Origin: Prescottella defluvii
GTDB lineage: Bacteria; Actinomycetota; Actinomycetes; Mycobacteriales; Mycobacteriaceae
Assembly: GCF_000738775.1 (NCBI RefSeq)
Contig: NZ_JPOC01000036.1
Location: 1-64,000 of the forward strand
Direction: 5' to 3'
Length of the DNA: 64,000 nucleotides
Within the stretch, counting starts at the first letter, position 1. Each line of letters opens with the position of its first letter. The position numbers and the translations under genes were made by a program. Below the pieces are notes generated by a model. It was not told where the DNA came from. It made no database searches and was given only the letters and a program-made list of their open reading frames with translations. Shown here piece by piece: positions 1-64,000 of this stretch.

Positions 1-443
1 TTGGCCGCAGTCTTCTTCGCCACGGTCTTGGCCGGAGCCTTGGCCGCAGTCTTCTTCGCGACAGTCTTCTTGGCTGCGGTCTTCTTGGCCGCAGTCTTCT
101 TGGCTGCCTTCTTCACCGGCTCAGCGGCACCACGCTTGACGGCCGGACCCGAAGAGGGAAGCTTCTGGCCGCCGGCGATGAGCGCCTTGAACTGCGCGCC
201 GGGACGGAAGGCCGGAACCGAGGTCGGCTTGACCTTGACCGTCTCACCCGTGCGCGGGTTGCGAGCGACACGAGCTGCGCGGCGACGCTGCTCGAAAACA
301 CCGAAACCGGTGATCGTGACGCTCTCACCGGCGTGCACTGCACGCACGATGGTGTCGACGACGTGCTCGACGGCCTCGGTGGCGGTACGCCTGTCCGTGC
401 CGAGTTTCTCGGTCAGAACATCGATGAGCTCTGCCTTGTTCAT
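1..443 (-). CDS. hupB: Histone-like DNA-binding protein HupB (Hlp/HU), 3' end outside window
   Basis: The encoded protein begins [17 protein letters not shown] and has an HU fold over residues 1-90, with the DNA-binding arm signature around [13 protein letters not shown]. From about residue 112 a lysine/alanine tail of repeated KKTAAK and KKTVAK units runs to the window edge, so the C-terminus is missing. This HU-plus-basic-tail architecture is known from mycobacterial HupB, a nucleoid-compacting protein also linked to iron regulation and cell-wall assembly. The ATG is preceded by a clear GGAGG-type ribosome site at 451-455. The tail is encoded by near-identical DNA repeats at 1-115. It lies downstream of leuD but is separated from it by a terminator. 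Confidence 0.97.
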
Positions 444-547
444 GGAAATTCCTCCGCAAACTAATGGTCCACCGTCGGACCGACTACGAACTACGGTAAA
501 CCCGAAATCGGCAAGAGTCTATGTGCCACGCCAATTCTCATCAAGCG

Positions 548-580
548 CGGCCCCCCGATCTGTGCTAGGTCGGGGGGCCG
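548..580 (-). terminator. Intrinsic-type hairpin after leuD
   Basis: A perfect 11-bp inverted repeat (CGGCCCCCCGA and TCGGGGGGCCG) with an 11-nt loop lies 20 bases past the leuD stop. It has no U-tract, as is usual for actinobacterial terminators. It separates leuCD from hupB. Confidence 0.8.
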
Positions 581-599
581 GGCCGGTTGTCCGATTGCG

Positions 600-1211
600 T
601 CAATTGTCCTTCGCGACGCGAGCGGGAAGCGTCTCAGGTTTCCAAGAAGGCCTTGACTTTTCGAACTCGGAAATCGCTTCTACCTGGCGCAACGTCAGCC
701 CGATATCGTCCAGGCCCTCCAGCAGCCGCCACCGTGTGTAGTCATCAATCTCGAACGGCACCACCGTCGTTCCAGCGGTCACGGTCTTCCCCTCGAGGTC
801 GACCACCAACTCGAGACCGGGCTGCTCCTCGAGCAGCTTCCAGAGCAACTCGACGTCGCTCTGATCGACCTGCGCCGCCAGCAGACCGGCCTTGCCGGCG
901 TTGCCGCGGAAGATGTCGGCGAACCGCGACGCGATGACGACCCGGAAACCGTAGTCCGACAACGCCCACACGGCGTGCTCGCGGGACGAACCGGTCCCGA
1001 AGTCCGGCCCGGCGACCAGGACACTGCCCTTGTCGTACGGCGCAGCGTTGAGGATGAAGTCCGGATCGGTGCGCCAGGCTGCGAAGAGCCCGTCCTCGAA
1101 TCCGCTTCGGGTCACCCGCTTCAGGTACACCGCGGGGATGATCTGATCGGTGTCCACGTTGGACCGGCGCAGCGGAACACCGATTCCCTTGTGAGTGGTA
1201 AAGGCTTCCAT
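600..1211 (-). CDS. leuD: 3-isopropylmalate dehydratase small subunit
   Basis: LeuD pairs with LeuC to isomerise 2-isopropylmalate to 3-isopropylmalate in leucine synthesis in the cytoplasm. The 203-residue length is normal for the family. The aconitase swivel-domain motifs NVDTDQIIP (residues 18-26) and GTGSSREHA (72-80), which contact substrate, are intact. It starts 26 bases after the leuC stop, so the two subunits are co-transcribed and probably translated in balance. A strong hairpin at 548-580 ends the unit. The neighbouring IclR-type regulator upstream of leuC is the likely controller. Confidence 0.97.
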
Positions 1212-1237
1212 CGATTTTCTCCTAGTTCCCTTGCGCC

Positions 1238-2662
1238 CTATGCCAGATCTGCCGGTGCCGACAGCGTGCCCCGCACTGCCGTGGCAGCAGCAACGGCAGG
1301 AGAGACGAGGTGGGTACGCCCGCCCTTGCCTTGGCGGCCTTCGAAATTGCGGTTGGATGTCGATGCGGAGCGCTCACCGGGGGCGAGCTGATCCGGGTTC
1401 ATCCCCAGGCACATCGAGCATCCGGCCTGACGCCATTCGGCTCCCGCAGTGGTGAAGATCTCCCCCAGCCCTTCGTCCTCGGCCTGTGCGCGAACGCGCA
1501 TGGAGCCCGGGACGATCAGCATTCGGACGCCCTCGGCGACCCGACGACCCTTCAGGACATCTGCAACTGCACGCAGATCCTCGATACGCCCGTTCGTGCA
1601 CGAGCCGACGAATACGGTGTCCACCGCCACATCCCGCAGCGGAGTTCCGGCCTCGAGACCCATGTAGGCCAACGCCTTCTCCGCCGCGTTCCGCGCGCTC
1701 TCGTCGGCGATCTCCGCCGGGTTCGGCACCGAATCTCCCAGCGGAGCACCCTGACCGGGGTTGGTTCCCCACGTGACGAATGGCGTCAGCGAGGCCGCAT
1801 CGATGTGCACCTCGGCGTCGAAGACCGCATCGTCGTCGGTCTTCAACTGCTCCCACGCGGTCACCGCGGCATCCCAGTCGGCACCCTGCGGCGCGTGCGG
1901 GCGACCCTCGAGGTACTCGTAGGTGATCTCGTCCGGCGCGATCATTCCGGCACGAGCGCCCGCCTCGATCGACATGTTGCAGATCGTCATCCGGGCATCC
2001 ATCGACAGCTTCCGGATGGCCTCACCACGGTATTCGAGGACATACCCCTGTCCCCCACCGGTACCGATCTTCGCGATCACCGCGAGGATGAGGTCCTTGC
2101 TCGTGACACCGGCCGGCAACTCGCCGTCCACCGTGATCGCCATCGTCTTGAACGGACGCAGCGAGAGAGTCTGCGTCGCCATGACGTGTTCGACCTCACT
2201 GGTGCCGATTCCCATTGCGAGAGCACCGAAAGCGCCGTGCGTCGACGTGTGGCTGTCACCACACACAACGGTCATGCCGGGCTGGGTCAGACCCAGCTGC
2301 GGGCCGACCACGTGCACGATGCCCTGGTCGAGATCGCCCATGGGGTGCAGGCGGACGCCGAACTCCTCACAGTTCTTCCGCAGGGTGTCGACCTGCGTGC
2401 GAGAGACCGGGTCCGCGATGGGCTGGTCGATGTCGATCGTCGGGACGTTGTGGTCCTCGGTGGCGATCGTCAGATCCGGTCGACGCAGCGGGCGCCCCGC
2501 GAGCCGGAGCCCGTCGAACGCCTGCGGGCTGGTGACCTCGTGAACGAGGTGCAGGTCGATGTAGATGAGATCCGGCTGTCGCGCCGAGCCCTCACCTTCA
2601 CCGCGCACGACAACGTGCTCGTCCCACACCTTCTCGGCCAGAGTGCGTCCTCTGTTCGCCAT
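1238..2662 (-). CDS. leuC: 3-isopropylmalate dehydratase large subunit
   Basis: This is the catalytic, [4Fe-4S]-binding subunit of isopropylmalate isomerase. The three cluster cysteines are present: one in GSCTNG (about residue 355) and two in CSMCLG (about 415 and 418). The [13 protein letters not shown] segment is typical of the aconitase superfamily. I take the ATG at 2662 ([13 protein letters not shown]), which has AGGTGGAG just upstream, rather than an in-frame GTG three codons earlier that would overlap that ribosome site. This gives 474 residues, the usual length. The gene is the promoter-proximal member of leuCD and is divergent from the IclR-family gene at 2790. Confidence 0.97.
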
Positions 2663-2789
2663 CTTCTCCACCTCTGTATCCGGATGTCGCGCCGCCGGGC
2701 TTCAGGGCCGGCCCGGGTCGCGTGATGTGTCGAACCGCCCCTCGCGAAATCGGCTATGATCCCAATATGCGAGAACTGAGTATCGACCT
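2663..2789. promoter_or_regulatory. Divergent leuC / ltbR-like promoter region
   Basis: This 127-bp spacer separates divergent leuC and the IclR-type regulator. TATGAT at 2755-2760 is a good -10 for the rightward gene. TCCCAATATG at 2760-2769 (CATATTGGGA on the other strand) resembles the CA(T/C)ATAGTGGGA box of Corynebacterium LtbR but is two bases shorter, so assignment as an operator is tentative. Confidence 0.45.
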
Positions 2790-3491
2790 ATGAGACAGCA
2801 TAGCGGCATCGGAGTGCTCGACAAAGCAATGGGCGTCCTGCATGCGGTGGCCGAACAGCCTTGCAGCCTCACCGAACTGTGCGACCGCACGGGACTCCCC
2901 CGAGCCACCGCCCACCGCCTCGCCGTCGGGCTCGAAGTTCATCGACTCCTCACTCGCGACGCGGACGGACTGTGGTGCACGGGCCCCGGGCTCGGCGAGC
3001 TGGCCGCCAGCGCCCGCGACACCCTGGTCGATGCCGCCACCCTCGTTCTGCCCCGGTTGCGCGAGATCACCGGCGAGAGCGTGCAGTTGTACCGCCGGGA
3101 AGGCACCCATCGGGTGTGCATCGCCTCGATGGAGCCACCCACAGGCCTCCGCGACACCGTCCTCGTCGGCGCACGCCTGCCGATGACGGCCGGATCGGGT
3201 GCCAAGGTCCTCCTCGCGTGGGCGGACGCCCAGACGCAGCGTGCGATCCTGCCCGACGCCTCGTTCGGCGAGCGCGTCCTCGTCGAGGTCCGCCGGCGCG
3301 GTTGGGCGCAGAGCGCGGCCGAGCGCGAACCGGGTGTCGCGAGTGTCGCCGCACCGGTCCGGGACGCCTCGGGCAACGTCGTCGCCGCGATCTCCGTGTC
3401 CGGGCCGATCGACCGGATGGGTCGCCGTCCCGGCGCCCGCTGGGCGGCCGACCTCCTGGCGGCGGCGGACGCGTTGCACAAGCGCCTCTGA
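2790..3491 (+). CDS. ltbR: IclR-family regulator of leucine biosynthesis (LtbR-like)
   Basis: The 233-residue protein has an N-terminal winged helix (about 1-70, with recognition helix around LPRATAHRLAVGLE) and a C-terminal IclR effector-binding domain (about 75-230, with the conserved SVAAPVRDASGNVVAAISVSG region). It is transcribed divergently from leuCD. In Corynebacterium glutamicum the gene in this position, ltbR, represses leuB and leuCD; Rv2989 occupies it in M. tuberculosis. The symbol rests on family plus context, and direct control is inferred. No strong ribosome site precedes the ATG, which lies about 23 bases after the predicted start of transcription. Confidence 0.85.
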   Translation: MRQHSGIGVLDKAMGVLHAVAEQPCSLTELCDRTGLPRATAHRLAVGLEVHRLLTRDADGLWCTGPGLGELAASARDTLVDAATLVLPRLREITGESVQLYRREGTHRVCIASMEPPTGLRDTVLVGARLPMTAGSGAKVLLAWADAQTQRAILPDASFGERVLVEVRRRGWAQSAAEREPGVASVAAPVRDASGNVVAAISVSGPIDRMGRRPGARWAADLLAAADALHKRL

Positions 3492-3580
3492 CTCCGTGCC
3501 GCACCCCACTCGGCGTCGGTCGCAGTGATTCGTGGCACAGTTCTCGCCACAACGAATTCCAGGCGAGCGGAGGAGCTGCT

Positions 3581-4078
3581 GTGGGAACCAACCAGCGCGG
3601 TCAGATCACGATGACGGATGCCGAGATCACCGAGTTCATCGAGCGGAGCCGGGTGTCGACCATGGCCACCATCGGACCGAACGGCATGCCGCATCTCGTG
3701 GCCATGTGGTACGCGGTGATCGACGGCGAACTGTGGTTCGAGACCAAGGGCAAGTCCCAGAAGGCCGTCAACCTCGGCCGCGACGCCCGGATCACGATGA
3801 TGATCGAGGACGGTGACACCTACGACACCCTGCGCGGTGTGTCGATCGAGGGTCGCGCAGAGATCGTCGACGACCCGGAGGCGCTGTTCAAGGTCGGCAT
3901 CAGCATCTGGGAGCGCTACACCGGCCCATACTCCGAGGACGTCAAGCCGGCGGTCGAGATGATGCTGCACAAGCGCGTCGCTGTCCGTGTCGTCCCGGAC
4001 CGGCTCCGTTCGTGGGATCACCGCAAGCTCGGCCTGCCCGCCATGCCCGTCGGCGGATCGACCGCCGCCTACCTGTAG
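3581..4078 (+). CDS. PPOX-family flavin/F420-dependent oxidoreductase (Rv2991-like)
   Basis: A 165-residue split-barrel protein of the pyridoxamine-phosphate-oxidase-like superfamily. The core pattern STMATIGPNGMPHLVAMWY, followed by a KSQKAVNLGRD turn and IEGRAEIVDD, is typical of actinobacterial small PPOX enzymes that bind FMN or F420. The substrate cannot be told. The start is the GTG at 3581, preceded by GGAGGAG at good spacing; the long upstream open frame is only an out-of-frame shadow of the IclR-type gene. M. tuberculosis has a homologue at the same place between the regulator and gltX. Confidence 0.85.
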   Translation: MGTNQRGQITMTDAEITEFIERSRVSTMATIGPNGMPHLVAMWYAVIDGELWFETKGKSQKAVNLGRDARITMMIEDGDTYDTLRGVSIEGRAEIVDDPEALFKVGISIWERYTGPYSEDVKPAVEMMLHKRVAVRVVPDRLRSWDHRKLGLPAMPVGGSTAAYL

Positions 4079-4168
4079 GGCAGGTTCCGGAAAACCACAC
4101 GACGCAACCCCCTCCTCGGCGGTAGATTCCGACAGACGAGCCACCACCGAGGCAGGGAGGAGGACGAC

Positions 4169-4336
4169 GTGAGCGAACCCCGCAGCGACGAGATCAAGCG
4201 CAAGTTCCGCGAGGCACTCGACCGCAAGAATCATCAGCAGTCGAATTCCGCAGCACACCTGGACGGACAGTCGAAGGTGCACGACGCGCACGGCAGCGCC
4301 GAGCACAAGCGCGAATTCCGCAGGAAGAGCGGATAG
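4169..4336 (+). CDS. Small DUF5302-type protein (55 aa)
   Basis: A very short gene starting with GTG at 4169 and preceded by a strong GGGAGGAGGA ribosome site. The product (VSEPRSDEIKRKFREALDRK at the N-terminus, EHKREFRRKSG at the C-terminus) is highly charged, rich in Lys/Arg/His/Gln, predicted helical and without a signal or membrane segment. It resembles the actinobacterial DUF5302 family, whose members have a central SxxHxDG segment; the function is unknown. A perfect hairpin follows 34 bases after the stop, so it looks like a complete monocistronic gene. Confidence 0.75.
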   Translation: MSEPRSDEIKRKFREALDRKNHQQSNSAAHLDGQSKVHDAHGSAEHKREFRRKSG

Positions 4337-4369
4337 CCGCGGAACGAACGGCGAGAACCGGAGAAAGCG

Positions 4370-4404
4370 AAATACCCTCCGATCATGTTGATCGGAGGGT
4401 ATTT
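4370..4404. terminator. Bidirectional hairpin between DUF5302 gene and tRNA-Glu
   Basis: A perfect 16-bp stem (AAATACCCTCCGATCA and TGATCGGAGGGTATTT) with a 3-nt loop has A/T at the outer ends. It can end the rightward DUF5302 transcript and the leftward tRNA transcript. Confidence 0.9.
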
Positions 4405-4411
4405 CGTGTTG

Positions 4412-4484
4412 TAGCCCCGACGGGATTCGAACCCGCGCTACCGCCTTGAGAGGGCGGCGTCCTAGGCCGCTAGACGACGGGGCC
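4412..4484 (-). tRNA. tRNA-Glu (anticodon CTC), copy 1
   Basis: On the minus strand the 73-nt sequence folds as a cloverleaf with acceptor GGCCCCG/CGGGGCU, a TTCGAAT T-loop and anticodon stem CCGCC/GGCGG around CTC, read as Glu. It is identical to the copy at 4575-4647. The 3' CCA is not encoded. GltX, encoded next to it, would charge it. Confidence 0.97.
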
Positions 4485-4541
4485 AGGATCTTCAATGTTC
4501 ACATGTTGTGCACCAGGATAGATGCTCTCACCGAGAGAAAG

Positions 4542-4566
4542 ACCCCCGATCCAGGATCGGAGGGTG
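4542..4566 (-). terminator. Hairpin after tRNA-Glu copy 2
   Basis: An inverted repeat around CCGATCC-A-GGATCGG lies just past the 3' end of the second tRNA-Glu. Its right arm and flank (GATCGGAGGGTGTTTC) copy the flank of tRNA copy 1, showing that the duplication carried the terminator with it. Confidence 0.7.
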
Positions 4567-4574
4567 TTTCTTGG

Positions 4575-4647
4575 TAGCCCCGACGGGATTCGAACCCGCG
4601 CTACCGCCTTGAGAGGGCGGCGTCCTAGGCCGCTAGACGACGGGGCC
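4575..4647 (-). tRNA. tRNA-Glu (anticodon CTC), copy 2
   Basis: Identical over all 73 nt to the copy at 4412-4484, with the same acceptor, T-loop and CTC anticodon. The pair is a recent tandem duplication or is kept identical by gene conversion. Confidence 0.97.
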
Positions 4648-4762
4648 AGAACATTTCCAAGGTGTGTCGCCGCATGCTCGCGACACGATGGATTGCTTCC
4701 GATTTCGATCGGATCCTCATCGGATCAGATCTGCGATGGAAACTCGACCAGCTGAGCTGACC

Positions 4763-4793
4763 GGAGTTCGGAGTGATAATCACTCGAACTCTC
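4763..4793 (-). terminator. Hairpin after tRNA-Gln
   Basis: AGTTCGGAGTG and CACTCGAACT form a stem with one bulge around ATAAT, directly after the tRNA-Gln 3' end on the minus strand. It is likely its terminator. Confidence 0.6.
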
Positions 4794-4795
4794 CG

Positions 4796-4867
4796 CTGGG
4801 GTACCAGGACTCGAACCTAGAATGGCGGTACCAGAAACCGCTGTGTTGCCAATTACACCATACCCCA
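4796..4867 (-). tRNA. tRNA-Gln (anticodon CTG)
   Basis: On the minus strand a 72-nt cloverleaf begins TGGGGTATGGTGTAATTGGC and has anticodon loop TTCTGGT (CTG, Gln), a TTCGAGT T-loop and acceptor TGGGGTA/TACCCCA with discriminator G. The genome segment carries GltX and GatCAB but no glutaminyl-tRNA synthetase, so it is probably charged with Glu and then amidated. Confidence 0.97.
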
Positions 4868-4963
4868 ATGCTCTTCCAGGCTTGCTTGACCTTGCGGCCG
4901 GGGGCTTGCCTTTCGAACGAGGAGAACAATATCAAAGCCCCCCAGTGTTTCTCCAAATCGGCT

Positions 4964-4992
4964 GGTCAGAGGGCTGAAATTGCCCTCTGACC
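4964..4992 (-). terminator. Hairpin after gltX
   Basis: A perfect 11-bp stem (GGTCAGAGGGC and GCCCTCTGACC) with a 7-nt loop starts 15 bases beyond the gltX stop. Confidence 0.85.
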
Positions 4993-5006
4993 GCCGACCG
5001 CGGAGC

Positions 5007-6482
5007 CTAGCTGCCGATCTGGGCGCGGGCCGAGCGCAGACGAGCGAGCGTCGCGTCGCGACCGAGCAACTCCATCGACTCGTACAACGGCGGGCTGATG
5101 TGCGAGCCCGTGACCGCGACACGCACCGGCGCGAACGCCTTACGCGGCTTCAGTTCCATCTTCTCGATCAACGCGGCCTTGAGGGCCTCTTCGATATCCG
5201 CGGTGACCCATTCCGACAGCGAATCCAGTGCCTCGATCGTCGCGTCCAGTACGGGACCGGAATCGGCGCCAAGATTCTTCGCGGCGGCGGCCGGGTCGAT
5301 CCGGAAGTCGGCATCCGACACCAGTAGGAATTTCAACAGGTCCCACGCGTCCGACAGCACGACGATCCGGGTCTGCACGAGATCGGCCGCCACATCGAAC
5401 TGTTCGTCCGTCAGCGCGTCGACAGGATGCCCGTGCGTCGTCAGGTACGCGCGCAGACGGGCCGAGAAGTCGGCCGGCTCGAGCAGGCGGATGTGCTCGG
5501 CGTTGATCGCGTCGGCCTTCTTCTGGTCGAAACGCGCGGGATTCGAGTTCACCTTGGAGATATCGAACGCGGCGACCATCTCGTCGAGCGAGAAGACGTC
5601 GTGGTCGTCGGCGATGCTCCACCCCAGCAGGGCCAGGTAGTTGAGCAGCCCCTCCGGGATGAACCCCCGATCCCGGTGGATGAACAGGTTCGACTCCGGA
5701 TCACGCTTGGACAGCTTCTTGTTGCCCTGACCCATCACGAACGGCAGGTGCCCGAACTCGGGTGTGAAATCGGCGACACCGACGCGCTGCAGCGCCTCGT
5801 AGAGGGCCAGCTGACGCGGCGTCGACGACAGCAGGTCCTCGCCGCGCAGGACGTGGGTGATCTTCATCAGCGCGTCGTCGACCGGGTTCACGAGCGTGTA
5901 CAGCGGGATGCCGTTGCCCCGCGTGAGCGCGAAATCGGGCACCGTGCCGGCCTTGAAGGTGGTCTCACCGCGCACCAGGTCGTTCCACGTCAGATCGTGG
6001 TCGGGCATGCGCAGGCGGACGACGGGCTTGCGGCCCTCGTCCAGGTACGCCTGCACCTGCTCGGCCGTCAGGTCGCGGTCGAAGTTGTCGTAGCCCAGTT
6101 TGGGATCGCGTCCGGCCGCCTTGTGCCGCGCCTCGACCTCCTCGGGCGTGGAGAACGACTCGTAGGCCTCCCCCGCGTCGAGCAGTTTCCGCACGACCTC
6201 GAGGTGCAGGTCACGCCGCTGCGACTGCCGGTACGGCTCGTGCGGGCCTCCGACCTCGGGCCCCTCGTCCCACGACAGGCCGAGCCAGCGCAGCGCGTCG
6301 AGGATCGCCTGGTACGACTCCTCCGTGTCGCGGGCTGCATCGGTGTCCTCGATGCGGAACACGAACGTGCCACCGTGGTGCCGCGCGAAGGCCCAGTTGA
6401 ACAGGGCGGTTCGAACGAGCCCGACGTGCGGGGTGCCGGTGGGCGACGGACAGAAACGGACGCGTACTTCACTGGTGGTCAT
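5007..6482 (-). CDS. gltX: Glutamyl-tRNA synthetase
   Basis: This class I aminoacyl-tRNA synthetase attaches glutamate to tRNA-Glu and, in organisms using GatCAB, also to tRNA-Gln. The HIGH-type signature appears as HVGL (residues 19-22) and the KMSKS loop as KLSKR (256-260); VFRIEDTD is the conserved strand after the first. The 491-residue length is normal for the bacterial discontinuous enzyme. Its position next to two tRNA-Glu genes and a tRNA-Gln gene puts the enzyme beside its substrates. GatB, GatA and GatC are encoded at 22-32 kb. Whether it is truly non-discriminating is inferred. Confidence 0.97.
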
Positions 6483-6575
6483 GGCTCACTTCGATACACG
6501 CTGCAGGGCGCTGAGAAAAGGACCTCTACAGGCTAGTCCCGTGGCCGTGCCGTGCCCACCCGGATCGGGATCCGA

Positions 6576-7349
6576 TCAGCGCTTGGCGGCAACCGGATTG
6601 GTCAGCGTGCCGATCCCCTCGACGGTGACGCTCACGGTCTGGCCGTCGACGATCGGCCCGACCCCTTCCGGGGTACCGGTGAGGATGACGTCGCCCGGCA
6701 GGAGCGTCATGACACCGGAGATCCACTCGATGATCTTCGGGATGTCGTGGAGCAGCAGCGAAGTGCGGCTGCGCTGCTTGACCTCGCCGTCCACCTCGGT
6801 CTTGACCTCGACGTCCGAGACGTCGAGTTTCGTCTCGATCCAGGGGCCGAGCGGGCAGAACGTGTCGTAACCCTTGGCGCGCGTCCACTGGCCGTCGTGG
6901 CGCTGCTGGTCGCGTGCGGTGACGTCGTTCGCGACGGTGTAGCCGAGGACCACGTCGAGCGCCTTCGCGGCGGGGACGTCCTTGCAGGGACGACCGATGA
7001 CGACTGCGAGTTCGCCTTCGTAGTGGACCTCGTTCGACGACGGCGGCAGCATGATCGGCGCGCCCGGACCGACGATCGACGTGTTGGGCTTGATGAAGAT
7101 GACCGGATCCTGCGGTGCCTCGCCACCCATCTCGGCCGCGTGCGCGGCGTAGTTCTTGCCGATGCAGATCACCTTGCTGGCCAGGATCGGCGCCAGCAGG
7201 CGGACGTCGGCCAGCGGCCAGCTACGACCGGTGAAAGTCGGTGTGCCGAAGGGGTGTTCGGCGATCTCCTTCGCAGTCTGCGCGTCGCCCTCCCCCTCGA
7301 TCGACACGAAGGCAACTCCATCGGGACTGGCAATTCGACCAAGGCGCAT
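6576..7349 (-). CDS. Fumarylacetoacetate hydrolase-family protein (Rv2993c-like)
   Basis: A 257-residue FAH-fold protein. Conserved metal- and substrate-site segments are seen: CIGKNYAAHAAEMG, HYEGELAVVIGR (acidic metal ligand), GYTVANDVTARD and LLPGDVILTGTPEGVGP. Family members include 2-hydroxyhepta-2,4-diene-1,7-dioate isomerase, acylpyruvases and oxaloacetate decarboxylases, so the reaction is uncertain. I start at the ATG at 7349 (MRLGRIASPDG), the usual N-terminus of the family. It lies 93 bases upstream of gltX and diverges from the MFS gene, matching Rv2993c next to gltX. Confidence 0.9.
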   Translation of the reverse strand: MRLGRIASPDGVAFVSIEGEGDAQTAKEIAEHPFGTPTFTGRSWPLADVRLLAPILASKVICIGKNYAAHAAEMGGEAPQDPVIFIKPNTSIVGPGAPIMLPPSSNEVHYEGELAVVIGRPCKDVPAAKALDVVLGYTVANDVTARDQQRHDGQWTRAKGYDTFCPLGPWIETKLDVSDVEVKTEVDGEVKQRSRTSLLLHDIPKIIEWISGVMTLLPGDVILTGTPEGVGPIVDGQTVSVTVEGIGTLTNPVAAKR

Positions 7350-7476
7350 GGGGCCGAGTCTATCGAGTCGGGCGGCATCACCGCGGCGTACCCGTCGCGC
7401 ACTCGCCGGCGAAGGGTCTACACTTCGGCCAGTATCCACATTGTAGGAACTTCATTTCACATATTGGGACGGGACC

Positions 7477-8679
7477 ATGGACGTGGCAATAGGCGAGGAT
7501 GTTCGGGTGAGTTCGGCGAAACGCTGGTCGATGCTGGGACTGGGTGTGCTCGCGCAGGCTGCGGGCGCCGTGTTCTCGAATGCTCCGGCGTTCCTGCTGC
7601 CCACATTGCAGGAGGTGCACGGTCTGGACCTGCCGCGCGCCGGCCTCGTCGTCGCTGCGCCGACGATCGGCTTCCTCGTCAGCCTCATGGCGTGGGGTGC
7701 CGTCGTCGATCGCATCGGCGAACGCCGGGTCCTGGTGGTGGGCATGGCCGTCACGGCACTGGCGAGTGCGGGCGCCGCCCTGAGTTCCTCGTTCACGATG
7801 CTCGGCATCTTCCTGCTGATCGGCGGAATGGCCGCGTCGAGCGCGAACGCCGCCAGCGGACGCGTCGTGGTCGGCTGGTTCCCGCCGCAACGACGCGGAC
7901 TCGCGATGGGAATCCGCCAGATGGCCCTGCCGCTGGGCGTCGCGCTGGCCGCACTGACGGTGCCCCGCGTCGCCGAATCCCACGGAGTCGGTTGGGCATT
8001 GGTACTGCCCACCGCTGTGACGTTCGTCGCTGCGATCGCCTGCCTGTTCATCGTCGATCCACCCCGGCCGGCGCGATCGGCGGCACGGGAGACGGGCCTG
8101 CTGGACAATCCGTACCGGAACTCGGGCGTGCTGTGGCGGATTCACGGCGTCTCGGTGCTGCTGGTGGTTCCGCAGTACCTGGTGTGGACGTTCTCGCTGC
8201 TGTGGCTGATGACGGAGCGGAACTGGTCCGCGGCATCGGCCGGTCTGCTCATCACCGTGACGCAATTGCTCGGCGCCGCAGGCCGGATCGCGGCGGGGGC
8301 ACTGTCGGATCGGGTGGGGAGCAGGATGCGCCCCCTGCGCTGGGTTGCCGTCGCGGCCGCGATCTCGATGGGCGCGCTGGCGCTGACCGACTGGCTGGAC
8401 TCCCCCGCGTCCGTGGCGCTGTTGGTCGTCGCGTCGGTGATCACGGTGGCGGACAACGGATTGGCCTTCACGGCCGTCGCCGAGATCGCCGGACCGTACT
8501 GGAGCGGACGCGCGCTCGGCGCCCAGAACACGAGCCAGTACCTCGCGGCGTCGGTGGTGCCGCCGCTGTTCGGCGGGCTGATCGCGGCGGTGAGCTTTCC
8601 CGTCGCCTTCGCGATCACCGCACTGTTCCCACTCGTCGCGGCACCCCTGGTTCCCGGGGATCAACCCGAACGACGCTGA
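7477..8679 (+). CDS. MFS transporter (Rv2994-like)
   Basis: A roughly 400-residue integral membrane protein with twelve predicted hydrophobic segments. The cytoplasmic loop GAVVDRIGERRVL after the second segment is the major-facilitator motif A (GxxxDRxGRR-like), and the pseudo-repeat GALSDRVGSRMRPL occurs after segment 8. The substrate is unknown. Gene order corresponds to Rv2994, next to a FAH-family gene and leuB. The start could be the ATG at 7477 or the GTG at 7507; no strong ribosome site discriminates between them. A long hairpin shared with leuB ends transcription. Confidence 0.9.
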   Translation: MDVAIGEDVRVSSAKRWSMLGLGVLAQAAGAVFSNAPAFLLPTLQEVHGLDLPRAGLVVAAPTIGFLVSLMAWGAVVDRIGERRVLVVGMAVTALASAGAALSSSFTMLGIFLLIGGMAASSANAASGRVVVGWFPPQRRGLAMGIRQMALPLGVALAALTVPRVAESHGVGWALVLPTAVTFVAAIACLFIVDPPRPARSAARETGLLDNPYRNSGVLWRIHGVSVLLVVPQYLVWTFSLLWLMTERNWSAASAGLLITVTQLLGAAGRIAAGALSDRVGSRMRPLRWVAVAAAISMGALALTDWLDSPASVALLVVASVITVADNGLAFTAVAEIAGPYWSGRALGAQNTSQYLAASVVPPLFGGLIAAVSFPVAFAITALFPLVAAPLVPGDQPERR

Positions 8680-8693
8680 ACATCAGGACGAAA

Positions 8694-8738
8694 AACGACG
8701 TGACCGCCGCCCGGAATCCGGGCGGCGGTCACGTCGTT
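8694..8738. terminator. Bidirectional terminator between MFS gene and leuB
   Basis: A perfect 21-bp inverted repeat with only a 3-nt loop (AAT) has the core GTGACCGCCGCCCGG and is placed exactly between the convergent genes. It is preceded by AAAA on the left side. Confidence 0.93.
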
Positions 8739-8749
8739 CGAACGAATGA

Positions 8750-9763
8750 CTAGACGGCAGCAGCGATCCGGTCGCCCACCTCGGCGGTGACGATCGGGGC
8801 GTCACCGCGCGAGGACAGGTCCGCCTCGACGGCGGCCTCGATGCGCGCGGCGTCGTCGCCACGACCGAGGTGACGCAGCAGCATCGCAGCCGAGAGGATG
8901 GCGGCAGTGGGATCGGCGATGCCCTGGCCGGCGATGTCCGGCGCCGAACCGTGCACGGGCTCGAACATCGACGGGTTGGTGCCCGACGCGTCGATGTTGG
9001 CACTGGCCGCCAGACCGATGCCACCGGTGACGGCACCCGCCAGGTCGGTGATGATGTCGCCGAACAGGTTGTCGGTGACGATGACGTCGAAGCGGGTCGG
9101 ATCGGTGACCATGTAGATGGTCGCGGCGTCGATGTGGCAGTACGCCGTCTCGACGTCCGGGTACTCGGCACCGATCGTCTCCATCGCGCGGGTCCAGATG
9201 CGGCCCGCGTTGGAGAGCACGTTCGTCTTGTGGATGAGCGTCAGGTGCTTGCGTCGGGTCTGTGCCAGCTCGTACGCGGCACGCACGACGCGCTCGGCGC
9301 CGAACCACGTGTTGACCGAGACCTCGGTTGCGACCTCGTGCGGGGTGCCGACACGGATCGAGCCACCGTTGCCGGTGTACGGGCCCTCGGTGCCCTCGCG
9401 CACCACGATGAAGTCGATGTCCGGGTTCGCGGCCAGCGGCGAGCTCGAACCCGGGTAGGTGCGGGCCGGGCGCAGGTTCACGTGGTGATCGAGCAGGAAC
9501 CGCATGTTCAGCAGCAGACCACGCTCGAGGATGCCCGGCGCGACGAACCGCGGATCGCCGATGGCGCCGAGCAGGATCGCGTCGTGCTGACGGATCGCGT
9601 CGAGCTCGGCGTCGGGCAGCAGGTCGCCGGTCTCGTTGTAGCGCTTGGCACCGAGATCGAACTCGGTGGTCTCCACATCGGGAACCAGCTTCCGCAGCAC
9701 CTTCAGCGCCTCGGCCGTGACCTCGACACCGATACCGTCACCGGGGATGACCGCAAGCTTCAT
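8750..9763 (-). CDS. leuB: 3-isopropylmalate dehydrogenase
   Basis: LeuB oxidatively decarboxylates 3-isopropylmalate to 2-oxoisocaproate using NAD+, the third step of leucine synthesis. The N-terminus [20 protein letters not shown] is the classic nucleotide/substrate segment, the isocitrate dehydrogenase family signature is seen around [10 protein letters not shown], and [15 protein letters not shown] is the cofactor loop. The 337-residue length is typical. I choose the ATG at 9763; a GTG three codons upstream would sit on the GAGAG ribosome site. It follows serA in the same direction, but a hairpin at 9824-9854 separates them, so leuB probably has its own promoter. Confidence 0.97.
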
Positions 9764-9823
9764 GGGACACACTCTCTTTCACTGAGAATCCACCGGTGGC
9801 GTGAGACACCCCGGTTGCGCCGC

Positions 9824-9854
9824 TGGCCGCGACCGTCCTCGACGATCGCGGCCA
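9824..9854 (-). terminator. Hairpin after serA
   Basis: TGGCCGCGA and TCGCGGCCA form a 9-bp stem 22 bases past the serA stop. Confidence 0.7.
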
Positions 9855-9875
9855 CCGGGTACAGATGGGGGAAGG

Positions 9876-11468
9876 TCAGGACAGGTCGACCTGCGCAACG
9901 CGGGCATCGAGCTGCTCCACGATCTGAGCGACCTCGGCGTCACCGACGACCTGGTTGACGCGCAGGATCACGGTGGCACCGGTGCCCTCGACGTCCTGGC
10001 TCAGCGCGGCGGCCTGGATGTCGATGCCGGCGTTGCCGAGCACGGTGCCGAGCACACCCAGGACACCCGGACGGTCCGCGTAGTGCACGACGATGTTGTG
10101 GCCCTCGGCGCGCAGGTCGAAGCTGCGGCCGTTGACGTTGACGATCTTCTCGACCTGCTGCAGGCCGGTCAGCGCACCCGCGACGGCGGTGACGGTGCCG
10201 TCCGCGGCAACCGCGCGGACCTCGACGGCGCTGCGGTGCGTCTGCGCCTCGCTGTGCTTCTCGACCTCGACGCTCACGCCGCGCTGCTCGGCGAGCTGCG
10301 GGGCGTTGACGAACGTGACGGCCTCGTCGCTGCTGGCCGAGAACAGGCCACGCAGGGCGGCCAGGCCCAGGATCTCGACGTTCTCGGCGGACAGCTCGCC
10401 GCTGACGACGACCTGGACGTTCTGGACGGCCTCGGGCGACAGGGTGCCGGCGAGCAGACCCAGCTTGCGGACCAGCTCGAGCCACGGGGCGACCTCTTCG
10501 CCGACCGGGCCACCGGAGACGTTGACGGCGTCCGGCACGAACTCGCCGGCCAGGGCCAGCAGGACACTCTTCGCGACATCGGTGCCGGCGCGATCCTGGG
10601 CCTCGGAGGTGGAGGCACCGAGGTGCGGAGTGACGACGACGTTGTCGAGGTCGAACAGCTTGGAGTCGGTGCACGGCTCGGTGTTGAACACGTCGAGGCC
10701 GGCGGCGCGGACCTTGCCGTTCACGAGCGCGTCGTACAGCGCGTCCTCGTCGATGAGGCCACCGCGGGCCGCATTGACGATGATGACGCCGTCCTTGGCC
10801 TTGGCCAGGCGCTCGGCGTTCAGCAGACCCGCGGTCTCCTTGGTCTTGGGCAGGTGCACCGAGATGAAGTCGGCGCGCTCGACCAGCTGGTCGATGTCGA
10901 CGAGCTCGATGCCCAGCTGCGCGGCGCGAGCGGCCGGCAGGTAGGGGTCGTACGCGATGATCTCGGTCTCGAACGCGGCGAGGCGCTGCGCGAACAGCTG
11001 GCCGATGCGGCCCAGGCCGACGACGCCGACGGTCTTGCCGAGGATCTCGGTGCCGTTGAAGCTCGAACGCTTCCAGGTCTTCTCACGCAGCGTGCGGTCG
11101 GCGGCCGGGATCTGGCGCGCGGTCGACAGCAGCAGCGAGACAGCGTGCTCGGCGGCCGAGTGGATGTTGGAGGTCGGTGCGTTGACGACCATGACGCCAC
11201 GCTCGGTGGCAGCCGGGATGTCGACGTTGTCGAGGCCGACACCGGCGCGGCCGACGATCTTCAGCTTCGTCGCGGCGGCGAGCACCTCGGCGTCGACCGT
11301 CGTGGCGGAGCGGACGAGCAGCGCGTCGGCCTCGGGCACGGCCGCGAGCAGAGCGGGACGGTCGGGACCGTCCACCCAGCGCACCTCGACACCGTCACCG
11401 AGCGCATCGACGGTCGATTGTGCGAGCTTGTCGGCGATCAGGACAACGGGACGGCCATTCTGGCTCAC
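9876..11468 (-). CDS. serA: D-3-phosphoglycerate dehydrogenase, long form
   Basis: SerA catalyses the first committed step of serine synthesis, oxidation of 3-phosphoglycerate to phosphohydroxypyruvate. At 530 residues it is the long type found in mycobacteria: catalytic and NAD-binding domains (RAGVGLDNVD; GLGRIGQLFAQR; catalytic His in TPHLGASTSEAQDR), then an allosteric substrate-binding domain (about 320-455) and a C-terminal ACT domain (about 455-530, HYADRPGVLGVLGT) that senses serine. The GTG at 11468 has GGAGAG upstream; longer readings would take in untranslated leader. SerB is encoded at 57.6 kb. About 200 bases of leader and promoter sequence precede it. Confidence 0.97.
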   Translation of the reverse strand: MSQNGRPVVLIADKLAQSTVDALGDGVEVRWVDGPDRPALLAAVPEADALLVRSATTVDAEVLAAATKLKIVGRAGVGLDNVDIPAATERGVMVVNAPTSNIHSAAEHAVSLLLSTARQIPAADRTLREKTWKRSSFNGTEILGKTVGVVGLGRIGQLFAQRLAAFETEIIAYDPYLPAARAAQLGIELVDIDQLVERADFISVHLPKTKETAGLLNAERLAKAKDGVIIVNAARGGLIDEDALYDALVNGKVRAAGLDVFNTEPCTDSKLFDLDNVVVTPHLGASTSEAQDRAGTDVAKSVLLALAGEFVPDAVNVSGGPVGEEVAPWLELVRKLGLLAGTLSPEAVQNVQVVVSGELSAENVEILGLAALRGLFSASSDEAVTFVNAPQLAEQRGVSVEVEKHSEAQTHRSAVEVRAVAADGTVTAVAGALTGLQQVEKIVNVNGRSFDLRAEGHNIVVHYADRPGVLGVLGTVLGNAGIDIQAAALSQDVEGTGATVILRVNQVVGDAEVAQIVEQLDARVAQVDLS

Positions 11469-11673
11469 GAGGAACTCTCCTGTGTTGGATGCGGACTGGA
11501 TCGGGTCGAGCAGATGTCCACGGCCGGGCGCCACGAGGGCGCGCACGGACGGCCGTGATCGAGATCAGTTTAGTTGGCGCGGCGCGGCGATTCCGCAGGG
11601 CGGGTATCGGCTACCACATAGTGGACACCCGAGGACGATATTTCGGAGATCCACGCCACATTCCGGGAACGAC

Positions 11674-11719
11674 TTCGGCCCGAGGCCGCGCGCACTGAAG
11701 CGCACGGCCTCGGGCCGAA
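11674..11719 (-). terminator. Hairpin after ilvC
   Basis: A perfect 14-bp stem (TTCGGCCCGAGGCC and GGCCTCGGGCCGAA) with an 18-nt loop lies just beyond the ilvC stop and closes the ilvBNC unit. Confidence 0.88.
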
Positions 11720-11733
11720 AGGTCAGCTGTAGA

Positions 11734-13311
<1,578 letters not shown>

Positions 13312-13315
<4 letters not shown>

Positions 13316-15264
13316 GGGCGATCCTCTCCTGCAGCGGCCTCGGTGGCAGCCTGCTCACGCGCGGCGCCTTCCTTCATGGCCTCGTGAATGGTTGCGGGGT
13401 CGTCCGCAGCCTCGTCATCGTCGAACAGCGGCCGGATGCCCCGGGCCGCCATGATCTCGTCGTTGCTGGTGCCGGCGGCGACCATCGGCCACACCTGGGC
13501 GTCGGCGCCCACGATGAAGTCGATGACGACGGGCTTGTCGTTGATCGACTGCGCGGTGCGGATCGCGTCCTCGACGTCCTCCTCGCGCTCGACGCGGATG
13601 CCGACGCAGCCCAACGCCTCGGCCAGCTTCACGAAGTCCGGGATCCGCACGGCGCCGTGGGTGCCCAGGTTGGTGTTGGAGTAACGCTCGTCGTAGAAGA
13701 GCGTCTGCCACTGGCGGACCATGCCCAGGTTGCCGTTGTTGACGAGCGCGACCTTGATCGGCACGCCCTCGAGCGCACACGTGGCCAGTTCCTGATTGGT
13801 CATCTGGAAGCAGCCGTCACCGTCGATGGCCCAGACCTCACGGTCCGGCATGCCCATCTTGGCGCCCATCGCGGCAGGCACGGCGTAGCCCATCGTGCCC
13901 AGGCCACCGGAGTTGAGCCACGTGCGCGGCTTCTCGTAGTTGACGAACTGCGCCGCCCACATCTGGTGCTGGCCGACGCCGGCGCAGTAGATCGCGTCCG
14001 GGCCCGCGAGACGGCCGACGGCCTGGATCACGTACTCGGGCGACAGCGAGCCGTCCGCCGGACGGTCGTACGCCAGCGGGTAGGTGCGGCGGATGCCGTC
14101 GAGGTATGCCCACCACTCGGTGAGGTCGAGGGTCGTGCCCGTCGCCTGGTCGGCGCGGATCGCCTCGATCAGCTCGGTGATGACCTCCTTGCAGTCGCCC
14201 ACGATCGGGACGTCCGCATGACGGTTCTTCCCGATCTCCGCGGGGTCGATGTCCGCGTGGATGACCTTCGCGTCGGGTGCGAACGAGTCGAGCTGACCGG
14301 TGACACGGTCGTCGAAGCGGGCGCCCAGGGTGATCAGCAGATCGCTCCGCTGCAGCGCGGCGACGGCCGCGACGGTGCCGTGCATGCCCGGCATGCCGCA
14401 GTTGAGCTGGTGGCTGTCCGGGAACGCGCCACGGGCCATGAGCGTGGTGACGACGGGGATGCCCGTGAGCTCGGCCAGTTCGAGCAGTTCGGCGGACGCG
14501 TCGGCCTTGATGACACCGCCGCCGACGTACAGGACCGGGGACTTGGCGTCGGCGATGAGCCGCGCAGCCTCGCGAACCTGCTTGCCGTGCGGCTTGGTGA
14601 CCGGACGGTAGCCGGGCAGGTGCATCTCCGGCGGCCACGAGAACGTGGTCTGCGCCTGCAGGATGTCCTTGGGGATGTCGACGAGGACCGCACCCGGGCG
14701 GCCACTGGACGCGAGGTAGAACGCCTCGGCCAGGATCCGCGGGATGTCGACGCCGTCGGTGATGAGGAAGTTGTGCTTGGTGATCGGCATCGTGATGCCG
14801 GAGATGTCGGCTTCCTGGAACGCGTCGGTGCCGATCAGCCCACGGCCGACCTGTCCGGTGATCGCGACGACGGGGACCGAGTCCATCTGCGCATCGGCGA
14901 GCGGGGTCACCAGGTTGGTCGCACCCGGACCCGACGTCGCCATGCAGACACCGACCTTGCCGGTGGCCTGGGCGTAGCCGGTCGCAGCGTGACCTGCGCC
15001 CTGCTCGTGGCGCACCAGGACGTGCCGAACCTTCTGCGAATCGAAGAGCGGGTCGTACACCGGCAGAACGGCACCACCCGGGATACCGAACACGGTGTCG
15101 ACCTCGAGCTCCTCGAGGGCGCGGACGACGGACTGCGCGCCGGTGACCCGCTCGGGGGCGACCTGACGACGGTTACCGGTCGGCGTGGCGGCGGCCGCGT
15201 TGGTCGGGCCGGCAGCTCCCGACTTGCGCGGCGTGGGTTGAGGCCGTGCGGTTGGTGCGCTCAC
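13312..15264 (-). CDS. ilvB: Acetolactate synthase large catalytic subunit
   Basis: The thiamine-diphosphate enzyme that condenses pyruvate with pyruvate or 2-ketobutyrate, the first common step of valine and isoleucine synthesis. [14 protein letters not shown] carries the catalytic glutamate, and the GDGCFQM...NNGNLGM segment is the ThDP/Mg2+ site. The protein is 650 residues; a proline/alanine-rich extension of about 35 residues precedes the core, as in mycobacterial IlvB1. The GTG at 15264 has AGAGGA upstream. Expression is probably controlled by attenuation: a leader peptide and a U-tract terminator lie 33-150 bases upstream. Confidence 0.97.
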
Positions 15265-15296
15265 TGGAAAGTCCTCTGATTCTGGCTCCGGGCAAC

Positions 15297-15330
15297 AAAA
15301 AACCCTCGTCAGCATCCGCTGTACGAGGGT
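15297..15330 (-). terminator. Transcription attenuator upstream of ilvB
   Basis: Read on the minus strand, ACCCTCGT...ACGAGGGT is extended inside by CAGC/GCTG and followed at once by TTTTTT. It is the only hairpin I noticed in this window with a true U-run. It lies 33 bases before the ilvB start, inside the transcript, where it can only act as a conditional terminator. Confidence 0.88.
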
Positions 15331-15365
15331 GGCGCGTCGTTATCTGGCGAGTTGAAGGAACCGGC

Positions 15366-15413
15366 TCAGGCGACGACGCGCCGGCCGATTACGAGCAACT
15401 CATTCTGTTTCAC
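15366..15413 (-). CDS. ilvBNC leader peptide (15 aa)
   Basis: A 16-codon frame beginning with GTG encodes MKQNELLVIGRRVVA and then TGA. Six of the 15 residues are Leu, Val or Ile (LLVI and VV), the end products of the operon. C. glutamicum ilvBNC is known to be controlled by a similar short leader peptide of 15 residues. The predicted transcription start coincides with the GTG, so it would be translated leaderless. The codons for RRVV (GGCGCGTCGT, 15373-15382) are perfectly complementary to 15331-15340, directly in front of the terminator stem, which suggests ribosome-position-dependent folding. The peptide itself is probably not functional. Confidence 0.85.
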   Translation of the reverse strand: MKQNELLVIGRRVVA

Positions 15414-15420
15414 GCGCTCG

Positions 15421-15450
15421 ACGGTAGGCGCGTGAATGGTAGACAGTCAA
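15421..15450 (-). promoter_or_regulatory. ilvBNC promoter
   Basis: On the minus strand TTGACT (15445-15450) and TACCGT (15421-15426) are separated by 18 bases. A start seven bases beyond the -10 falls on the G of the leader-peptide GTG at 15413. Confidence 0.75.
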
Positions 15451-15511
15451 CTTTGGTGAGTGCGCTGTCCCAGAATGTAAGATGCCTCGGCTGCAGTGCG
15501 AAGATGTAGAG

Positions 15512-16012
15512 GTGTCATCTCCTCAGCAGCCCGTGCCACCGGTGCCATCATCCCATACGCCCGCGGACGACCGACAGGTCATCCGGATTTCCCCGCTCGC
15601 CCTGATCGCGTGCTTGTTCCTGCTGTTCTGCTTGAGCTTCCCCGTTCTCGGGTGGCCGGCCGCCTTCGGCTGGACCCTGGTGATCCCGTTCCTCATCGGA
15701 GCCTGGGTGCTGCGCGTGCGGACCACCGTCACCCCGGGCGGCCTCGAGCTGCGGCGCACCTTCTCCAGCCAGTCCATATCGTGGGATCAGATCAAGGGCT
15801 TCCGCTTCCCCAAGCGGGGCTGGGCGCGCGCGGAGCTGCTCGACGGCACCGAGGTGTCGCTGCCGAACGTGACCTTCGGACGTCTCCCCCAGCTCGCGTC
15901 GGCCAGCGGCGGCCGCGTCACCGACCCCTACGCCGCCGCCCGCGTGGCGCAGGCAGAGAAGGCACGCGCCGAAGCCGAGTCCGCCGGAGACTCGGAGCCG
16001 GATACCGACTAG
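15512..16012 (+). CDS. Membrane-anchored bacterial PH-domain protein (CFP-6/Rv3004-like)
   Basis: A 166-residue protein with a short proline-rich N-terminus, two adjacent hydrophobic segments (about residues 22-62), then a compact bacterial PH-like domain (RVRTTVTPGGLELRR, WDQIKGFRFPKRGW, LPNVTF) and an acidic, alanine-rich tail. This matches the family of the M. tuberculosis low-molecular-weight antigen 6 (Rv3004), which likewise lies divergent from ilvB. The role is unknown. I prefer the GTG at 15512 (VSSPQQPVPP); the ATG at 15482 would fall on a likely -10 (TAAGAT, 15479-15484). Confidence 0.82.
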   Translation: MSSPQQPVPPVPSSHTPADDRQVIRISPLALIACLFLLFCLSFPVLGWPAAFGWTLVIPFLIGAWVLRVRTTVTPGGLELRRTFSSQSISWDQIKGFRFPKRGWARAELLDGTEVSLPNVTFGRLPQLASASGGRVTDPYAAARVAQAEKARAEAESAGDSEPDTD

Positions 16013-16199
16013 CTCGCCCGCGGGAGTAGCGTCCAAGCAGGATGTCTCTCGCTCCCACCGGAGATGACGAGGCTGCCACACCAGCCGAAATCGGGTCCAG
16101 CGACCAGCACCTTCACGGGCCCACCAGTTCACGCATTACGCCGCGCTCGGCGAGCACAGCCCGCCGCCGAGAATCGCTGATCGACGAAGGAATTCGCCC

Positions 16200-18041
16200 A
16201 TGCCCCCGCTGAGGTCACGCACCACCACCGTCGGACGCAACGCTGCCGGAGCCCGCTCGCTCTGGCGCGCGACCGGCATGACCGACTCCGATTTCGGTAA
16301 GCCGATCGTCGCGATCGCGAACTCCTACACGCAGTTCGTGCCCGGCCACGTTCATCTGAAGAACGTCGGCGACATCGTTGCAGAGGCCGTCCGCGCCGCC
16401 GGTGGCGTGCCCCGCGAGTTCCACACCATCGCCGTCGACGACGGCATCGCGATGGGACACGGCGGCATGCTGTACTCGCTGCCGAGCCGCGAGATCATCG
16501 CCGACTCCGTCGAATACATGGTCAACGCGCACACCGCCGACGCCCTGGTCTGCATCTCGAACTGCGACAAGATCACCCCCGGCATGCTCAATGCCGCGAT
16601 GCGCCTGAACATCCCGACGGTCTTCGTCTCCGGCGGTCCGATGGAAGCCGGCAAGGCCGTCGTCGTCGGCGGCGTCGCACAGGCCCCCACCGACCTGATC
16701 ACCGCGATCTCGGCGAGCGCCAACGATGCCGTGACCGAGGAAGGCCTCGACGAGGTCGAGCGCAGTGCCTGCCCGACCTGTGGATCGTGCTCGGGCATGT
16801 TCACCGCCAACTCGATGAACTGCCTCACCGAAGCCCTCGGCCTGGCGCTGCCCGGCAACGGCTCCACGCTGGCTACCCACGAGGCCCGCCGCGCCCTGTT
16901 CAGCCGCGCCGGCACCACCGTCGTCGAGGCCGCGCTGCGTTACTACCGCGACGAGGACGAGTCGGTCCTGCCGCGGAACATTGCATCCCCCAAGGCGTTC
17001 CGCAACGCGATGGCACTCGACGTCGCGATGGGCGGCTCCACCAACACCGTCCTGCACACGCTCGCCGCCGCGCAGGAGGGCGAGGTCGACTTCGACCTCA
17101 CCACCATCGACGAGATCAGCCGCCAGGTGCCGTGCCTGTCGAAGGTCTCCCCCAACTCGGACTACCACATGGAGGACGTGCACCGCGCCGGTGGCATCCC
17201 CGCCCTGCTCGGTGAACTCCGCCGCGCGGGCCTGCTGGAAGAAGACGTCTCCACCGTCCACACGAAGTCGTTCGACGAGTGGCTCGACACGTGGGACATC
17301 CGCTCCGGCAAGGCGTCCGACGAGGCGATCGAACTGTTCCACGCGGCCCCGGGCGGCGTGCGCACCACCGAGCCGTTCTCGACGAACAACCGCTGGAGCG
17401 CGCTCGACACCGACGCCGAGGGCGGCTGCATTCGCGACCTCGAGCACGCCTACACCGTCGAGGGTGGCCTGTGCGTGCTGCGCGGCAACATCGCCGTCGA
17501 CGGCGCGATCCTCAAGACCGCCGGCATCGACGAGGAACTGTTCTCGTTCCAGGGTCCGGCCGTCGTCGTCGAGTCTCAGGAGGCCGCGGTGTCGGTGATC
17601 CTGCAGAAGCAGATCAAGCCCGGCGACGTCATCGTCGTCCGCTACGAGGGCCCCAAGGGCGGCCCCGGCATGCAGGAGATGCTGCACCCCACCGCGTTCC
17701 TCAAGGGCGCCGGGCTCGGCAAGGTGTGCGCACTGGTCACCGACGGCCGCTTCTCCGGTGGCACGTCCGGCCTGTCCATCGGGCACGTCTCCCCCGAGGC
17801 CGCGTCGGGCGGTGTGATCGGCCTCGTCGAGGACGGTGACCAGATCCGCATCGACGTCGCGACCCGCACCCTCGAGGTCCTCGTCGACGACGAGACCCTC
17901 GCGCAGCGTCGCGCCAAGATGGAGGCGTCCGAGCGTCCGTGGCAGCCGGTGGACCGTCAGCGCACCGTCACCACCGCGCTGCGCGCCTACGCGGCGCTGG
18001 CAACCTCGGCCGACAAGGGCGCCGTCCGCTACGTACCGTAA
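16200..18041 (+). CDS. ilvD: Dihydroxy-acid dehydratase
   Basis: IlvD dehydrates the dihydroxy acids to 2-oxo acids, the third step of valine and isoleucine synthesis. Cluster ligands are visible: Cys in [11 protein letters not shown] (about residue 122) and [11 protein letters not shown] (about 190-200), with the family signature [17 protein letters not shown] just before. The 613-residue length is typical. It is transcribed alone. In M. tuberculosis ilvD is elsewhere, so its place between the PH-domain gene and doxX is a lineage difference. AAGGA lies upstream of the ATG. A palindromic element that is also a plausible terminator follows. Confidence 0.97.
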
Positions 18042-18049
18042 CCGGGCCC

Positions 18050-18115
18050 GCCGCTCCACTTTTCGCTGTGCCGCGTCTCCGATCGGAGGCGCGGCACAGC
18101 CATTTCCGGAGCGGC
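18050..18115. repeat. 66-bp nested palindromic element, left copy at nuclease-like gene 1 (also ilvD terminator)
   Basis: Outer arms GCCGCTCC and GGAGCGGC enclose inner arms GTGCCGC and GCGGCAC around TCCGATCGGAG. The right copy at 19111-19176 has the same length, the same arms at the same offsets and different spacers. In the inner stem, flanking bases differ between copies in a compensatory way (GCT/AGC here, GTC/GAC there; G/C here, T/A there), so the structure is conserved rather than the sequence. It can also end ilvD transcription. Confidence 0.85.
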
Positions 18116-18116
18116 G

Positions 18117-18150
18117 GACCTGTGGATAACGAGAAATCCATCCACAGATC
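18117..18150. promoter_or_regulatory. Inverted TGTGGAT/ATCCACA pair upstream of nuclease-like gene 1
   Basis: GACCTGTGGAT (18117-18127) and ATCCACAGATC (18140-18150) form an 11-bp inverted repeat with one mismatch. The left arm continues as TGTGGATAA, the complement of the DnaA-box consensus TTATCCACA. The same arrangement precedes the paralogue at 41263. It could be an operator for the gene's own winged-helix domain or a promoter element. Confidence 0.7.
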
Positions 18151-18196
18151 ACGAACCGGGCGCCCTCGGCCCGCTTCCGAGCGGCAGGCTCGGGCC

Positions 18197-19102
18197 ATGG
18201 AATTCGAGGGCACACCACTGGTGTTCAGAGCCGACGCGCTCGACCGTGGCTTCACCGATCACGAACTGCGGGCCGCCCGGCGGTCACGTGAGTTGCTCGC
18301 AGTCAGGCCGGGGGCGTACGTCCGCGCGACCGACCTCGCCGAGCTGGATTCCGTCGCGCAGCACCGCCTGGCAGTCCTCGCCACCGCGTCCGCGTGCCCG
18401 GACGCCGTCGTCAGCCACGTGTCAGCGGCCGTACTGCACGGGATCGAGGTCTGGAACGTGCCGCTGAGGCGGGTCCACTCCACCCTCGACCGCGCCTCCG
18501 GCGGCAAGATCACCACGCGCCGTCACGTGCACGTCGCGCGACTGTCCGACGACGTCGGCGTCGTGGACGGGGTGGGCGTCACGACACCCGCCCGCACGGT
18601 CGTCGACCTCGCGCGCACGGCTGCGTTCGAGAGCGCCGTGGTGTCGGGGGACCACGCGTTGGCAACCGGACTGGTGACCCGCGCGAGCCTCGACGACGCA
18701 CTCGCCCGCTGTCGGGGACGGCGCGGAGCAGCGCAGGCGGCGCGAGCCGTGGCGTTCATGGACGGGCGGAGCGAGAGCGTAGGAGAGTCACGTAGCCGCG
18801 TCCTGATCCATCGGCTGCGGCTTCCGACCCCGGACCTCCAGCGTGTGATCATCGACGAGCAGGGATCGATCGGGCGGGTCGACTTCCTCTTCGAGAACGA
18901 ACGCGCGGTCGGCGAGTTCGACGGTCTCGGCAAGTACACCGAGCACCTGCGTCCCGGGCAGACCACCGCGCAGGCCGTAATCGAGGAGAAGCTCCGCGAG
19001 GACCGCATCCGAGGTGCCGGCTACGGCGTCGCCCGGTGGGGCTGGCGGGAGCTGAGCTCACCCGAGGAGGTGGTTCGACGACTGCGACGCGCGTTCGGCT
19101 GA
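18197..19102 (+). CDS. AbiEi-like winged-helix / DUF559-like nuclease-fold protein, paralogue 1
   Basis: A 301-residue protein of a family common and multicopy in actinobacteria. The N-terminus (about 1-90) resembles the AbiEi-antitoxin winged helix (GFTDHELRAARRS, AVRPGAYVR, VSHVSAAVLHGIEVW). The C-terminus (about 195-300) has the order E...GRVDFLF...VGEFDG...EKLREDRIR that recalls Vsr/DUF559 PD-(D/E)XK nucleases (Asp in RVDF, E-x-D in GEFDG). It shares SESVGESRSR, GRVDFLF and REDRIR blocks with the protein at 41263. No AbiEii toxin gene is next to it. The gene lies between two 66-bp palindromic elements, in an interval where mycobacteria have none. Function is unknown; nuclease activity is inferred from the fold pattern only. 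Confidence 0.8.
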   Translation: MEFEGTPLVFRADALDRGFTDHELRAARRSRELLAVRPGAYVRATDLAELDSVAQHRLAVLATASACPDAVVSHVSAAVLHGIEVWNVPLRRVHSTLDRASGGKITTRRHVHVARLSDDVGVVDGVGVTTPARTVVDLARTAAFESAVVSGDHALATGLVTRASLDDALARCRGRRGAAQAARAVAFMDGRSESVGESRSRVLIHRLRLPTPDLQRVIIDEQGSIGRVDFLFENERAVGEFDGLGKYTEHLRPGQTTAQAVIEEKLREDRIRGAGYGVARWGWRELSSPEEVVRRLRRAFG

Positions 19103-19110
19103 ACCCCGCT

Positions 19111-19176
19111 GCCGCTCCAGAAATGGTCGTGCCGCTCCCCCGATGGGAGGAGCGGCACGACGAGAACCGGAGCGGC
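19111..19176. repeat. 66-bp nested palindromic element, right copy at nuclease-like gene 1
   Basis: The same outer (GCCGCTCC/GGAGCGGC) and inner (GTGCCGC/GCGGCAC) arms as 18050-18115, same total length, different spacers. It begins 8 bases after the nuclease-like stop and ends 7 bases before the doxX stop, so it can also serve as terminator for both convergent genes. Confidence 0.85.
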
Positions 19177-19183
19177 AGTGCCG

Positions 19184-20110
19184 TCAGATGACGGGGTTCG
19201 CCCCGTTGAGGAGGATCCACACAGCAACGCCGACGGCCACACCGAGGATCAGGATCACCGCCGACCCGACGTACGGGCGGGTGGCCCACTTGCGGCGGCC
19301 GTCCAAGGAGATCCGGCCGGGGCCGGTCAGGATGATCGCGGCCGCGGCGGCGGCGAGCACGGTCTCGTACTCGATGCCGTCGGGAGCGAAGTACTCGAGG
19401 CCGGGCACCATGGACTGCTTCACGCACCAGGCATTGATCATGACGGCCACCACGGTGGCAGCGGCGACGGGTGTGAGCAGACCCAGGATCAGCAGCACTC
19501 CGCCCGCGACCTCACCGACCGCGCCGACGACCGCGAGGACGCGCGCGTGATCGAAACCGGAGTCCATCAGGACGTCCCGGTAGCCGCCCAGCCCCGGCCC
19601 GTTCCACCACCCGGCGAGCTTCTGCAGGCCGTGCGCGAGCAGTGTGCCACCCACCGCGAGACGCAAGATGAGCAGACCGAGATCCAGTGTGCCGCGCCGG
19701 TTGTCCACCCCGCCGTCCGGTGCCGGGGTCGGCACGACCGCGACCGGGGCAGCGACCGTCAGCGCATCGCCGATCGGCTCCGACACGATCGGTTCCGACA
19801 TGATCGGATCGGTGGCGACCGGAGTGGGCACCGCGCGGGTCGGGACCGTCGGTTCGCCGCGCGAGATCACGGTGGTGGGCTGGTCGTCGAGGCCGGTCGG
19901 CGCGGGCGCGGGACGAAAGGTGGGAATCTGCTCCGTCGGCAGACTCGCGGCGTGCCTGTCGTAGAAGTCCAGGTCGTCGTCGGTGTGCGCCAACGGTCGG
20001 TTCACCCGGTCGACGGACTGCGCGGGGATCCTCGCGGTCGGCTGATCGTACGGGCTCGGCGCCGTTCCCGCGCCGGTGGACTCGGTGTGATCTTTCGACG
20101 TGTCGGTCAC
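19184..20110 (-). CDS. DoxX-family membrane protein with long cytoplasmic N-terminus (Rv3005c-like)
   Basis: A 308-residue protein. Residues 1-140 are hydrophilic, Pro/Thr/Asp-rich and probably disordered; the remainder has four membrane segments and the DoxX pattern (LRLAVGGTLLAHGLQKLAGWWNG, GEVAGGVLLILGLLTP, MINAWCVKQ). The M. tuberculosis homologue Rv3005c was reported to form part of a membrane-associated oxidoreductase complex with SodA and SseA. I start at the GTG at 20110 (VTDTSKDHTES); a longer reading would run into the divergent lppZ promoter region. Confidence 0.88.
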   Translation of the reverse strand: MTDTSKDHTESTGAGTAPSPYDQPTARIPAQSVDRVNRPLAHTDDDLDFYDRHAASLPTEQIPTFRPAPAPTGLDDQPTTVISRGEPTVPTRAVPTPVATDPIMSEPIVSEPIGDALTVAAPVAVVPTPAPDGGVDNRRGTLDLGLLILRLAVGGTLLAHGLQKLAGWWNGPGLGGYRDVLMDSGFDHARVLAVVGAVGEVAGGVLLILGLLTPVAAATVVAVMINAWCVKQSMVPGLEYFAPDGIEYETVLAAAAAAIILTGPGRISLDGRRKWATRPYVGSAVILILGVAVGVAVWILLNGANPVI

Positions 20111-20221
20111 GAATTGCAGCCTAGGACGGTTGGTGGGGGTTGACCGGGTAGCGCGGCCCGGCGCGCCGGTCACACCGCGCCGCGTGGCGTACCCCCGTCG
20201 GCCTTCCGTAACGTCTGCATC

Positions 20222-21364
20222 ATGACGAAGGGTGTACCGGGCCGAAAGGTGCGAGGGGCGGCCGCGGCAGCCATCTGTTCGATCGCGGTGGTGGCAGCCA
20301 CCGGATGCGCACGGTTCGACGACTCCACGTCGTCGCCCTTCACCCCCGAGCCGACGTTCGGGTCCGGTGCCGAAGTCCAGCCCCGCGAGCCGTCGGCCCC
20401 CTCGTCGGTGCCGCCCGAGCCGTCTGTACCGAACGATCCCTGCTTCGACCGCGACCCCAATGTCGTCGCCACGTGCCTGGACGCGACCGGCGGGCTGGTG
20501 ATGCTGCCGGACGGGGCCGCGTTCGTGACCGAGCGGCGCACCGGGCGCATCATGCGGGTGGCGCCGGGCGAGCAGCCGACCGAGTTCGCCCGGATCCCCG
20601 TCGATTCCGGATCCGACGGCGGTCTGCTGGACATCGCGCTGTCCCCCACGTTCGCCGAGGACCGCCTGCTGTACGCCTACATCACGACCGGCAGCGACAA
20701 CCGGGTCGTCCGTATCGCCGCCGGGGACACGCCGAAGGAGGTGCTGACCGGCATCCCGCGCGGTGACGTCGGCAACGCCGGGGCGCTGACGTTCTCGACG
20801 CCCGGCGAGTTGATGGTCCTGACCGGTGATGCCGGCAATCCGGCGGCCGCGGCGGATCCCGCGTCACTCGCCGGGAAGCTGCTCCGGGTCACGGCCCTGT
20901 CGTCGGCCCCGAATCCGCCACGACCGGCCGTCGTGCTGTCCGGGCTGGGCCGGGCGGGCGACGTGTGTGCGGACCACGGCGGCGGTGTGTGGGTCACGGA
21001 CCGCACGGCGCTCGAGGATCGGATCCAGCGCGTCCGACCGGACGGAACCGTCGGCTCGCCGGCGTGGACGTGGCCGGACAAGCCGGGCGTCGCAGGCTGC
21101 GCCGCCACGCCCGGTGCGGTTGCTGTGGCCCTGACGGACGCGAAGGCGATGGCGGTCCTGGCGACCGAACCGGAGACCGGTGCCGTCACGTCGGCGCCGG
21201 CCCTGCTCGCGCAGAACCTCTACGGCCGTCTCGGCGGGACGGTGATCAACGGTGCCGGCGAGATCTGGGCGGCCACGGTGAACAAGTCCGGCGGCGAGCC
21301 CGGCCCCACCGACGATCGCGTCGTCAAGATTCCGTTGCCGAGCGGAGGCGGCGGGACCGACTGA
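20222..21364 (+). CDS. lppZ: Lipoprotein with sorbosone-dehydrogenase-like beta-propeller (LppZ)
   Basis: A 380-residue exported lipoprotein. The signal (positive KGVPGRKVR, then hydrophobic AAAAAICSIAVVA) ends in the lipobox ATGC, giving Cys near residue 29. A Pro/Ser-rich linker follows, then a six-bladed propeller typical of glucose/sorbosone dehydrogenases (LPDGAAFVTERRTGRIMRV, GLLDIALSPTFAEDRLLYAY). PQQ binding or sugar oxidation is not proven for this family. It is divergent from the DoxX gene, as in M. tuberculosis (Rv3005c-Rv3006), and ends 3 bases before the convergent antiporter gene. Confidence 0.88.
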   Translation: MTKGVPGRKVRGAAAAAICSIAVVAATGCARFDDSTSSPFTPEPTFGSGAEVQPREPSAPSSVPPEPSVPNDPCFDRDPNVVATCLDATGGLVMLPDGAAFVTERRTGRIMRVAPGEQPTEFARIPVDSGSDGGLLDIALSPTFAEDRLLYAYITTGSDNRVVRIAAGDTPKEVLTGIPRGDVGNAGALTFSTPGELMVLTGDAGNPAAAADPASLAGKLLRVTALSSAPNPPRPAVVLSGLGRAGDVCADHGGGVWVTDRTALEDRIQRVRPDGTVGSPAWTWPDKPGVAGCAATPGAVAVALTDAKAMAVLATEPETGAVTSAPALLAQNLYGRLGGTVINGAGEIWAATVNKSGGEPGPTDDRVVKIPLPSGGGGTD

Positions 21365-21367
21365 CGC

Positions 21368-22600
21368 TCAGACGCTCGCGGGTCCGGTCGGCTGCCGATC
21401 CGTCCGATCGCGGCGCTCACCCCGGTCGTCGCGGGTCAGCGCACTCGCGATCATCGGCAGCACCAGGACCGTGATCGCGCCGGCCGCGACGAGGATCGAC
21501 GCGGTCCCGTTGGACATCTCACCTGCCGCCACAGCGACGCCGGTGACCGCGACGATGAGCGGCAGACCCGTCGTGGAGTACAGCGCGATCTGGAGTTGCT
21601 CACGGGTGTCGAAGTTCGCGCCGTCCGGTCCCCGGTCGTAGCGCGACGCCACGAACACCGGCAGTCCGCGGGCCACCAGCAGCAGGCCCAGGAAAGCGAG
21701 GAGGACCAGCGGCGCACCGGCCACCGCGGACACGTCGATCGCCATGCCGGACGTGACGAAGAAGATCGGGATCAGGAGTCCGAACGCGAGGCCCTCGAGC
21801 TTGGACTCGAGCCGCTCGTTGCCGTCGGGCACCGCGCGGCGCAGGATGAAGCCCGCCGCGAAGGCACCGAGGATGACGTCGAGGTCGAACACCGCCGCGA
21901 CCGCGATCAACGCCACCAGCAGCAACATCACCAGGCGGACGGTCGTCTGGGCGGTGGTGTCCGCACCGCGCCGGATCACTGCGACCAGGTCCGAACCCTC
22001 ACGCAGGATCCGGGCCGGCAGGATCGCGACGACGACCGCCACCACCGCGAAGGCGGCCAGCACGACGAGGGACATGACCGCGCCGCGCGCCCCGAGCAGC
22101 ACCGCCATCGCGATCACCGGGCCGATCTCGCCGACCGCGCCGTGGTTGAGTACCGCCTTGCCGACAGGTGTCGTGACGATGCCGCGATCCTTGAGGATCG
22201 GCAGCAGCGTGCCGAGGGCCGTCGACGTCAATGCGATCGCCACGGCGATCTCGGAGTGGACCAGGCCCGCCGCACCCAACGCGGCGACGATCGCGAACGC
22301 GACGGCCAGGCACACCAGCCACGTCACGAGTGCGCGACGGCCCCCGCGGCCGGTCAGTTCGTCGCGGTCCACCTCGTAGCCGGCGAGGAGAAACAGCATG
22401 CCCAGGCCGAGTTCCCGCAGCATCTCGATCTCGCTGCCGGCATTCGCGAGGTCGAGGACGTAGGGACCGATCACGATCCCTGCCACGAGCAGCAACACCA
22501 CCTCGGGCACCAGCTTGCGCGGCAGTGATCCGGCGAGCAGTGGCGCCACCACCGCTGCGACGGCGATCCAGAACAGCGAGGTGGCGACTGCAGCGTCCAT
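21368..22600 (-). CDS. Monovalent cation:proton antiporter (CPA2/KefB-type)
   Basis: A 410-residue protein of about 12-13 membrane segments, without TrkA-N or other cytoplasmic regulatory domains. It shows CPA2 features: LGLGMLFLLAGYEVDRDEL near segment 3, conserved polar residues in ALTSTALGTLLPIL and NHGAVGEIGPVIAMAVL, and LDVILGAFAAGFILRR. It should exchange Na+ or K+ for protons at the cytoplasmic membrane. It starts 23 bases after gatB and is probably co-transcribed with pfkA and gatB. The C-terminus is a short charged tail rich in Arg/Asp. Confidence 0.88.
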   Translation of the reverse strand: MDAAVATSLFWIAVAAVVAPLLAGSLPRKLVPEVVLLLVAGIVIGPYVLDLANAGSEIEMLRELGLGMLFLLAGYEVDRDELTGRGGRRALVTWLVCLAVAFAIVAALGAAGLVHSEIAVAIALTSTALGTLLPILKDRGIVTTPVGKAVLNHGAVGEIGPVIAMAVLLGARGAVMSLVVLAAFAVVAVVVAILPARILREGSDLVAVIRRGADTTAQTTVRLVMLLLVALIAVAAVFDLDVILGAFAAGFILRRAVPDGNERLESKLEGLAFGLLIPIFFVTSGMAIDVSAVAGAPLVLLAFLGLLLVARGLPVFVASRYDRGPDGANFDTREQLQIALYSTTGLPLIVAVTGVAVAAGEMSNGTASILVAAGAITVLVLPMIASALTRDDRGERRDRTDRQPTGPASV

Positions 22601-22623
22601 GGGGCGCTACATTATCTGCTACA

Positions 22624-24138
22624 TCAGCTGCATGCGGCGATGACGAGCTCCTTGACGCGCGCCGGGTCGGCCTGGCCGCGAGTCGCCTTCATCACGTCGC
22701 CGACGATCTTGCCTGCCGCAGCGACCTTGCCGCTGCGGATCTTGTCGGCGATGTCGGGGTTCGCGGCGAGGGCCGCGTCGACCGCGGCCTGCAGTGCCGA
22801 GTCGTCACGCACGACCTCGAGGCCACGGGCGGCCACGACCTCTTCCGGCTCACCCTCGCCGGCGAGCACACCGTCGACCACCTGACGGGCCAGCTTGTTG
22901 GTGAGCTTGCCGTCGCCGACGAGCGCGACGACCTTGGCGACCTGAGCCGGGGTGATCGCCAGCTCCGCCAGCTCGACACCGCGGGTGTTGGCCTGCTGCG
23001 CGAGGTAGGCGACCCACCACGAGCGGGCCTCGGACGCGGGCGCTCCGGCCTCCGTCGTCGCGATCACCAGATCGAGAGCACCGGCGTTGACCAGGTCGCG
23101 CATCTCCTCGTCGGAGACACCCCACTCCTCCTGGATGCGGGCGCGGCGCAGCCACGGCAGCTCGGGCAGCGTGCCACGCAGTTCCTCGACCCACGCGGCG
23201 TCGGGCGCGACGGGCTCGAGATCCGGCTCCGGGAAGTAGCGGTAGTCCTCGGCGGTCTCCTTGCGGCGACCGGCGGACGTGGTGCCGTCGGCCTCCTGGA
23301 AGTGCCGGGTCTCCTGGATGATCTCGCCACCGGCGACGAGGACGGCAGCCTGACGGCGCATCTCGTAGCGGACGGCGACCTCGACGCTCTTGAGCGAGTT
23401 GACGTTCTTGGTCTCGGTGCGGGTGCCGAACACGTCTGCGCCGATCGGCATGAGCGAGACGTTGGCGTCGCAGCGCAGCGAACCCTGGTCCATGCGGACG
23501 TCGGAGACGTCGAGGGCCTTGAGCAGATCGCGCAGGGCGGCGACGTACGCGCGGGCCACCTCGGGTGCGCGCTCACCGGCACCGGTGATGGGCTTGGTGA
23601 CGATCTCCACGAGCGGCACGCCGGCCCGGTTGTAGTCGAGCAGCGAGTGGCTCGCGCCGTGGATCCGGCCGGTGGCGCCGCCGACGTGCAGCGACTTGCC
23701 GGTGTCCTCCTCCATGTGGGCGCGCTCGATGTCGACGCGCCAGGTGCTGCCGTCGTCGAGCACGACGTCGAGGTACCCCTCGGTCGCGATGGGCTCGTCG
23801 TACTGCGAGATCTGGTAGTTCTTCGGCTGGTCCGGGTAGAAGTAGTTCTTCCGCGCGAACCGGCCCCACGGGGTGATCGAGCAGTTCAGCGCCAGGCCGA
23901 TGCGGATCGCGGACTCGACGGCGGCCTGGTTGACCACCGGAAGCGCTCCGGGCATGCCGAGGCACACGGGGCACACCTGGGTGTTGGGCTCGGCACCGAA
24001 CGCCGTGGGGCACGGGCAGAACATCTTGGTGTTGGTGTGCAGCTCGACGTGCACTTCCATGCCCAATACGGGCTCGAACTTCGCGAGGACGGCGTCATAG
24101 TCGAGAAGGTCAGCGGACACGGCGGCAGTCATGGCCAT
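22624..24138 (-). CDS. gatB: Asp/Glu-tRNA(Asn/Gln) amidotransferase subunit B
   Basis: GatB binds mischarged Glu-tRNA-Gln (and Asp-tRNA-Asn), activates the side-chain carboxylate and receives ammonia from GatA. The N-terminal cradle contains [16 protein letters not shown], the [18 protein letters not shown] zinc-type motif and [14 protein letters not shown]; the C-terminus carries the YqeY-like tail domain ([16 protein letters not shown]). At 504 residues the gene is complete. The ATG at 24138 begins [15 protein letters not shown]. It follows pfkA by 16 bases. GatA and GatC are encoded together at 30.3-32.1 kb. Confidence 0.97.
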
Positions 24139-24154
24139 GAGTTTATGCGCCCCG

Positions 24155-25186
24155 TCACCCGAAGAACGCGGCCGCCTCCCGGTAGCGCTCGACGGGCACG
24201 GTCTTGAGCTGTTTGGTCGCCTCCGACAGCGGCACCAACTCGATGTTCGTCCCGTGCAGCGCCACCATCTGACCGAACTGGTTGTTGTGCGCGGCGTCGG
24301 TCGCATGGACGCCGAACCGGGTCGCCAGCACCCGGTCGTACGGCGTCGGCGTGCCGCCGCGCTGCACGTGCCCGAGGACCGTCGTGCGCACCTCCTTGCC
24401 GATGCGGCGTTCGATCTCGACGGCCAGTTGCTGCGCGACCCCGGTGAAGATCTTGTGGCCGAACTCGTCGATGCCGCCCTCCCGGAGGGTCATCGACTCC
24501 GGGTCCGGCGAGGCGCCCTCCGCGACGACACAGATGAAGTGGGAGTCGCCGCGCTGGAAGCGCTTCTTGACCAGCGCACACACCTCGTCGACGTCGAACG
24601 GCTCCTCCGGCACCAGGGTCAGGTGCGCACCGGACGCCATTCCCGCGTGCAGCGCGATCCAACCGGCGTGCCGCCCCATCACCTCGACGAGCATCACCCG
24701 CTGATGCGATTCGGCGGTGGTGTGCAGCCGGTCGATCGCGTCGGTGGCGATGGTCAGGGCGGTGTCGAACCCGAACGTGACGTCGGTGCAGTCGATGTCG
24801 TTGTCGATCGTCTTGGGTACCCCCACGACGGGGACCCCGCTGTCGGCGAGCCAGCTCGCGGCGGTGAGCGTGCCCTCCCCGCCGATCGGGATGAGCACGT
24901 CGATGCCGTTGTCGTCGAGGGTCTGTTTGATCCGGTCGAGGCCGTCGTGCAGCTTCTGCGGATTGACCCGCGCGGTGCCGAGGATGGTGCCGCCGCGGGC
25001 GAGGATGCGATCGATGCGGTCCTCGTTGCGCATCTGCATCTTGCGGTCCTCGAGCAGCCCCCGCCAGCCGTCCTGGAACCCGACGACGGTGCTGCCGTAG
25101 CGCGCGTCCGCGGTGCGCACGACGGCGCGGATGACGGCGTTGAGTCCGGGGCAGTCGCCGCCCCCGGTCAGGATTCCGATGCGCAT
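24155..25186 (-). CDS. pfkA: 6-phosphofructokinase
   Basis: A 343-residue enzyme that phosphorylates fructose 6-phosphate in glycolysis. Motifs: [17 protein letters not shown] (phosphate-binding loop), [11 protein letters not shown] and [12 protein letters not shown] (catalytic Asp), and [13 protein letters not shown]. In this subgroup a glycine in GGEGT indicates ATP as donor (Asp at that site goes with pyrophosphate), although the lysine in PKTIDND is shared with the pyrophosphate enzymes. This is the group III pattern of actinomycetes. The ATG at 25186 gives [10 protein letters not shown], with GAGAGGGG upstream; a GTG immediately before is possible. Confidence 0.95.
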
Positions 25187-25278
25187 CACGGCCCCTCTCG
25201 GCCATCACGGAGAAGAATGGAGCAGAGCGGTCCCTTCTCATCTTGCCGCGCCTGCGCCGATCAGGCACGCCGAGTCGA

Positions 25279-25947
25279 TCACCCGGGTGTGACGAGTCCG
25301 GTTTCGTAGGCGAGGACGACGGCCTGGGCGCGGTCGCGCAGCGACAGCTTCGCGAGCACCTTCCCGACGTGCGTCTTGACGGTCTGTTCCGCGACGAACA
25401 ACCGTTCGGCGATCTCGATGTTCGACAGTCCCGCGGCGATCAGTTCGAGGACCTCCCGCTCACGGGGCGTGAGCGCGTCGAGTTGCCGGCCACGGTGGCG
25501 CGGGGTCGCGCGTCGCCGGGTGACGTCCTCGATGAGCCTCCGGGTGACGCTCGGCGCGAGCAGCGCCTCACCGGCCGCGACGACGCGCACCGCCCGGATC
25601 AGTTCCTCGGCCGGCGCGTCCTTGAGCAGGAATCCGCTCGCCCCCAGCCCGAGGGCCTCGTAGACGTACTCGTCGATGTCGAACGTGGTGAGCATCAGCA
25701 CCCGCACCGGCGGTTCCAGTGCCGCCGCGAGGATCTCGCGTGCCGCGTCGAGCCCGTTCATCTCCGGCATCCGCACGTCCATCAGCACGACGTCCGGCCG
25801 CAGCCGCTTGACCTCGGTGACCGCGGCACGACCGTCGGGGGCGTCTCCGATGACGCTGATGTCGGGTTGCGCGCCCAGCAGCGCGCCGAAGCCCTGCCGC
25901 ACCATCGCCTGGTCGTCCGCAATGAATACCGTGATCGCCACCGCCAC
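25279..25947 (-). CDS. NarL/LuxR-family response regulator
   Basis: A 222-residue two-component regulator. The receiver domain (about 1-125) has the acidic pocket FIADDQ, the phosphoacceptor Asp in VVLMDVRMPEMNG (about residue 56) and the conserved Lys in LLKDAP. A LuxR-type helix-turn-helix follows (LTPREREVLELIAAGLSNIE, about 158-215). It starts 3 bases after the kinase stop, so the two form an operon. The target is unknown; the divergent phospholipase/hydrolase pair on the other side of the kinase gene is a candidate by position only. Confidence 0.93.
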   Translation of the reverse strand: MAVAITVFIADDQAMVRQGFGALLGAQPDISVIGDAPDGRAAVTEVKRLRPDVVLMDVRMPEMNGLDAAREILAAALEPPVRVLMLTTFDIDEYVYEALGLGASGFLLKDAPAEELIRAVRVVAAGEALLAPSVTRRLIEDVTRRRATPRHRGRQLDALTPREREVLELIAAGLSNIEIAERLFVAEQTVKTHVGKVLAKLSLRDRAQAVVLAYETGLVTPG

Positions 25948-25950
25948 AGC

Positions 25951-27126
25951 CTAGGCGAGCGGCGCGCTCGGGATTTGCGCCCTGACCTCGAATCCGCCGT
26001 CGTCCCGCACGAGGGTGTCGAGGGTGCCACCGATCGCGGCCGCGCGTTCGCGCATGCCGGCGATGCCGCTGCCACCCGACGACTCCGGCGGTCGGGCAGC
26101 CTGCGAGGCAGGACCGTTGTGCACCACGATCGAGGTGACGGTCGGTCCGTACTCGACCGCCACCGTCACCGGTGCGCCCGGGCAGTGCCGGGCGGCATTG
26201 GACAGCGACTCCTGCAGGATCCGGTACACCGTCAGTCCCGCGATCTCCGACAGCGCCGCCGGATCGCCGGTGACGTTCCACGACAACGAGATCCCCGCCC
26301 GCCGGGTGCCGTCGAGCAACTCCCGGATCTCGCCGACGCCGGGCTGGGGTGCCCGATCGATCGTCTCGGCGTCGCTGCGCAGCACGCCCAGCAGACCGCG
26401 GATCTCGTTGAGCGCCTCCCGCGCGGTGGCGCCGATGGACTCGAACTCGGCTTTCGCCTCGTCGGACACCGACGCGATCCGGTACGGCGCGCTCTGCGCC
26501 TGCACGACGACCATCGACATGTGGTGGGCCACGACGTCGTGCAGGTCACGGGCGATGCGCGCCTTCTCCTCGAGGATCGCCCGGCGCGCCCGTTCCAGTT
26601 CACCGGCCTCCTCCTCGGCGGCCAACTGGCGGCGGGAGAGCACCAGCCAGCGGATCAGGAGACCGAAGACGACCAGCGCGCTGAGCCCCACCGCCCAGCC
26701 GATGCCGTCGTCGCCCGGGGTGTTCGCGAAGAACAGCAGCACCGTCGAGATCCACGCCACCGCGACGGTGGGCAGAGCGGCGACGAGACTCACCGCCAAC
26801 AGCAGCGTCATGATCACGATGATGTGCACGACCTGCCAGGGGTAGACGTACCCCGAGTCCGGGACGAGATCGAACACCCACGGGATCACGAGCGCCGACA
26901 CCGCCGACACCGCCCATCCGAGAGCCGGATTGGAACGGACGAAGAGGAACGGCCACGCGGCGAGCGCCGCGATGATCGGCTGCACGGGCGGCGGCACCTG
27001 ATGGGTGAGGTGCAGCGTCGGCCAGGCCACCGCGAACAGGATCACGGTGACGAGACCGATGACGACGTTCACCCCGTGCCCGCGCAACCGGTTCGTCGCG
27101 CCACGGACCACTCTCGTTCCACTCAC
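25951..27126 (-). CDS. Sensor histidine kinase (HisKA_3, NarL-type partner)
   Basis: A 391-residue membrane kinase with five to six N-terminal hydrophobic segments (about 15-165) and no large extracellular loop. The dimerisation and phosphoacceptor helix RIARDLHDVVAHHMSMVVVQ has its His at about residue 200, followed by a HATPase_c domain (LQESLSNAARH, GSGIAGMRERAAAIGG). It resembles DesK-like kinases that sense membrane state, a comparison from architecture only. The GTG at 27126 has GGAACCT upstream. It is divergent from the secreted phospholipase A2 gene, with 168 bases between them. Confidence 0.93.
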   Translation of the reverse strand: MSGTRVVRGATNRLRGHGVNVVIGLVTVILFAVAWPTLHLTHQVPPPVQPIIAALAAWPFLFVRSNPALGWAVSAVSALVIPWVFDLVPDSGYVYPWQVVHIIVIMTLLLAVSLVAALPTVAVAWISTVLLFFANTPGDDGIGWAVGLSALVVFGLLIRWLVLSRRQLAAEEEAGELERARRAILEEKARIARDLHDVVAHHMSMVVVQAQSAPYRIASVSDEAKAEFESIGATAREALNEIRGLLGVLRSDAETIDRAPQPGVGEIRELLDGTRRAGISLSWNVTGDPAALSEIAGLTVYRILQESLSNAARHCPGAPVTVAVEYGPTVTSIVVHNGPASQAARPPESSGGSGIAGMRERAAAIGGTLDTLVRDDGGFEVRAQIPSAPLA

Positions 27127-27294
27127 AGGTTCCGACTCTAGGAACTCCGGTCTCGTCGAGCCTCATACCTGAGGGTGAGATCGGCGTGGCTCCGAAGTAC
27201 GAGCGACGCCGCACCGATCCCGCTCGGGCACTGCACACGATCCCCACCGCCGGGTGATGCCCCAGCGTACGACCCATTTCTAGCGTCGTTTGGC

Positions 27295-27915
27295 ATGCGA
27301 ACCAGAATCTGGGCCGGCGCGGTCCTGGCCGCCACCTCGATCGTGACCGCCGCCTCGTACGCACCCGCAGCCGACGCGGACACCCCGTTGCGAGAGAACG
27401 TCGTCGCTGCCCGGGCCGTCACCGCCCTGACCACCCTGACCGCCGACGACCGGTCACCGGACGTGGTGCCGCGCGATTTCGACGAGGTGATGGGCTATCG
27501 ACCCACCGTCGAGAACGGGATGCTCGTCAATCCGGACGGGGCGTGCTCGTCGCCGGTGCCGCTGCCGTCCGAGTTCGACACGGCATGCAAGTCGCACGAC
27601 TTCGGCTACGACCTGCTGCGGTACGCCCACCTGGGCGGCGGCGACCTCGGACCGTGGGCGCGCACCGAGATCGATGCCCAACTGGACCGGCGCCTGCACG
27701 ACGCGTGCGATGCCCGGATCCGGGACCGCGCACAGTGTTTCGTGATGGCAGACACCGCCGCGACCGCGGTCGGATGGAACTCGCGGAGGCAGGGCTACGG
27801 CACCCCCGTCGACGAACCCTGGATCCGGTACGCCCTCGGCGGCTCCCTCACCGTCGCGGGGATGCTGGCCTCCGCGTTCGTGATCCGCCGGGTCCGGTCC
27901 CGGGGTGCGGCATGA
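27295..27915 (+). CDS. Secreted/membrane-tethered prokaryotic phospholipase A2
   Basis: A 206-residue protein. The signal peptide (about 1-29) ends after PAADA. The catalytic segment FDTACKSHDFGYDLLRYA holds the His-Asp pair of the prokaryotic phospholipase A2 family, and two further Cys pairs (GACSSP; HDACDARIRDRAQC) would form disulfides. Unusually, a hydrophobic helix (about 178-198, ALGGSLTVAGMLASAFV) followed by RRVRSR predicts a C-terminal anchor with the enzyme outside. The stop overlaps the next start (ATGA), so it is translationally coupled to the membrane hydrolase at 27912. The likely substrate is phospholipid, inferred from the family. Confidence 0.85.
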   Translation: MRTRIWAGAVLAATSIVTAASYAPAADADTPLRENVVAARAVTALTTLTADDRSPDVVPRDFDEVMGYRPTVENGMLVNPDGACSSPVPLPSEFDTACKSHDFGYDLLRYAHLGGGDLGPWARTEIDAQLDRRLHDACDARIRDRAQCFVMADTAATAVGWNSRRQGYGTPVDEPWIRYALGGSLTVAGMLASAFVIRRVRSRGAA

Positions 27916-29264
27916 GCGTCGCCGCGGGCACCCGGGCCGTCACCTCGGGCGCCCTGACGCTTCCCCGTGTGAGCACGACGCTGGCGCTGTCCGGAGGAGC
28001 CGTCGCAGCGCTCGCCCCGTCCCTGCTGCCCCGCGGACCCGTCCCCCAGGGTGTCCTGACCGGGGCACTGGCGGCGCTGGCCTGGGGCGCCGTGTCGGTG
28101 ATGCGCCGGTTCAGGCGTTCGAGCGCGGTGGAACGTCACCGGGACGGCCGCGTCGTCGCGTTGGTGCTCGGCGTCGTCGCACTCGTCTGGTCGGTCGCGA
28201 CCGCGAATCGCTGGCAGAACGCGGTGCGGGCGGCGATGGGTGCGCCGACGGTCGGTGCCGGGCACTGGGCGGAGGTGGCGTTCTGGGCGAGCGGGACGTG
28301 CCTGGCACTGTTCGGGGTAATCCGTGGAACCTGCAGCGTCGCAAGCCGTCTCGGACCGGTACGAGCGGTCGCACTGTCGCTCGTGGCGGGATCGGTTCTC
28401 GTTGCTGCCGCCGCTCCCGCCACGGCCTCCGCTGCGTCGCAGCACTTCCGGAGCACGAGCGCACGGATCGACCCGACACTGGCACCCGGTGATCCTCGGT
28501 CACTCGTCCCCTGGTCGAGCCTGGGCGCGGAAGGGCGCCGATTCGTCGCCGGAGTGTCCGATCCGCGCAGTGTCCGAACCTATGTCGGCCTCGACTCGGC
28601 CCCGACCGTGACCGCGCGAGCCCGGCTCGCGGTCGCCGAGATGGATCGTGCGGGGGCCTTCCTCCGGTCCCGGGTGGTCGTCGCGGTCCCCACCGGTTCG
28701 GGGTGGATCGACGGCGAGGCCGCCCGCGGGCTCGAACGCCGCTTCGCCGGCGATGTCGCGACAGTCGGCCTGCAGTACTCGTATGCACCGAGTTGGGCGA
28801 CGTTCCTGTTCGGTCGGGCCGACGCCGAGGAATCGGCGCGCGCACTGTTCACGGCCGTGTCGGAGCGGATCGGGCAGTTGCCCGCGGCGGAGCGCCCGGC
28901 ACTGCACGTGTACGGGCAGAGTCTGGGGTCGGTGGGCGGCAGCGCTATCTTCGACGACGCCGCGGACCGGCAGGCACGCACGTGCAGCGTCCTGTGGGCC
29001 GGGCCCCCGGCCGGAGCCGTCCGAACCGACGACGCGACGGTGCTGGCGAACAGTTCCGATCCGGTGGTGTGGTGGTCGCCCTCGCTGCTCGCCCGAGCAC
29101 CCGACCTCCACCGGGTACGCATCGATGCACCTGTGCCACAATGGATTCCCGGCATCAGCTTCCTCCAGACCAGCGTGGACATGCTGTTCGCGCTCGACGC
29201 CCCCGCCGGGCACGGGCACCGGTACGGCGACGATCAGGGCCTGCGGATGCCGGACTGCCCCTGA
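27912..29264 (+). CDS. Polytopic membrane alpha/beta-hydrolase (Abhydrolase_9 type)
   Basis: A 450-residue protein. Four or five hydrophobic segments occupy residues 1-165; the C-terminal half (about 185-450) is an alpha/beta-hydrolase of the actinobacterial membrane-hydrolase family. The nucleophile elbow is GQSLG in HVYGQSLGSVGGSAIF (Ser near 337), RTYVGLDSA begins the domain, and DPVVWW precedes a probable acid region. It overlaps the phospholipase A2 gene by four bases. Related mycobacterial proteins have no assigned substrate. The pairing suggests joint action on lipids at the outer face of the membrane, such as phospholipid then lysophospholipid or fatty acyl ester. Confidence 0.85.
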   Translation: MSVAAGTRAVTSGALTLPRVSTTLALSGGAVAALAPSLLPRGPVPQGVLTGALAALAWGAVSVMRRFRRSSAVERHRDGRVVALVLGVVALVWSVATANRWQNAVRAAMGAPTVGAGHWAEVAFWASGTCLALFGVIRGTCSVASRLGPVRAVALSLVAGSVLVAAAAPATASAASQHFRSTSARIDPTLAPGDPRSLVPWSSLGAEGRRFVAGVSDPRSVRTYVGLDSAPTVTARARLAVAEMDRAGAFLRSRVVVAVPTGSGWIDGEAARGLERRFAGDVATVGLQYSYAPSWATFLFGRADAEESARALFTAVSERIGQLPAAERPALHVYGQSLGSVGGSAIFDDAADRQARTCSVLWAGPPAGAVRTDDATVLANSSDPVVWWSPSLLARAPDLHRVRIDAPVPQWIPGISFLQTSVDMLFALDAPAGHGHRYGDDQGLRMPDCP

Positions 29265-29308
29265 TCGGAAGCGTCCCGCGACCGCCGGTGTGCGCCTACC
29301 GTGGACCC

Positions 29309-29836
29309 ATGACGGGACAGAGGGAGACGGACGCCGCCCGCGAGATCCTGCGGGACAACTTCGAGCGCATCCGGGAGTCGGTGGTCGAGGTGTGCACCGA
29401 CCTGACACCCGAGATGTCCGACTACCGCCCCGGCCCGCGGGCCAACTCGATCGCCTGGCTGATCTGGCACCTTACCCGCGTCCAGGACGATCACGTGAGT
29501 GACGCGGCGGACGTGGAGCAGGCCTGGACGTCCCGCGGTTGGCGGGAGCGGTTCGATCTCCCGTTCCCCGCCGGTGACATCGGATACGGGCACAGCAGCA
29601 CCGACGTCGGTCACGTGCACGCCGACGCCCGGTTGCTCGCCGACTACCACGGCGATGTCCACCTGGCGACACTCGAGTACATCGACGAGCTCACCGCCGA
29701 CGAACTCGACCGGATCGTGGACCGGCGGTGGGATCCGCCGGTCACGGTCTCGGTGCGTCTCGTCAGCGTGATCGGCGACTGCCTGCAGCATCTGGGGCAG
29801 GCTTCGTACGTGCGGGGGTTGTTCGCGGCGCGGTGA
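29309..29836 (+). CDS. DinB-superfamily protein (DUF664-type)
   Basis: A 175-residue four-helix-bundle protein. Metal-ligand histidines are seen in WLIWHLTRVQDDH and near the C-terminus in VIGDCLQHLGQASY, the usual H...H...H spacing of DinB/YfiT enzymes. Actinobacterial members include mycothiol-dependent transferases, so a mycothiol S-transferase role is possible but not shown. It starts 44 bases after the hydrolase gene and has no strong ribosome site. Its stop abuts the decayed monooxygenase remnant on the other strand. Confidence 0.85.
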   Translation: MTGQRETDAAREILRDNFERIRESVVEVCTDLTPEMSDYRPGPRANSIAWLIWHLTRVQDDHVSDAADVEQAWTSRGWRERFDLPFPAGDIGYGHSSTDVGHVHADARLLADYHGDVHLATLEYIDELTADELDRIVDRRWDPPVTVSVRLVSVIGDCLQHLGQASYVRGLFAAR

Positions 29837-30220
29837 TCCGGTCGTCGAAGCGTCGCTCGACACCGGCATCGGCCTCGACCGCGCACCCCGGTTGCTCGAC
29901 GAGCCACTCGATCAGCCCGGCGATGCGCCGGGCCTGCGACTCGAGCATGTACACGATCGAGCCCGAACCGAGGTTCGTGTTGGGCCCGTACATCGACGAC
30001 GGTGCCGTCGGCCGTCCGCACCGACCACCGGTTGGTGCGCTCGTCGAACTCCGCCCCGATGACCGTGACCCCGAACCGGATCAGCGGGCGCAGACGGCAC
30101 ATCGCACGCGGCGCCCGGGTAGGTGTTGTCCCGCCAAACCCCGCCGACATCGTCGCCCTGTTCGAGGATCGTGATCGACGGCTGCCCCACTTCGGCCCTC
30201 CTGCCATCGGTTCCGGTCTG
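29830..30220 (-). pseudogene. Remnant of a Baeyer-Villiger-type flavin monooxygenase
   Basis: Three fragments of one protein family occur in order on the minus strand but in different frames. First, [20 protein letters not shown] plus PGAACDVPS is the FAD-domain signature with the TYPG motif. Next comes [20 protein letters not shown]. Last, [20 protein letters not shown] with a C-terminal RRFDDRI segment. The N-terminal GxGxxG FAD motif and several hundred central residues are absent, and reading would need at least two frameshifts. This is a gene reduced by internal deletions to about 390 bases, not a small functional protein. Confidence 0.88.
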
Positions 30221-30251
30221 CTGCCCCGCAGCCAGGTCCCGGCAGAACGCG

Positions 30252-30288
30252 CGACAGCCCGGATCCGATGTCCGGATCCGGGCTGTCG
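30252..30288 (-). terminator. Hairpin after gatA
   Basis: A perfect 15-bp stem (CGACAGCCCGGATCC and GGATCCGGGCTGTCG) with a 7-nt loop lies 20 bases past the gatA stop. Confidence 0.9.
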
Positions 30289-30308
30289 ACACGCGTGGGT
30301 CGAGCGGG

Positions 30309-31793
30309 TTACGCGACGGGCGACGCGATCGGCCCGCGGGCCGCCTCGTAGGCCGCGCCGACGCGGTACAGGCGCTCGTCGGCCAGGGCCGGCGCCATGA
30401 TCTGCAGGCCGACGGGCAGACCGTCGTCCGCGGACACACCCGACGGCACCGACATCGCGCAGTGCCCGGCCAGGTTGGTCGGCAGCGTGCACAGGTCGGA
30501 CAGGTACATCGCCAGCGGGTCGTCGACTTTCTCGCCGAGCTTCCACGGCGTGAACGGGCTGGTCGGCGAGACCAGGACGTCGACCTTCTCGTACGCGGCA
30601 TCGAAGTCGCGCGCGATCAGCGTGCGGACCTTGAGGGCCGCACCGTAGTAGGCGTCGTAGTAGCCCGACGACAGCGCGTAGGTGCCGATCATGATGCGGC
30701 GCTTGACTTCCTTGCCGAAGCCCGCGGCGCGGGTCGCGGCCATGACCTGGTCCGCGCTCATGTCGCCCTCGTCGACCCGCATGCCGTACCGCATGGCGTC
30801 GAAGCGCGCGAGGTTGGACGACACCTCACTCGGCAGCACCAGGTAGTACGACGCGAGCGCATGCTCGAAGCTGGGGCACGAGACCTCGACGACCTCGGCA
30901 CCGAGCGCCGTCAACTGCGCGACCGCGGCGTCGAACGACGAGATGACGCCCGGCTGGTAGCTGTCGGAGTGCAGTTCCTTCACGACGCCGACGCGAACGC
31001 CCTTCAGGTCGCCGGTCGCGCCCTGGCGGGCCGCCTCGACGACGGGACGAACCGGCTCGTTCAGTGACGTGGAGTCACGCGGGTCGTAGCCGGCGATCAC
31101 CTCGTGCAGCAGCGCGGTGTCGAGGACGGTGCGACCGCACGGGCCGCCCTGGTCGAGCGACGACGCGCACGCGACGAGACCGAAGCGCGAGACGGTGCCG
31201 TACGTGGGCTTGGTGCCGACGGTCGCGGTGACCGCGGCGGGCTGCCGGATCGAGCCGCCGGTGTCGGTGCCGATCGCGAGCGGAGCCTGGTACGACGCGA
31301 GCGCCGCCGCCGAGCCGCCACCCGAACCACCCGGAATGCGCGTGGTGTCCCACGGGTTCCGGGTCGGGCCGTACGCCGAGTTCTCGGTGGACGAACCCAT
31401 CGCGAACTCGTCCATGTTGGTCTTGCCCAGGATCGGGATCCCGGCCTCGCGCAGCTTGGTGGTGAGCGTCGCGTCGTACGGCGACACCCAGCCCTCGAGG
31501 ATCTTCGACGCGCACGTGGTGGGCATGTCGGTGGTGGTGAAGACGTCCTTGAGTGCGATCGGCACACCCGCCAGCGCCGACGATGGCGCCTCACCGGCGG
31601 CGAGTGCGGAGTCGACCTCCTTGGCCGCGACGAGCGCCTGCTCCCCCGCGACGTGCAGGAAGGCGTGCAGTTCACCGTCGACCTGACCGATCCGGTCCAG
31701 GTGCGCCTGCGTGGCCTCCACCGACGAGATCTCGCGCGAGTGGATCTTCGACGCCAGATCGGAGGCGTCGAGACGAGTCAGATCGGTGCTCAT
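30309..31793 (-). CDS. gatA: Asp/Glu-tRNA(Asn/Gln) amidotransferase subunit A
   Basis: GatA is the amidase-signature glutaminase that releases ammonia for GatB. The Ser-cisSer-Lys triad is present: Lys in [10 protein letters not shown] (about residue 79), the glycine/serine loop [14 protein letters not shown] and the nucleophile loop [12 protein letters not shown]. The length of 494 residues is normal. Its start overlaps the gatC stop by four bases (ATGA). A strong hairpin ends the gatCA unit. gatB is about 6 kb away, separated by the two-component/phospholipase insert. Confidence 0.97.
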
Positions 31794-32089
31794 TCGCCCT
31801 CTCCCAGAATCTGCGGAACGGCGAACCGATCCTGTTCGACGGCCGGCGCACCCGACAGTGCCTGCTCGGGCGTGAGGCCCGGCACGATGACGTCCGGCCG
31901 CGTCACGTTCGCGATCGGGTTGGGGTTCGCGGTGGGCGGGACATCATCTGCCGCGACCTCGGACACCGCCTTCACGTGGCTGAGAATCGAATCCAGCTGA
32001 CCGGCGAACTCGTCGAGTTCCGCGTCGGTCAGGGCAAGCCGGGACAGCCGGGCGAGGTGTGCGACCTCGTCACGGGAGATGGCAGGCAC
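31790..32089 (-). CDS. gatC: Asp/Glu-tRNA(Asn/Gln) amidotransferase subunit C
   Basis: The 99-residue GatC wraps around and stabilises the GatA-GatB interface. The N-terminal [19 protein letters not shown] segment and the central [18 protein letters not shown] helix are characteristic of the family. Translation is coupled to gatA by the ATGA overlap. It is divergent from the ACT-domain gene at 32303; the 213-bp spacer must hold both promoters. Confidence 0.95.
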
Positions 32090-32302
32090 CTTCGGTGACC
32101 CCTTTCAGGTCGAAGTGAACGTTCCCGACCAGCCTAGAGCGTGGCCGGATCGGTCGTGCAGCCCGTCACCCCAGCGGCCGCCAGCGCGGGGTGAAAGGAT
32201 AGGTGGCGGCGGGGGTGCGCATCGTGTCCTTTTCATCGGCTCCATCGGCACCGCCCCGTCCTCGGTATCGGACCCGGCACCGAACGAACGGAAAGGCAGC
32301 AC

Positions 32303-32953
32303 GTGTCCTACCTGCTCCGCGTCCAACTCCCCGACCGACCCGGCAGCCTCGGCGCCCTCGCCGTCGCCCTCGGCTCCGCGGGAGCGGACATCCTGTCGCT
32401 CGACGTCGTCGAACGGGGATCGGGATTCGCCGTCGACGACCTCGTGGTCGACGTTGCGGCCGGTTCACTGCCGGACACCCTCATCACCGCGGCCGAGAGG
32501 CTCCCCGACGTCCGGGTCGACTCCATCCGCCCGTACGCCGGCATCCTCGATACCCACCGCGAGCTGGAGTTGATCGACCACGTCGCCACCGCGCACTCCG
32601 ACCGACTGCAGGTCCTCGTCGACGGGGCGCCGCGGGTGCTGCGCGTCGGCTGGTCCACCGTCATGGACATCGGTCCGCACGGGTCGTTCCGCGTCGTCGG
32701 GAGCCCTGGTGCACCCGAGACCCACGCCGGTGACGCACCCTGGATGCCGCTGCGGGAGGCCACCGTCCTCGACGGCACCGACGAATGGGTTCCGCAGGTG
32801 TGGCGCGACATGGACACCACCCTCGCGGCCGCCCCGCTCGGTGACACCGGTCGGGTACTGCTGCTCGGACGCCCCGGCGGGCCGGAGTTCCGCCCGTCGG
32901 AGGTGGCGCGACTGGGCTACCTCGCCGGGATCGTCGCCACCGTCCTGCGCTGA
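32303..32953 (+). CDS. ACT-domain amino-acid-binding protein (Rv3013-like)
   Basis: A 216-residue soluble protein. An ACT domain at residues 1-75 (YLLRVQLPDRPGSLGALAVA, VDDLVVDV) should bind an amino acid. The remainder (about 85-216) is a GAF-like or novel domain with no catalytic motif I recognise. It starts at the GTG at 32303. It sits divergent from gatCA and upstream of ligA, as Rv3013 does in M. tuberculosis, where its function is also unknown. It ends nine bases before the convergent GNAT gene. Confidence 0.82.
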   Translation: MSYLLRVQLPDRPGSLGALAVALGSAGADILSLDVVERGSGFAVDDLVVDVAAGSLPDTLITAAERLPDVRVDSIRPYAGILDTHRELELIDHVATAHSDRLQVLVDGAPRVLRVGWSTVMDIGPHGSFRVVGSPGAPETHAGDAPWMPLREATVLDGTDEWVPQVWRDMDTTLAAAPLGDTGRVLLLGRPGGPEFRPSEVARLGYLAGIVATVLR

Positions 32954-32962
32954 CGGCTGACG

Positions 32963-33451
32963 TCAGACCAGTTCGCGCACCAGCGCGGTCAACTCGATCC
33001 CGGGAATCGGCGCCCAGTTGCGCTCGGGCGCCGGGACGAAACCGTTGCGGTCGTAGATGCGTCGCGCGTCGACCATGTCGGGCTGCGTCGAGATGACGAC
33101 CGCATGGTCGCCGCGGTCGTACGCGACGTCGAGCACGTGGCGCACCAGTGCCGAGCCGACGCCCTTGCCGCGTGCGGACTGCGCGACCGCGAGCATGCGG
33201 AACTCGAGTTCCCCCTTCTCGGCGACGTCCGCGAAGGGGGACTCCGGTTCGGCGATGGTCACCGATCCGACGATCTCACCGTCGACCAACGCGACCACGA
33301 CATCGGCCTGGTCGGCCCGGGTCGCGGTGTCGCGCAGTCGCTCCGCGTACATGTCGCTGTCCGATACGAAACCACCGTCGATGTAGACGTCGGCTGTGAG
33401 TTCGCCGACGGTGTCGTAGTCGGCGGGGGTGACGGGCCGGATATCGATCAT
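32963..33451 (-). CDS. GNAT-family N-acetyltransferase
   Basis: A 162-residue single-domain acetyltransferase. The acetyl-CoA pyrophosphate loop is RMLAVAQSARGKGVGSALV (Q/R-x-x-G-x-G/A type) and the last strand carries ARRIYDRNGFVPAPERNW. The substrate is not predictable. It is convergent with the ACT-domain gene. About 285 bases of non-coding DNA containing a perfect palindrome lie upstream. Confidence 0.9.
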   Translation of the reverse strand: MIDIRPVTPADYDTVGELTADVYIDGGFVSDSDMYAERLRDTATRADQADVVVALVDGEIVGSVTIAEPESPFADVAEKGELEFRMLAVAQSARGKGVGSALVRHVLDVAYDRGDHAVVISTQPDMVDARRIYDRNGFVPAPERNWAPIPGIELTALVRELV

Positions 33452-33736
33452 GGCGTCACTATGTCAGCCGCAACCCGCCGTCAGAAAACCGATTCAGATG
33501 CCCCGACCGGCGCGGATGAGACACGCACCACATTCGAGACGCCGTGCGATCGGCGCCGCTGCCGCCCGCGTCGCCGCCGCACCGCGGTGCATGCAGCCGC
33601 CCCCGAACTGTTCCGACCAGCATCGATGGCACGAAGTTCGCTGTGCGCACACTCGACGGTCCGGCACGGATTTCCGACCATCGGAAATCCTCCGAAAACG
33701 ACACCATGTCGTAGCGTGGCGTTCGTCACGTAGACA
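33452..33736. other. Non-coding stretch upstream of GNAT gene with a 23-bp palindrome
   Basis: No convincing gene is seen here. GGATTTCCGA and TCGGAAATCC at 33668-33690 form a perfect 10-bp inverted repeat around CCA. It is about 215 bases upstream of the GNAT start and about 100 bases downstream of the ligA stop. It may be an operator or an RNA hairpin. An 82-codon open frame on the minus strand through it has no family features. Confidence 0.5.
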
Positions 33737-33777
33737 AGCGCGGCGCGACAGTGTGAATGTTCCTGTCGCGCTGCGCT
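33737..33777 (-). terminator. Hairpin after ligA
   Basis: AGCGCGGCGCGACA and TGTCGCGCTGCGCT pair over 14 positions with one mismatch around a 13-nt loop, 15 bases past the ligA stop. Confidence 0.75.
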
Positions 33778-33791
33778 TCTGCCGCGAAACG

Positions 33792-35906
<2,115 letters not shown>

Positions 35907-36005
35907 TTATCGCAGCCAGCTGACAGATTCCGCCGCCGCAACAGCGGTCGCCGAACGGGAACAGAGGTACCGGCCGGGACCGGAAAACGTGTCGTGAACT
36001 CCCGT

Positions 36006-37037
36006 TCAGGCCATCGCGGACGGGTCGGCACCGTCGGCGAACGCGCGGGTCAGCTCGTTCGCCGACCGCAGCGCCGTGCGCGCCCAGTCGGCGCCCGCAC
36101 CGGCCAACCCGCACTCGGGTGTCACCGTGACCCGCGACGCCAGCAACTCCCGGGAGAACCCGAGACGATCGAACAGCCGGGTGGCCGGCTCGGCCAGGTC
36201 CCGCCAGCCCGGGGTGCGCTCGGGTGCAGCGGTCGACACCAGGCCCAGCGCGAGGTCGACACCGGCGTCGAGCAGTTCCCCGATGCCGTCGAGGTCGGCG
36301 GTGCGCAGCGTGCTCACGTCGAGGCCCACCATCGACGCACCACTGCGGCGGAGCAACCCGAGCGGGGCGTCGGCGGCGCAGCAGTGCACCAGCACGGGCG
36401 CCCCGATCCGCTCGATCGCCAGTTGCAGCAGGTGGAGGGCCTCGGGCTCGGGCAGCGCGCGCGGGGTCTGCAGGATCGACACCCCCGACAGCGAGCCCGC
36501 GAGCACCGCGGGCAGTCCGGGCTCGTCGAGCTGGACCACCACCGGGGAACCGAGGCGCCGCTCGGCATCCGCGACGTGGGCCGCGACGCCCTCGGCGAGC
36601 GACTCGGTGAGATCACGCAACGCCCCCGGATCGGTGAGCACCCGGTGCCCACCGAACAGTTCCAGTTGCGACGCGAGCGTCAGCGGGCCGACGGCCTGCA
36701 CCTTCACCGGCTGGTCGGTGCCCCGACGTCCCGCGAGCTCCCAGGATTCCTCGAACGCGTCGAGATCGCGGGCCAGCAGATCGCGGGCGGTACGGGTGGC
36801 CGCTCCGACCCGCTGGGTCAGCCGGTAGCCGGTGGTGGAGGTGTCGAGCGGGATGTCGATCAGCAGCGCCGCGGCGCGGCCGACCATGTCGGCGCCGAGC
36901 CCGCGCGCCGGCAACTCCACGAGATGCGGCAGCGCTGCGAGTTCACCGACCACGATCTCCGCGGCCGCCCGCGGATCGGTGCCGGGCCACGAGCCGACGC
37001 CCGTCGCGACGCCGACGGGAATGCGGGCCGCCGTCAC
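36006..37037 (-). CDS. MetE/UROD-superfamily protein (C-terminal methionine-synthase-like, Rv3015c-like)
   Basis: A 343-residue TIM-barrel protein similar to the catalytic half of cobalamin-independent methionine synthase but lacking the N-terminal MetE domain. Possible zinc ligands are in [10 protein letters not shown] (His-x-Cys) and [10 protein letters not shown] (Cys), placed as in MetE; GSWPGTDP begins the barrel. Whether it makes methionine, or another methyl transfer, is unknown. The GTG start overlaps the mnmA stop by four bases, so it is the last gene of iscS-mnmA-this gene. Such co-translation with a tRNA-thiolation pair is conserved in mycobacteria. Confidence 0.82.
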
Positions 37038-38122
37038 GGACGGTCCGCGGAGGTTCCCGAGATGGTGCCGCTGCCGAGGACCACGTCGCCGGCCTCGTCC
37101 GGGCGGTACAGGACGACGGCCTGCCCCTTCGCGACACCGGTGAGCGGTTCCGACAACTGCACGACGATGCCGCCGTCGACTTCCTCCGCGACGGCGCGGG
37201 CGGTCCCGCCGTGGGCCCGCACCTGCACGACACACTCGACCGGACCCTCCGGCGCCTGCCCGGACGTCCAGATCGCGCGGTCGGCGGTGATGGTCCACAC
37301 CTCGAGCCGGGTGGCCGAACCGACCCGCACGGTGCCGGTGTCGGGTTCGATCGCCGTCACGTAGCGCGGCTGCCCATCGGCGGCCGGGCCCTGGACGCCG
37401 AGTCCCTTGCGCTGGCCGATCGTGAAGCCGTGCACACCCTCGTGCTGCGCGAGCACCTCGCCGGTGTCGGCGTCGACCACGGCGCCGGGGCGGATGCCGA
37501 TCTTCGCGCCGAGGAACGCCCGCGTGTCACCGGAAGGGATGAAGCAGATGTCGTGACTGTCAGGCTTGTTCGCGACCGCGAGTCCGCGCTCGGCGGCCTC
37601 CTCGCGGATCTGCTCCTTGGGGGTGTCGCCGATCGGGAACATGGCCCGCGACAACTGCTCCGCGGTGAGCACCGCGAGCACGTACGACTGGTCCTTGTCG
37701 GCGTCGACGGCGCGGCGCAGCACGCCGTCCTCGAGTCGCGCGTAGTGCCCCGTTGCGACGGCGTCGAATCCCAGCGCGTAGGCGCGGTCGGCGAGCGCCG
37801 CGAACTTGATCTTCTCGTTGCACCGCAGGCACGGGTTCGGAGTCTCCCCCGCCGCGTACGCCTCGACGAAGTCGTCGATCACGTCTTCCTTGAAGCGGTC
37901 CGCGAAATCCCAGACGTAGAAAGGGATCCCGAGCACATCGGCCGCACGCTTGGCGTCGCCCGCGTCCTCCTTGGAGCAGCAGCCGCGCGACCCGGTCCGC
38001 AGGGTGCCCGGCGCCGTCGACAAGGCGAGGTGGACACCGACCACGTCGTGGCCGGCCGCGACCGCGCGGGCCGCGGCAACCGCGGAGTCCACTCCGCCGC
38101 TCATCGCTGCCAGAACTCGCAT
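37034..38122 (-). CDS. mnmA: tRNA-specific 2-thiouridylase
   Basis: MnmA activates U34 of tRNA-Lys, tRNA-Glu(UUC) and tRNA-Gln(UUG) with ATP and inserts sulfur. The PP-loop is MSGGVDS (residues 7-13), the nucleophilic Cys is C101 in [10 protein letters not shown] and the second Cys lies in [11 protein letters not shown]. The length of 362 residues is normal. The start abuts the iscS stop directly (TAG-ATG), giving a compact sulfur donor-acceptor operon. The tRNA-Glu and tRNA-Gln genes in this window have C34 and so are not its substrates. Confidence 0.96.
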
Positions 38123-39340
38123 CTAACGATTCCCTCCTCGCGCGCCTGCGCTCGCCAGTCCGGCGGCACGAGCACGTTCGATCACCTGCGGCAGCGCCGA
38201 CAGCAGCGCCTCGATGTCCCGCTCGGTCGATGTGTGCCCCAACGAGAATCGCAGCGATCCCCGCGCCAGGACGGGGTCGATCCCCATCGCCGTCAGCACA
38301 TGACTGGCACTCGCGACACCGGCCGTGCACGCCGACCCCGTGGAACACTCGACGCCGGCGACGTCGAGCAGCATCAGCAGCGAGTCGCCCTCGCAACCCG
38401 GAAAAGTGAAGTGCGCGTTGCCGGGAAGCCGGGCGTCGCCGGTGGCACCGTTGAGGATCGCGTCGGGCACGATCGCCTGCACACCCTCGATCAGGTTCTC
38501 CCGCAACGTAGTCAACTCGGCGGTGCGCGCCTCCATCTCGGCCGCCGTGATCCGCAGCGCGGACGCGAGGCCGACGATGGACGCCGTGTCCTGCGTGCCG
38601 GAACGCAGATCGCGCTCGTGCCCGCCGCCGTGCGAGAGCGGCACACACGGCACCTGGCGCCCCAGCAGCAGCGCGCCGACACCCTGCGGGCCGCCCAGCT
38701 TGTGACCGGCGATGCTCAGCGCCGACAGCCCGCTCGCCGCGAAGTCGATCGGCAGGTGCGCCGCGGCCTGCACCGCGTCGGAGTGGATCGGGACGTCGTA
38801 GGCAGACGCAATCGCGGCAATCTTCTCGATCGGGTTGATCGTGCCGATCTCGTTGTTGGCCCACATCACGGTGACGAGGGCGGTCTCCTCGGCGTGGGCG
38901 GCAAGTTCGGCACGCACCACGTCGGGGTCGACGGCGCCGTTCGCGTCCACCGGCAACCACGTCACCCGGGCGCCCTCGTGCGCGACGAGCCACTCGACGG
39001 CGTCGAGCACGGCATGGTGCTCGACGGCGCTCGCGAGGATGCGGGTGCGCTTGGGGTCTGCGTCGCGGCGGGCCCAGTAGATGCCCTTGACGGCGAGGTT
39101 GTCGCTCTCGGTGCCACCGGAGGTGAAGATCACCTCGGACGGACGGGCCCCGAGGGAGGCGGCGATGGACTCGCGGGACTCCTCGATCCGGCGCCGGGCC
39201 GATCGACCCGATCCGTGCAGCGACGAGGCGTTACCCACCGTGGCGAAGACCTCGGTCATCGCCACGATCGTCGCCGGATACATAGGTGTGGTCGCGGCGT
39301 GGTCGAGGTAGACCGCTGAGCTGGTGGCAGGCGAGATCAT
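38123..39340 (-). CDS. iscS: Cysteine desulfurase
   Basis: A class V pyridoxal-phosphate aminotransferase-fold enzyme that mobilises sulfur from cysteine. The PLP lysine lies in [12 protein letters not shown], the persulfide Cys in [14 protein letters not shown], and [11 protein letters not shown] binds the cofactor phosphate. At 405 residues with the extended Cys loop it is of the IscS/NifS group. It heads the operon with mnmA, which would take its sulfur. The start is the ATG at 39340. Confidence 0.95.
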
Positions 39341-39393
39341 GACTCGACAAGGATAACCGTTGACGAAGACCCGTCACGCCGCGGAGACCCCTC

Positions 39394-40242
39394 TCACGCG
39401 GCACGCGCGCGACGACGGCCCTCCAGACGGGCGAGGATGCGGTCCGCGCCCACCGCCGCCCCGCGGCGGACCTCGCATTCGCACCGCTCGGCGAGGTCCC
39501 GGCGGTCGCCGCCCGGGGCCTGCAACGCCCCCAGTGTGACCCGTGCGCGCAGGCCGCGACTGCGCAACACACGGCGTATCGAGGCCGCGATCGAATCGTC
39601 GCCCACGAAGCTCGGTCCGGTTGTGTGGTCCCCCGCCGCGTCGACGTACTCCACCAGCACCGGCTGGACCGGCCTCTGCGCATCGACCGCGGCCTGGAAG
39701 AGGGCCGGCCGGAACCTACCGAACGCCTGACCACACCACGTGGTCCCCTCCGGGAAGACGATCACCGTGTCCCCCGCGAGCAGGCGGTCCCGCGCCGCGG
39801 CGACCGTGCCGGGCAGACCGCGCAGGTTGCCCCGCTCGATCGGGATCACCCCGGCCCGGCGGGCCACCGCACCGAGCAGTGGCCACGCCAGCAGGTCGGC
39901 CCGCGCCACGAACCGCCCCGGCAGCACCGCCGCGAGCACCAGGACGTCGAGCCACGAGACGTGCCCGGCCACCACCAGCGTGCCCGGCGGGACCCGACCC
40001 GCCGGCGCGGACACGTCGAGTCGAACACCGATACCGCGCAACGCTGTTCGCGCCAGCATCCGATGGCAAGCGGTCCGCGGGCGCGACGGGAGCAGTCGCA
40101 CCACCGGCAGCAGCACCGACGACGACGCCACCGCCACCAGCGCGATCCACCGACCGCACGCGAGCGCGACCGGAACCCGTTCGGGATGACGCGGCAGGCA
40201 CCCGACACCGCACGGGCTCGTCGGCAGCCACGAACGGCTCAT
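39394..40242 (-). CDS. 1-acyl-glycerol-3-phosphate-type acyltransferase (PlsC family)
   Basis: A 282-residue membrane-associated acyltransferase. The H(X)4D motif is HVSWLD, the FPEGTTW motif binds the glycerol phosphate-type acceptor, and one or two hydrophobic segments precede it (about residues 28-50). It is translationally coupled (ATGA overlap) to the upstream GNAT/hemolysin-like acyltransferase. In other bacteria an acyltransferase pair of this kind (OlsB then OlsA) makes ornithine lipids. In mycobacteria the equivalent pair, Rv3027c-Rv3026c, is uncharacterised, so the product here is open. Confidence 0.87.
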   Translation of the reverse strand: MSRSWLPTSPCGVGCLPRHPERVPVALACGRWIALVAVASSSVLLPVVRLLPSRPRTACHRMLARTALRGIGVRLDVSAPAGRVPPGTLVVAGHVSWLDVLVLAAVLPGRFVARADLLAWPLLGAVARRAGVIPIERGNLRGLPGTVAAARDRLLAGDTVIVFPEGTTWCGQAFGRFRPALFQAAVDAQRPVQPVLVEYVDAAGDHTTGPSFVGDDSIAASIRRVLRSRGLRARVTLGALQAPGGDRRDLAERCECEVRRGAAVGADRILARLEGRRRARAA

Positions 40243-41051
40243 GCTGCCGCCTCGACCACCGCCGACGCCCGCCGCAACCGGTCGAGGTAGCGGGTGTCGG
40301 CGTCGTGCAGACTCTGCAGCGCCACGAAGTCGGCGACACCGAAGTCCGGGTCGTGTGCGGGTTCCCCGCAGATCTTCGCCCCCAGCCGCAGATAGCCGCG
40401 CAGCAGCGGCGGCACCGACGGCCGCAGCGGCGCGGCGATGTCGTCCAGGGGACGGCCGTCCACCCGGACCGGGCGCAGCGGGCGCGCCCACGTCGACGGG
40501 TCCGCTGCATGCCGGCTCAGCAGGAAGTCCCGCACACCCCGCACGTTCGCGCCGGCGACGGCGTCGGGCCGGTCCTGCATCGGCACCGACACGCAGCCCA
40601 TGACGGTGTCGTGGCCGGTGAGCTGCAGGTAGTGCAGGATCCCCGCCCACATCAGCGCGAGGACCGAGCCCGAGCGATGGCCGACGTCCACACAGGCCCG
40701 CCCCATCTCGACGACGCGACTCCCCGCGGGGTCGATCGCCGACAGGTCGAACTCGGTGGCGGTGTAGTAGCCCCCGGCGGCGATCGCGGCGTCGGGCGGC
40801 AGCATCCGGTAGCAGCCGACGAAGTCACCGGAGACGTTGTCACGGACGAGGAGATGGTCGCAGAAGTCGTCGAACCGGTCGGCGTCGAGGCGCTCGGCCG
40901 ATTCGGGGAGGACGAAGCCGGGTTCGGCAGCGAACACCCGGTAGCGCAGACGCTGCGCCGCCTCCCGGTGTTCGCGATCGGAGGAGACGAGGAGGGAGTA
41001 GCGGGATCCGGTCTCGGTGTAGACGGTCTCGACGAGTGGCGAAGTTGTCAT
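40239..41051 (-). CDS. GNAT-fold N-acyltransferase, OlsB/hemolysin-like
   Basis: A 270-residue protein of the acyl-ACP-dependent ornithine N-acyltransferase-like family. Supporting segments: LRYRVFAAEPGFVLPE near the N-terminus, DFCDHLLVRD, YYTATEFDLSAI, and MGRACVDVGHRSGSVLALMW in the acyl-donor site. The ATG at 41051 (MTTSPLVETVY) is chosen over a TTG two codons earlier. It is followed by the PlsC-type gene with a four-base overlap, so the two probably act in sequence on one lipid. Downstream of its promoter side lies repeat-flanked nuclease-like gene 2. Confidence 0.83.
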   Translation of the reverse strand: MTTSPLVETVYTETGSRYSLLVSSDREHREAAQRLRYRVFAAEPGFVLPESAERLDADRFDDFCDHLLVRDNVSGDFVGCYRMLPPDAAIAAGGYYTATEFDLSAIDPAGSRVVEMGRACVDVGHRSGSVLALMWAGILHYLQLTGHDTVMGCVSVPMQDRPDAVAGANVRGVRDFLLSRHAADPSTWARPLRPVRVDGRPLDDIAAPLRPSVPPLLRGYLRLGAKICGEPAHDPDFGVADFVALQSLHDADTRYLDRLRRASAVVEAAA

Positions 41052-41136
41052 GCGCAAGGTCTATCGAGCCCGTCCGGCGACCAGGCGTCGGCGATGTGTC
41101 GCGTCGATGCAGCTTCGGTGAACGCGCCGCGCGCAC

Positions 41137-41188
41137 ATTGACGCCCCGCGCGCCCGATCGCGCGCGCGGGAGGCGAGGTTGCGCGCGG
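41137..41188. repeat. 52-bp repeat, left copy at nuclease-like gene 2
   Basis: The unit begins ATTGACGCCCCGCGCGC and ends GTTGCGCGCGG. It matches 42233-42284 in 51 of 52 positions and in the same orientation. Inside it CCCGCGCGC and GCGCGCGGG form a 9-bp stem. In the right copy the unit starts inside the gene's stop codon context, so the left copy may derive from the 3' end of a lost tandem gene copy. Confidence 0.92.
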
Positions 41189-41189
41189 G

Positions 41190-41224
41190 AGGTTGTGGAC
41201 AACTTTCTCGGGCATCCACAACCT
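41190..41224. promoter_or_regulatory. Inverted TTGTGGA/TCCACAA pair upstream of nuclease-like gene 2
   Basis: AGGTTGTGGA (41190-41199) and TCCACAACCT (41215-41224) form a perfect 10-bp inverted repeat 39 bases before the ATG. TGTGGACAA is the complement of TTGTCCACA, the DnaA box of high-GC actinomycetes. The same layout precedes nuclease-like gene 1. Confidence 0.75.
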
Positions 41225-41262
41225 GCCACGGAACGCTCTCCCGGCGCCCCGTGTGCCGCACG

Positions 41263-42237
41263 ATGAGACCTGTGACCCGCGAACCGACCCACCGCCCGCT
41301 GCTCCGCCGCAGTGCCCTCGCGCAGGGCTTCACCGACGGCGAACTCCGAACACTGTGCCGCAGTGGCGGATGGGACCGGCTGCGCCCGGGCAGCTACCTG
41401 TCGCCCGAAGCGCAGCAGGAACTCGACGACGTGGGCCGCCACCGCGCGCTGCTCGACGCGACCCTCCCGGGCCTGAGCTGCGACGCGGTCGTGAGCCACC
41501 AGACCGCGGCGGTACTGCACGGGTTGCCGCTGTGGCAGATTCCGCTCGACCGGATCCACGTCACCCGGGATCGGTCCGGCGGCGGGCGTCGGACCCGGCA
41601 CCTCCACTCCCACAGTGCGCCACTGACCCCCGGCGATGTCGTCGAGCTGGGCGGGACTCGCGTGACGACCGTCGCCCGCACCGTCGCGGACCTGTGCCGG
41701 ACGGTACCGTTCGAGCGGGGCGTGGTCGTCGGCGACTGCGCACTGGCGAGGCCCGATCTGACCCGCGATGCGATCGCGGACGCACTCCACTACGCGGCGG
41801 GCCGACCCGGTCACCCGGCAGCGCTGCGTGCCCTCGCCTTCCTCGACGGCCGCAGCGAGAGCGTCGGTGAGTCACGCAGTCGCGTCGCACTCTCGGCGCT
41901 CGACGTTCCGGTCCCGGACCTGCAGGCGTCGCTGCTCGACGCCGACGGACTCCTGCTCGGACGCGTCGACTTCCTCTTCGCCGAGGCAGGGGTGGTCGGC
42001 GAGTTCGACGGAAAGGTCAAGTACGGCAAGTACCTTCGCGACGGCCAGGACCCGGGCGATGCCGTGTTCGCGGAGAAGCAGCGCGAGGACCGGATCCGGG
42101 ATGCGGGCTGGGAGGTGACGCGGTGGACTTGGCGTGACCTCGACACCCCGCAGGTGATCGGTGCACGGATTCGGCGGGCGATGCAGCGGCATACCGGTCG
42201 CCGCCGGCCACTGGGCGCGGTGCTGCGCGCGGATTGA
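41263..42237 (+). CDS. AbiEi-like winged-helix / DUF559-like nuclease-fold protein, paralogue 2
   Basis: A 324-residue paralogue of the protein at 18197. The N-terminal AbiEi-like part (RSALAQGFTDGELRTLCRSG, RLRPGSYLSP, VSHQTAAVLHGLPLW) and the C-terminal nuclease-like part (SESVGESRSR, LLGRVDFLF, VVGEFDGKVKYGKYL, EKQREDRIRDAGWEV) align along the full length. Here GEFDGK retains a lysine at the expected third position of an E-x-K-like motif, whereas paralogue 1 has GEFDGL. The start is the ATG at 41263, or the GTG at 41272. No partner toxin gene is adjacent. The gene separates the acyltransferase pair from etfBA, neighbours in M. tuberculosis. Function is unknown. Confidence 0.8.
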   Translation: MRPVTREPTHRPLLRRSALAQGFTDGELRTLCRSGGWDRLRPGSYLSPEAQQELDDVGRHRALLDATLPGLSCDAVVSHQTAAVLHGLPLWQIPLDRIHVTRDRSGGGRRTRHLHSHSAPLTPGDVVELGGTRVTTVARTVADLCRTVPFERGVVVGDCALARPDLTRDAIADALHYAAGRPGHPAALRALAFLDGRSESVGESRSRVALSALDVPVPDLQASLLDADGLLLGRVDFLFAEAGVVGEFDGKVKYGKYLRDGQDPGDAVFAEKQREDRIRDAGWEVTRWTWRDLDTPQVIGARIRRAMQRHTGRRRPLGAVLRAD

Positions 42238-42284
42238 CGCCCCGCGCGCCCGATCGCGCGCGCGGGAGGCGAAGTTGCGCGCGG
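42233..42284. repeat. 52-bp repeat, right copy at nuclease-like gene 2
   Basis: A direct repeat of 41137-41188 with a single G-to-A difference (GAAGTT for GAGGTT). It begins in the last codons of the nuclease-like gene and includes its TGA stop. The internal stem CCCGCGCGC/GCGCGCGGG could act as terminator. Confidence 0.92.
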
Positions 42285-42308
42285 CGCGACCGGATCCGCG
42301 CAATGTAG

Positions 42309-42353
42309 CCCGCGCAACGCGGGACCCCCGCCACCGGAACCGGTGACGGGGGT
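42309..42353 (-). terminator. Hairpins after etfA
   Basis: Two adjacent stems occur: ACCCCCGCCACCGG with CCGGTGACGGGGGT (14 bp, one G-T pair) at 42324-42353, and CCCGCG-CAA-CGCGGG at 42309-42323. They lie between the convergent nuclease-like gene 2 and etfA. Confidence 0.82.
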
Positions 42354-42373
42354 CTGCGAGCGTGGGGCAGGGA

Positions 42374-43330
42374 TCAGCCCTTGTGTGCCTTCACAGCCTC
42401 GGTGAGCTGCGGGGCGACGTTGAACAGGTCGCCCACGACGCCGTAGTCCGCGATCTCGAAGATCGGGGCCTCTTCGTCCTTGTTGACCGCGACGATGGTC
42501 TTCGAGGTCTGCATGCCGGCGCGGTGCTGGATGGCACCGGAGATGCCGAGCGCGATGTACAGCTGCGGCGAGACCGTCTTACCGGTCTGACCGACCTGGA
42601 ACTGGCCCGGGTAGTAGCCGGAGTCGACGGCGGCGCGGGAAGCACCGACGGCGGCACCGAGCGAGTCGGCGAGCTCCTCGACGACCGAGAACTTGTCGGC
42701 CGAGCCGACGCCACGGCCACCGGAGACGACGACCGACGCCTCGGTGAGCTCCGGACGATCGCCACCGACGATCGGGGCACGGGAGACGACCTTGACGGCG
42801 CTCTCGTCCTGAGCCGGAACCTCGACGACGACCTGCTCGCCGGCACCGGCCTGCGGCTGGGCCTCGACGGCGCCCGGACGGACCGAGATGACCGGAACCT
42901 CGCCGTTGGCCTTGGCCTCGACGGTGAACGCGCCACCGAAGATCGAGTGGACGGCACTGCCGTCGGCCTTGATCTCGACGACGTCGGACAGCAGGCCGGA
43001 GCCGATGCGAGCTGCCAGGCGACCGGCAACTTCCTTGCCCTCGGTGCTGGCGGCGGTGATGACGGCGGCCGGGCTCGCGACCTCGACCAGGCCGGCGAGG
43101 ACGTCGACCTTGGGGGTCACGAGGTAGCCGTCGATGTCGTCGGACTCGGCGACGTAGATCTTGGCGGCACCGGCGGCAGCCAGCGCGTCGGCCAGCTTCG
43201 CGGCGGTACCGGCCGGGCCGGTGACGACGGCGGCCGGCTCACCGAGAGCGCGTGCGGCCGTGATGAGCTCGGTGCTGACCTTCTTGAGCGCACCCTCGGC
43301 GTGCTCGACGAGCACGAGTACTTCTGCCAT
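42374..43330 (-). CDS. etfA: Electron transfer flavoprotein alpha subunit
   Basis: EtfA carries the FAD that accepts electrons from acyl-CoA dehydrogenases. The C-terminal FAD domain has [27 protein letters not shown] and [17 protein letters not shown]. The N-terminal domain contacts EtfB. At 318 residues it is complete. It follows etfB by 44 bases and is the last gene of the pair, closed by hairpins at 42309-42353. Fatty-acid beta-oxidation is the expected context. Confidence 0.97.
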
Positions 43331-43374
43331 TGCTTACTTCTCCCTGTCTTCTCTGCTGGTCTCGAGGGGCGCGA

Positions 43375-44175
43375 TCAGATGATCTTCTGGCCCACGAGGT
43401 ACGCGGCGATCTTGGATCCGCCGTCGCCCTCGTCTGCGACGCGCTCACCAGCGGTGCGGGGGGGCTTGGGGGTGGAGGCGGTGACGGTGGTGCCGGCGTT
43501 CGCGACGCCCACGGTCTCCGGATCGACGCCGAGGTCGGCCAGGGTCAGAACCTGAACTTCCTTCTTCTTCGCGGCCATGATGCCCTTGAAGGACGGGAAG
43601 CGGGGCTCGTTGATCTTCTCGGTGACCGAGACGATGGCCGGCAGGCCCGCCTCGAGGCCGAAGACGCCCTCGTCCGTCTCACGCTCGCCGGTGACCTTGC
43701 CGTCGGCGAGGGTCAGCTTGCGCAGCTGGGTCAGCTGCGGCAGGCCCAGGTACTCGGCGATGATGGCCGGGACGGCGCCGATGCGGCCGTCGGTGGCCTC
43801 GTTGCCGGCGATGACGAGATCGGCGGCCTCGCCGTTCTCGAAACCGATCTGGCCGAGGGCCGCGGCGAGGGTCCAGCCGGTCTGGACGGCGTCGGAGCCG
43901 TGCAGGGCCGGGTCGTTGACGTGGACGGCCTTGTCGGCGCCCATCGACAGAGCCTTGCGGATCGCGTCGGTGGCGCGGTCCGGACCGGCGCACAGCACGG
44001 TGACCTCTCCGCCGTCGCGCTCCTTGATGAGGAGGGCTTCCTCGACTGCGCGCTCGTTGATCTCGTCGAGCACTGCGTCGGCGGCCTCGCGGTCAAGCGT
44101 GAAGTCGCCGTCGGTGAGCTTGCGCTCGGACCACGTGTCGGGGACCTGCTTGATCAAAACGACGATGTTCGTCAT
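43375..44175 (-). CDS. etfB: Electron transfer flavoprotein beta subunit
   Basis: The 266-residue partner of EtfA, which binds AMP and carries the recognition loop for dehydrogenases (PQLTQLRKLTL region). Typical segments are IVVLIKQVPDTW at the N-terminus, NEATDGRIGAVPAIIAEYLG in the middle and the C-terminal arm ending VGQKII. AGGAGGT precedes the ATG. About 118 bases upstream lies a perfect 22-bp palindrome that is a good candidate operator for this pair. Confidence 0.97.
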   Translation of the reverse strand: MTNIVVLIKQVPDTWSERKLTDGDFTLDREAADAVLDEINERAVEEALLIKERDGGEVTVLCAGPDRATDAIRKALSMGADKAVHVNDPALHGSDAVQTGWTLAAALGQIGFENGEAADLVIAGNEATDGRIGAVPAIIAEYLGLPQLTQLRKLTLADGKVTGERETDEGVFGLEAGLPAIVSVTEKINEPRFPSFKGIMAAKKKEVQVLTLADLGVDPETVGVANAGTTVTASTPKPPRTAGERVADEGDGGSKIAAYLVGQKII

Positions 44176-44292
44176 GGGTCTTCGTCGACCTCCTGTGTCT
44201 ATCTACCTGATGATCGCGAGCGGCTCCGCGAGATGCCGAGCTCTCGTAAGTAATTTCGTTGCACGTTGGCTGTGCGACAGATTACCCCACCT

Positions 44293-44314
44293 TAAGTTAC
44301 CCGCGGGTAACTTA
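44293..44314. promoter_or_regulatory. Perfect 22-bp palindromic operator upstream of etfBA
   Basis: TAAGTTACCCG followed by CGGGTAACTTA is fully symmetric. Symmetry, length and GTTAC/GTAAC half-sites fit a TetR-family repressor. It lies 118 bases before etfB and about 100 before the divergent methyltransferase. Which repressor binds is unknown; control by a fatty-acid-responsive regulator would suit etfBA. Confidence 0.75.
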
Positions 44315-44415
44315 GCCGGAATCCGGTCTCACCATAACCGCCCACCGGGGGTTTCATGCGTGTGATGTGGACCACCCCGACAGTCGTCACTCCCGGTGCC
44401 ACTAACCTCGCTGGG

Positions 44416-45240
44416 GTGAGCGAATCCACAGTTGGTTCCACAACCGAGCCCCTCGAGACCAGCGCAGCGTCCCGCGAGGACGCCGACACCGGCGCAACGC
44501 TGCCGCTGACCGGCGAGCGGACCGTGCCCGGAATCCCCGAGGAGAACTACTGGTTCCGACGCCACGAGGTGGTCTACCGAGACCTGCTCCCTCGCTGCGC
44601 CGGACGCGCCGTCCTCGAGGCCGGATCCGGAGAAGGCTACGGCGCCAACATGATTGCCGACGTGGCGCGCAAGGTCACCGGACTCGACTACGACATCTCG
44701 GCGGTCGAGCACGTACGCGCCCGCTACCCCCGCGTGGAGATGCTGCACGGCAATCTCGCGGAACTTCCGCTCGCCGACGAGTCCGTCGACACGGTCGTGA
44801 ACTTTCAGGTGATCGAACATTTGTGGGATCAAGCACAGTTCCTTCGCGAGTGTCACCGTGTCCTGGCCCCGGGCGGCGAGCTGCTCGTGAGCACGCCGAA
44901 CCGGATCACGTTCTCCCCCGGCCGCGACACCCCCCTCAATCCTTTCCACACGCGTGAGTTGAATGCCGCCGAGCTCACCGAACTGCTCGTCGAAGCCGGC
45001 TTCCGCGTCGCGATCATGACCGGCGTGCACCACGGCGAGCGCCTGCGTGCCCTCGACGCCAAGCACGGCGGCTCGTTCATCGACGCCCAGATCGACCGAG
45101 CCCTCGCCGGTGAGCCGTGGCCGGAGGATCTCACCCGCGACGTCGAGGGCATCGACGTCGGCGACTTCGTCCTGCGCGAGGCCGACATCGACGACAGCCT
45201 CGACCTCGTCGCCGTCGCGATCAAGGACCCCGTGACGTGA
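44416..45240 (+). CDS. SAM-dependent methyltransferase of the MGLP-type cluster (Rv3030-like)
   Basis: A class I methyltransferase, 274 residues from the GTG at 44416. Motif I is VLEAGSGEGYGANM, the acidic end of strand 2 is GLDYDIS, and the post-I region is NFQVIEHLWDQAQFL. The preceding LTGERTVPGIPEENYWFRRH segment is shared with Rv3030. TAACCT at 44403-44408 lies seven bases before the GTG, which suggests a leaderless transcript; an ATG at 44356 would add 20 residues. In mycobacteria this gene heads the cluster for 6-O-methylglucose lipopolysaccharide. The stop overlaps the next gene (GTGA). Confidence 0.85.
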   Translation: MSESTVGSTTEPLETSAASREDADTGATLPLTGERTVPGIPEENYWFRRHEVVYRDLLPRCAGRAVLEAGSGEGYGANMIADVARKVTGLDYDISAVEHVRARYPRVEMLHGNLAELPLADESVDTVVNFQVIEHLWDQAQFLRECHRVLAPGGELLVSTPNRITFSPGRDTPLNPFHTRELNAAELTELLVEAGFRVAIMTGVHHGERLRALDAKHGGSFIDAQIDRALAGEPWPEDLTRDVEGIDVGDFVLREADIDDSLDLVAVAIKDPVT

Positions 45241-46820
45241 CACGAACTCAGGGGGGAACCACGACGTCGCGCGAGCCCGGCATGTTCTGCCTGGTCCTGC
45301 ACTCGCACCTACCGTGGCTGGCGAATCACGGCCGCTGGCCGGTGGGCGAGGAATGGCTGTACCAGTCTTGGGCGGCGACCTATCTGCCGGTGACGGGCGT
45401 GTTGCGCCGGCTCGCCGAGGAAGGCCGCACCCGTCTGCTGACGCTGGGGATCACCCCGGTGCTCGCGGCCCAGCTCGACGACCCGCACAGCCTCGACGGC
45501 ATGCACCACTGGCTCGGGAACTGGCAGATCCGCGCTCACGAGGCCGCCGGGATGCCGTCGGCGTCGCACAAAGATCTCGGCGCGCGCGAGCACCGCGCGT
45601 CGGCTGCCGCCCTCGAGGACTTCGAAACCCGTTGGCGCCACGGCGGATCCGCGGTGATTCGCGAGCTGATCGATGCCGAGGCGATCGAGCTGCTCGGCGG
45701 CCCGCTGGCACACCCGTTCCAGCCGCTGCTCGACCCCCGGCTGCGCGCGTTCTCGCTCTCGGAGGGCCTCGCGGACGCCCGCGCCCGCTGGGGTCACACA
45801 CCGTCCGGCATCTGGGCACCCGAATGCGGCTACACCCCGGGGATGGAGCGTCAGTACGCCGCCGCGGGTGTGTCGCACTTCATGGTCGACGGTCCCGCGT
45901 TGCGCGGCGACACGTCGGCCGGACGTCCGGTGTGGGACTCCGACGTCGTGGCGTTCGGCCGCGACCTCGAGGTCAGCTATCGGGTGTGGTCCCCCAAGAC
46001 CGGATACCCCGGCCACGCCGCGTACCGCGACTTCCACACCTACGACCACGACACCGGCCTCAAGCCCGCGCGGGTCACCGGACGCAACGTGCCGTCCGAG
46101 CAGAAGGCCCCCTACGACCCGGCGCTGGCCGCCGAGGCGCTCGACAAGCACGTCGAGGACTTCGTCGAGACGGTCCGGCGGCGGCTGCGCAGCGAATCCG
46201 AACGCATCGGCAGGGACGCACTGGTGGTCGCCGCGTTCGACACCGAACTGTTCGGGCACTGGTGGTTCGAGGGACCGCAGTGGCTCGAGAAGGTACTGCG
46301 CGCACTGCCCGAGGCCGGGATCGACGTCGGCACCCTCGCCGACGCCCGCGCCCACGGCTACGTCGGCGCACCCGTGGAACTGCAGGACTCGTCGTGGGGT
46401 TCGGGCAAGGACTGGCGGGTGTGGGCCGGCGACCAGGTGCAGGATCTGGTCCAGCTCAATGCCGAGGTCGTGCAGACCGCGCTCGACACCATCGACAAGT
46501 CCCGAGATGCGAATCCGGACAGACCGGAACTACGGAATCGGGTCCACGACCAGATGTTGCGTGAGACGCTGATGGCGGTCTCGAGCGACTGGGCGTTCAT
46601 GGTCAGCAAGGACTCGGCAGCCGGGTACGCGCGGGAGCGGGCCCACAAGCACGCCCACGCACTTCGGGAGATCGCCGACGCCGTCGCATCCGGCCGGGAC
46701 GACGCCGCACGCCGTCTCGCTGACGGATGGAACGCCGCCGACGGCCTGTTCGCCGCCCTCGATGCGCGGCGTCTGCCCGGTCGCGAGACCGATACTGCCG
46801 CAGCTGCTGGGAGCGTGTGA
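45237..46820 (+). CDS. GH57-family alpha-glucan branching/transfer enzyme (Rv3031-like)
   Basis: A 527-residue cytoplasmic GH57 protein. The nucleophile glutamate is in GIWAPECGYTPGM and the acid/base aspartate in AFDTELFGHWWFEG; the HSHLPW start of the barrel and a C-terminal helical domain of branching-enzyme type (SSDWAFMVSKDSAAGY) are present. In mycobacteria the homologue is proposed to act in synthesis of the methylglucose polysaccharide, as branching enzyme or early glucosyl transferase. It is coupled to the methyltransferase in front (GTGA) and to the glycosyltransferase behind (TGATG). Confidence 0.92.
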   Translation: MTRTQGGTTTSREPGMFCLVLHSHLPWLANHGRWPVGEEWLYQSWAATYLPVTGVLRRLAEEGRTRLLTLGITPVLAAQLDDPHSLDGMHHWLGNWQIRAHEAAGMPSASHKDLGAREHRASAAALEDFETRWRHGGSAVIRELIDAEAIELLGGPLAHPFQPLLDPRLRAFSLSEGLADARARWGHTPSGIWAPECGYTPGMERQYAAAGVSHFMVDGPALRGDTSAGRPVWDSDVVAFGRDLEVSYRVWSPKTGYPGHAAYRDFHTYDHDTGLKPARVTGRNVPSEQKAPYDPALAAEALDKHVEDFVETVRRRLRSESERIGRDALVVAAFDTELFGHWWFEGPQWLEKVLRALPEAGIDVGTLADARAHGYVGAPVELQDSSWGSGKDWRVWAGDQVQDLVQLNAEVVQTALDTIDKSRDANPDRPELRNRVHDQMLRETLMAVSSDWAFMVSKDSAAGYARERAHKHAHALREIADAVASGRDDAARRLADGWNAADGLFAALDARRLPGRETDTAAAAGSV

Positions 46821-48064
46821 TGAAGATTCTGATCGTGTCGTGGGAGTACCCGCCGGTCGTGGTCGGCGGGTTGGGGCGGCACGTCCATCACCTCGCGACC
46901 GAACTGGCCGCGGCCGGCCACGAGGTGGTCGTGCTGGCACGCCGGCCGTCGGGCACCGATCCGACGACGCACCCGACGGTCACCGAGATCTCCGAGGGCG
47001 TCCTCGTCGTCGCCGTCGCCGAGGACCCGCCGCACTTCATCTTCGGCGAGGACATGCTGGCGTGGACGCTCGCGATGGGCCACGCGATGGTCCGCGCCGG
47101 TGTCGCGTTGTCGAAGGGAGGCATCGGCGAGGGCTGGCAGCCCGACGTCGTGCACGCCCACGACTGGCTGGTGGCGCATCCGGCGATCGCACTCGCCGAG
47201 TTCTACGACGTCCCGCTGGTCTCGACGCTGCACGCGTCGGAGGCCGGACGGCACAGCGGCTGGATCTCGGGTCGGATCAACCGTCAGGTCCACTCGGTGG
47301 AGTGGTGGCTGGCGAACGAGTCGGACTCGATCATCACGTGCTCGGCGTCGATGGAGGACGAGGTCACCGCGCTGTACGGGCCCGAACTGCCGCCGATCAC
47401 GGTGATCCGCAACGGCATCGACGTCACCACCTGGAGCTTCCGCCCGCGCGCCCCGCGGTCGGGACCGGCGACCCTGCTGTACGTCGGACGGCTCGAGTAC
47501 GAGAAGGGCGTGCAGGACGCGATCGCGGCGCTGCCGAGGATCCGGCGTAGCCACCCCGGCACGACGCTGGCCATCGCGGGTGAGGGCACCCAGTTCGAGT
47601 GGCTGCAGCAGCAGGCCCGCACCCACCGGGTGGCACGTTCGGTGACGTTCCTCGGCAACCTCGACCACGAGGAACTGCTGAGCTGGCTGCACGGCGCCGA
47701 CGCGATCGTGCTGCCCAGCCGGTACGAGCCGTTCGGGATCATCGCCCTCGAGGCGGCGGCCGCGGGCACGCCGTTGATCACGTCCACCGCCGGTGGGCTC
47801 GGCGAGGCCGTCGTGGACGGGGTCACGGGCCTGTCGTTCGAGCCGGCGGACGTGGACGGGCTGACCTCCGCGGCACGCGAGGTGCTCGACGATCCCGCCG
47901 CCGCCCAGGTGCGGGCACTGGCCGCCCGCGAGCGGCTGACCGCCGACTTCGACTGGGGCAAGGTGGCCGAGGAGACCGTTCAGGTCTATGCGGCCGCCAA
48001 GCGTCGGGTGCGGCATCCGTTGGCCCGCCCGGAGATTCCCGAGCGCCCGCTACCGGGTCGGTAG
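46820..48064 (+). CDS. GT4-family alpha-1,4-glucosyltransferase (Rv3032-like)
   Basis: A 414-residue GT-B glycosyltransferase. The N-terminal glycogen-synthase-like start is SWEYPPVVVGGLGRHVHHLA; the nucleotide-binding domain has LLYVGRLEYEKGVQDAI and the E-x7-E motif in SRYEPFGIIALEAAAAGTP. The M. tuberculosis homologue elongates methylglucose lipopolysaccharide and contributes to glycogen. The ATG overlaps the GH57 stop by one base. It is convergent with the acyltransferase at 48084. Confidence 0.93.
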   Translation: MKILIVSWEYPPVVVGGLGRHVHHLATELAAAGHEVVVLARRPSGTDPTTHPTVTEISEGVLVVAVAEDPPHFIFGEDMLAWTLAMGHAMVRAGVALSKGGIGEGWQPDVVHAHDWLVAHPAIALAEFYDVPLVSTLHASEAGRHSGWISGRINRQVHSVEWWLANESDSIITCSASMEDEVTALYGPELPPITVIRNGIDVTTWSFRPRAPRSGPATLLYVGRLEYEKGVQDAIAALPRIRRSHPGTTLAIAGEGTQFEWLQQQARTHRVARSVTFLGNLDHEELLSWLHGADAIVLPSRYEPFGIIALEAAAAGTPLITSTAGGLGEAVVDGVTGLSFEPADVDGLTSAAREVLDDPAAAQVRALAARERLTADFDWGKVAEETVQVYAAAKRRVRHPLARPEIPERPLPGR

Positions 48065-48083
48065 CAGGCGCTCGTTCACCCGA

Positions 48084-48875
48084 TCAGGACTTGGCGCCGG
48101 CGCCGTTCCCGTTCACCGCGGGGGCGGCGTCGGCGCCGTTGGTGGCGAGCTTCTTGCGGGCGATGTCCTCGAGCGCAGCGATGTACTTCGCCCGATCCGC
48201 TGCCCCCGACTCCCAGTCCGCCCGACGATTCTTGACGGCCTTCGCGGGCGAGCCGACGGCGATGCTGAAGTCGGGGATCTCGCCCTTGACGACCGCGTGC
48301 GCGCCCAGGACACAGCCGCGGCCGACGCGCGTGTTCCGCAGCACCGTCACCTTCGCGGCGATCCAGGTGTCGGGCCCGATGCGGACCGGGCCCTTGACGA
48401 TGCCCTGGTCCTTGATCGGCACGTTGACGTCGTCCATGCGGTGGTCGAAGTCGCAGATGTAGCACCAGTCCGCGACCAGGGTCGAGGCACCGATCTCGAT
48501 GTCGATGTAGGTGTTGACGACGTTGTCCTTGCCGAAGACGACCTTGTCGCCGATCCGGAGGGATCCCTCGTGGCAGCGCAGGGCGTTTCCGTCACCGATG
48601 TGCACCCACTTGCCGATCTCCAGGCGGGACAGACCGGGCGTCGAATGGATCTCGACGTTCTTGCCGAGGAACACCATGCCGCGAGTGATGATGTGCGGGT
48701 TCGCGAGCTTGAACTTCGCCAGGCGGTAGTAGCGGACCAGGTACCACGGTGTGTACGCCTTGTTCGCGATGACCCATTTCAGCGAGGCCACCGTCAGGAA
48801 ACGTGCCTGCTCACTGTCCCGACGTCGAGATCCGCGCCACCTCGAGCGCAACGGTGCGCCCCACATGCTCGTCAT
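48084..48875 (-). CDS. Left-handed beta-helix acyltransferase (Rv3034c-like)
   Basis: A 263-residue hexapeptide-repeat transferase. Repeats such as IGKWVHIGDGNAL, IGDKVVFGKDNVV and VRIGPDTWIAAKVTVLRNTRVGRGC build the helix. A basic N-terminus (residues 1-35) and a low-complexity Ala/Asn/Gly tail are added. In mycobacteria the gene at this place is assigned to acylation of the methylglucose polysaccharide. The acyl group and acceptor cannot be told from sequence. It is convergent with the glycosyltransferase, separated by 19 bases. Confidence 0.87.
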   Translation of the reverse strand: MTSMWGAPLRSRWRGSRRRDSEQARFLTVASLKWVIANKAYTPWYLVRYYRLAKFKLANPHIITRGMVFLGKNVEIHSTPGLSRLEIGKWVHIGDGNALRCHEGSLRIGDKVVFGKDNVVNTYIDIEIGASTLVADWCYICDFDHRMDDVNVPIKDQGIVKGPVRIGPDTWIAAKVTVLRNTRVGRGCVLGAHAVVKGEIPDFSIAVGSPAKAVKNRRADWESGAADRAKYIAALEDIARKKLATNGADAAPAVNGNGAGAKS

Positions 48876-48928
48876 GACACGTAAGCCTACGGACCGCCAC
48901 TGTGCGCCCGGTCACGTGCCCCGCCCAG

Positions 48929-49273
48929 TTACAGGGCGGCGCGCCTGCTCACGCTGTGGCCACCCCACGAGTTGCCGGTCCAGCCCGGCTCGACCCACAC
49001 CCGGCGCCGCCGCGAACGCCGACGACGCGCCGCCCGCACCCAGTCGTCGTCGTGCGCGACCGCGTACGCCACGAGCGCGCCGACGACTGCGGTGACGACC
49101 GTCGCGACCACCGATGCCATCACCAACCCGACCGCGCCGGCGATGCCGAGGACCAGCATCGAGGTGACGACACGGCCCGCGGACGGCGAGCCGAGAAGAT
49201 AGTTGTCGATGTCCGAGACACCGGATGACCCAGATTCTGTCCGCGCTCCCGGCTGCATGGATCCATTAGACAC
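48929..49273 (-). CDS. Small membrane protein, unknown function (114 aa)
   Basis: The GTG at 49273 has GGAGAATT directly upstream. Residues 1-30 are polar; one or two hydrophobic segments span about 32-72 (VVTSMLVLGIAGAVGLVM, VVATVVTAVVGALVAYAVA); then comes a very basic stretch ([12 protein letters not shown]) and a Trp-containing tail (EPGWTGNSWGG). The basic block after the membrane helix suggests a cytoplasmic C-terminus. No family is recognised. The codon usage fits the neighbours, so it is probably a real gene. Confidence 0.65.
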   Translation of the reverse strand: MSNGSMQPGARTESGSSGVSDIDNYLLGSPSAGRVVTSMLVLGIAGAVGLVMASVVATVVTAVVGALVAYAVAHDDDWVRAARRRRSRRRRVWVEPGWTGNSWGGHSVSRRAAL

Positions 49274-49371
49274 AATTCTCCACCGCGTGTCGCAGCAGAA
49301 TCAGATAAACGATCGACAACGATAATTTCCCCGACGAATTACATCCGTGGCGTCCACACCAACAGGACGAA

Positions 49372-50496
49372 TCAACCGGCCAGCGCGGATTCCACCGACA
49401 CACACGGCAGTGCGTGCGCCATCGCGACCGGCGCGTGCGTCACCTGACCCGACCAGGCGTTGAGTCCCATGGCCAAGGTCGGGTCGGAGCGCATCGCCGC
49501 GCGCCAACCGATTTCCGCGATCATCGCGACAAACGGCAACGTAACGTTTACCAACGCGCGGGTAGAAGTATGGGGAACAACGCTCGGCATATTGGGGACC
49601 GCATAAATAATCGAATTGTGAACCATATAGGTGGGTCGGTCGTGGGTCGTGGGACGCGAATCCTCGAAGCACCCGCCCTGATCGATCGCGATGTCCACCA
49701 ACACGCTGCCCGGCAGCATCCGGGACACCTGCTCGGACGTGACCAGCCTCGGGGCGCGGGCCCCGTGCACCAGCACCGCACCGATCACCAGATCCGCTTC
49801 GACCAGCGTCCGCTCGAGCTCCGTCCGGGTCGACACCACGGTCGAGATGCGGGAACCGAAGCGGGCGTGCAGCGCACGCAGTCGCTCGACGTCACGGTCG
49901 AACACCGTCACCCGCGCCCCCATCCCCACCGCGACCGCGGTGGCGTGCGTCCCCGCGCTCCCGGCGCCGATCACCACCACCCGGGCCGGTGGAACGCCGG
50001 GAACGCCGCCGAGGAGGATGCCGCGCCCGAGTCCGTCGGCGGTGGACTGCAGCGCGTGCGCACCGACCTGGGTGGCGAGGCGTCCGGCGACCTCACTCAT
50101 CGGCGCGAGCAACGGCAGCGAACCGTCGGCGCGTTCGACGGTCTCGTAGGCGATCGCCGTGACCCCGCTCGACAGCAGCGCCTCGGTGCACTCGAGCGAC
50201 GCCGCGAGATGCAGATAGGTGAACAGCACCTGCCCGCGGCGCATCAGTCCGAACTCCGGCGCCAGGGGTTCTTTGACCTTCACGATCAGCTCGGCCGCCG
50301 CCCAGACGTCCTCGGCGCGATCGACGATCCGGGCACCCGCGGCGACGAACGCACCGTCGGACATCGACGAACCGTCCCCGGCCCCACGTTGGACGACGAC
50401 CTCGTGTCCCTGCGCACGCAGTTCGGTCACCGCGAGCGGAGTCAACGCGACCCGTAGTTCTCCGCTCTTGATCTCCTTCGGCACACCGATTCGCAT
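49372..50496 (-). CDS. ald: Alanine dehydrogenase
   Basis: An NAD-dependent enzyme that interconverts L-alanine and pyruvate plus ammonia. The substrate-site segments GVPKEIKSGELRVALTP and VKVKEPLAPE and catalytic His in FTYLHLAAS are intact; the Rossmann loop is VIGAGSAGTHATAVA and IDQGGCFE holds the catalytic Asp. At 374 residues it is full length (ATG at 50496). The last third contains a patch (about 49520-49640) with many A/T third positions, unlike the rest. It is divergent from the PQQ-propeller lipoprotein gene. The gene interrupts the order Rv3034c-Rv3035 and may be a later arrival. Confidence 0.94.
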   Translation of the reverse strand: MRIGVPKEIKSGELRVALTPLAVTELRAQGHEVVVQRGAGDGSSMSDGAFVAAGARIVDRAEDVWAAAELIVKVKEPLAPEFGLMRRGQVLFTYLHLAASLECTEALLSSGVTAIAYETVERADGSLPLLAPMSEVAGRLATQVGAHALQSTADGLGRGILLGGVPGVPPARVVVIGAGSAGTHATAVAVGMGARVTVFDRDVERLRALHARFGSRISTVVSTRTELERTLVEADLVIGAVLVHGARAPRLVTSEQVSRMLPGSVLVDIAIDQGGCFEDSRPTTHDRPTYMVHNSIIYAVPNMPSVVPHTSTRALVNVTLPFVAMIAEIGWRAAMRSDPTLAMGLNAWSGQVTHAPVAMAHALPCVSVESALAG

Positions 50497-50627
50497 GATG
50501 CCTCCTCCGACACGCAGACCGGATCCTTCATCGAGGGTCCCACGAAATGCGCCGGGGCGGTTCGACGACCGCACATGGCGGCCGGGATAATCTCTGATCC
50601 GAGCAGATCCCTACCCGAGGAGATGTA

Positions 50628-51935
50628 ATGCGGCGTGCCCTACGGTCGTCGGCGGCAACGCTGACGGCGATCTCGGCCCTCCTTCTCACAGGATGCGGCG
50701 GAGACTCCGGCACCGCGGACGTCTTCGGCGCGGGCGGATGGCCGGGCATGCACGCCGACGCCCGCAACAGCAATACCAGTGCCGTGACGGGGTCCCGATC
50801 ATTGGACTTCGAGTGGTCCCGCCCCCTCGGCGGCCTCACCCCGACGAACGCCTCGGTGGCAGCGAACGGGCAGATCTTCCTCACCGCACAGGCCGACGAG
50901 GGTTGCAACCTCTTCTCGTTCCAGATCGACTCCGGACGCAAGCGCTGGTGCACCCGGATCGGCGCCGGCGCCGCCACCTCGACTCCCGTGGTGGACGCCG
51001 CCACCAACGTCTACATCGGCGACGAGGGTGCAATGACCTCGTTCGATCAGCGTGGCCAACTGCGCTGGCGCACACCGGTATCCGGAACCCCACGCTCCGC
51101 TCAGTTCACCGGCGACGGCAACCTGCTGTTCGTGACGCACCTCGGCCAGGTCAACGTCCTCGACCCGCAGACCGGTTTCACGGTGGCACCGTCGTACGAC
51201 CTGATCCCGCCGGCGTCGTACACCCAGGGCGCCAACATCGAGCCCGTTCCGAACGATCAGGGCCTCGACGGGTGCCTCGCCGGCGGTCCGCAGTGCCCGG
51301 TCGCGGGTACCCCGGCGATCGATCCGGGCACCGGCCGCGTCGTGTTCACCTTCTGGCGCCCCTTCGCCGCACAGGCCGACCTGGTCGCGATGCGCTACAC
51401 CGGCGGTGAGAATCCGAGACTCGTCGAGGACTGGTCGACCAGCACGCTACCGGGCGGACCCGCCGGCGGACCCGCCCTGTCGGCAGACGGAAAGACCGTG
51501 TACGCCAACGACAATGCCGGGCACCTGTGGGCGGTCGACGCGGAGACCGGCGAACCACGCTGGAGCCACGACCTCGGCTACCCGGCCCTGGGTACCCCGT
51601 CCACGTCCGCCGACGGCCTGATCCTCCCCGCCGGCGGGGAGAACGGCCGACTGCTTGCGCTGCGCGACCGCGGTGACCGCGCCGAACCGGTTTGGGAGCG
51701 AAACGATCTGCTACACCTCGGCGTCCCCGCGCAGACCGCCGGCGCCACCGGGTACACCGTCGTGCGCGACGGCGACACCGGACTGGCACTTCTGACATTC
51801 GACACCGGGACCGGCGACACCCTCGACCAGGACACTCTTCCCGGGGCCACCGGATACACCGTCGGCACCTCCATCGGACCGGACGGCGAGGTGCTCACCC
51901 CGACGCTGATCGGGGAACTGTTCGTCCTGAAGTAG
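50628..51935 (+). CDS. PQQ-like beta-propeller lipoprotein (Rv3035-like)
   Basis: A 435-residue exported lipoprotein. The signal peptide ends with lipobox LLTGC, Cys near residue 23. The mature part is an eight-bladed PQQ/quinoprotein-like propeller with repeated blades such as KTVYANDNAGHLWAVDAETG and NVYIGDEGAMTSFDQRGQLRW. No catalytic residues are evident, so a scaffold or sugar-binding role is as likely as an enzyme. GAGGAGAT precedes the ATG. It ends three bases before the convergent methyltransferase gene. Confidence 0.85.
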   Translation: MRRALRSSAATLTAISALLLTGCGGDSGTADVFGAGGWPGMHADARNSNTSAVTGSRSLDFEWSRPLGGLTPTNASVAANGQIFLTAQADEGCNLFSFQIDSGRKRWCTRIGAGAATSTPVVDAATNVYIGDEGAMTSFDQRGQLRWRTPVSGTPRSAQFTGDGNLLFVTHLGQVNVLDPQTGFTVAPSYDLIPPASYTQGANIEPVPNDQGLDGCLAGGPQCPVAGTPAIDPGTGRVVFTFWRPFAAQADLVAMRYTGGENPRLVEDWSTSTLPGGPAGGPALSADGKTVYANDNAGHLWAVDAETGEPRWSHDLGYPALGTPSTSADGLILPAGGENGRLLALRDRGDRAEPVWERNDLLHLGVPAQTAGATGYTVVRDGDTGLALLTFDTGTGDTLDQDTLPGATGYTVGTSIGPDGEVLTPTLIGELFVLK

Positions 51936-51938
51936 CCG

Positions 51939-53096
51939 TCAGTCCCGCGCGGCACACACGAACGCGACGGGAGTCCGGCCGATCCTGGTGAGCACCACGG
52001 ACATCGGCGTCGTGCCGCGCAACTTCAGACGTGGCCGCAGCACGGCCGGATCGATGTCGAGACCGCGGACCAGGATCTCCGCCGAGCCGCAGTCCCGCGC
52101 GGCGAGTTCCTGCCGCAGCGCCTTCTCGGTGTACTTGAGTCGCGCCAGCACCCGGAAACCACGCACACCGTCGGGCACGCTGTCCCCGGTGAGGTAGGCG
52201 ATCCGAGGATCCAACTGCCACAACCCGTGCCGCGCGGCGTAATGCCGCACCAGACCGGACCGCACGACCGCTCCGTCCGGATCGATGATCCACTCCCCCG
52301 GCTCGCGCTCGGGGATGTCGTCGGACTCGGCATCGGTGATCTCCCACCCCGTCCCGTCCGAACGCAGCACACTCGCCCGACGCCGCACGCCGGCACCCGC
52401 CAGCCCCGGCGACCACAGGCACGCCTCGCGCACACCACCGTCGAGCGAGACCACCTCCACCTCGCCGTCCCAGTCGAGCCGGTCGAAATCCAGCCCCGGA
52501 GCGCACTTCACCGCCAGATCCCGCCCGGCGTACACGTCGAGCAGGTCGGGCAGTGGCGGCATCAGCGCCGCCGGATCGTGCGTGCGTCTGCCGCCCGAAC
52601 GGCGCGCCGGGTCGGCGATCACCACGGTGTCTCGCGTACAGGGCCGCAGCGCGTCGGCCCGCACCAGCGTCGCACCCGGAACGTTGTGGGCCGCCATCGC
52701 CAACCGGACAGGGTCGAGGTCGCTGCCGATCACGGTGTCCGCCACCGGAACCAGAGCCGAGAGCTCGGCGCCGATCGAACAGGTGACGTCGTGGACGCGG
52801 CGGCCCGCGAGCCTGACGCCGCGGTGCCGCGCCACCGCGATCGGCGTCGCCTGCTGCAACGCATCATCGGTGAACAGCCAGGAATCGGCGCCGTCCAGCT
52901 TGGCCTGCGCCTTGCGACGCAACAGCACCGTCTCGATCAGCAGTGCGGTGCGGTCACCGAAACGCGCACGCGCCCGGCCGATGTCGGCCAGTCGCGTGCG
53001 CGTGGACAGCTCCGATTCCGCGGTCTCCGCCAGCGCCTCAATGCCTTCGGTGCTGCGCAGGTATCCGACGTCGTCGGTCGTGAAGTCGTATCCCAA
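51939..53096 (-). CDS. THUMP-like class I methyltransferase (Rv3037c-like)
   Basis: A 385-residue protein. A helical N-terminal part (1-90) is followed by a class I methyltransferase core (VHDVTCSIGAELSALVPVAD, GSDLDPVRLAMAAHNV, VVIADPARRSGGRRTHD) and a C-terminal THUMP-like domain (about 300-385, RVLARLKYTEKALRQELA). The DPARR motif replaces the N/DPPY of base methyltransferases. An RNA target is possible but unproven. It lies 17 bases downstream of the methyltransferase at 53114 and is likely in one operon with it. Confidence 0.83.
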   Translation of the reverse strand: MGYDFTTDDVGYLRSTEGIEALAETAESELSTRTRLADIGRARARFGDRTALLIETVLLRRKAQAKLDGADSWLFTDDALQQATPIAVARHRGVRLAGRRVHDVTCSIGAELSALVPVADTVIGSDLDPVRLAMAAHNVPGATLVRADALRPCTRDTVVIADPARRSGGRRTHDPAALMPPLPDLLDVYAGRDLAVKCAPGLDFDRLDWDGEVEVVSLDGGVREACLWSPGLAGAGVRRRASVLRSDGTGWEITDAESDDIPEREPGEWIIDPDGAVVRSGLVRHYAARHGLWQLDPRIAYLTGDSVPDGVRGFRVLARLKYTEKALRQELAARDCGSAEILVRGLDIDPAVLRPRLKLRGTTPMSVVLTRIGRTPVAFVCAARD

Positions 53097-53113
53097 AGTT
53101 CGTTCGGCTCAGC

Positions 53114-54097
53114 TCAGTCGGTGGCGCCCGGCTTCACGCCGGTGATCATCACGTTGTAGAAGAAGTTGCGCGGGACGACGTGCTGGAGCACCTTCTCGTC
53201 GACCCAGCTCAGCGTCTTGAAGCCGCCGAATGCGAACTTGGCCCAGCCCCAACCCAGCTTCTCCGGCGGCACGGCGGCCTCGAAGGTGCGGACCGGCCAG
53301 CCGAGCAACGCCGCGGCGAACTCCTCCGTCTTGGCCTTGACCTCGACCGCTCCGGCTGACTTCGCGATGTTCTCGAGGTCGGTGGGATCGAACGTGTGCA
53401 GGTCGACGACGGCCTCGAGCGCGGCGGCCCGGGACGACTCGTCGAGCTCGGCCTGCGGACGACGCCAGTCCGACAGGAACGGCAGCTTGGTGACGTTGGT
53501 GGTCGCGGCCCAGGTCGCACGCCCGAGCCAGCGGGCGTAGAAGTTGCCGACGGTGCTGGGCTCGCCGGCGAAGACGAACCGGCCACCGGGCTTGAGCACA
53601 CGCAGCACCTCGCGCAGCGACTGCTCGACGTCCGGAATGTGGTGCAGGACCGCATGGCCGACGACGAGGTCGAAGGTGTCGTCCTCGTACGGGATGGTCT
53701 CGGCGTCGGCGACACGACCGTCGACGGGCAGGCCCAGGTGCTCGGCGTTGCGCATCGCGACCTTCACCATGCCCGGGGACAGGTCGGTGACCGAACCGGT
53801 CTTCGCGACGCCGCCCTGCATGAGGTTGAGCAGGAAGAAGCCCGTTCCGCAGCCCAGTTCCAGCGCCCGCTCGTACGGCAGCGGCTGGTCGCCCGCGACG
53901 GCGTCGAACCGGCCCCGCGCGTACTCGATGCAACGCTCGTCGTACGAGATGGACCACTTGTCGTCGTAGGTCTCCGCTTCCCAGTCGTGGTAGAGGACCT
54001 GGGCGAGCTTCGTGTCCTTCAGCGCAGCCTCGACCTCTTCGGCGGTTGCGTGCGGGTTCGGGGCGGGATCGATCCCGTCGTTCGGGCTTGCAGTCAT
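53114..54097 (-). CDS. Class I SAM-dependent methyltransferase (Rv3038c-like)
   Basis: A 327-residue methyltransferase. Motif I is ALELGCGTGFFLLNLM, then VTDLSPGMVKVAMRNAEHL and the Methyltransf_11 segment FDLVVGHAVLHHIPDVEQSL followed by RVLKPGGRFVF. The C-terminal 110 residues carry aromatic clusters (EKLGWGWAKFAFGGFKTLSW) suggesting a hydrophobic acceptor. The acceptor is unknown. I start at the ATG at 54097 (MTASPNDGIDPAPN). A strong hairpin separates it from echA upstream. Confidence 0.87.
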   Translation of the reverse strand: MTASPNDGIDPAPNPHATAEEVEAALKDTKLAQVLYHDWEAETYDDKWSISYDERCIEYARGRFDAVAGDQPLPYERALELGCGTGFFLLNLMQGGVAKTGSVTDLSPGMVKVAMRNAEHLGLPVDGRVADAETIPYEDDTFDLVVGHAVLHHIPDVEQSLREVLRVLKPGGRFVFAGEPSTVGNFYARWLGRATWAATTNVTKLPFLSDWRRPQAELDESSRAAALEAVVDLHTFDPTDLENIAKSAGAVEVKAKTEEFAAALLGWPVRTFEAAVPPEKLGWGWAKFAFGGFKTLSWVDEKVLQHVVPRNFFYNVMITGVKPGATD

Positions 54098-54160
54098 GTA
54101 GCGAATCCTACCCAATGGTAAGGAATGAACAAGTTCTAGTTTTGGGCCGTTCCGGGCCTC

Positions 54161-54217
54161 GATTCGCGCACTTGTCGCGGTCCCCAGGGCCGGGAATCCG
54201 CGACAAGTGCGCAAATC
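54161..54217 (-). terminator. Long hairpin after echA
   Basis: A perfect 15-bp stem (GCGCACTTGTCGCGG and CCGCGACAAGTGCGC) extends to about 19 bp with one mismatch (GATT/AATC) and has a 17-nt loop. It ends the echA unit. Confidence 0.85.
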
Positions 54218-54227
54218 GCAGGACGAA

Positions 54228-55007
54228 CTACTTGCCGGTGAACTGCGCCTTACCGGGGCCGTTCTCGACGAAGGACTCCATGCCGATCGTGCGATCCGCG
54301 GTCGCGAACAGCGACGCGAACAGGTGCTGCTCGATCTTCAGACCGGTCGCCAGATCGGTGTCGAGACCCTGGTCGATCGCGGCCTTCGCGGCGGCGATCG
54401 CACGGCTCGCGGCACCGGTGAACTGCGACGCCCACTTGCGGGCGGCGTTGTACACCTCGTCGGGAGCGACCATCTCGTCGATCAGACCGATCTGCAGGGC
54501 CTCCTCGGCACCGACGAAGCGGCCCGTGAACACCATGTCCTTCGCCTTGGACGGTCCGACCAGACGAGCCAGACGCTGCGTGCCACCACCGCCGGGGATG
54601 ATGCCCAGCAGCACCTCGGGGACACCGAGCTTGACGTTGTCCCCGGCGATGCGGCGATCGGCACCGAGCGCGACCTCGAGGCCACCACCGAGGGCGTAGC
54701 CGGTGATCGCCGCGACCGTCGGCTTCGGGATGTCGGCGATCGCACCGAGCGCCGACTGCAGATCGGCGATGATCTCGCTCATCTGCACGAAGTCGAGTTC
54801 CGCCATCTCCTTGATGTCCGCGCCGGCGGCGAACACCTTTTCGCCGCCGTAGACGATGACAGCCTTGACGTCCGCATCGACCGTCGCCTGACGGGCCGCC
54901 GCCCGAATCTCTTCCTGCACCTGACGGTTCAGAGCGTTCATCGGCGGGCGCGCCAGACGGATCGTGCCGATACCTTCGGAAACCTCGAGGGTCACAAACT
55001 CAGCCAT
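54228..55007 (-). CDS. Enoyl-CoA hydratase/isomerase family protein (EchA17-like)
   Basis: A 259-residue crotonase-fold protein. The oxyanion-hole segments AAGADIKEMAELD and GYALGGGLEVALGADRRIA are present, and two acidic residues (Glu in GGGLEVAL and in GVPEVLLGI) correspond to the hydratase pair, so it should hydrate 2-enoyl-CoA. The start is the ATG at 55007 (MAEFVTLEVSEG). It lies 10 bases after the Nudix gene in a run of close genes from serB downward. In M. tuberculosis the homologue is Rv3039c, echA17. Confidence 0.9.
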   Translation of the reverse strand: MAEFVTLEVSEGIGTIRLARPPMNALNRQVQEEIRAAARQATVDADVKAVIVYGGEKVFAAGADIKEMAELDFVQMSEIIADLQSALGAIADIPKPTVAAITGYALGGGLEVALGADRRIAGDNVKLGVPEVLLGIIPGGGGTQRLARLVGPSKAKDMVFTGRFVGAEEALQIGLIDEMVAPDEVYNAARKWASQFTGAASRAIAAAKAAIDQGLDTDLATGLKIEQHLFASLFATADRTIGMESFVENGPGKAQFTGK

Positions 55008-55017
55008 GCGACTGAGG

Positions 55018-55893
55018 CTACTGGTCGCCACCCCAGGGCAGCGCCCCGGTGCCGTAGTAGCCCTCGTCTCCGGGGAACGCCACCCGAGGCTTGCCGTCCA
55101 CGAAGCTCAGCTCGGGCAGGATCGGCGAGATCTCCGGCTCCGCAGCGAGAATCGCGTCCACGCCGTCGAACCGGCCGAGCGCGTCGAGCTGACTCCACGT
55201 GGGCGGCAACAGGACACTGCGACGCTCACGCCAGTCCTCGACAGCCGCGGCCGGAGTCCGCCACACGACCTCCGCGGCCTCCGACGTGTCGCCGTCCGCC
55301 AACTGCCCCTCCGGCAGCACCGCGACGAAGAAGCGGGTGTCGTAGCGACGCCCCTCCTGGACGGGGGTGATCCAGTTCGCCCACGGACGCAGCAGATCCG
55401 TTCGCAGGACCAGGCTCTCGCGCGCGAGGAAGTCCGCGAACGACAACTCCCGCGACTCGAGTTGACGCCGCGCCTGCGTGTACCCGGTGGTGTCGGCGAC
55501 GACGGTGTCGACGGTGGGTCCGGCCAGCAGGACGCCGCACTCCTCGAACGTCTCGCGGACTGCCGCGCACACGAGGGCCTTGGCGCGGGCCTCGTCGACG
55601 CCGAACCGCTCAGCCCACCACGACACCGACGGGCCGGCCCAGCGGACGTCGGCGTCACCGTCGGACGGATCCACACCGCCGCCCGGAAACACCGTCATTC
55701 CGCCCGCGAACGCCATGCCGACCACGCGCCGCAGCAGAAAGACCTCGACACCCGCGTCACCGTCGCGCACGAGCATCACGGTGGAGGCGTCCTTCGGCGC
55801 GGGAGCCGTCGCCGCCGTCTGCGTCTCGTCGAACATTCCGGCCTGCTGCGGGGCACCGGCGGTGGAGGCACCCGACTCTCGAGAAGTTCCCAT
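55018..55893 (-). CDS. Nudix hydrolase, NUDT19-like with insertion in the Nudix box
   Basis: A 291-residue Nudix protein. The Nudix box is split: GGMTVFPGGGVDPSDGDADV carries the glycine part, and after about 35 extra residues AAVRETFEECGVLL gives the RExxEExGV helix. Such an insertion is known for the NUDT19 group, whose animal members cleave CoA and acyl-CoA. The N-terminal 35 residues are low complexity. Next to an enoyl-CoA hydratase gene (10 bases) a role on acyl-CoA is plausible; this is inference. The homologue in M. tuberculosis is Rv3040c. Confidence 0.87.
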   Translation of the reverse strand: MGTSRESGASTAGAPQQAGMFDETQTAATAPAPKDASTVMLVRDGDAGVEVFLLRRVVGMAFAGGMTVFPGGGVDPSDGDADVRWAGPSVSWWAERFGVDEARAKALVCAAVRETFEECGVLLAGPTVDTVVADTTGYTQARRQLESRELSFADFLARESLVLRTDLLRPWANWITPVQEGRRYDTRFFVAVLPEGQLADGDTSEAAEVVWRTPAAAVEDWRERRSVLLPPTWSQLDALGRFDGVDAILAAEPEISPILPELSFVDGKPRVAFPGDEGYYGTGALPWGGDQ

Positions 55894-55957
55894 ACCGGGA
55901 ACTTACGCCCCGAGTGACGGACGCCTCACCACCAGTCCCACCGTGCTGCGGGCGGTC

Positions 55958-56788
55958 TCAGGCCCGGTGCAGACCGGGATGCCGCGTGCGGCGGGCGAAG
56001 AACCGGCCGTCGACACGGTCGAGGGTGATCGCCTGGCTGAATGCCGAGCTCAGGTTCTCGGCCGTGATGACGTCGTCGAGCAGTCCCTGCGAGACCACGC
56101 GGCCCTCCGAGAGCAGCATCGCGTGCGTGAATCCCGGCGGGATCTCCTCGACGTGGTGGGTGATGAGGACCGTCGCCGGCGAGTCCGGGTCCGCAGCCAG
56201 GTCGCCGAGACGCGCGACGAGTTCCTCACGGCCACCGAGGTCGAGGCCCGCGGCGGGCTCGTCGAGGAGCAGCAGTTCCGGGTCGGTCATGAGAGCACGC
56301 GCGATGAGCACCCGCTTGCGTTCACCCTCGGACAACGTCCCGTAGGTACGGTTCGCGAGGTGCTCGGCGCCCAGGCTCTCGAGCATCTCGACGGCCCGCT
56401 CGGTGTCCATGTCCTCGTAGCGCTCACGCCACCGGCCGAGCACCGAGTAGCCGGCGGACACCACCAGGTCGCTGACGATCTCGTCGGCCGGGACCCGATG
56501 CGCGAGCGCCGACGACGACAGACCGATCCGCGGGCGCAGTTCGGTGATGTCGACCTTGCCGAACGTCTCTCCGAACAACCGGGCCACGCCGGAGGTCGGA
56601 TGGACCTCGGCGGCGGCCAGGCGCAGCAGCGACGTCTTACCGGCGCCGTTGGGGCCGAGCACGACCCACTTCTCGTCCAGCTCCACCTTCCAGGAGACCG
56701 GGCCGACGAGGGTCGCTCCGCCGCGGCGAATCAGGACGTCTTCGAAATCGATGAGGAGATCAGGATCTGGTTCCGACACAGCGACCAT
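55958..56788 (-). CDS. ABC transporter ATP-binding protein, no partner permease
   Basis: A 276-residue nucleotide-binding subunit. Walker A is GPNGAGKTSLLRL, the signature LSEGERKRVLIARAL and Walker B LLLLDEPAAGLD, with the switch His in VLITHHVEEIP. The order and spacing are those of an active ATPase. No membrane subunit is encoded nearby, as for Rv3041c. It may serve a permease encoded elsewhere or a non-transport function. It is read with the PTH2 gene in front (59 bases) and the Nudix gene behind (64 bases). Confidence 0.9.
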   Translation of the reverse strand: MVAVSEPDPDLLIDFEDVLIRRGGATLVGPVSWKVELDEKWVVLGPNGAGKTSLLRLAAAEVHPTSGVARLFGETFGKVDITELRPRIGLSSSALAHRVPADEIVSDLVVSAGYSVLGRWRERYEDMDTERAVEMLESLGAEHLANRTYGTLSEGERKRVLIARALMTDPELLLLDEPAAGLDLGGREELVARLGDLAADPDSPATVLITHHVEEIPPGFTHAMLLSEGRVVSQGLLDDVITAENLSSAFSQAITLDRVDGRFFARRTRHPGLHRA

Positions 56789-56847
56789 CTTCCCGTACTC
56801 GGTTGCGGCGCCGCCGACTGGACCGGACCTGCGTGTCGCACCGCGGA

Positions 56848-58868
<2,021 letters not shown>

Positions 58869-58925
58869 CTACGTACTAAAGGAAATCCGGCCCCCATTCT
58901 GCCAAGTCGGGGGGACGGCACGGGA

Positions 58926-58970
58926 AAGGCCCCGCCAGCTCCCTCGTCATCGGGGATCGGGCGGGGCCTT
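58926..58970 (-). terminator. Hairpin after ctaD
   Basis: AAGGCCCCGCC and GGCGGGGCCTT form a perfect 11-bp stem around a 23-nt loop, 28 bases past the ctaD stop. Confidence 0.85.
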
Positions 58971-58997
58971 CCGGTAGAGCAGGGACCTTCCGGTCCG

Positions 58998-60731
58998 CTA
59001 GGACTTGGTGTCCTCCAGGACCGCGGTCGAGTGCTTCGCGCCGGTGAGTCCGACGTGCGCCTCTTCGCGCAGGCGATCGACCATGTGCGGGTAGTGCAGC
59101 TCGAACGCCGGACGCTCCGAACGGATCCGGGGCAGCTCGGTGAAGTTGTGCCGCGGCGGCGGGCAACTGGTGGCCCACTCGAGCGAGTTGCCGTAGCCCC
59201 ACGGGTCGTCGACCTTGACGACCTCGCCGTAGCGGTAGCTCTTGAAGACGTTCCACAGGAACGGCAGCGTCGAGGCGCCGAGGATGAACGAGCCGATCGT
59301 GGAGATCGTGTTCAGCGCCGTGAAGCCGTCGGACGGCAGGTAGTCGGCGTACCGGCGCGGCATGCCCTCGGCGCCGAGCCAGTGCTGCACGAGGAACGTG
59401 GAGTGGAACCCGATGAACGTCAGCCAGAAATGCCACCGGCCCAGCCGTTCGTCGAGCAACCGGCCCGTCATCTTCGGGAACCAGAAGTAGATGCCGGCGT
59501 AGGTGGCGAACACGATGGTGCCGAACAGCACGTAGTGGAAGTGCGCGACGACGAAGTACGAGTCCGTGACGTGGAAGTCGATCGGCGGGCTCGCGAGCAG
59601 GACGCCCGACAGACCACCGAAGAGGAAGGTCACGAGGAAGCCGACCGAGAACAGCATCGGCGACTCGAACGTCAACTGTCCCTTCCACATCGTTCCGATC
59701 CAGTTGAAGAACTTCACACCGGTCGGGACCGCAATGAGGAACGTCATGAAGGAGAAGAACGGCAGCAGCACGGCGCCCGTGGCATACATGTGGTGCGCCC
59801 ACACCGCGATCGAGAGTGCCGAGATCGCGATGGTCGCGTACACCAGTCCGGTGTAACCGAAGATCGGTTTACGCGAGAACACCGGGAAGATCTCCGAGAC
59901 GATCCCGAAGAACGGCAACGCGACGATGTACACCTCGGGGTGCCCGAAGAACCAGAACAGGTGCTGCCACAACAGGACACCACCGGTCCCGGGGTCGTAC
60001 ACGTTCGCGCCGAGGACACGATCGGCGAACAGGCCCATCAGTGCCGCAGTGAGGATCGGGAACGCCACCAGGATCAGGATGCTGGTGATGAAGATGTTCC
60101 ACGTGAAGATCGGCATCCGGAACATCGTCATGCCCGGGGCACGCAGGCAGACCACCGTGGTGATCATGTTGACCGCGCCGAGGATCGTGCCCAGACCACC
60201 CAGGGCCAGGCCCAGGATCCACAGGTCAGCACCGAGGCCGGGCGAGTGCAGTTCGCTCGTCAGCGGGGTGTAGGCGGTCCAACCGAAGTCGGCCGCGCCA
60301 CCCGGCGTGATGAAGCCGGCGGTGGTGATGAGAGCGCCGAAGAGGTACAGCCAGTAGCTGAACGAGTTCAGACGCGGGAACGCCACGTCCGGCGCGCCGA
60401 TCTGCAGCGGGACCATGTAGTTCGCGAAACCGAACACGACCGGGGTCGCGTACAGCAGCAGCATGATCGTGCCGTGCATGGTGAACAGCTGGTTGAACTG
60501 CTCGTTCGACAGGAACTGCAGGCCGGGAACAGCAAGTTCGGTTCGCATCAGCAGGGCCATCAGGCCACCGATGAGGAAGAACGCGAACGACGTCACCAGG
60601 TACATGATCCCGAGCACCTTGGGATCGGTGGTCGTGATCATCTTGTAAATGAACGAGCCCTTGGGTCCCTGCCGTGGCGGGTAAGGCCTCGCTGCTATCT
60701 CTGGGACTGGCTGGGGCGCTACGGCAGTCAC
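58998..60731 (-). CDS. ctaD: Cytochrome c oxidase subunit I (aa3-type)
   Basis: The 577-residue catalytic subunit of the terminal oxidase, with twelve membrane helices. Heme and copper ligands are visible: the heme a His in [12 protein letters not shown], the Tyr-linked CuB His in [13 protein letters not shown], two further CuB His in WAHHMYATG, and the heme a/a3 His pair in [10 protein letters not shown]. The start is GTG at 60731 with AGGAGG four bases before it. In actinobacteria it forms the bcc-aa3 supercomplex with subunits encoded elsewhere. The upstream spacer has a DosR-like palindrome and a direct repeat. Confidence 0.98.
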
Positions 60732-60861
60732 TAATCCTCCTGAATGTGCCCTTGATCGCTCCGCAGGCTCCGCACTGATCGCCGATCCCGGGCTGGCGAG
60801 ATGGGCGTTCGCTGGCTTGCGCTCATCGAATCGTAGACGGTGCCTTCGGCGCCCTGGGACC

Positions 60862-60899
60862 GGGTCCTACTCCCTGTCGTACTCGGGTCCTACTTCCCT
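60862..60899. repeat. Direct repeat upstream of ctaD
   Basis: GGGTCCTACTCCCT (60862-60875) recurs as GGGTCCTACTTCCCT (60885-60899), start-to-start 23 bases, about two helical turns. This suggests a regulator binding one face of the DNA. It is about 130 bases upstream of the ctaD start. Confidence 0.55.
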
Positions 60900-60917
60900 C
60901 CGCCCGCAAGGCCGCGA

Positions 60918-60937
60918 GCAGGACTTTAGTCCCCGAC
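60918..60937. promoter_or_regulatory. DosR/DevR-like palindrome between ctaD and fecB
   Basis: AGGACTTTAGTCCC (60920-60933) matches the DosR core GGGACTWWAGTCCC at 13 of 14 positions. A weaker partner, CGGACTATCCG, follows at about 60939-60949. The 353-bp spacer between divergent ctaD and the iron-binding gene otherwise shows only the direct repeat at 60862 and the iron-box-like site at 61041. Confidence 0.55.
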
Positions 60938-61040
60938 CGGACTATCCGCCGGGCACGTCACGGCGTGTCGACACGGGTCGACCGCGACCGAGCGCCGCAC
61001 CTTCGACGCCGACCGCCCGGCGGTCCACCTTCCGGATTGC

Positions 61041-61059
61041 TAAGGTTTCCCTTACCTTA
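61041..61059. promoter_or_regulatory. Iron box (DtxR/IdeR-type) upstream of fecB
   Basis: The 19-bp imperfect palindrome TAAGGTTTCCCTTACCTTA ends 25 bases before the GTG start. Read on the minus strand it matches the consensus TTAGGTTAGGCTAACCTAA at 14 of 19 positions, with both half-site cores (AGGT, ACCT) intact. The position over the promoter and the siderophore-uptake genes behind it fit iron repression. Confidence 0.8.
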
Positions 61060-61084
61060 CCGCCTTATCTTGGAGTCTCCACCA

Positions 61085-62086
61085 GTGCACACACAGACCC
61101 GACGCCGCACCCTCACGTCCCTGGCCGCCGTCGGCGTGGCCGTCAGCCTCGCCCTCACCGGTTGCTCGTCCACCGACAGCGATGCCGATACAACGGCGGC
61201 CGCCACCGACGAGTTCCCGCGGACCGTCCAGCACTTCCGGGGCACAACCGAAATCGAATCCCGGCCGCAGCGGATCGTCACCCTCGACAACAGCTACGCC
61301 GACGCCGTCCTGCTGCTCGAGTCGCCGCTCGTCGGCTTCGTCGACTACCGCGAGCAGGGCCTGCCCGACTACCTCGGCGCGGCACGCGAGAAGCACGCCG
61401 CCGAAGCCGTCTCGGTCGGCAAGGTCCAGGCTGCGAGCCTCGAGAAGGTCGCCCAACTGGAGCCCGACCTGATCCTCTCGGCCGAGGTACGCGACGGAAA
61501 GAACTACGAGGCGCTCTCGGCGCTGGCACCGACGGTGTTCTCCCAGTCGACCGGGCCGACGTGGAAGGACAACATCCGACTGGTCGCGAAGGCACTCGGC
61601 AAGGAGGACCTGGCCGAGCAGAAGATCGGCGACTACGAGGAACGTGCCAAGGCGATCGGCGACGAGATCAACACCAAGGCGAACAACCCGAAGGTGACCG
61701 TCGTGCGCTTCGCCGGCGAGCCGACCGCCCGCCTGTACCGGACGACATCGTTCAGTGGCATCGTCCTCGCGGACGCCGGACTCGCCCGCCCCGCCAGCCA
61801 GCAGGCGGATCCCGCGGACGCCGGCAGCATCATGAACTCGATCAGCCCCGAACTGATCAACGAGGCCGATGCCGACGTCATCTTCGTCTCGACGTACGAG
61901 GACCCCGAGGGCAAGTCCGCCAAGGCCGCGGAGGCCTTCCTGCAGAACCCGCTGTGGGGAACGCTGAAGGGCCGCATCGTGGAGGTCGACGACGCGATGT
62001 GGATGACTCCGGTCAGCATCCAGGGGGCGCACAAGATCCTCGACGACCTCGCGCAGGCCTTCGGGGTCGACCCGCACAACAGCTAA
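61085..62086 (+). CDS. fecB: Iron-siderophore ABC transporter substrate-binding lipoprotein
   Basis: A 333-residue exported lipoprotein: basic RRRT, hydrophobic core, lipobox LTGC with Cys near residue 24. The mature part is a class III periplasmic-binding fold of two lobes joined by a long helix (RIVTLDNSYADAVLLLESPL, ADVIFVSTYEDPEGKSAKAAE). M. tuberculosis has fecB next to ctaD (Rv3044). The GTG at 61085 has GGAG nine bases before it. An iron box lies just upstream. It is followed 49 bases later by a second binding protein. The symbol follows the mycobacterial neighbour. Confidence 0.9.
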   Translation: MHTQTRRRTLTSLAAVGVAVSLALTGCSSTDSDADTTAAATDEFPRTVQHFRGTTEIESRPQRIVTLDNSYADAVLLLESPLVGFVDYREQGLPDYLGAAREKHAAEAVSVGKVQAASLEKVAQLEPDLILSAEVRDGKNYEALSALAPTVFSQSTGPTWKDNIRLVAKALGKEDLAEQKIGDYEERAKAIGDEINTKANNPKVTVVRFAGEPTARLYRTTSFSGIVLADAGLARPASQQADPADAGSIMNSISPELINEADADVIFVSTYEDPEGKSAKAAEAFLQNPLWGTLKGRIVEVDDAMWMTPVSIQGAHKILDDLAQAFGVDPHNS

Positions 62087-62135
62087 CCTGAGTCGTCCCG
62101 CCCCCACCGAGCTCGCCGAACAGGAAGCCGCCGCA

Positions 62136-63158
62136 TTGTCCAGTTCCCAGCCCGTCCGCACCGTCCGTCGCACTGCCGTCGCCGTGATCGCGGCGTCGAC
62201 GGTCCTCGCGGGACTCACCGGATGCAGCGGCGCGACCGAGGACGACGCGAGCACGATCGTGCGGACCACGACGAAGATCGCCGGCGCGGGTGTCGTGAGC
62301 GTCGAGCGCGACACCCACGCCGCCTGCGCCGCGCCCACGCCGGCGGAACCGGGCGCACCGGATCCGCTGCGCATCGTCGTCCTCGACAGCGCCGCATTGG
62401 ATTCAGCGTGTGCACTGGGAATGTGGCAGCGCGTCGTCGGCGCCGCGACGTCCGCCGACGGAACCCCGCAGCCGGCGTACCTCGGGGCCGGGATCTCCGC
62501 GCTGCCGAGCGTCGGGTCCGCCTCGGCGCCCGACGTCGACCTGATCGCGGCGGCCACCCCGGATCTGATCCTGGGCTCCGAGCCGGCCGATCCGGCACTC
62601 GCCGACCGCCTGCGGGCGGTGGCACCCACCGTGTTCGTCGGCGGCGACCCGGTGCAGTGGAAGGAGCGCGTCCTCGCCTCGGGCCGGGCGATGGGACGTG
62701 GCGCCGCCGCGCAACAGGCCCTCGACGCCTACACCGCGGACGCAGCCCGGATCGGAACCGAGATCGACGCCCGCCGGACGCAGGCGTCGGTGATCCGGTT
62801 CGGCGGGGATTCTGCGGCGATCCAGGGACCGGGCAGCTTCTCCGGGCAGGTCCTCGCCGACGCCGGTGTCCAGCGCCCGCCGTCCCAACGCCTCGACGTG
62901 GCCTCGAAGGACATCGACGGCCTCGGGGAACTCGGAGACGCGGAAGGCGATCTGATCTACGTCAGCTTCGACGGCCCCGACGGGCTCGAACACGGAACGA
63001 CGGTCATGGAATCCGACGACTGGTACGAACTCGGGGCCGTGACCGACAAGCGCGTCTTCGCCGTCGACGACGCGATCTGGAACGACGGCAACGGACTCGT
63101 CGCCGCGCGCGCAGTGCTCACCGATCTGAGGAGTTCATTGAATGGATACGTCAGTTAG
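62136..63158 (+). CDS. Second FecB/HmuT-like substrate-binding lipoprotein
   Basis: A 340-residue lipoprotein beginning with TTG (GGAAG five bases upstream). Lipobox LTGC with Cys near residue 30; two-lobed binding fold ([37 protein letters not shown]). It has the same length class and C-terminal layout as the protein at 61085 but low similarity, so it is an old duplicate. Because the next gene has an HtaA domain, a heme ligand is possible as well as a siderophore. It overlaps that gene by 17 bases. Confidence 0.87.
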
Positions 63159-64000
63159 GACGAGAAGTCTCGTACGCGGTTTCGCGGCGGTGACGGCAGC
63201 GATGCTCGCATGCATCGCCCCGGCCACCGCATCCGCAGCGGTACCGACCGTCCCCGCCTCCGGTCCCTCGATCGCGGTGTACGCGGCCGACGGTGTCACC
63301 CCGCTGGGAGACACACCGGTGCACGAGGGCGACCGGATCGTGGTGCGCGGCGCAGGGTTCGATCCGCATGCCAACACCGGCGGACTCCCCCTGCCGGTGC
63401 CGCCCGGTGTTCCGCACGGCACGTTCGTGGCGTTCGGCGCGTTCGCCGAGCACTGGCGCCCGTCCCAGGCCGCACCGGCCGAGTCCCGCGTCGGGCAGCA
63501 GCGATCGGCGACCGCCTGGGTGATGTCCGAGGACGCACTGAACCGGGTCCCCGACGCCCCCTTCGACTTCCGGCGCACCATCCGGCAGCAGTGGGTACCG
63601 CTCGCCGACAACGGTTCCTTCACCGCGACCCTCACTGTGAAGAAGCCCGCGACCGTTCCGGAGGGCGCGGTGTACGGCATCTACACGTACGCCGCCGCCG
63701 ACGCCGTGAATCCGGCGGAGGAATTGAGCGTCCCGGTCCGCTTCGACCCCTCCCCCGGCCCCAACGCCCCGGTACCGCCGGCACAGGATCTGGTGTGGGG
63801 ATTCGCGCCTGGCTACACCGATCTGGTCAAGACCACGTTGCAGGGCTCGGTCTCCGGCACCGATGGCGCGAGCGTACGACCCGACGGGCGCATGACGTTC
63901 GAATCCGCCTCCGCCGACATCGATCCCACGACCGGCTACGGCGTCGCGAAGTACCGCGGCACCGTCGTGTCCTTCACCCGGTTCCACCTCGCCGAGATCG
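63142..64000 (+). CDS. HtaA-domain cell-surface heme-binding protein, 3' end outside window
   Basis: The frame starts at the ATG at 63142 with GAGGAG upstream and is open to the window edge (286 codons seen). A signal peptide (about 1-32, ending TASAA) is followed by a beta-rich domain (about 35-205) and, from about residue 213, an HtaA domain: [46 protein letters not shown]. HtaA domains bind heme and hemoglobin in Corynebacterium. The 17-base overlap with the binding-protein gene shows co-translation. The C-terminus, probably with a membrane anchor, is not in view. Confidence 0.87.

Follow-up and report, generated by a model that had tools for sequence, protein, structure and literature searches.

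Genes of a common actinobacterial family for nuclease-like proteins often lie between two copies of a gene-specific palindrome. This arrangement suggests a small self-bracketing genetic unit, made up of the gene and its pair, with a protein that recognises the palindrome of its own gene. The window, by which we mean the whole analysed stretch of 64,000 nucleotides, carries two such genes with different palindromes. On balance we regard it as probable that a gene and its two flanking palindromes are one unit, whose protein would recognise the four-motif palindrome beside its gene and act on it with the nuclease domain.

Two palindrome-flanked genes in the window

The first gene (18197–19102, plus strand, 301 aa), with IlvD and DoxX as neighbours, lies between the nested palindromes E1 (18050–18115, minus strand) and E2 (19111–19176, plus strand). 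Both 66-bp frames, predicted previously, agree with the predicted arms without mismatch, and the three compensatory changes proposed for the inner stem are genuine, both sides of the stem being altered between E1 and E2. Each element contains four motif copies of about 8 nt, two forward followed by two reverse (→ → ← ←). The outer copies of E1 are GCCGCTCC and its inner copies are variants, whereas E2 has four exact GCCGCTCC copies beginning at 19111, 19131, 19149 and 19169, the last two on the minus strand. With up to 3 mismatches, the frame has no matches in the 64-kb window besides E1 and E2, and it has 0 matches in 100 dinucleotide shuffles of the window. Calculated with RNA parameters for the plus strand, the nested hairpins of E1 and E2 (8-bp outer stem, roughly 16-bp inner stem) have energies of −51.9 and −51.8 kcal/mol (z = −8.8 and −9.1), and 0 of 200 shuffles fold as well. 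The shuffles, the fold z-scores and the survey of control genes given below rule out chance or a plain repeat as the source of the two elements. The inner pattern TGCCGC..GCGGCA alone was rejected as a search key, giving 41–72 matches per genome and strand versus 49–138 for the reversed control.

E1 and E2 are in opposite orientation: the reverse complement of E1 aligns with E2, including a conserved asymmetric internal loop, and this orientation is found in all genus genomes with the pair (6 of 14). In 15 E elements, 91% of the cells are paired and 22 cells have both partners changed, a number reached by 0 of 500 shuffles, with no G-U cell. RNA stems ordinarily tolerate G-U pairs, so the lack of them favours a constraint on the symmetry of E-type stems as DNA.

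This bears on a rival explanation, which takes the elements for strong intergenic terminators of an ordinary kind; the gene would have been inserted by homologous recombination between two copies, or the copies duplicated with it, and the protein would be unrelated to them. E1 begins 8 nt past the ilvD stop codon (18041), as a terminator could; the covariation without G-U points instead to DNA symmetry, and neither strand shows a run of T after E1 or E2 (checked by eye).

The second member of the family (41272–42237, plus strand) encodes a protein about 50% identical to that of 18197–19102; its start codon is uncertain (GTG 41272, ATG 41263 or GTG 41251), and its neighbours are a GNAT/FeeM-like protein and EtfA. 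Its palindromes, here called the 41k type, differ from the E pair and show little covariation in their stems. The left one (41127–41190, plus strand) is of the TGCGCGC type, and the right one (42223–42286, plus strand) covers the last 15 nt of the gene. The left element sits between divergent genes, a position that also speaks against the terminator explanation. In each unit, a DnaA-box-like pair follows the left palindrome and precedes the start codon: at 18121–18146 in the first (TTATCCACA on the minus strand at 18121–18129, TCCACA on the plus strand at 18141–18146) and at 41194–41220 in the second (TTGTCCACA on the minus strand at 41194–41202, TCCACA on the plus strand at 41215–41220).

The first gene had been called AbiEi/DUF559-like. 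For its own protein the AbiEi half of this call holds (PADLOC AbiEi, E = 8.4e-14), whereas DUF559 is matched by 13 of 74 relatives and not by the protein itself. PADLOC AbiEi models match the first two thirds of the protein, and one model matches 70 of the 74 members. No Pfam family passes E ≤ 0.01 for the 18197–19102 protein, AbiEi_1 falling below the cut-off, and NCBIfam gave no match for either window protein; among the 74 relatives, Pfam finds AbiEi_4 in 37, DUF559 in the 13 just mentioned, REase_MTES_1575 in 12 and AbiEi_1 in 9. In the C-terminal nuclease-like domain, D242 never varies, and conservation is at least 90% at E197, D229 and E240; judged from the named families, these four residues probably form a nuclease active site. 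The structure model of the protein has a mean pLDDT of 96.2. Sequence-profile matches in the PDB are the endonuclease-like 3hrl (E = 0.0012), a GGDEF protein (E = 0.06), which we take as a chance match, and the mobile intron protein 3r3p (E = 0.39). The dN/dS ratio is 0.17–0.18 for three pairs of intact E genes and 0.15–0.30 for 21 pairs of 41k genes; the rows of the E gene of genome G002 were dropped because its in-frame stop displaced the codon map. No AbiEii-like toxin gene is present among the immediate neighbours of either window gene. To our knowledge, genes of this kind have been named orphan AbiEi antitoxins or DUF559 proteins and nothing further.

Palindrome pairs and promoter sites at homologous loci

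We scanned the flanks of 98 homolog loci, taken from 61 genomes (51 of them with a homolog) and from named contigs; 60 further stretches were chosen for this among the matches listed, and the loci are only part of all matches. Two loci were left out, L207, which has no downstream flank, and L054, a duplicate of L029; no two of the 98 are at least 90% identical over 400 nt. A left–right element score of at least 20 was obtained at 57 of the 98 loci versus 1 of 171 control ORFs. Palindromes scoring at least 21 of 31 at both flanks were found at 49/98 loci versus 4/171 control ORFs, and those scoring at least 22 of 31 at 33/98 versus 0/171. Pairs are present at 17 of 29 loci in the window's genus, many of them orthologous to one another, and at 40 of 69 outside it, where the proteins of the paired loci are 30–58% identical to that of the window gene. 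At all 40 of these paired loci the gene's own right element is the top match to its left element among the 98 right elements. The remaining 41 of 98 loci have no left–right pair at a score of at least 20; at least one of these is a miss of the flank-scan script, which overlooked the right element of L027, recovered by covariance-model search.

The association extends beyond the order. In a phylum-wide sample of 19 further loci (score at least 18; L379 and L384 are shortened by contig ends), a pair was found in 3 of 3 loci from other orders of the same class, in 2 of 3 from the same family and in 1 of 13 elsewhere in the phylum. Pairs in other orders suggest that the association of gene and palindrome is old. 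Across the phylum, 42 of the 119 genomes sampled, the window's included, have at least one member at E ≤ 1e-20, with a maximum of 14 per genome. Antrihabitans (order Mycobacteriales) belongs to the family of the window's genome. A marked expansion was observed in genomes G098, G133 and G155 (same family, genus g46), with 10–14 members each; a pair is present in 2 of 3 loci looked at. In Arthrobacter sp. 260, the homolog at 5001–5879 of locus L059 has near-identical direct-repeat elements (score 64 over a 72-nt window) and is a candidate for a recent unit.

Thus, the predicted cassette with its own boundary elements is supported by private left and right pairs that recur across the protein family. 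For the terminator explanation the same survey is unfavourable, since pairs private to a gene accompany this protein family in several taxonomic families and also in other orders, with only 1 of 171 control genes paired.

The literature searched, with most subscription journals and bioRxiv outside its scope, yielded no description of DUF559/AbiEi-nuclease genes with flanking palindromes. For a Rhodococcus strain, the accessible part of one report gives five AbiEi-domain proteins and three AbiEii/AbiGii toxins and does not mention palindromes there (PMC12915292).

The elements share an architecture but not a sequence. Within the half-elements of the 57 paired loci, a motif of about 7 nt recurs at an offset of 19 in 43%, 20 in 22% and 21 in 11%, versus 11, 4 and 4% in randomly mixed halves. 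The typical element thus has four copies of a private motif of about 7 nt in the order → → ← ←, with same-strand copies 19–21 bp apart. Its centre lies a median of 118 nt 5′ of the start codon on the left and 39 nt 3′ of the stop codon on the right, and the two elements are in direct orientation at 34 of the 57 loci, inverted at 11 and tied at 12.

The more alike two proteins are, the more alike their elements tend to be (1128 locus pairs, rho = 0.25, 0 of 500 permutations), and the same trend is seen for protein identity below 60% (rho = 0.20, 3 of 500 permutations). By protein region, rho is 0.14 for residues 1–60, 0.26 for 61–125, 0.19 for 126–190 and 0.08 for the nuclease part. This covariation is weak, partly phylogenetic and low for the winged-helix region; going by these sequence comparisons, residues 61–125 might be the place to seek a specificity region. 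At the direct-repeat etfA locus (41k type), left and right elements are homogenised: their identity within a genome is 0.90, versus 0.79 between left elements and 0.83 between right elements of different genomes (15 elements from 8 genomes, 7 of them with both). At the inverted E locus, left–right identity within a genome (0.79) is lower than that between left elements of different genomes (0.92). Not included in alignment A6, having failed the motif filter, are the elements of G006, the right-hand element of G002 and the solo of G010.

DnaA-box-like sites, often in pairs, occupy the stretch that separates the left palindrome from the start codon. The sequence TT[A/G]TCCACA occurs upstream of 49 of 98 family genes (110-nt windows) versus 1 of 271 control ORFs (100-nt windows), and in the 64-kb window it is found only twice, once upstream of each family member. 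The core TCCACA precedes the start at 85 of 98 loci (141 sites, two or more in 52 loci), with the consensus GTT[A/G]TCCACAG. Near the solo, that is, gene-free, elements, TT[A/G/C]TCCACA was found at 0 of 100 loci and the TCCACA core at 20 of 100. Among the 19 phylum-sample loci, one has a box, and it is absent in 2 of 3 same-family loci; the trait is therefore not universal. In M. tuberculosis and S. coelicolor, TTGTCCACA is reported as the high-affinity DnaA box, and a lone box is reported not to be bound by the DnaA of M. tuberculosis (PMC4285127).

These positions could also be read as autoregulation, with an AbiEi-like repressor that controls its own gene by binding at the palindromes and a nuclease domain that acts elsewhere, for example in defence. 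AbiEi antitoxins bind palindromes and repress their own gene, and the match of PADLOC AbiEi models to up to 70 of 74 members, the median distance of the left element from the start and a motif spacing that suits a duplex-binding protein all agree with such a role. We nevertheless hold it to be quite unlikely: it leaves the equal right element and the solo copies unexplained, and 85 of 98 loci already have a separate promoter site, TCCACA.

Gene-free elements and gene loss

The possibility that the E frame is unique to the 18197–19102 gene was ruled out by further sites in the same genome. With up to 3 mismatches the frame has two more copies there (C20:32117 and C40:12559), and the E covariance model at E ≤ 0.001 finds 6 sites, the last one weak (6.5e-4), of which four are gene-free. 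The 14 genus genomes have 0–8 E-type sites each (strands merged), and each of the six genomes with the gene has 3–6 E-type solo copies. Elements of the 41k type occur at E ≤ 0.001 in 12 of the 14, with at least 2–9 solos per genome; they are missing from G003 and G011, which are also the two genomes with neither gene nor remnant at the etfA site. The number of sites per element type and genome is at most about 15 (29 strand-matches in G009). One element type of another genus is also present in two extra copies at a distance from its gene. The comparison originally drawn with REP elements and their dedicated enzyme fits these data, because private pairs recur across the family and gene-free copies exist.

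Solo copies look old, because most of their flanks are common to solos of other genomes. This is the case for 34 of 40 E-type solos (40 of 44 were fetched), in clusters of up to 8 genomes, and for 55 of 60 41k-type solos fetched among the matches listed. No recent jump was seen, nor, by eye, any target-site duplication at solo or empty sites. A search around one solo site, L130, yielded no clean empty site because the adjoining sequence differs between genomes; many matches of about 75 nt may point to a tRNA gene beside L130.

Among the solos that could be classified, 28 of 47 of the 41k type and 14 of 31 of the E type lie at convergent gene ends, versus 7 of 38 gaps of the window, with 13 of 60 and 9 of 40 solos, respectively, unclassified; under a stricter gene-end rule, 18 of 60 41k-type solos lie between two 3′ ends. 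This preference fits a side function, and solo elements may serve as terminators or insulators. It also favours the terminator explanation, as do one solo cluster about 5 nt 3′ of a stop codon, where G004 has another hairpin (by eye), and the ilvD–doxX gap of gene-less relatives, in which other hairpins stand whose inner stem is similar in three cases. The original prediction had named occurrence of the frame at many unrelated intergenic sites as the mark of a common terminator or REP element. The frame does occur at further intergenic sites, often near gene 3′ ends, but a common terminator leaves the gene-private pairs unexplained. We rate the terminator explanation as unlikely.

Six of the 14 genomes of the genus carry the gene between ilvD and doxX; it is intact in G000, G007 and G009, has one in-frame stop in G002 and is broken in G008 and G013. 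Of the eight genomes without it, G001 alone keeps an E element, single and truncated; G004, G006, G010 and G012 carry an unrelated hairpin, and G005, G011 and G003 a hairpin with an E-like inner stem and no outer arms. Given these inner stems, a simple hairpin may be ancestral at this site. At the etfA site the gene is intact in 7 of 14 genomes, partial or broken in two (G001, G013) and absent from five. Of these five, G010 shows exactly one element, a clean one; truncated remnants (by eye) are present in G008 and G012, and there is nothing in G003 and G011. Decay of the gene is frequent, 3 of 6 copies being broken at ilvD–doxX and 2 of 9 at etfA. On the original prediction's other refuting condition, empty sites in relatives with no such element, the outcome is thus mixed: at etfA, 1 of 5 (G010) has a single clean element, and at ilvD–doxX, 7 of 8 lack a whole E element.

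Other hairpins were noted around these sites. The cassette-less ilvD–doxX regions of G012, G004, G010 and G006 (loci L065, L069, L070 and L073) have in common a strong hairpin, its stem resembling GAAGGG..CCCTTC, that might terminate the ilvD–doxX pair; its pattern GAAGGGNCCCTTC is absent from the 64-kb window. A different hairpin at 54160–54218, with GCGCACTTGTCGCG-like arms, has relatives between ilvD and doxX in G001 and G005 and perhaps represents another dispersed palindrome family of the genus.

In G010, one clean element stands in place of the etfA cassette. A two-gene tree groups G010 with G012 and G009 (support 0.998; elsewhere in the tree support falls to 0.37, and we placed the root at G003+G011). 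As G009 has the cassette, the tree makes the G010 element a product of loss rather than a target before insertion. Precise loss between direct repeats can be passive, ordinary recombination being sufficient.

Loss also weighs against a homing-type selfish element, whose nuclease would cut solo palindromes so that repair copies the gene between two elements. Such a mechanism would accord with the existence of solo elements, with the frequency of direct repeats and with the weak similarity of the nuclease-like domain to the mobile intron protein 3r3p. We consider it improbable: no polymorphic gain was seen, the sole pair of solo and cassette (G010) is a loss, intact flanking elements would themselves be targets, and no plasmid or phage homologs were found at E ≤ 1e-5.

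Proposed mechanism and comparison with known systems

Most likely, the gene and its palindromes are a REPtron-like unit whose nuclease-like protein, of the unrelated AbiEi/DUF559 kind, recognises the palindromes that belong to it. The AbiEi-like part would recognise the protein's own four-motif palindrome, and the C-terminal PD-(D/E)XK/Vsr-like nuclease domain would nick or cut there. The unit would pass on vertically as element–gene–element; recombination between the two elements, possibly aided by the nuclease, would delete the gene so that a single element remains. Near gene ends, solo elements would persist, possibly as terminators. The DnaA boxes of the promoter may couple expression to replication initiation. 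Spreading of elements by the protein would likewise be conceivable, and the unit is most likely a domesticated or slowly cycling selfish module. A broader and more tentative idea, which we think somewhat doubtful, is that such self-bracketing nuclease units are widespread in actinobacteria, unrelated to RAYT/REP, that each AbiEi–DUF559 protein serves one four-site palindrome as its dedicated enzyme, and that the units act in step with replication through DnaA-controlled expression; specificity would then diversify freely, so that a genome with up to 14 paralogues may hold several enzyme–palindrome languages.

The first two thirds of the protein resemble the AbiEi antitoxin of the AbiE type IV toxin–antitoxin system (PADLOC AbiEi; Pfam AbiEi_4, AbiEi_1), which differs in that the present proteins have an extra C-terminal nuclease-like domain and neither window gene has an AbiEii-like immediate neighbour. 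That C-terminal domain resembles DUF559, REase_MTES_1575 and Vsr-like nucleases, as the Pfam and 3hrl matches indicate. The DUF559/Vsr-like class includes EDxHD homing endonucleases; unlike these nucleases, the proteins described here were not seen in an intron or intein, are fused to an AbiEi-like part and have paired cognate palindromes. Iteron arrays with DnaA boxes are known from plasmid origins, and the present motif copies, spaced by about two turns of the helix and close to DnaA-box-like sites, are reminiscent of them; here, however, the arrays are chromosomal, flank a nuclease-like gene as inverted pairs on either side, and are box-free as solos (0/100).

The closest parallel is the REPtron or RAYT system (TnpA_REP, HUH Y1; REP/REPIN). 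As described in two reports, it consists of a gene with adjacent cognate palindromes, with co-evolving types, gene-free copies and no sign of gene mobility (PMC8266576, PMC3116915). Common to both systems are cognate palindromes adjoining the gene, gene-free copies and co-inheritance. The protein differs, being AbiEi/DUF559-like here and HUH Y1 in REPtrons: Pfam and PADLOC found no HUH Y1 transposase over the 74 members, mainly AbiEi, DUF559 and MTES_1575. The element also differs, with 60–66 bp and four motif copies as against a REP palindrome of 20–50 nt with a GTAG-type tag; neither the E or 41k consensus nor the E flanks have a shared tetranucleotide tag (by eye). The number of sites per type and genome, given above, contrasts with hundreds for REP, and the DnaA-box-like promoter sites are a further difference. 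The unit thus works like a REPtron in logic but falls outside the REPtron family, because it has no HUH protein, no tag, another form of element and a low copy number.

If the link between protein and palindrome holds, the AbiEi/DUF559 family gains a substrate, a class of actinobacterial intergenic palindromes is accounted for, and DnaA and a chromosomal nuclease are joined by a testable tie. Dozens of natural protein–site pairs would then be available for reading a recognition code, and the unit would represent a second solution to the problem of a palindrome with its dedicated enzyme, known from RAYT/REP.
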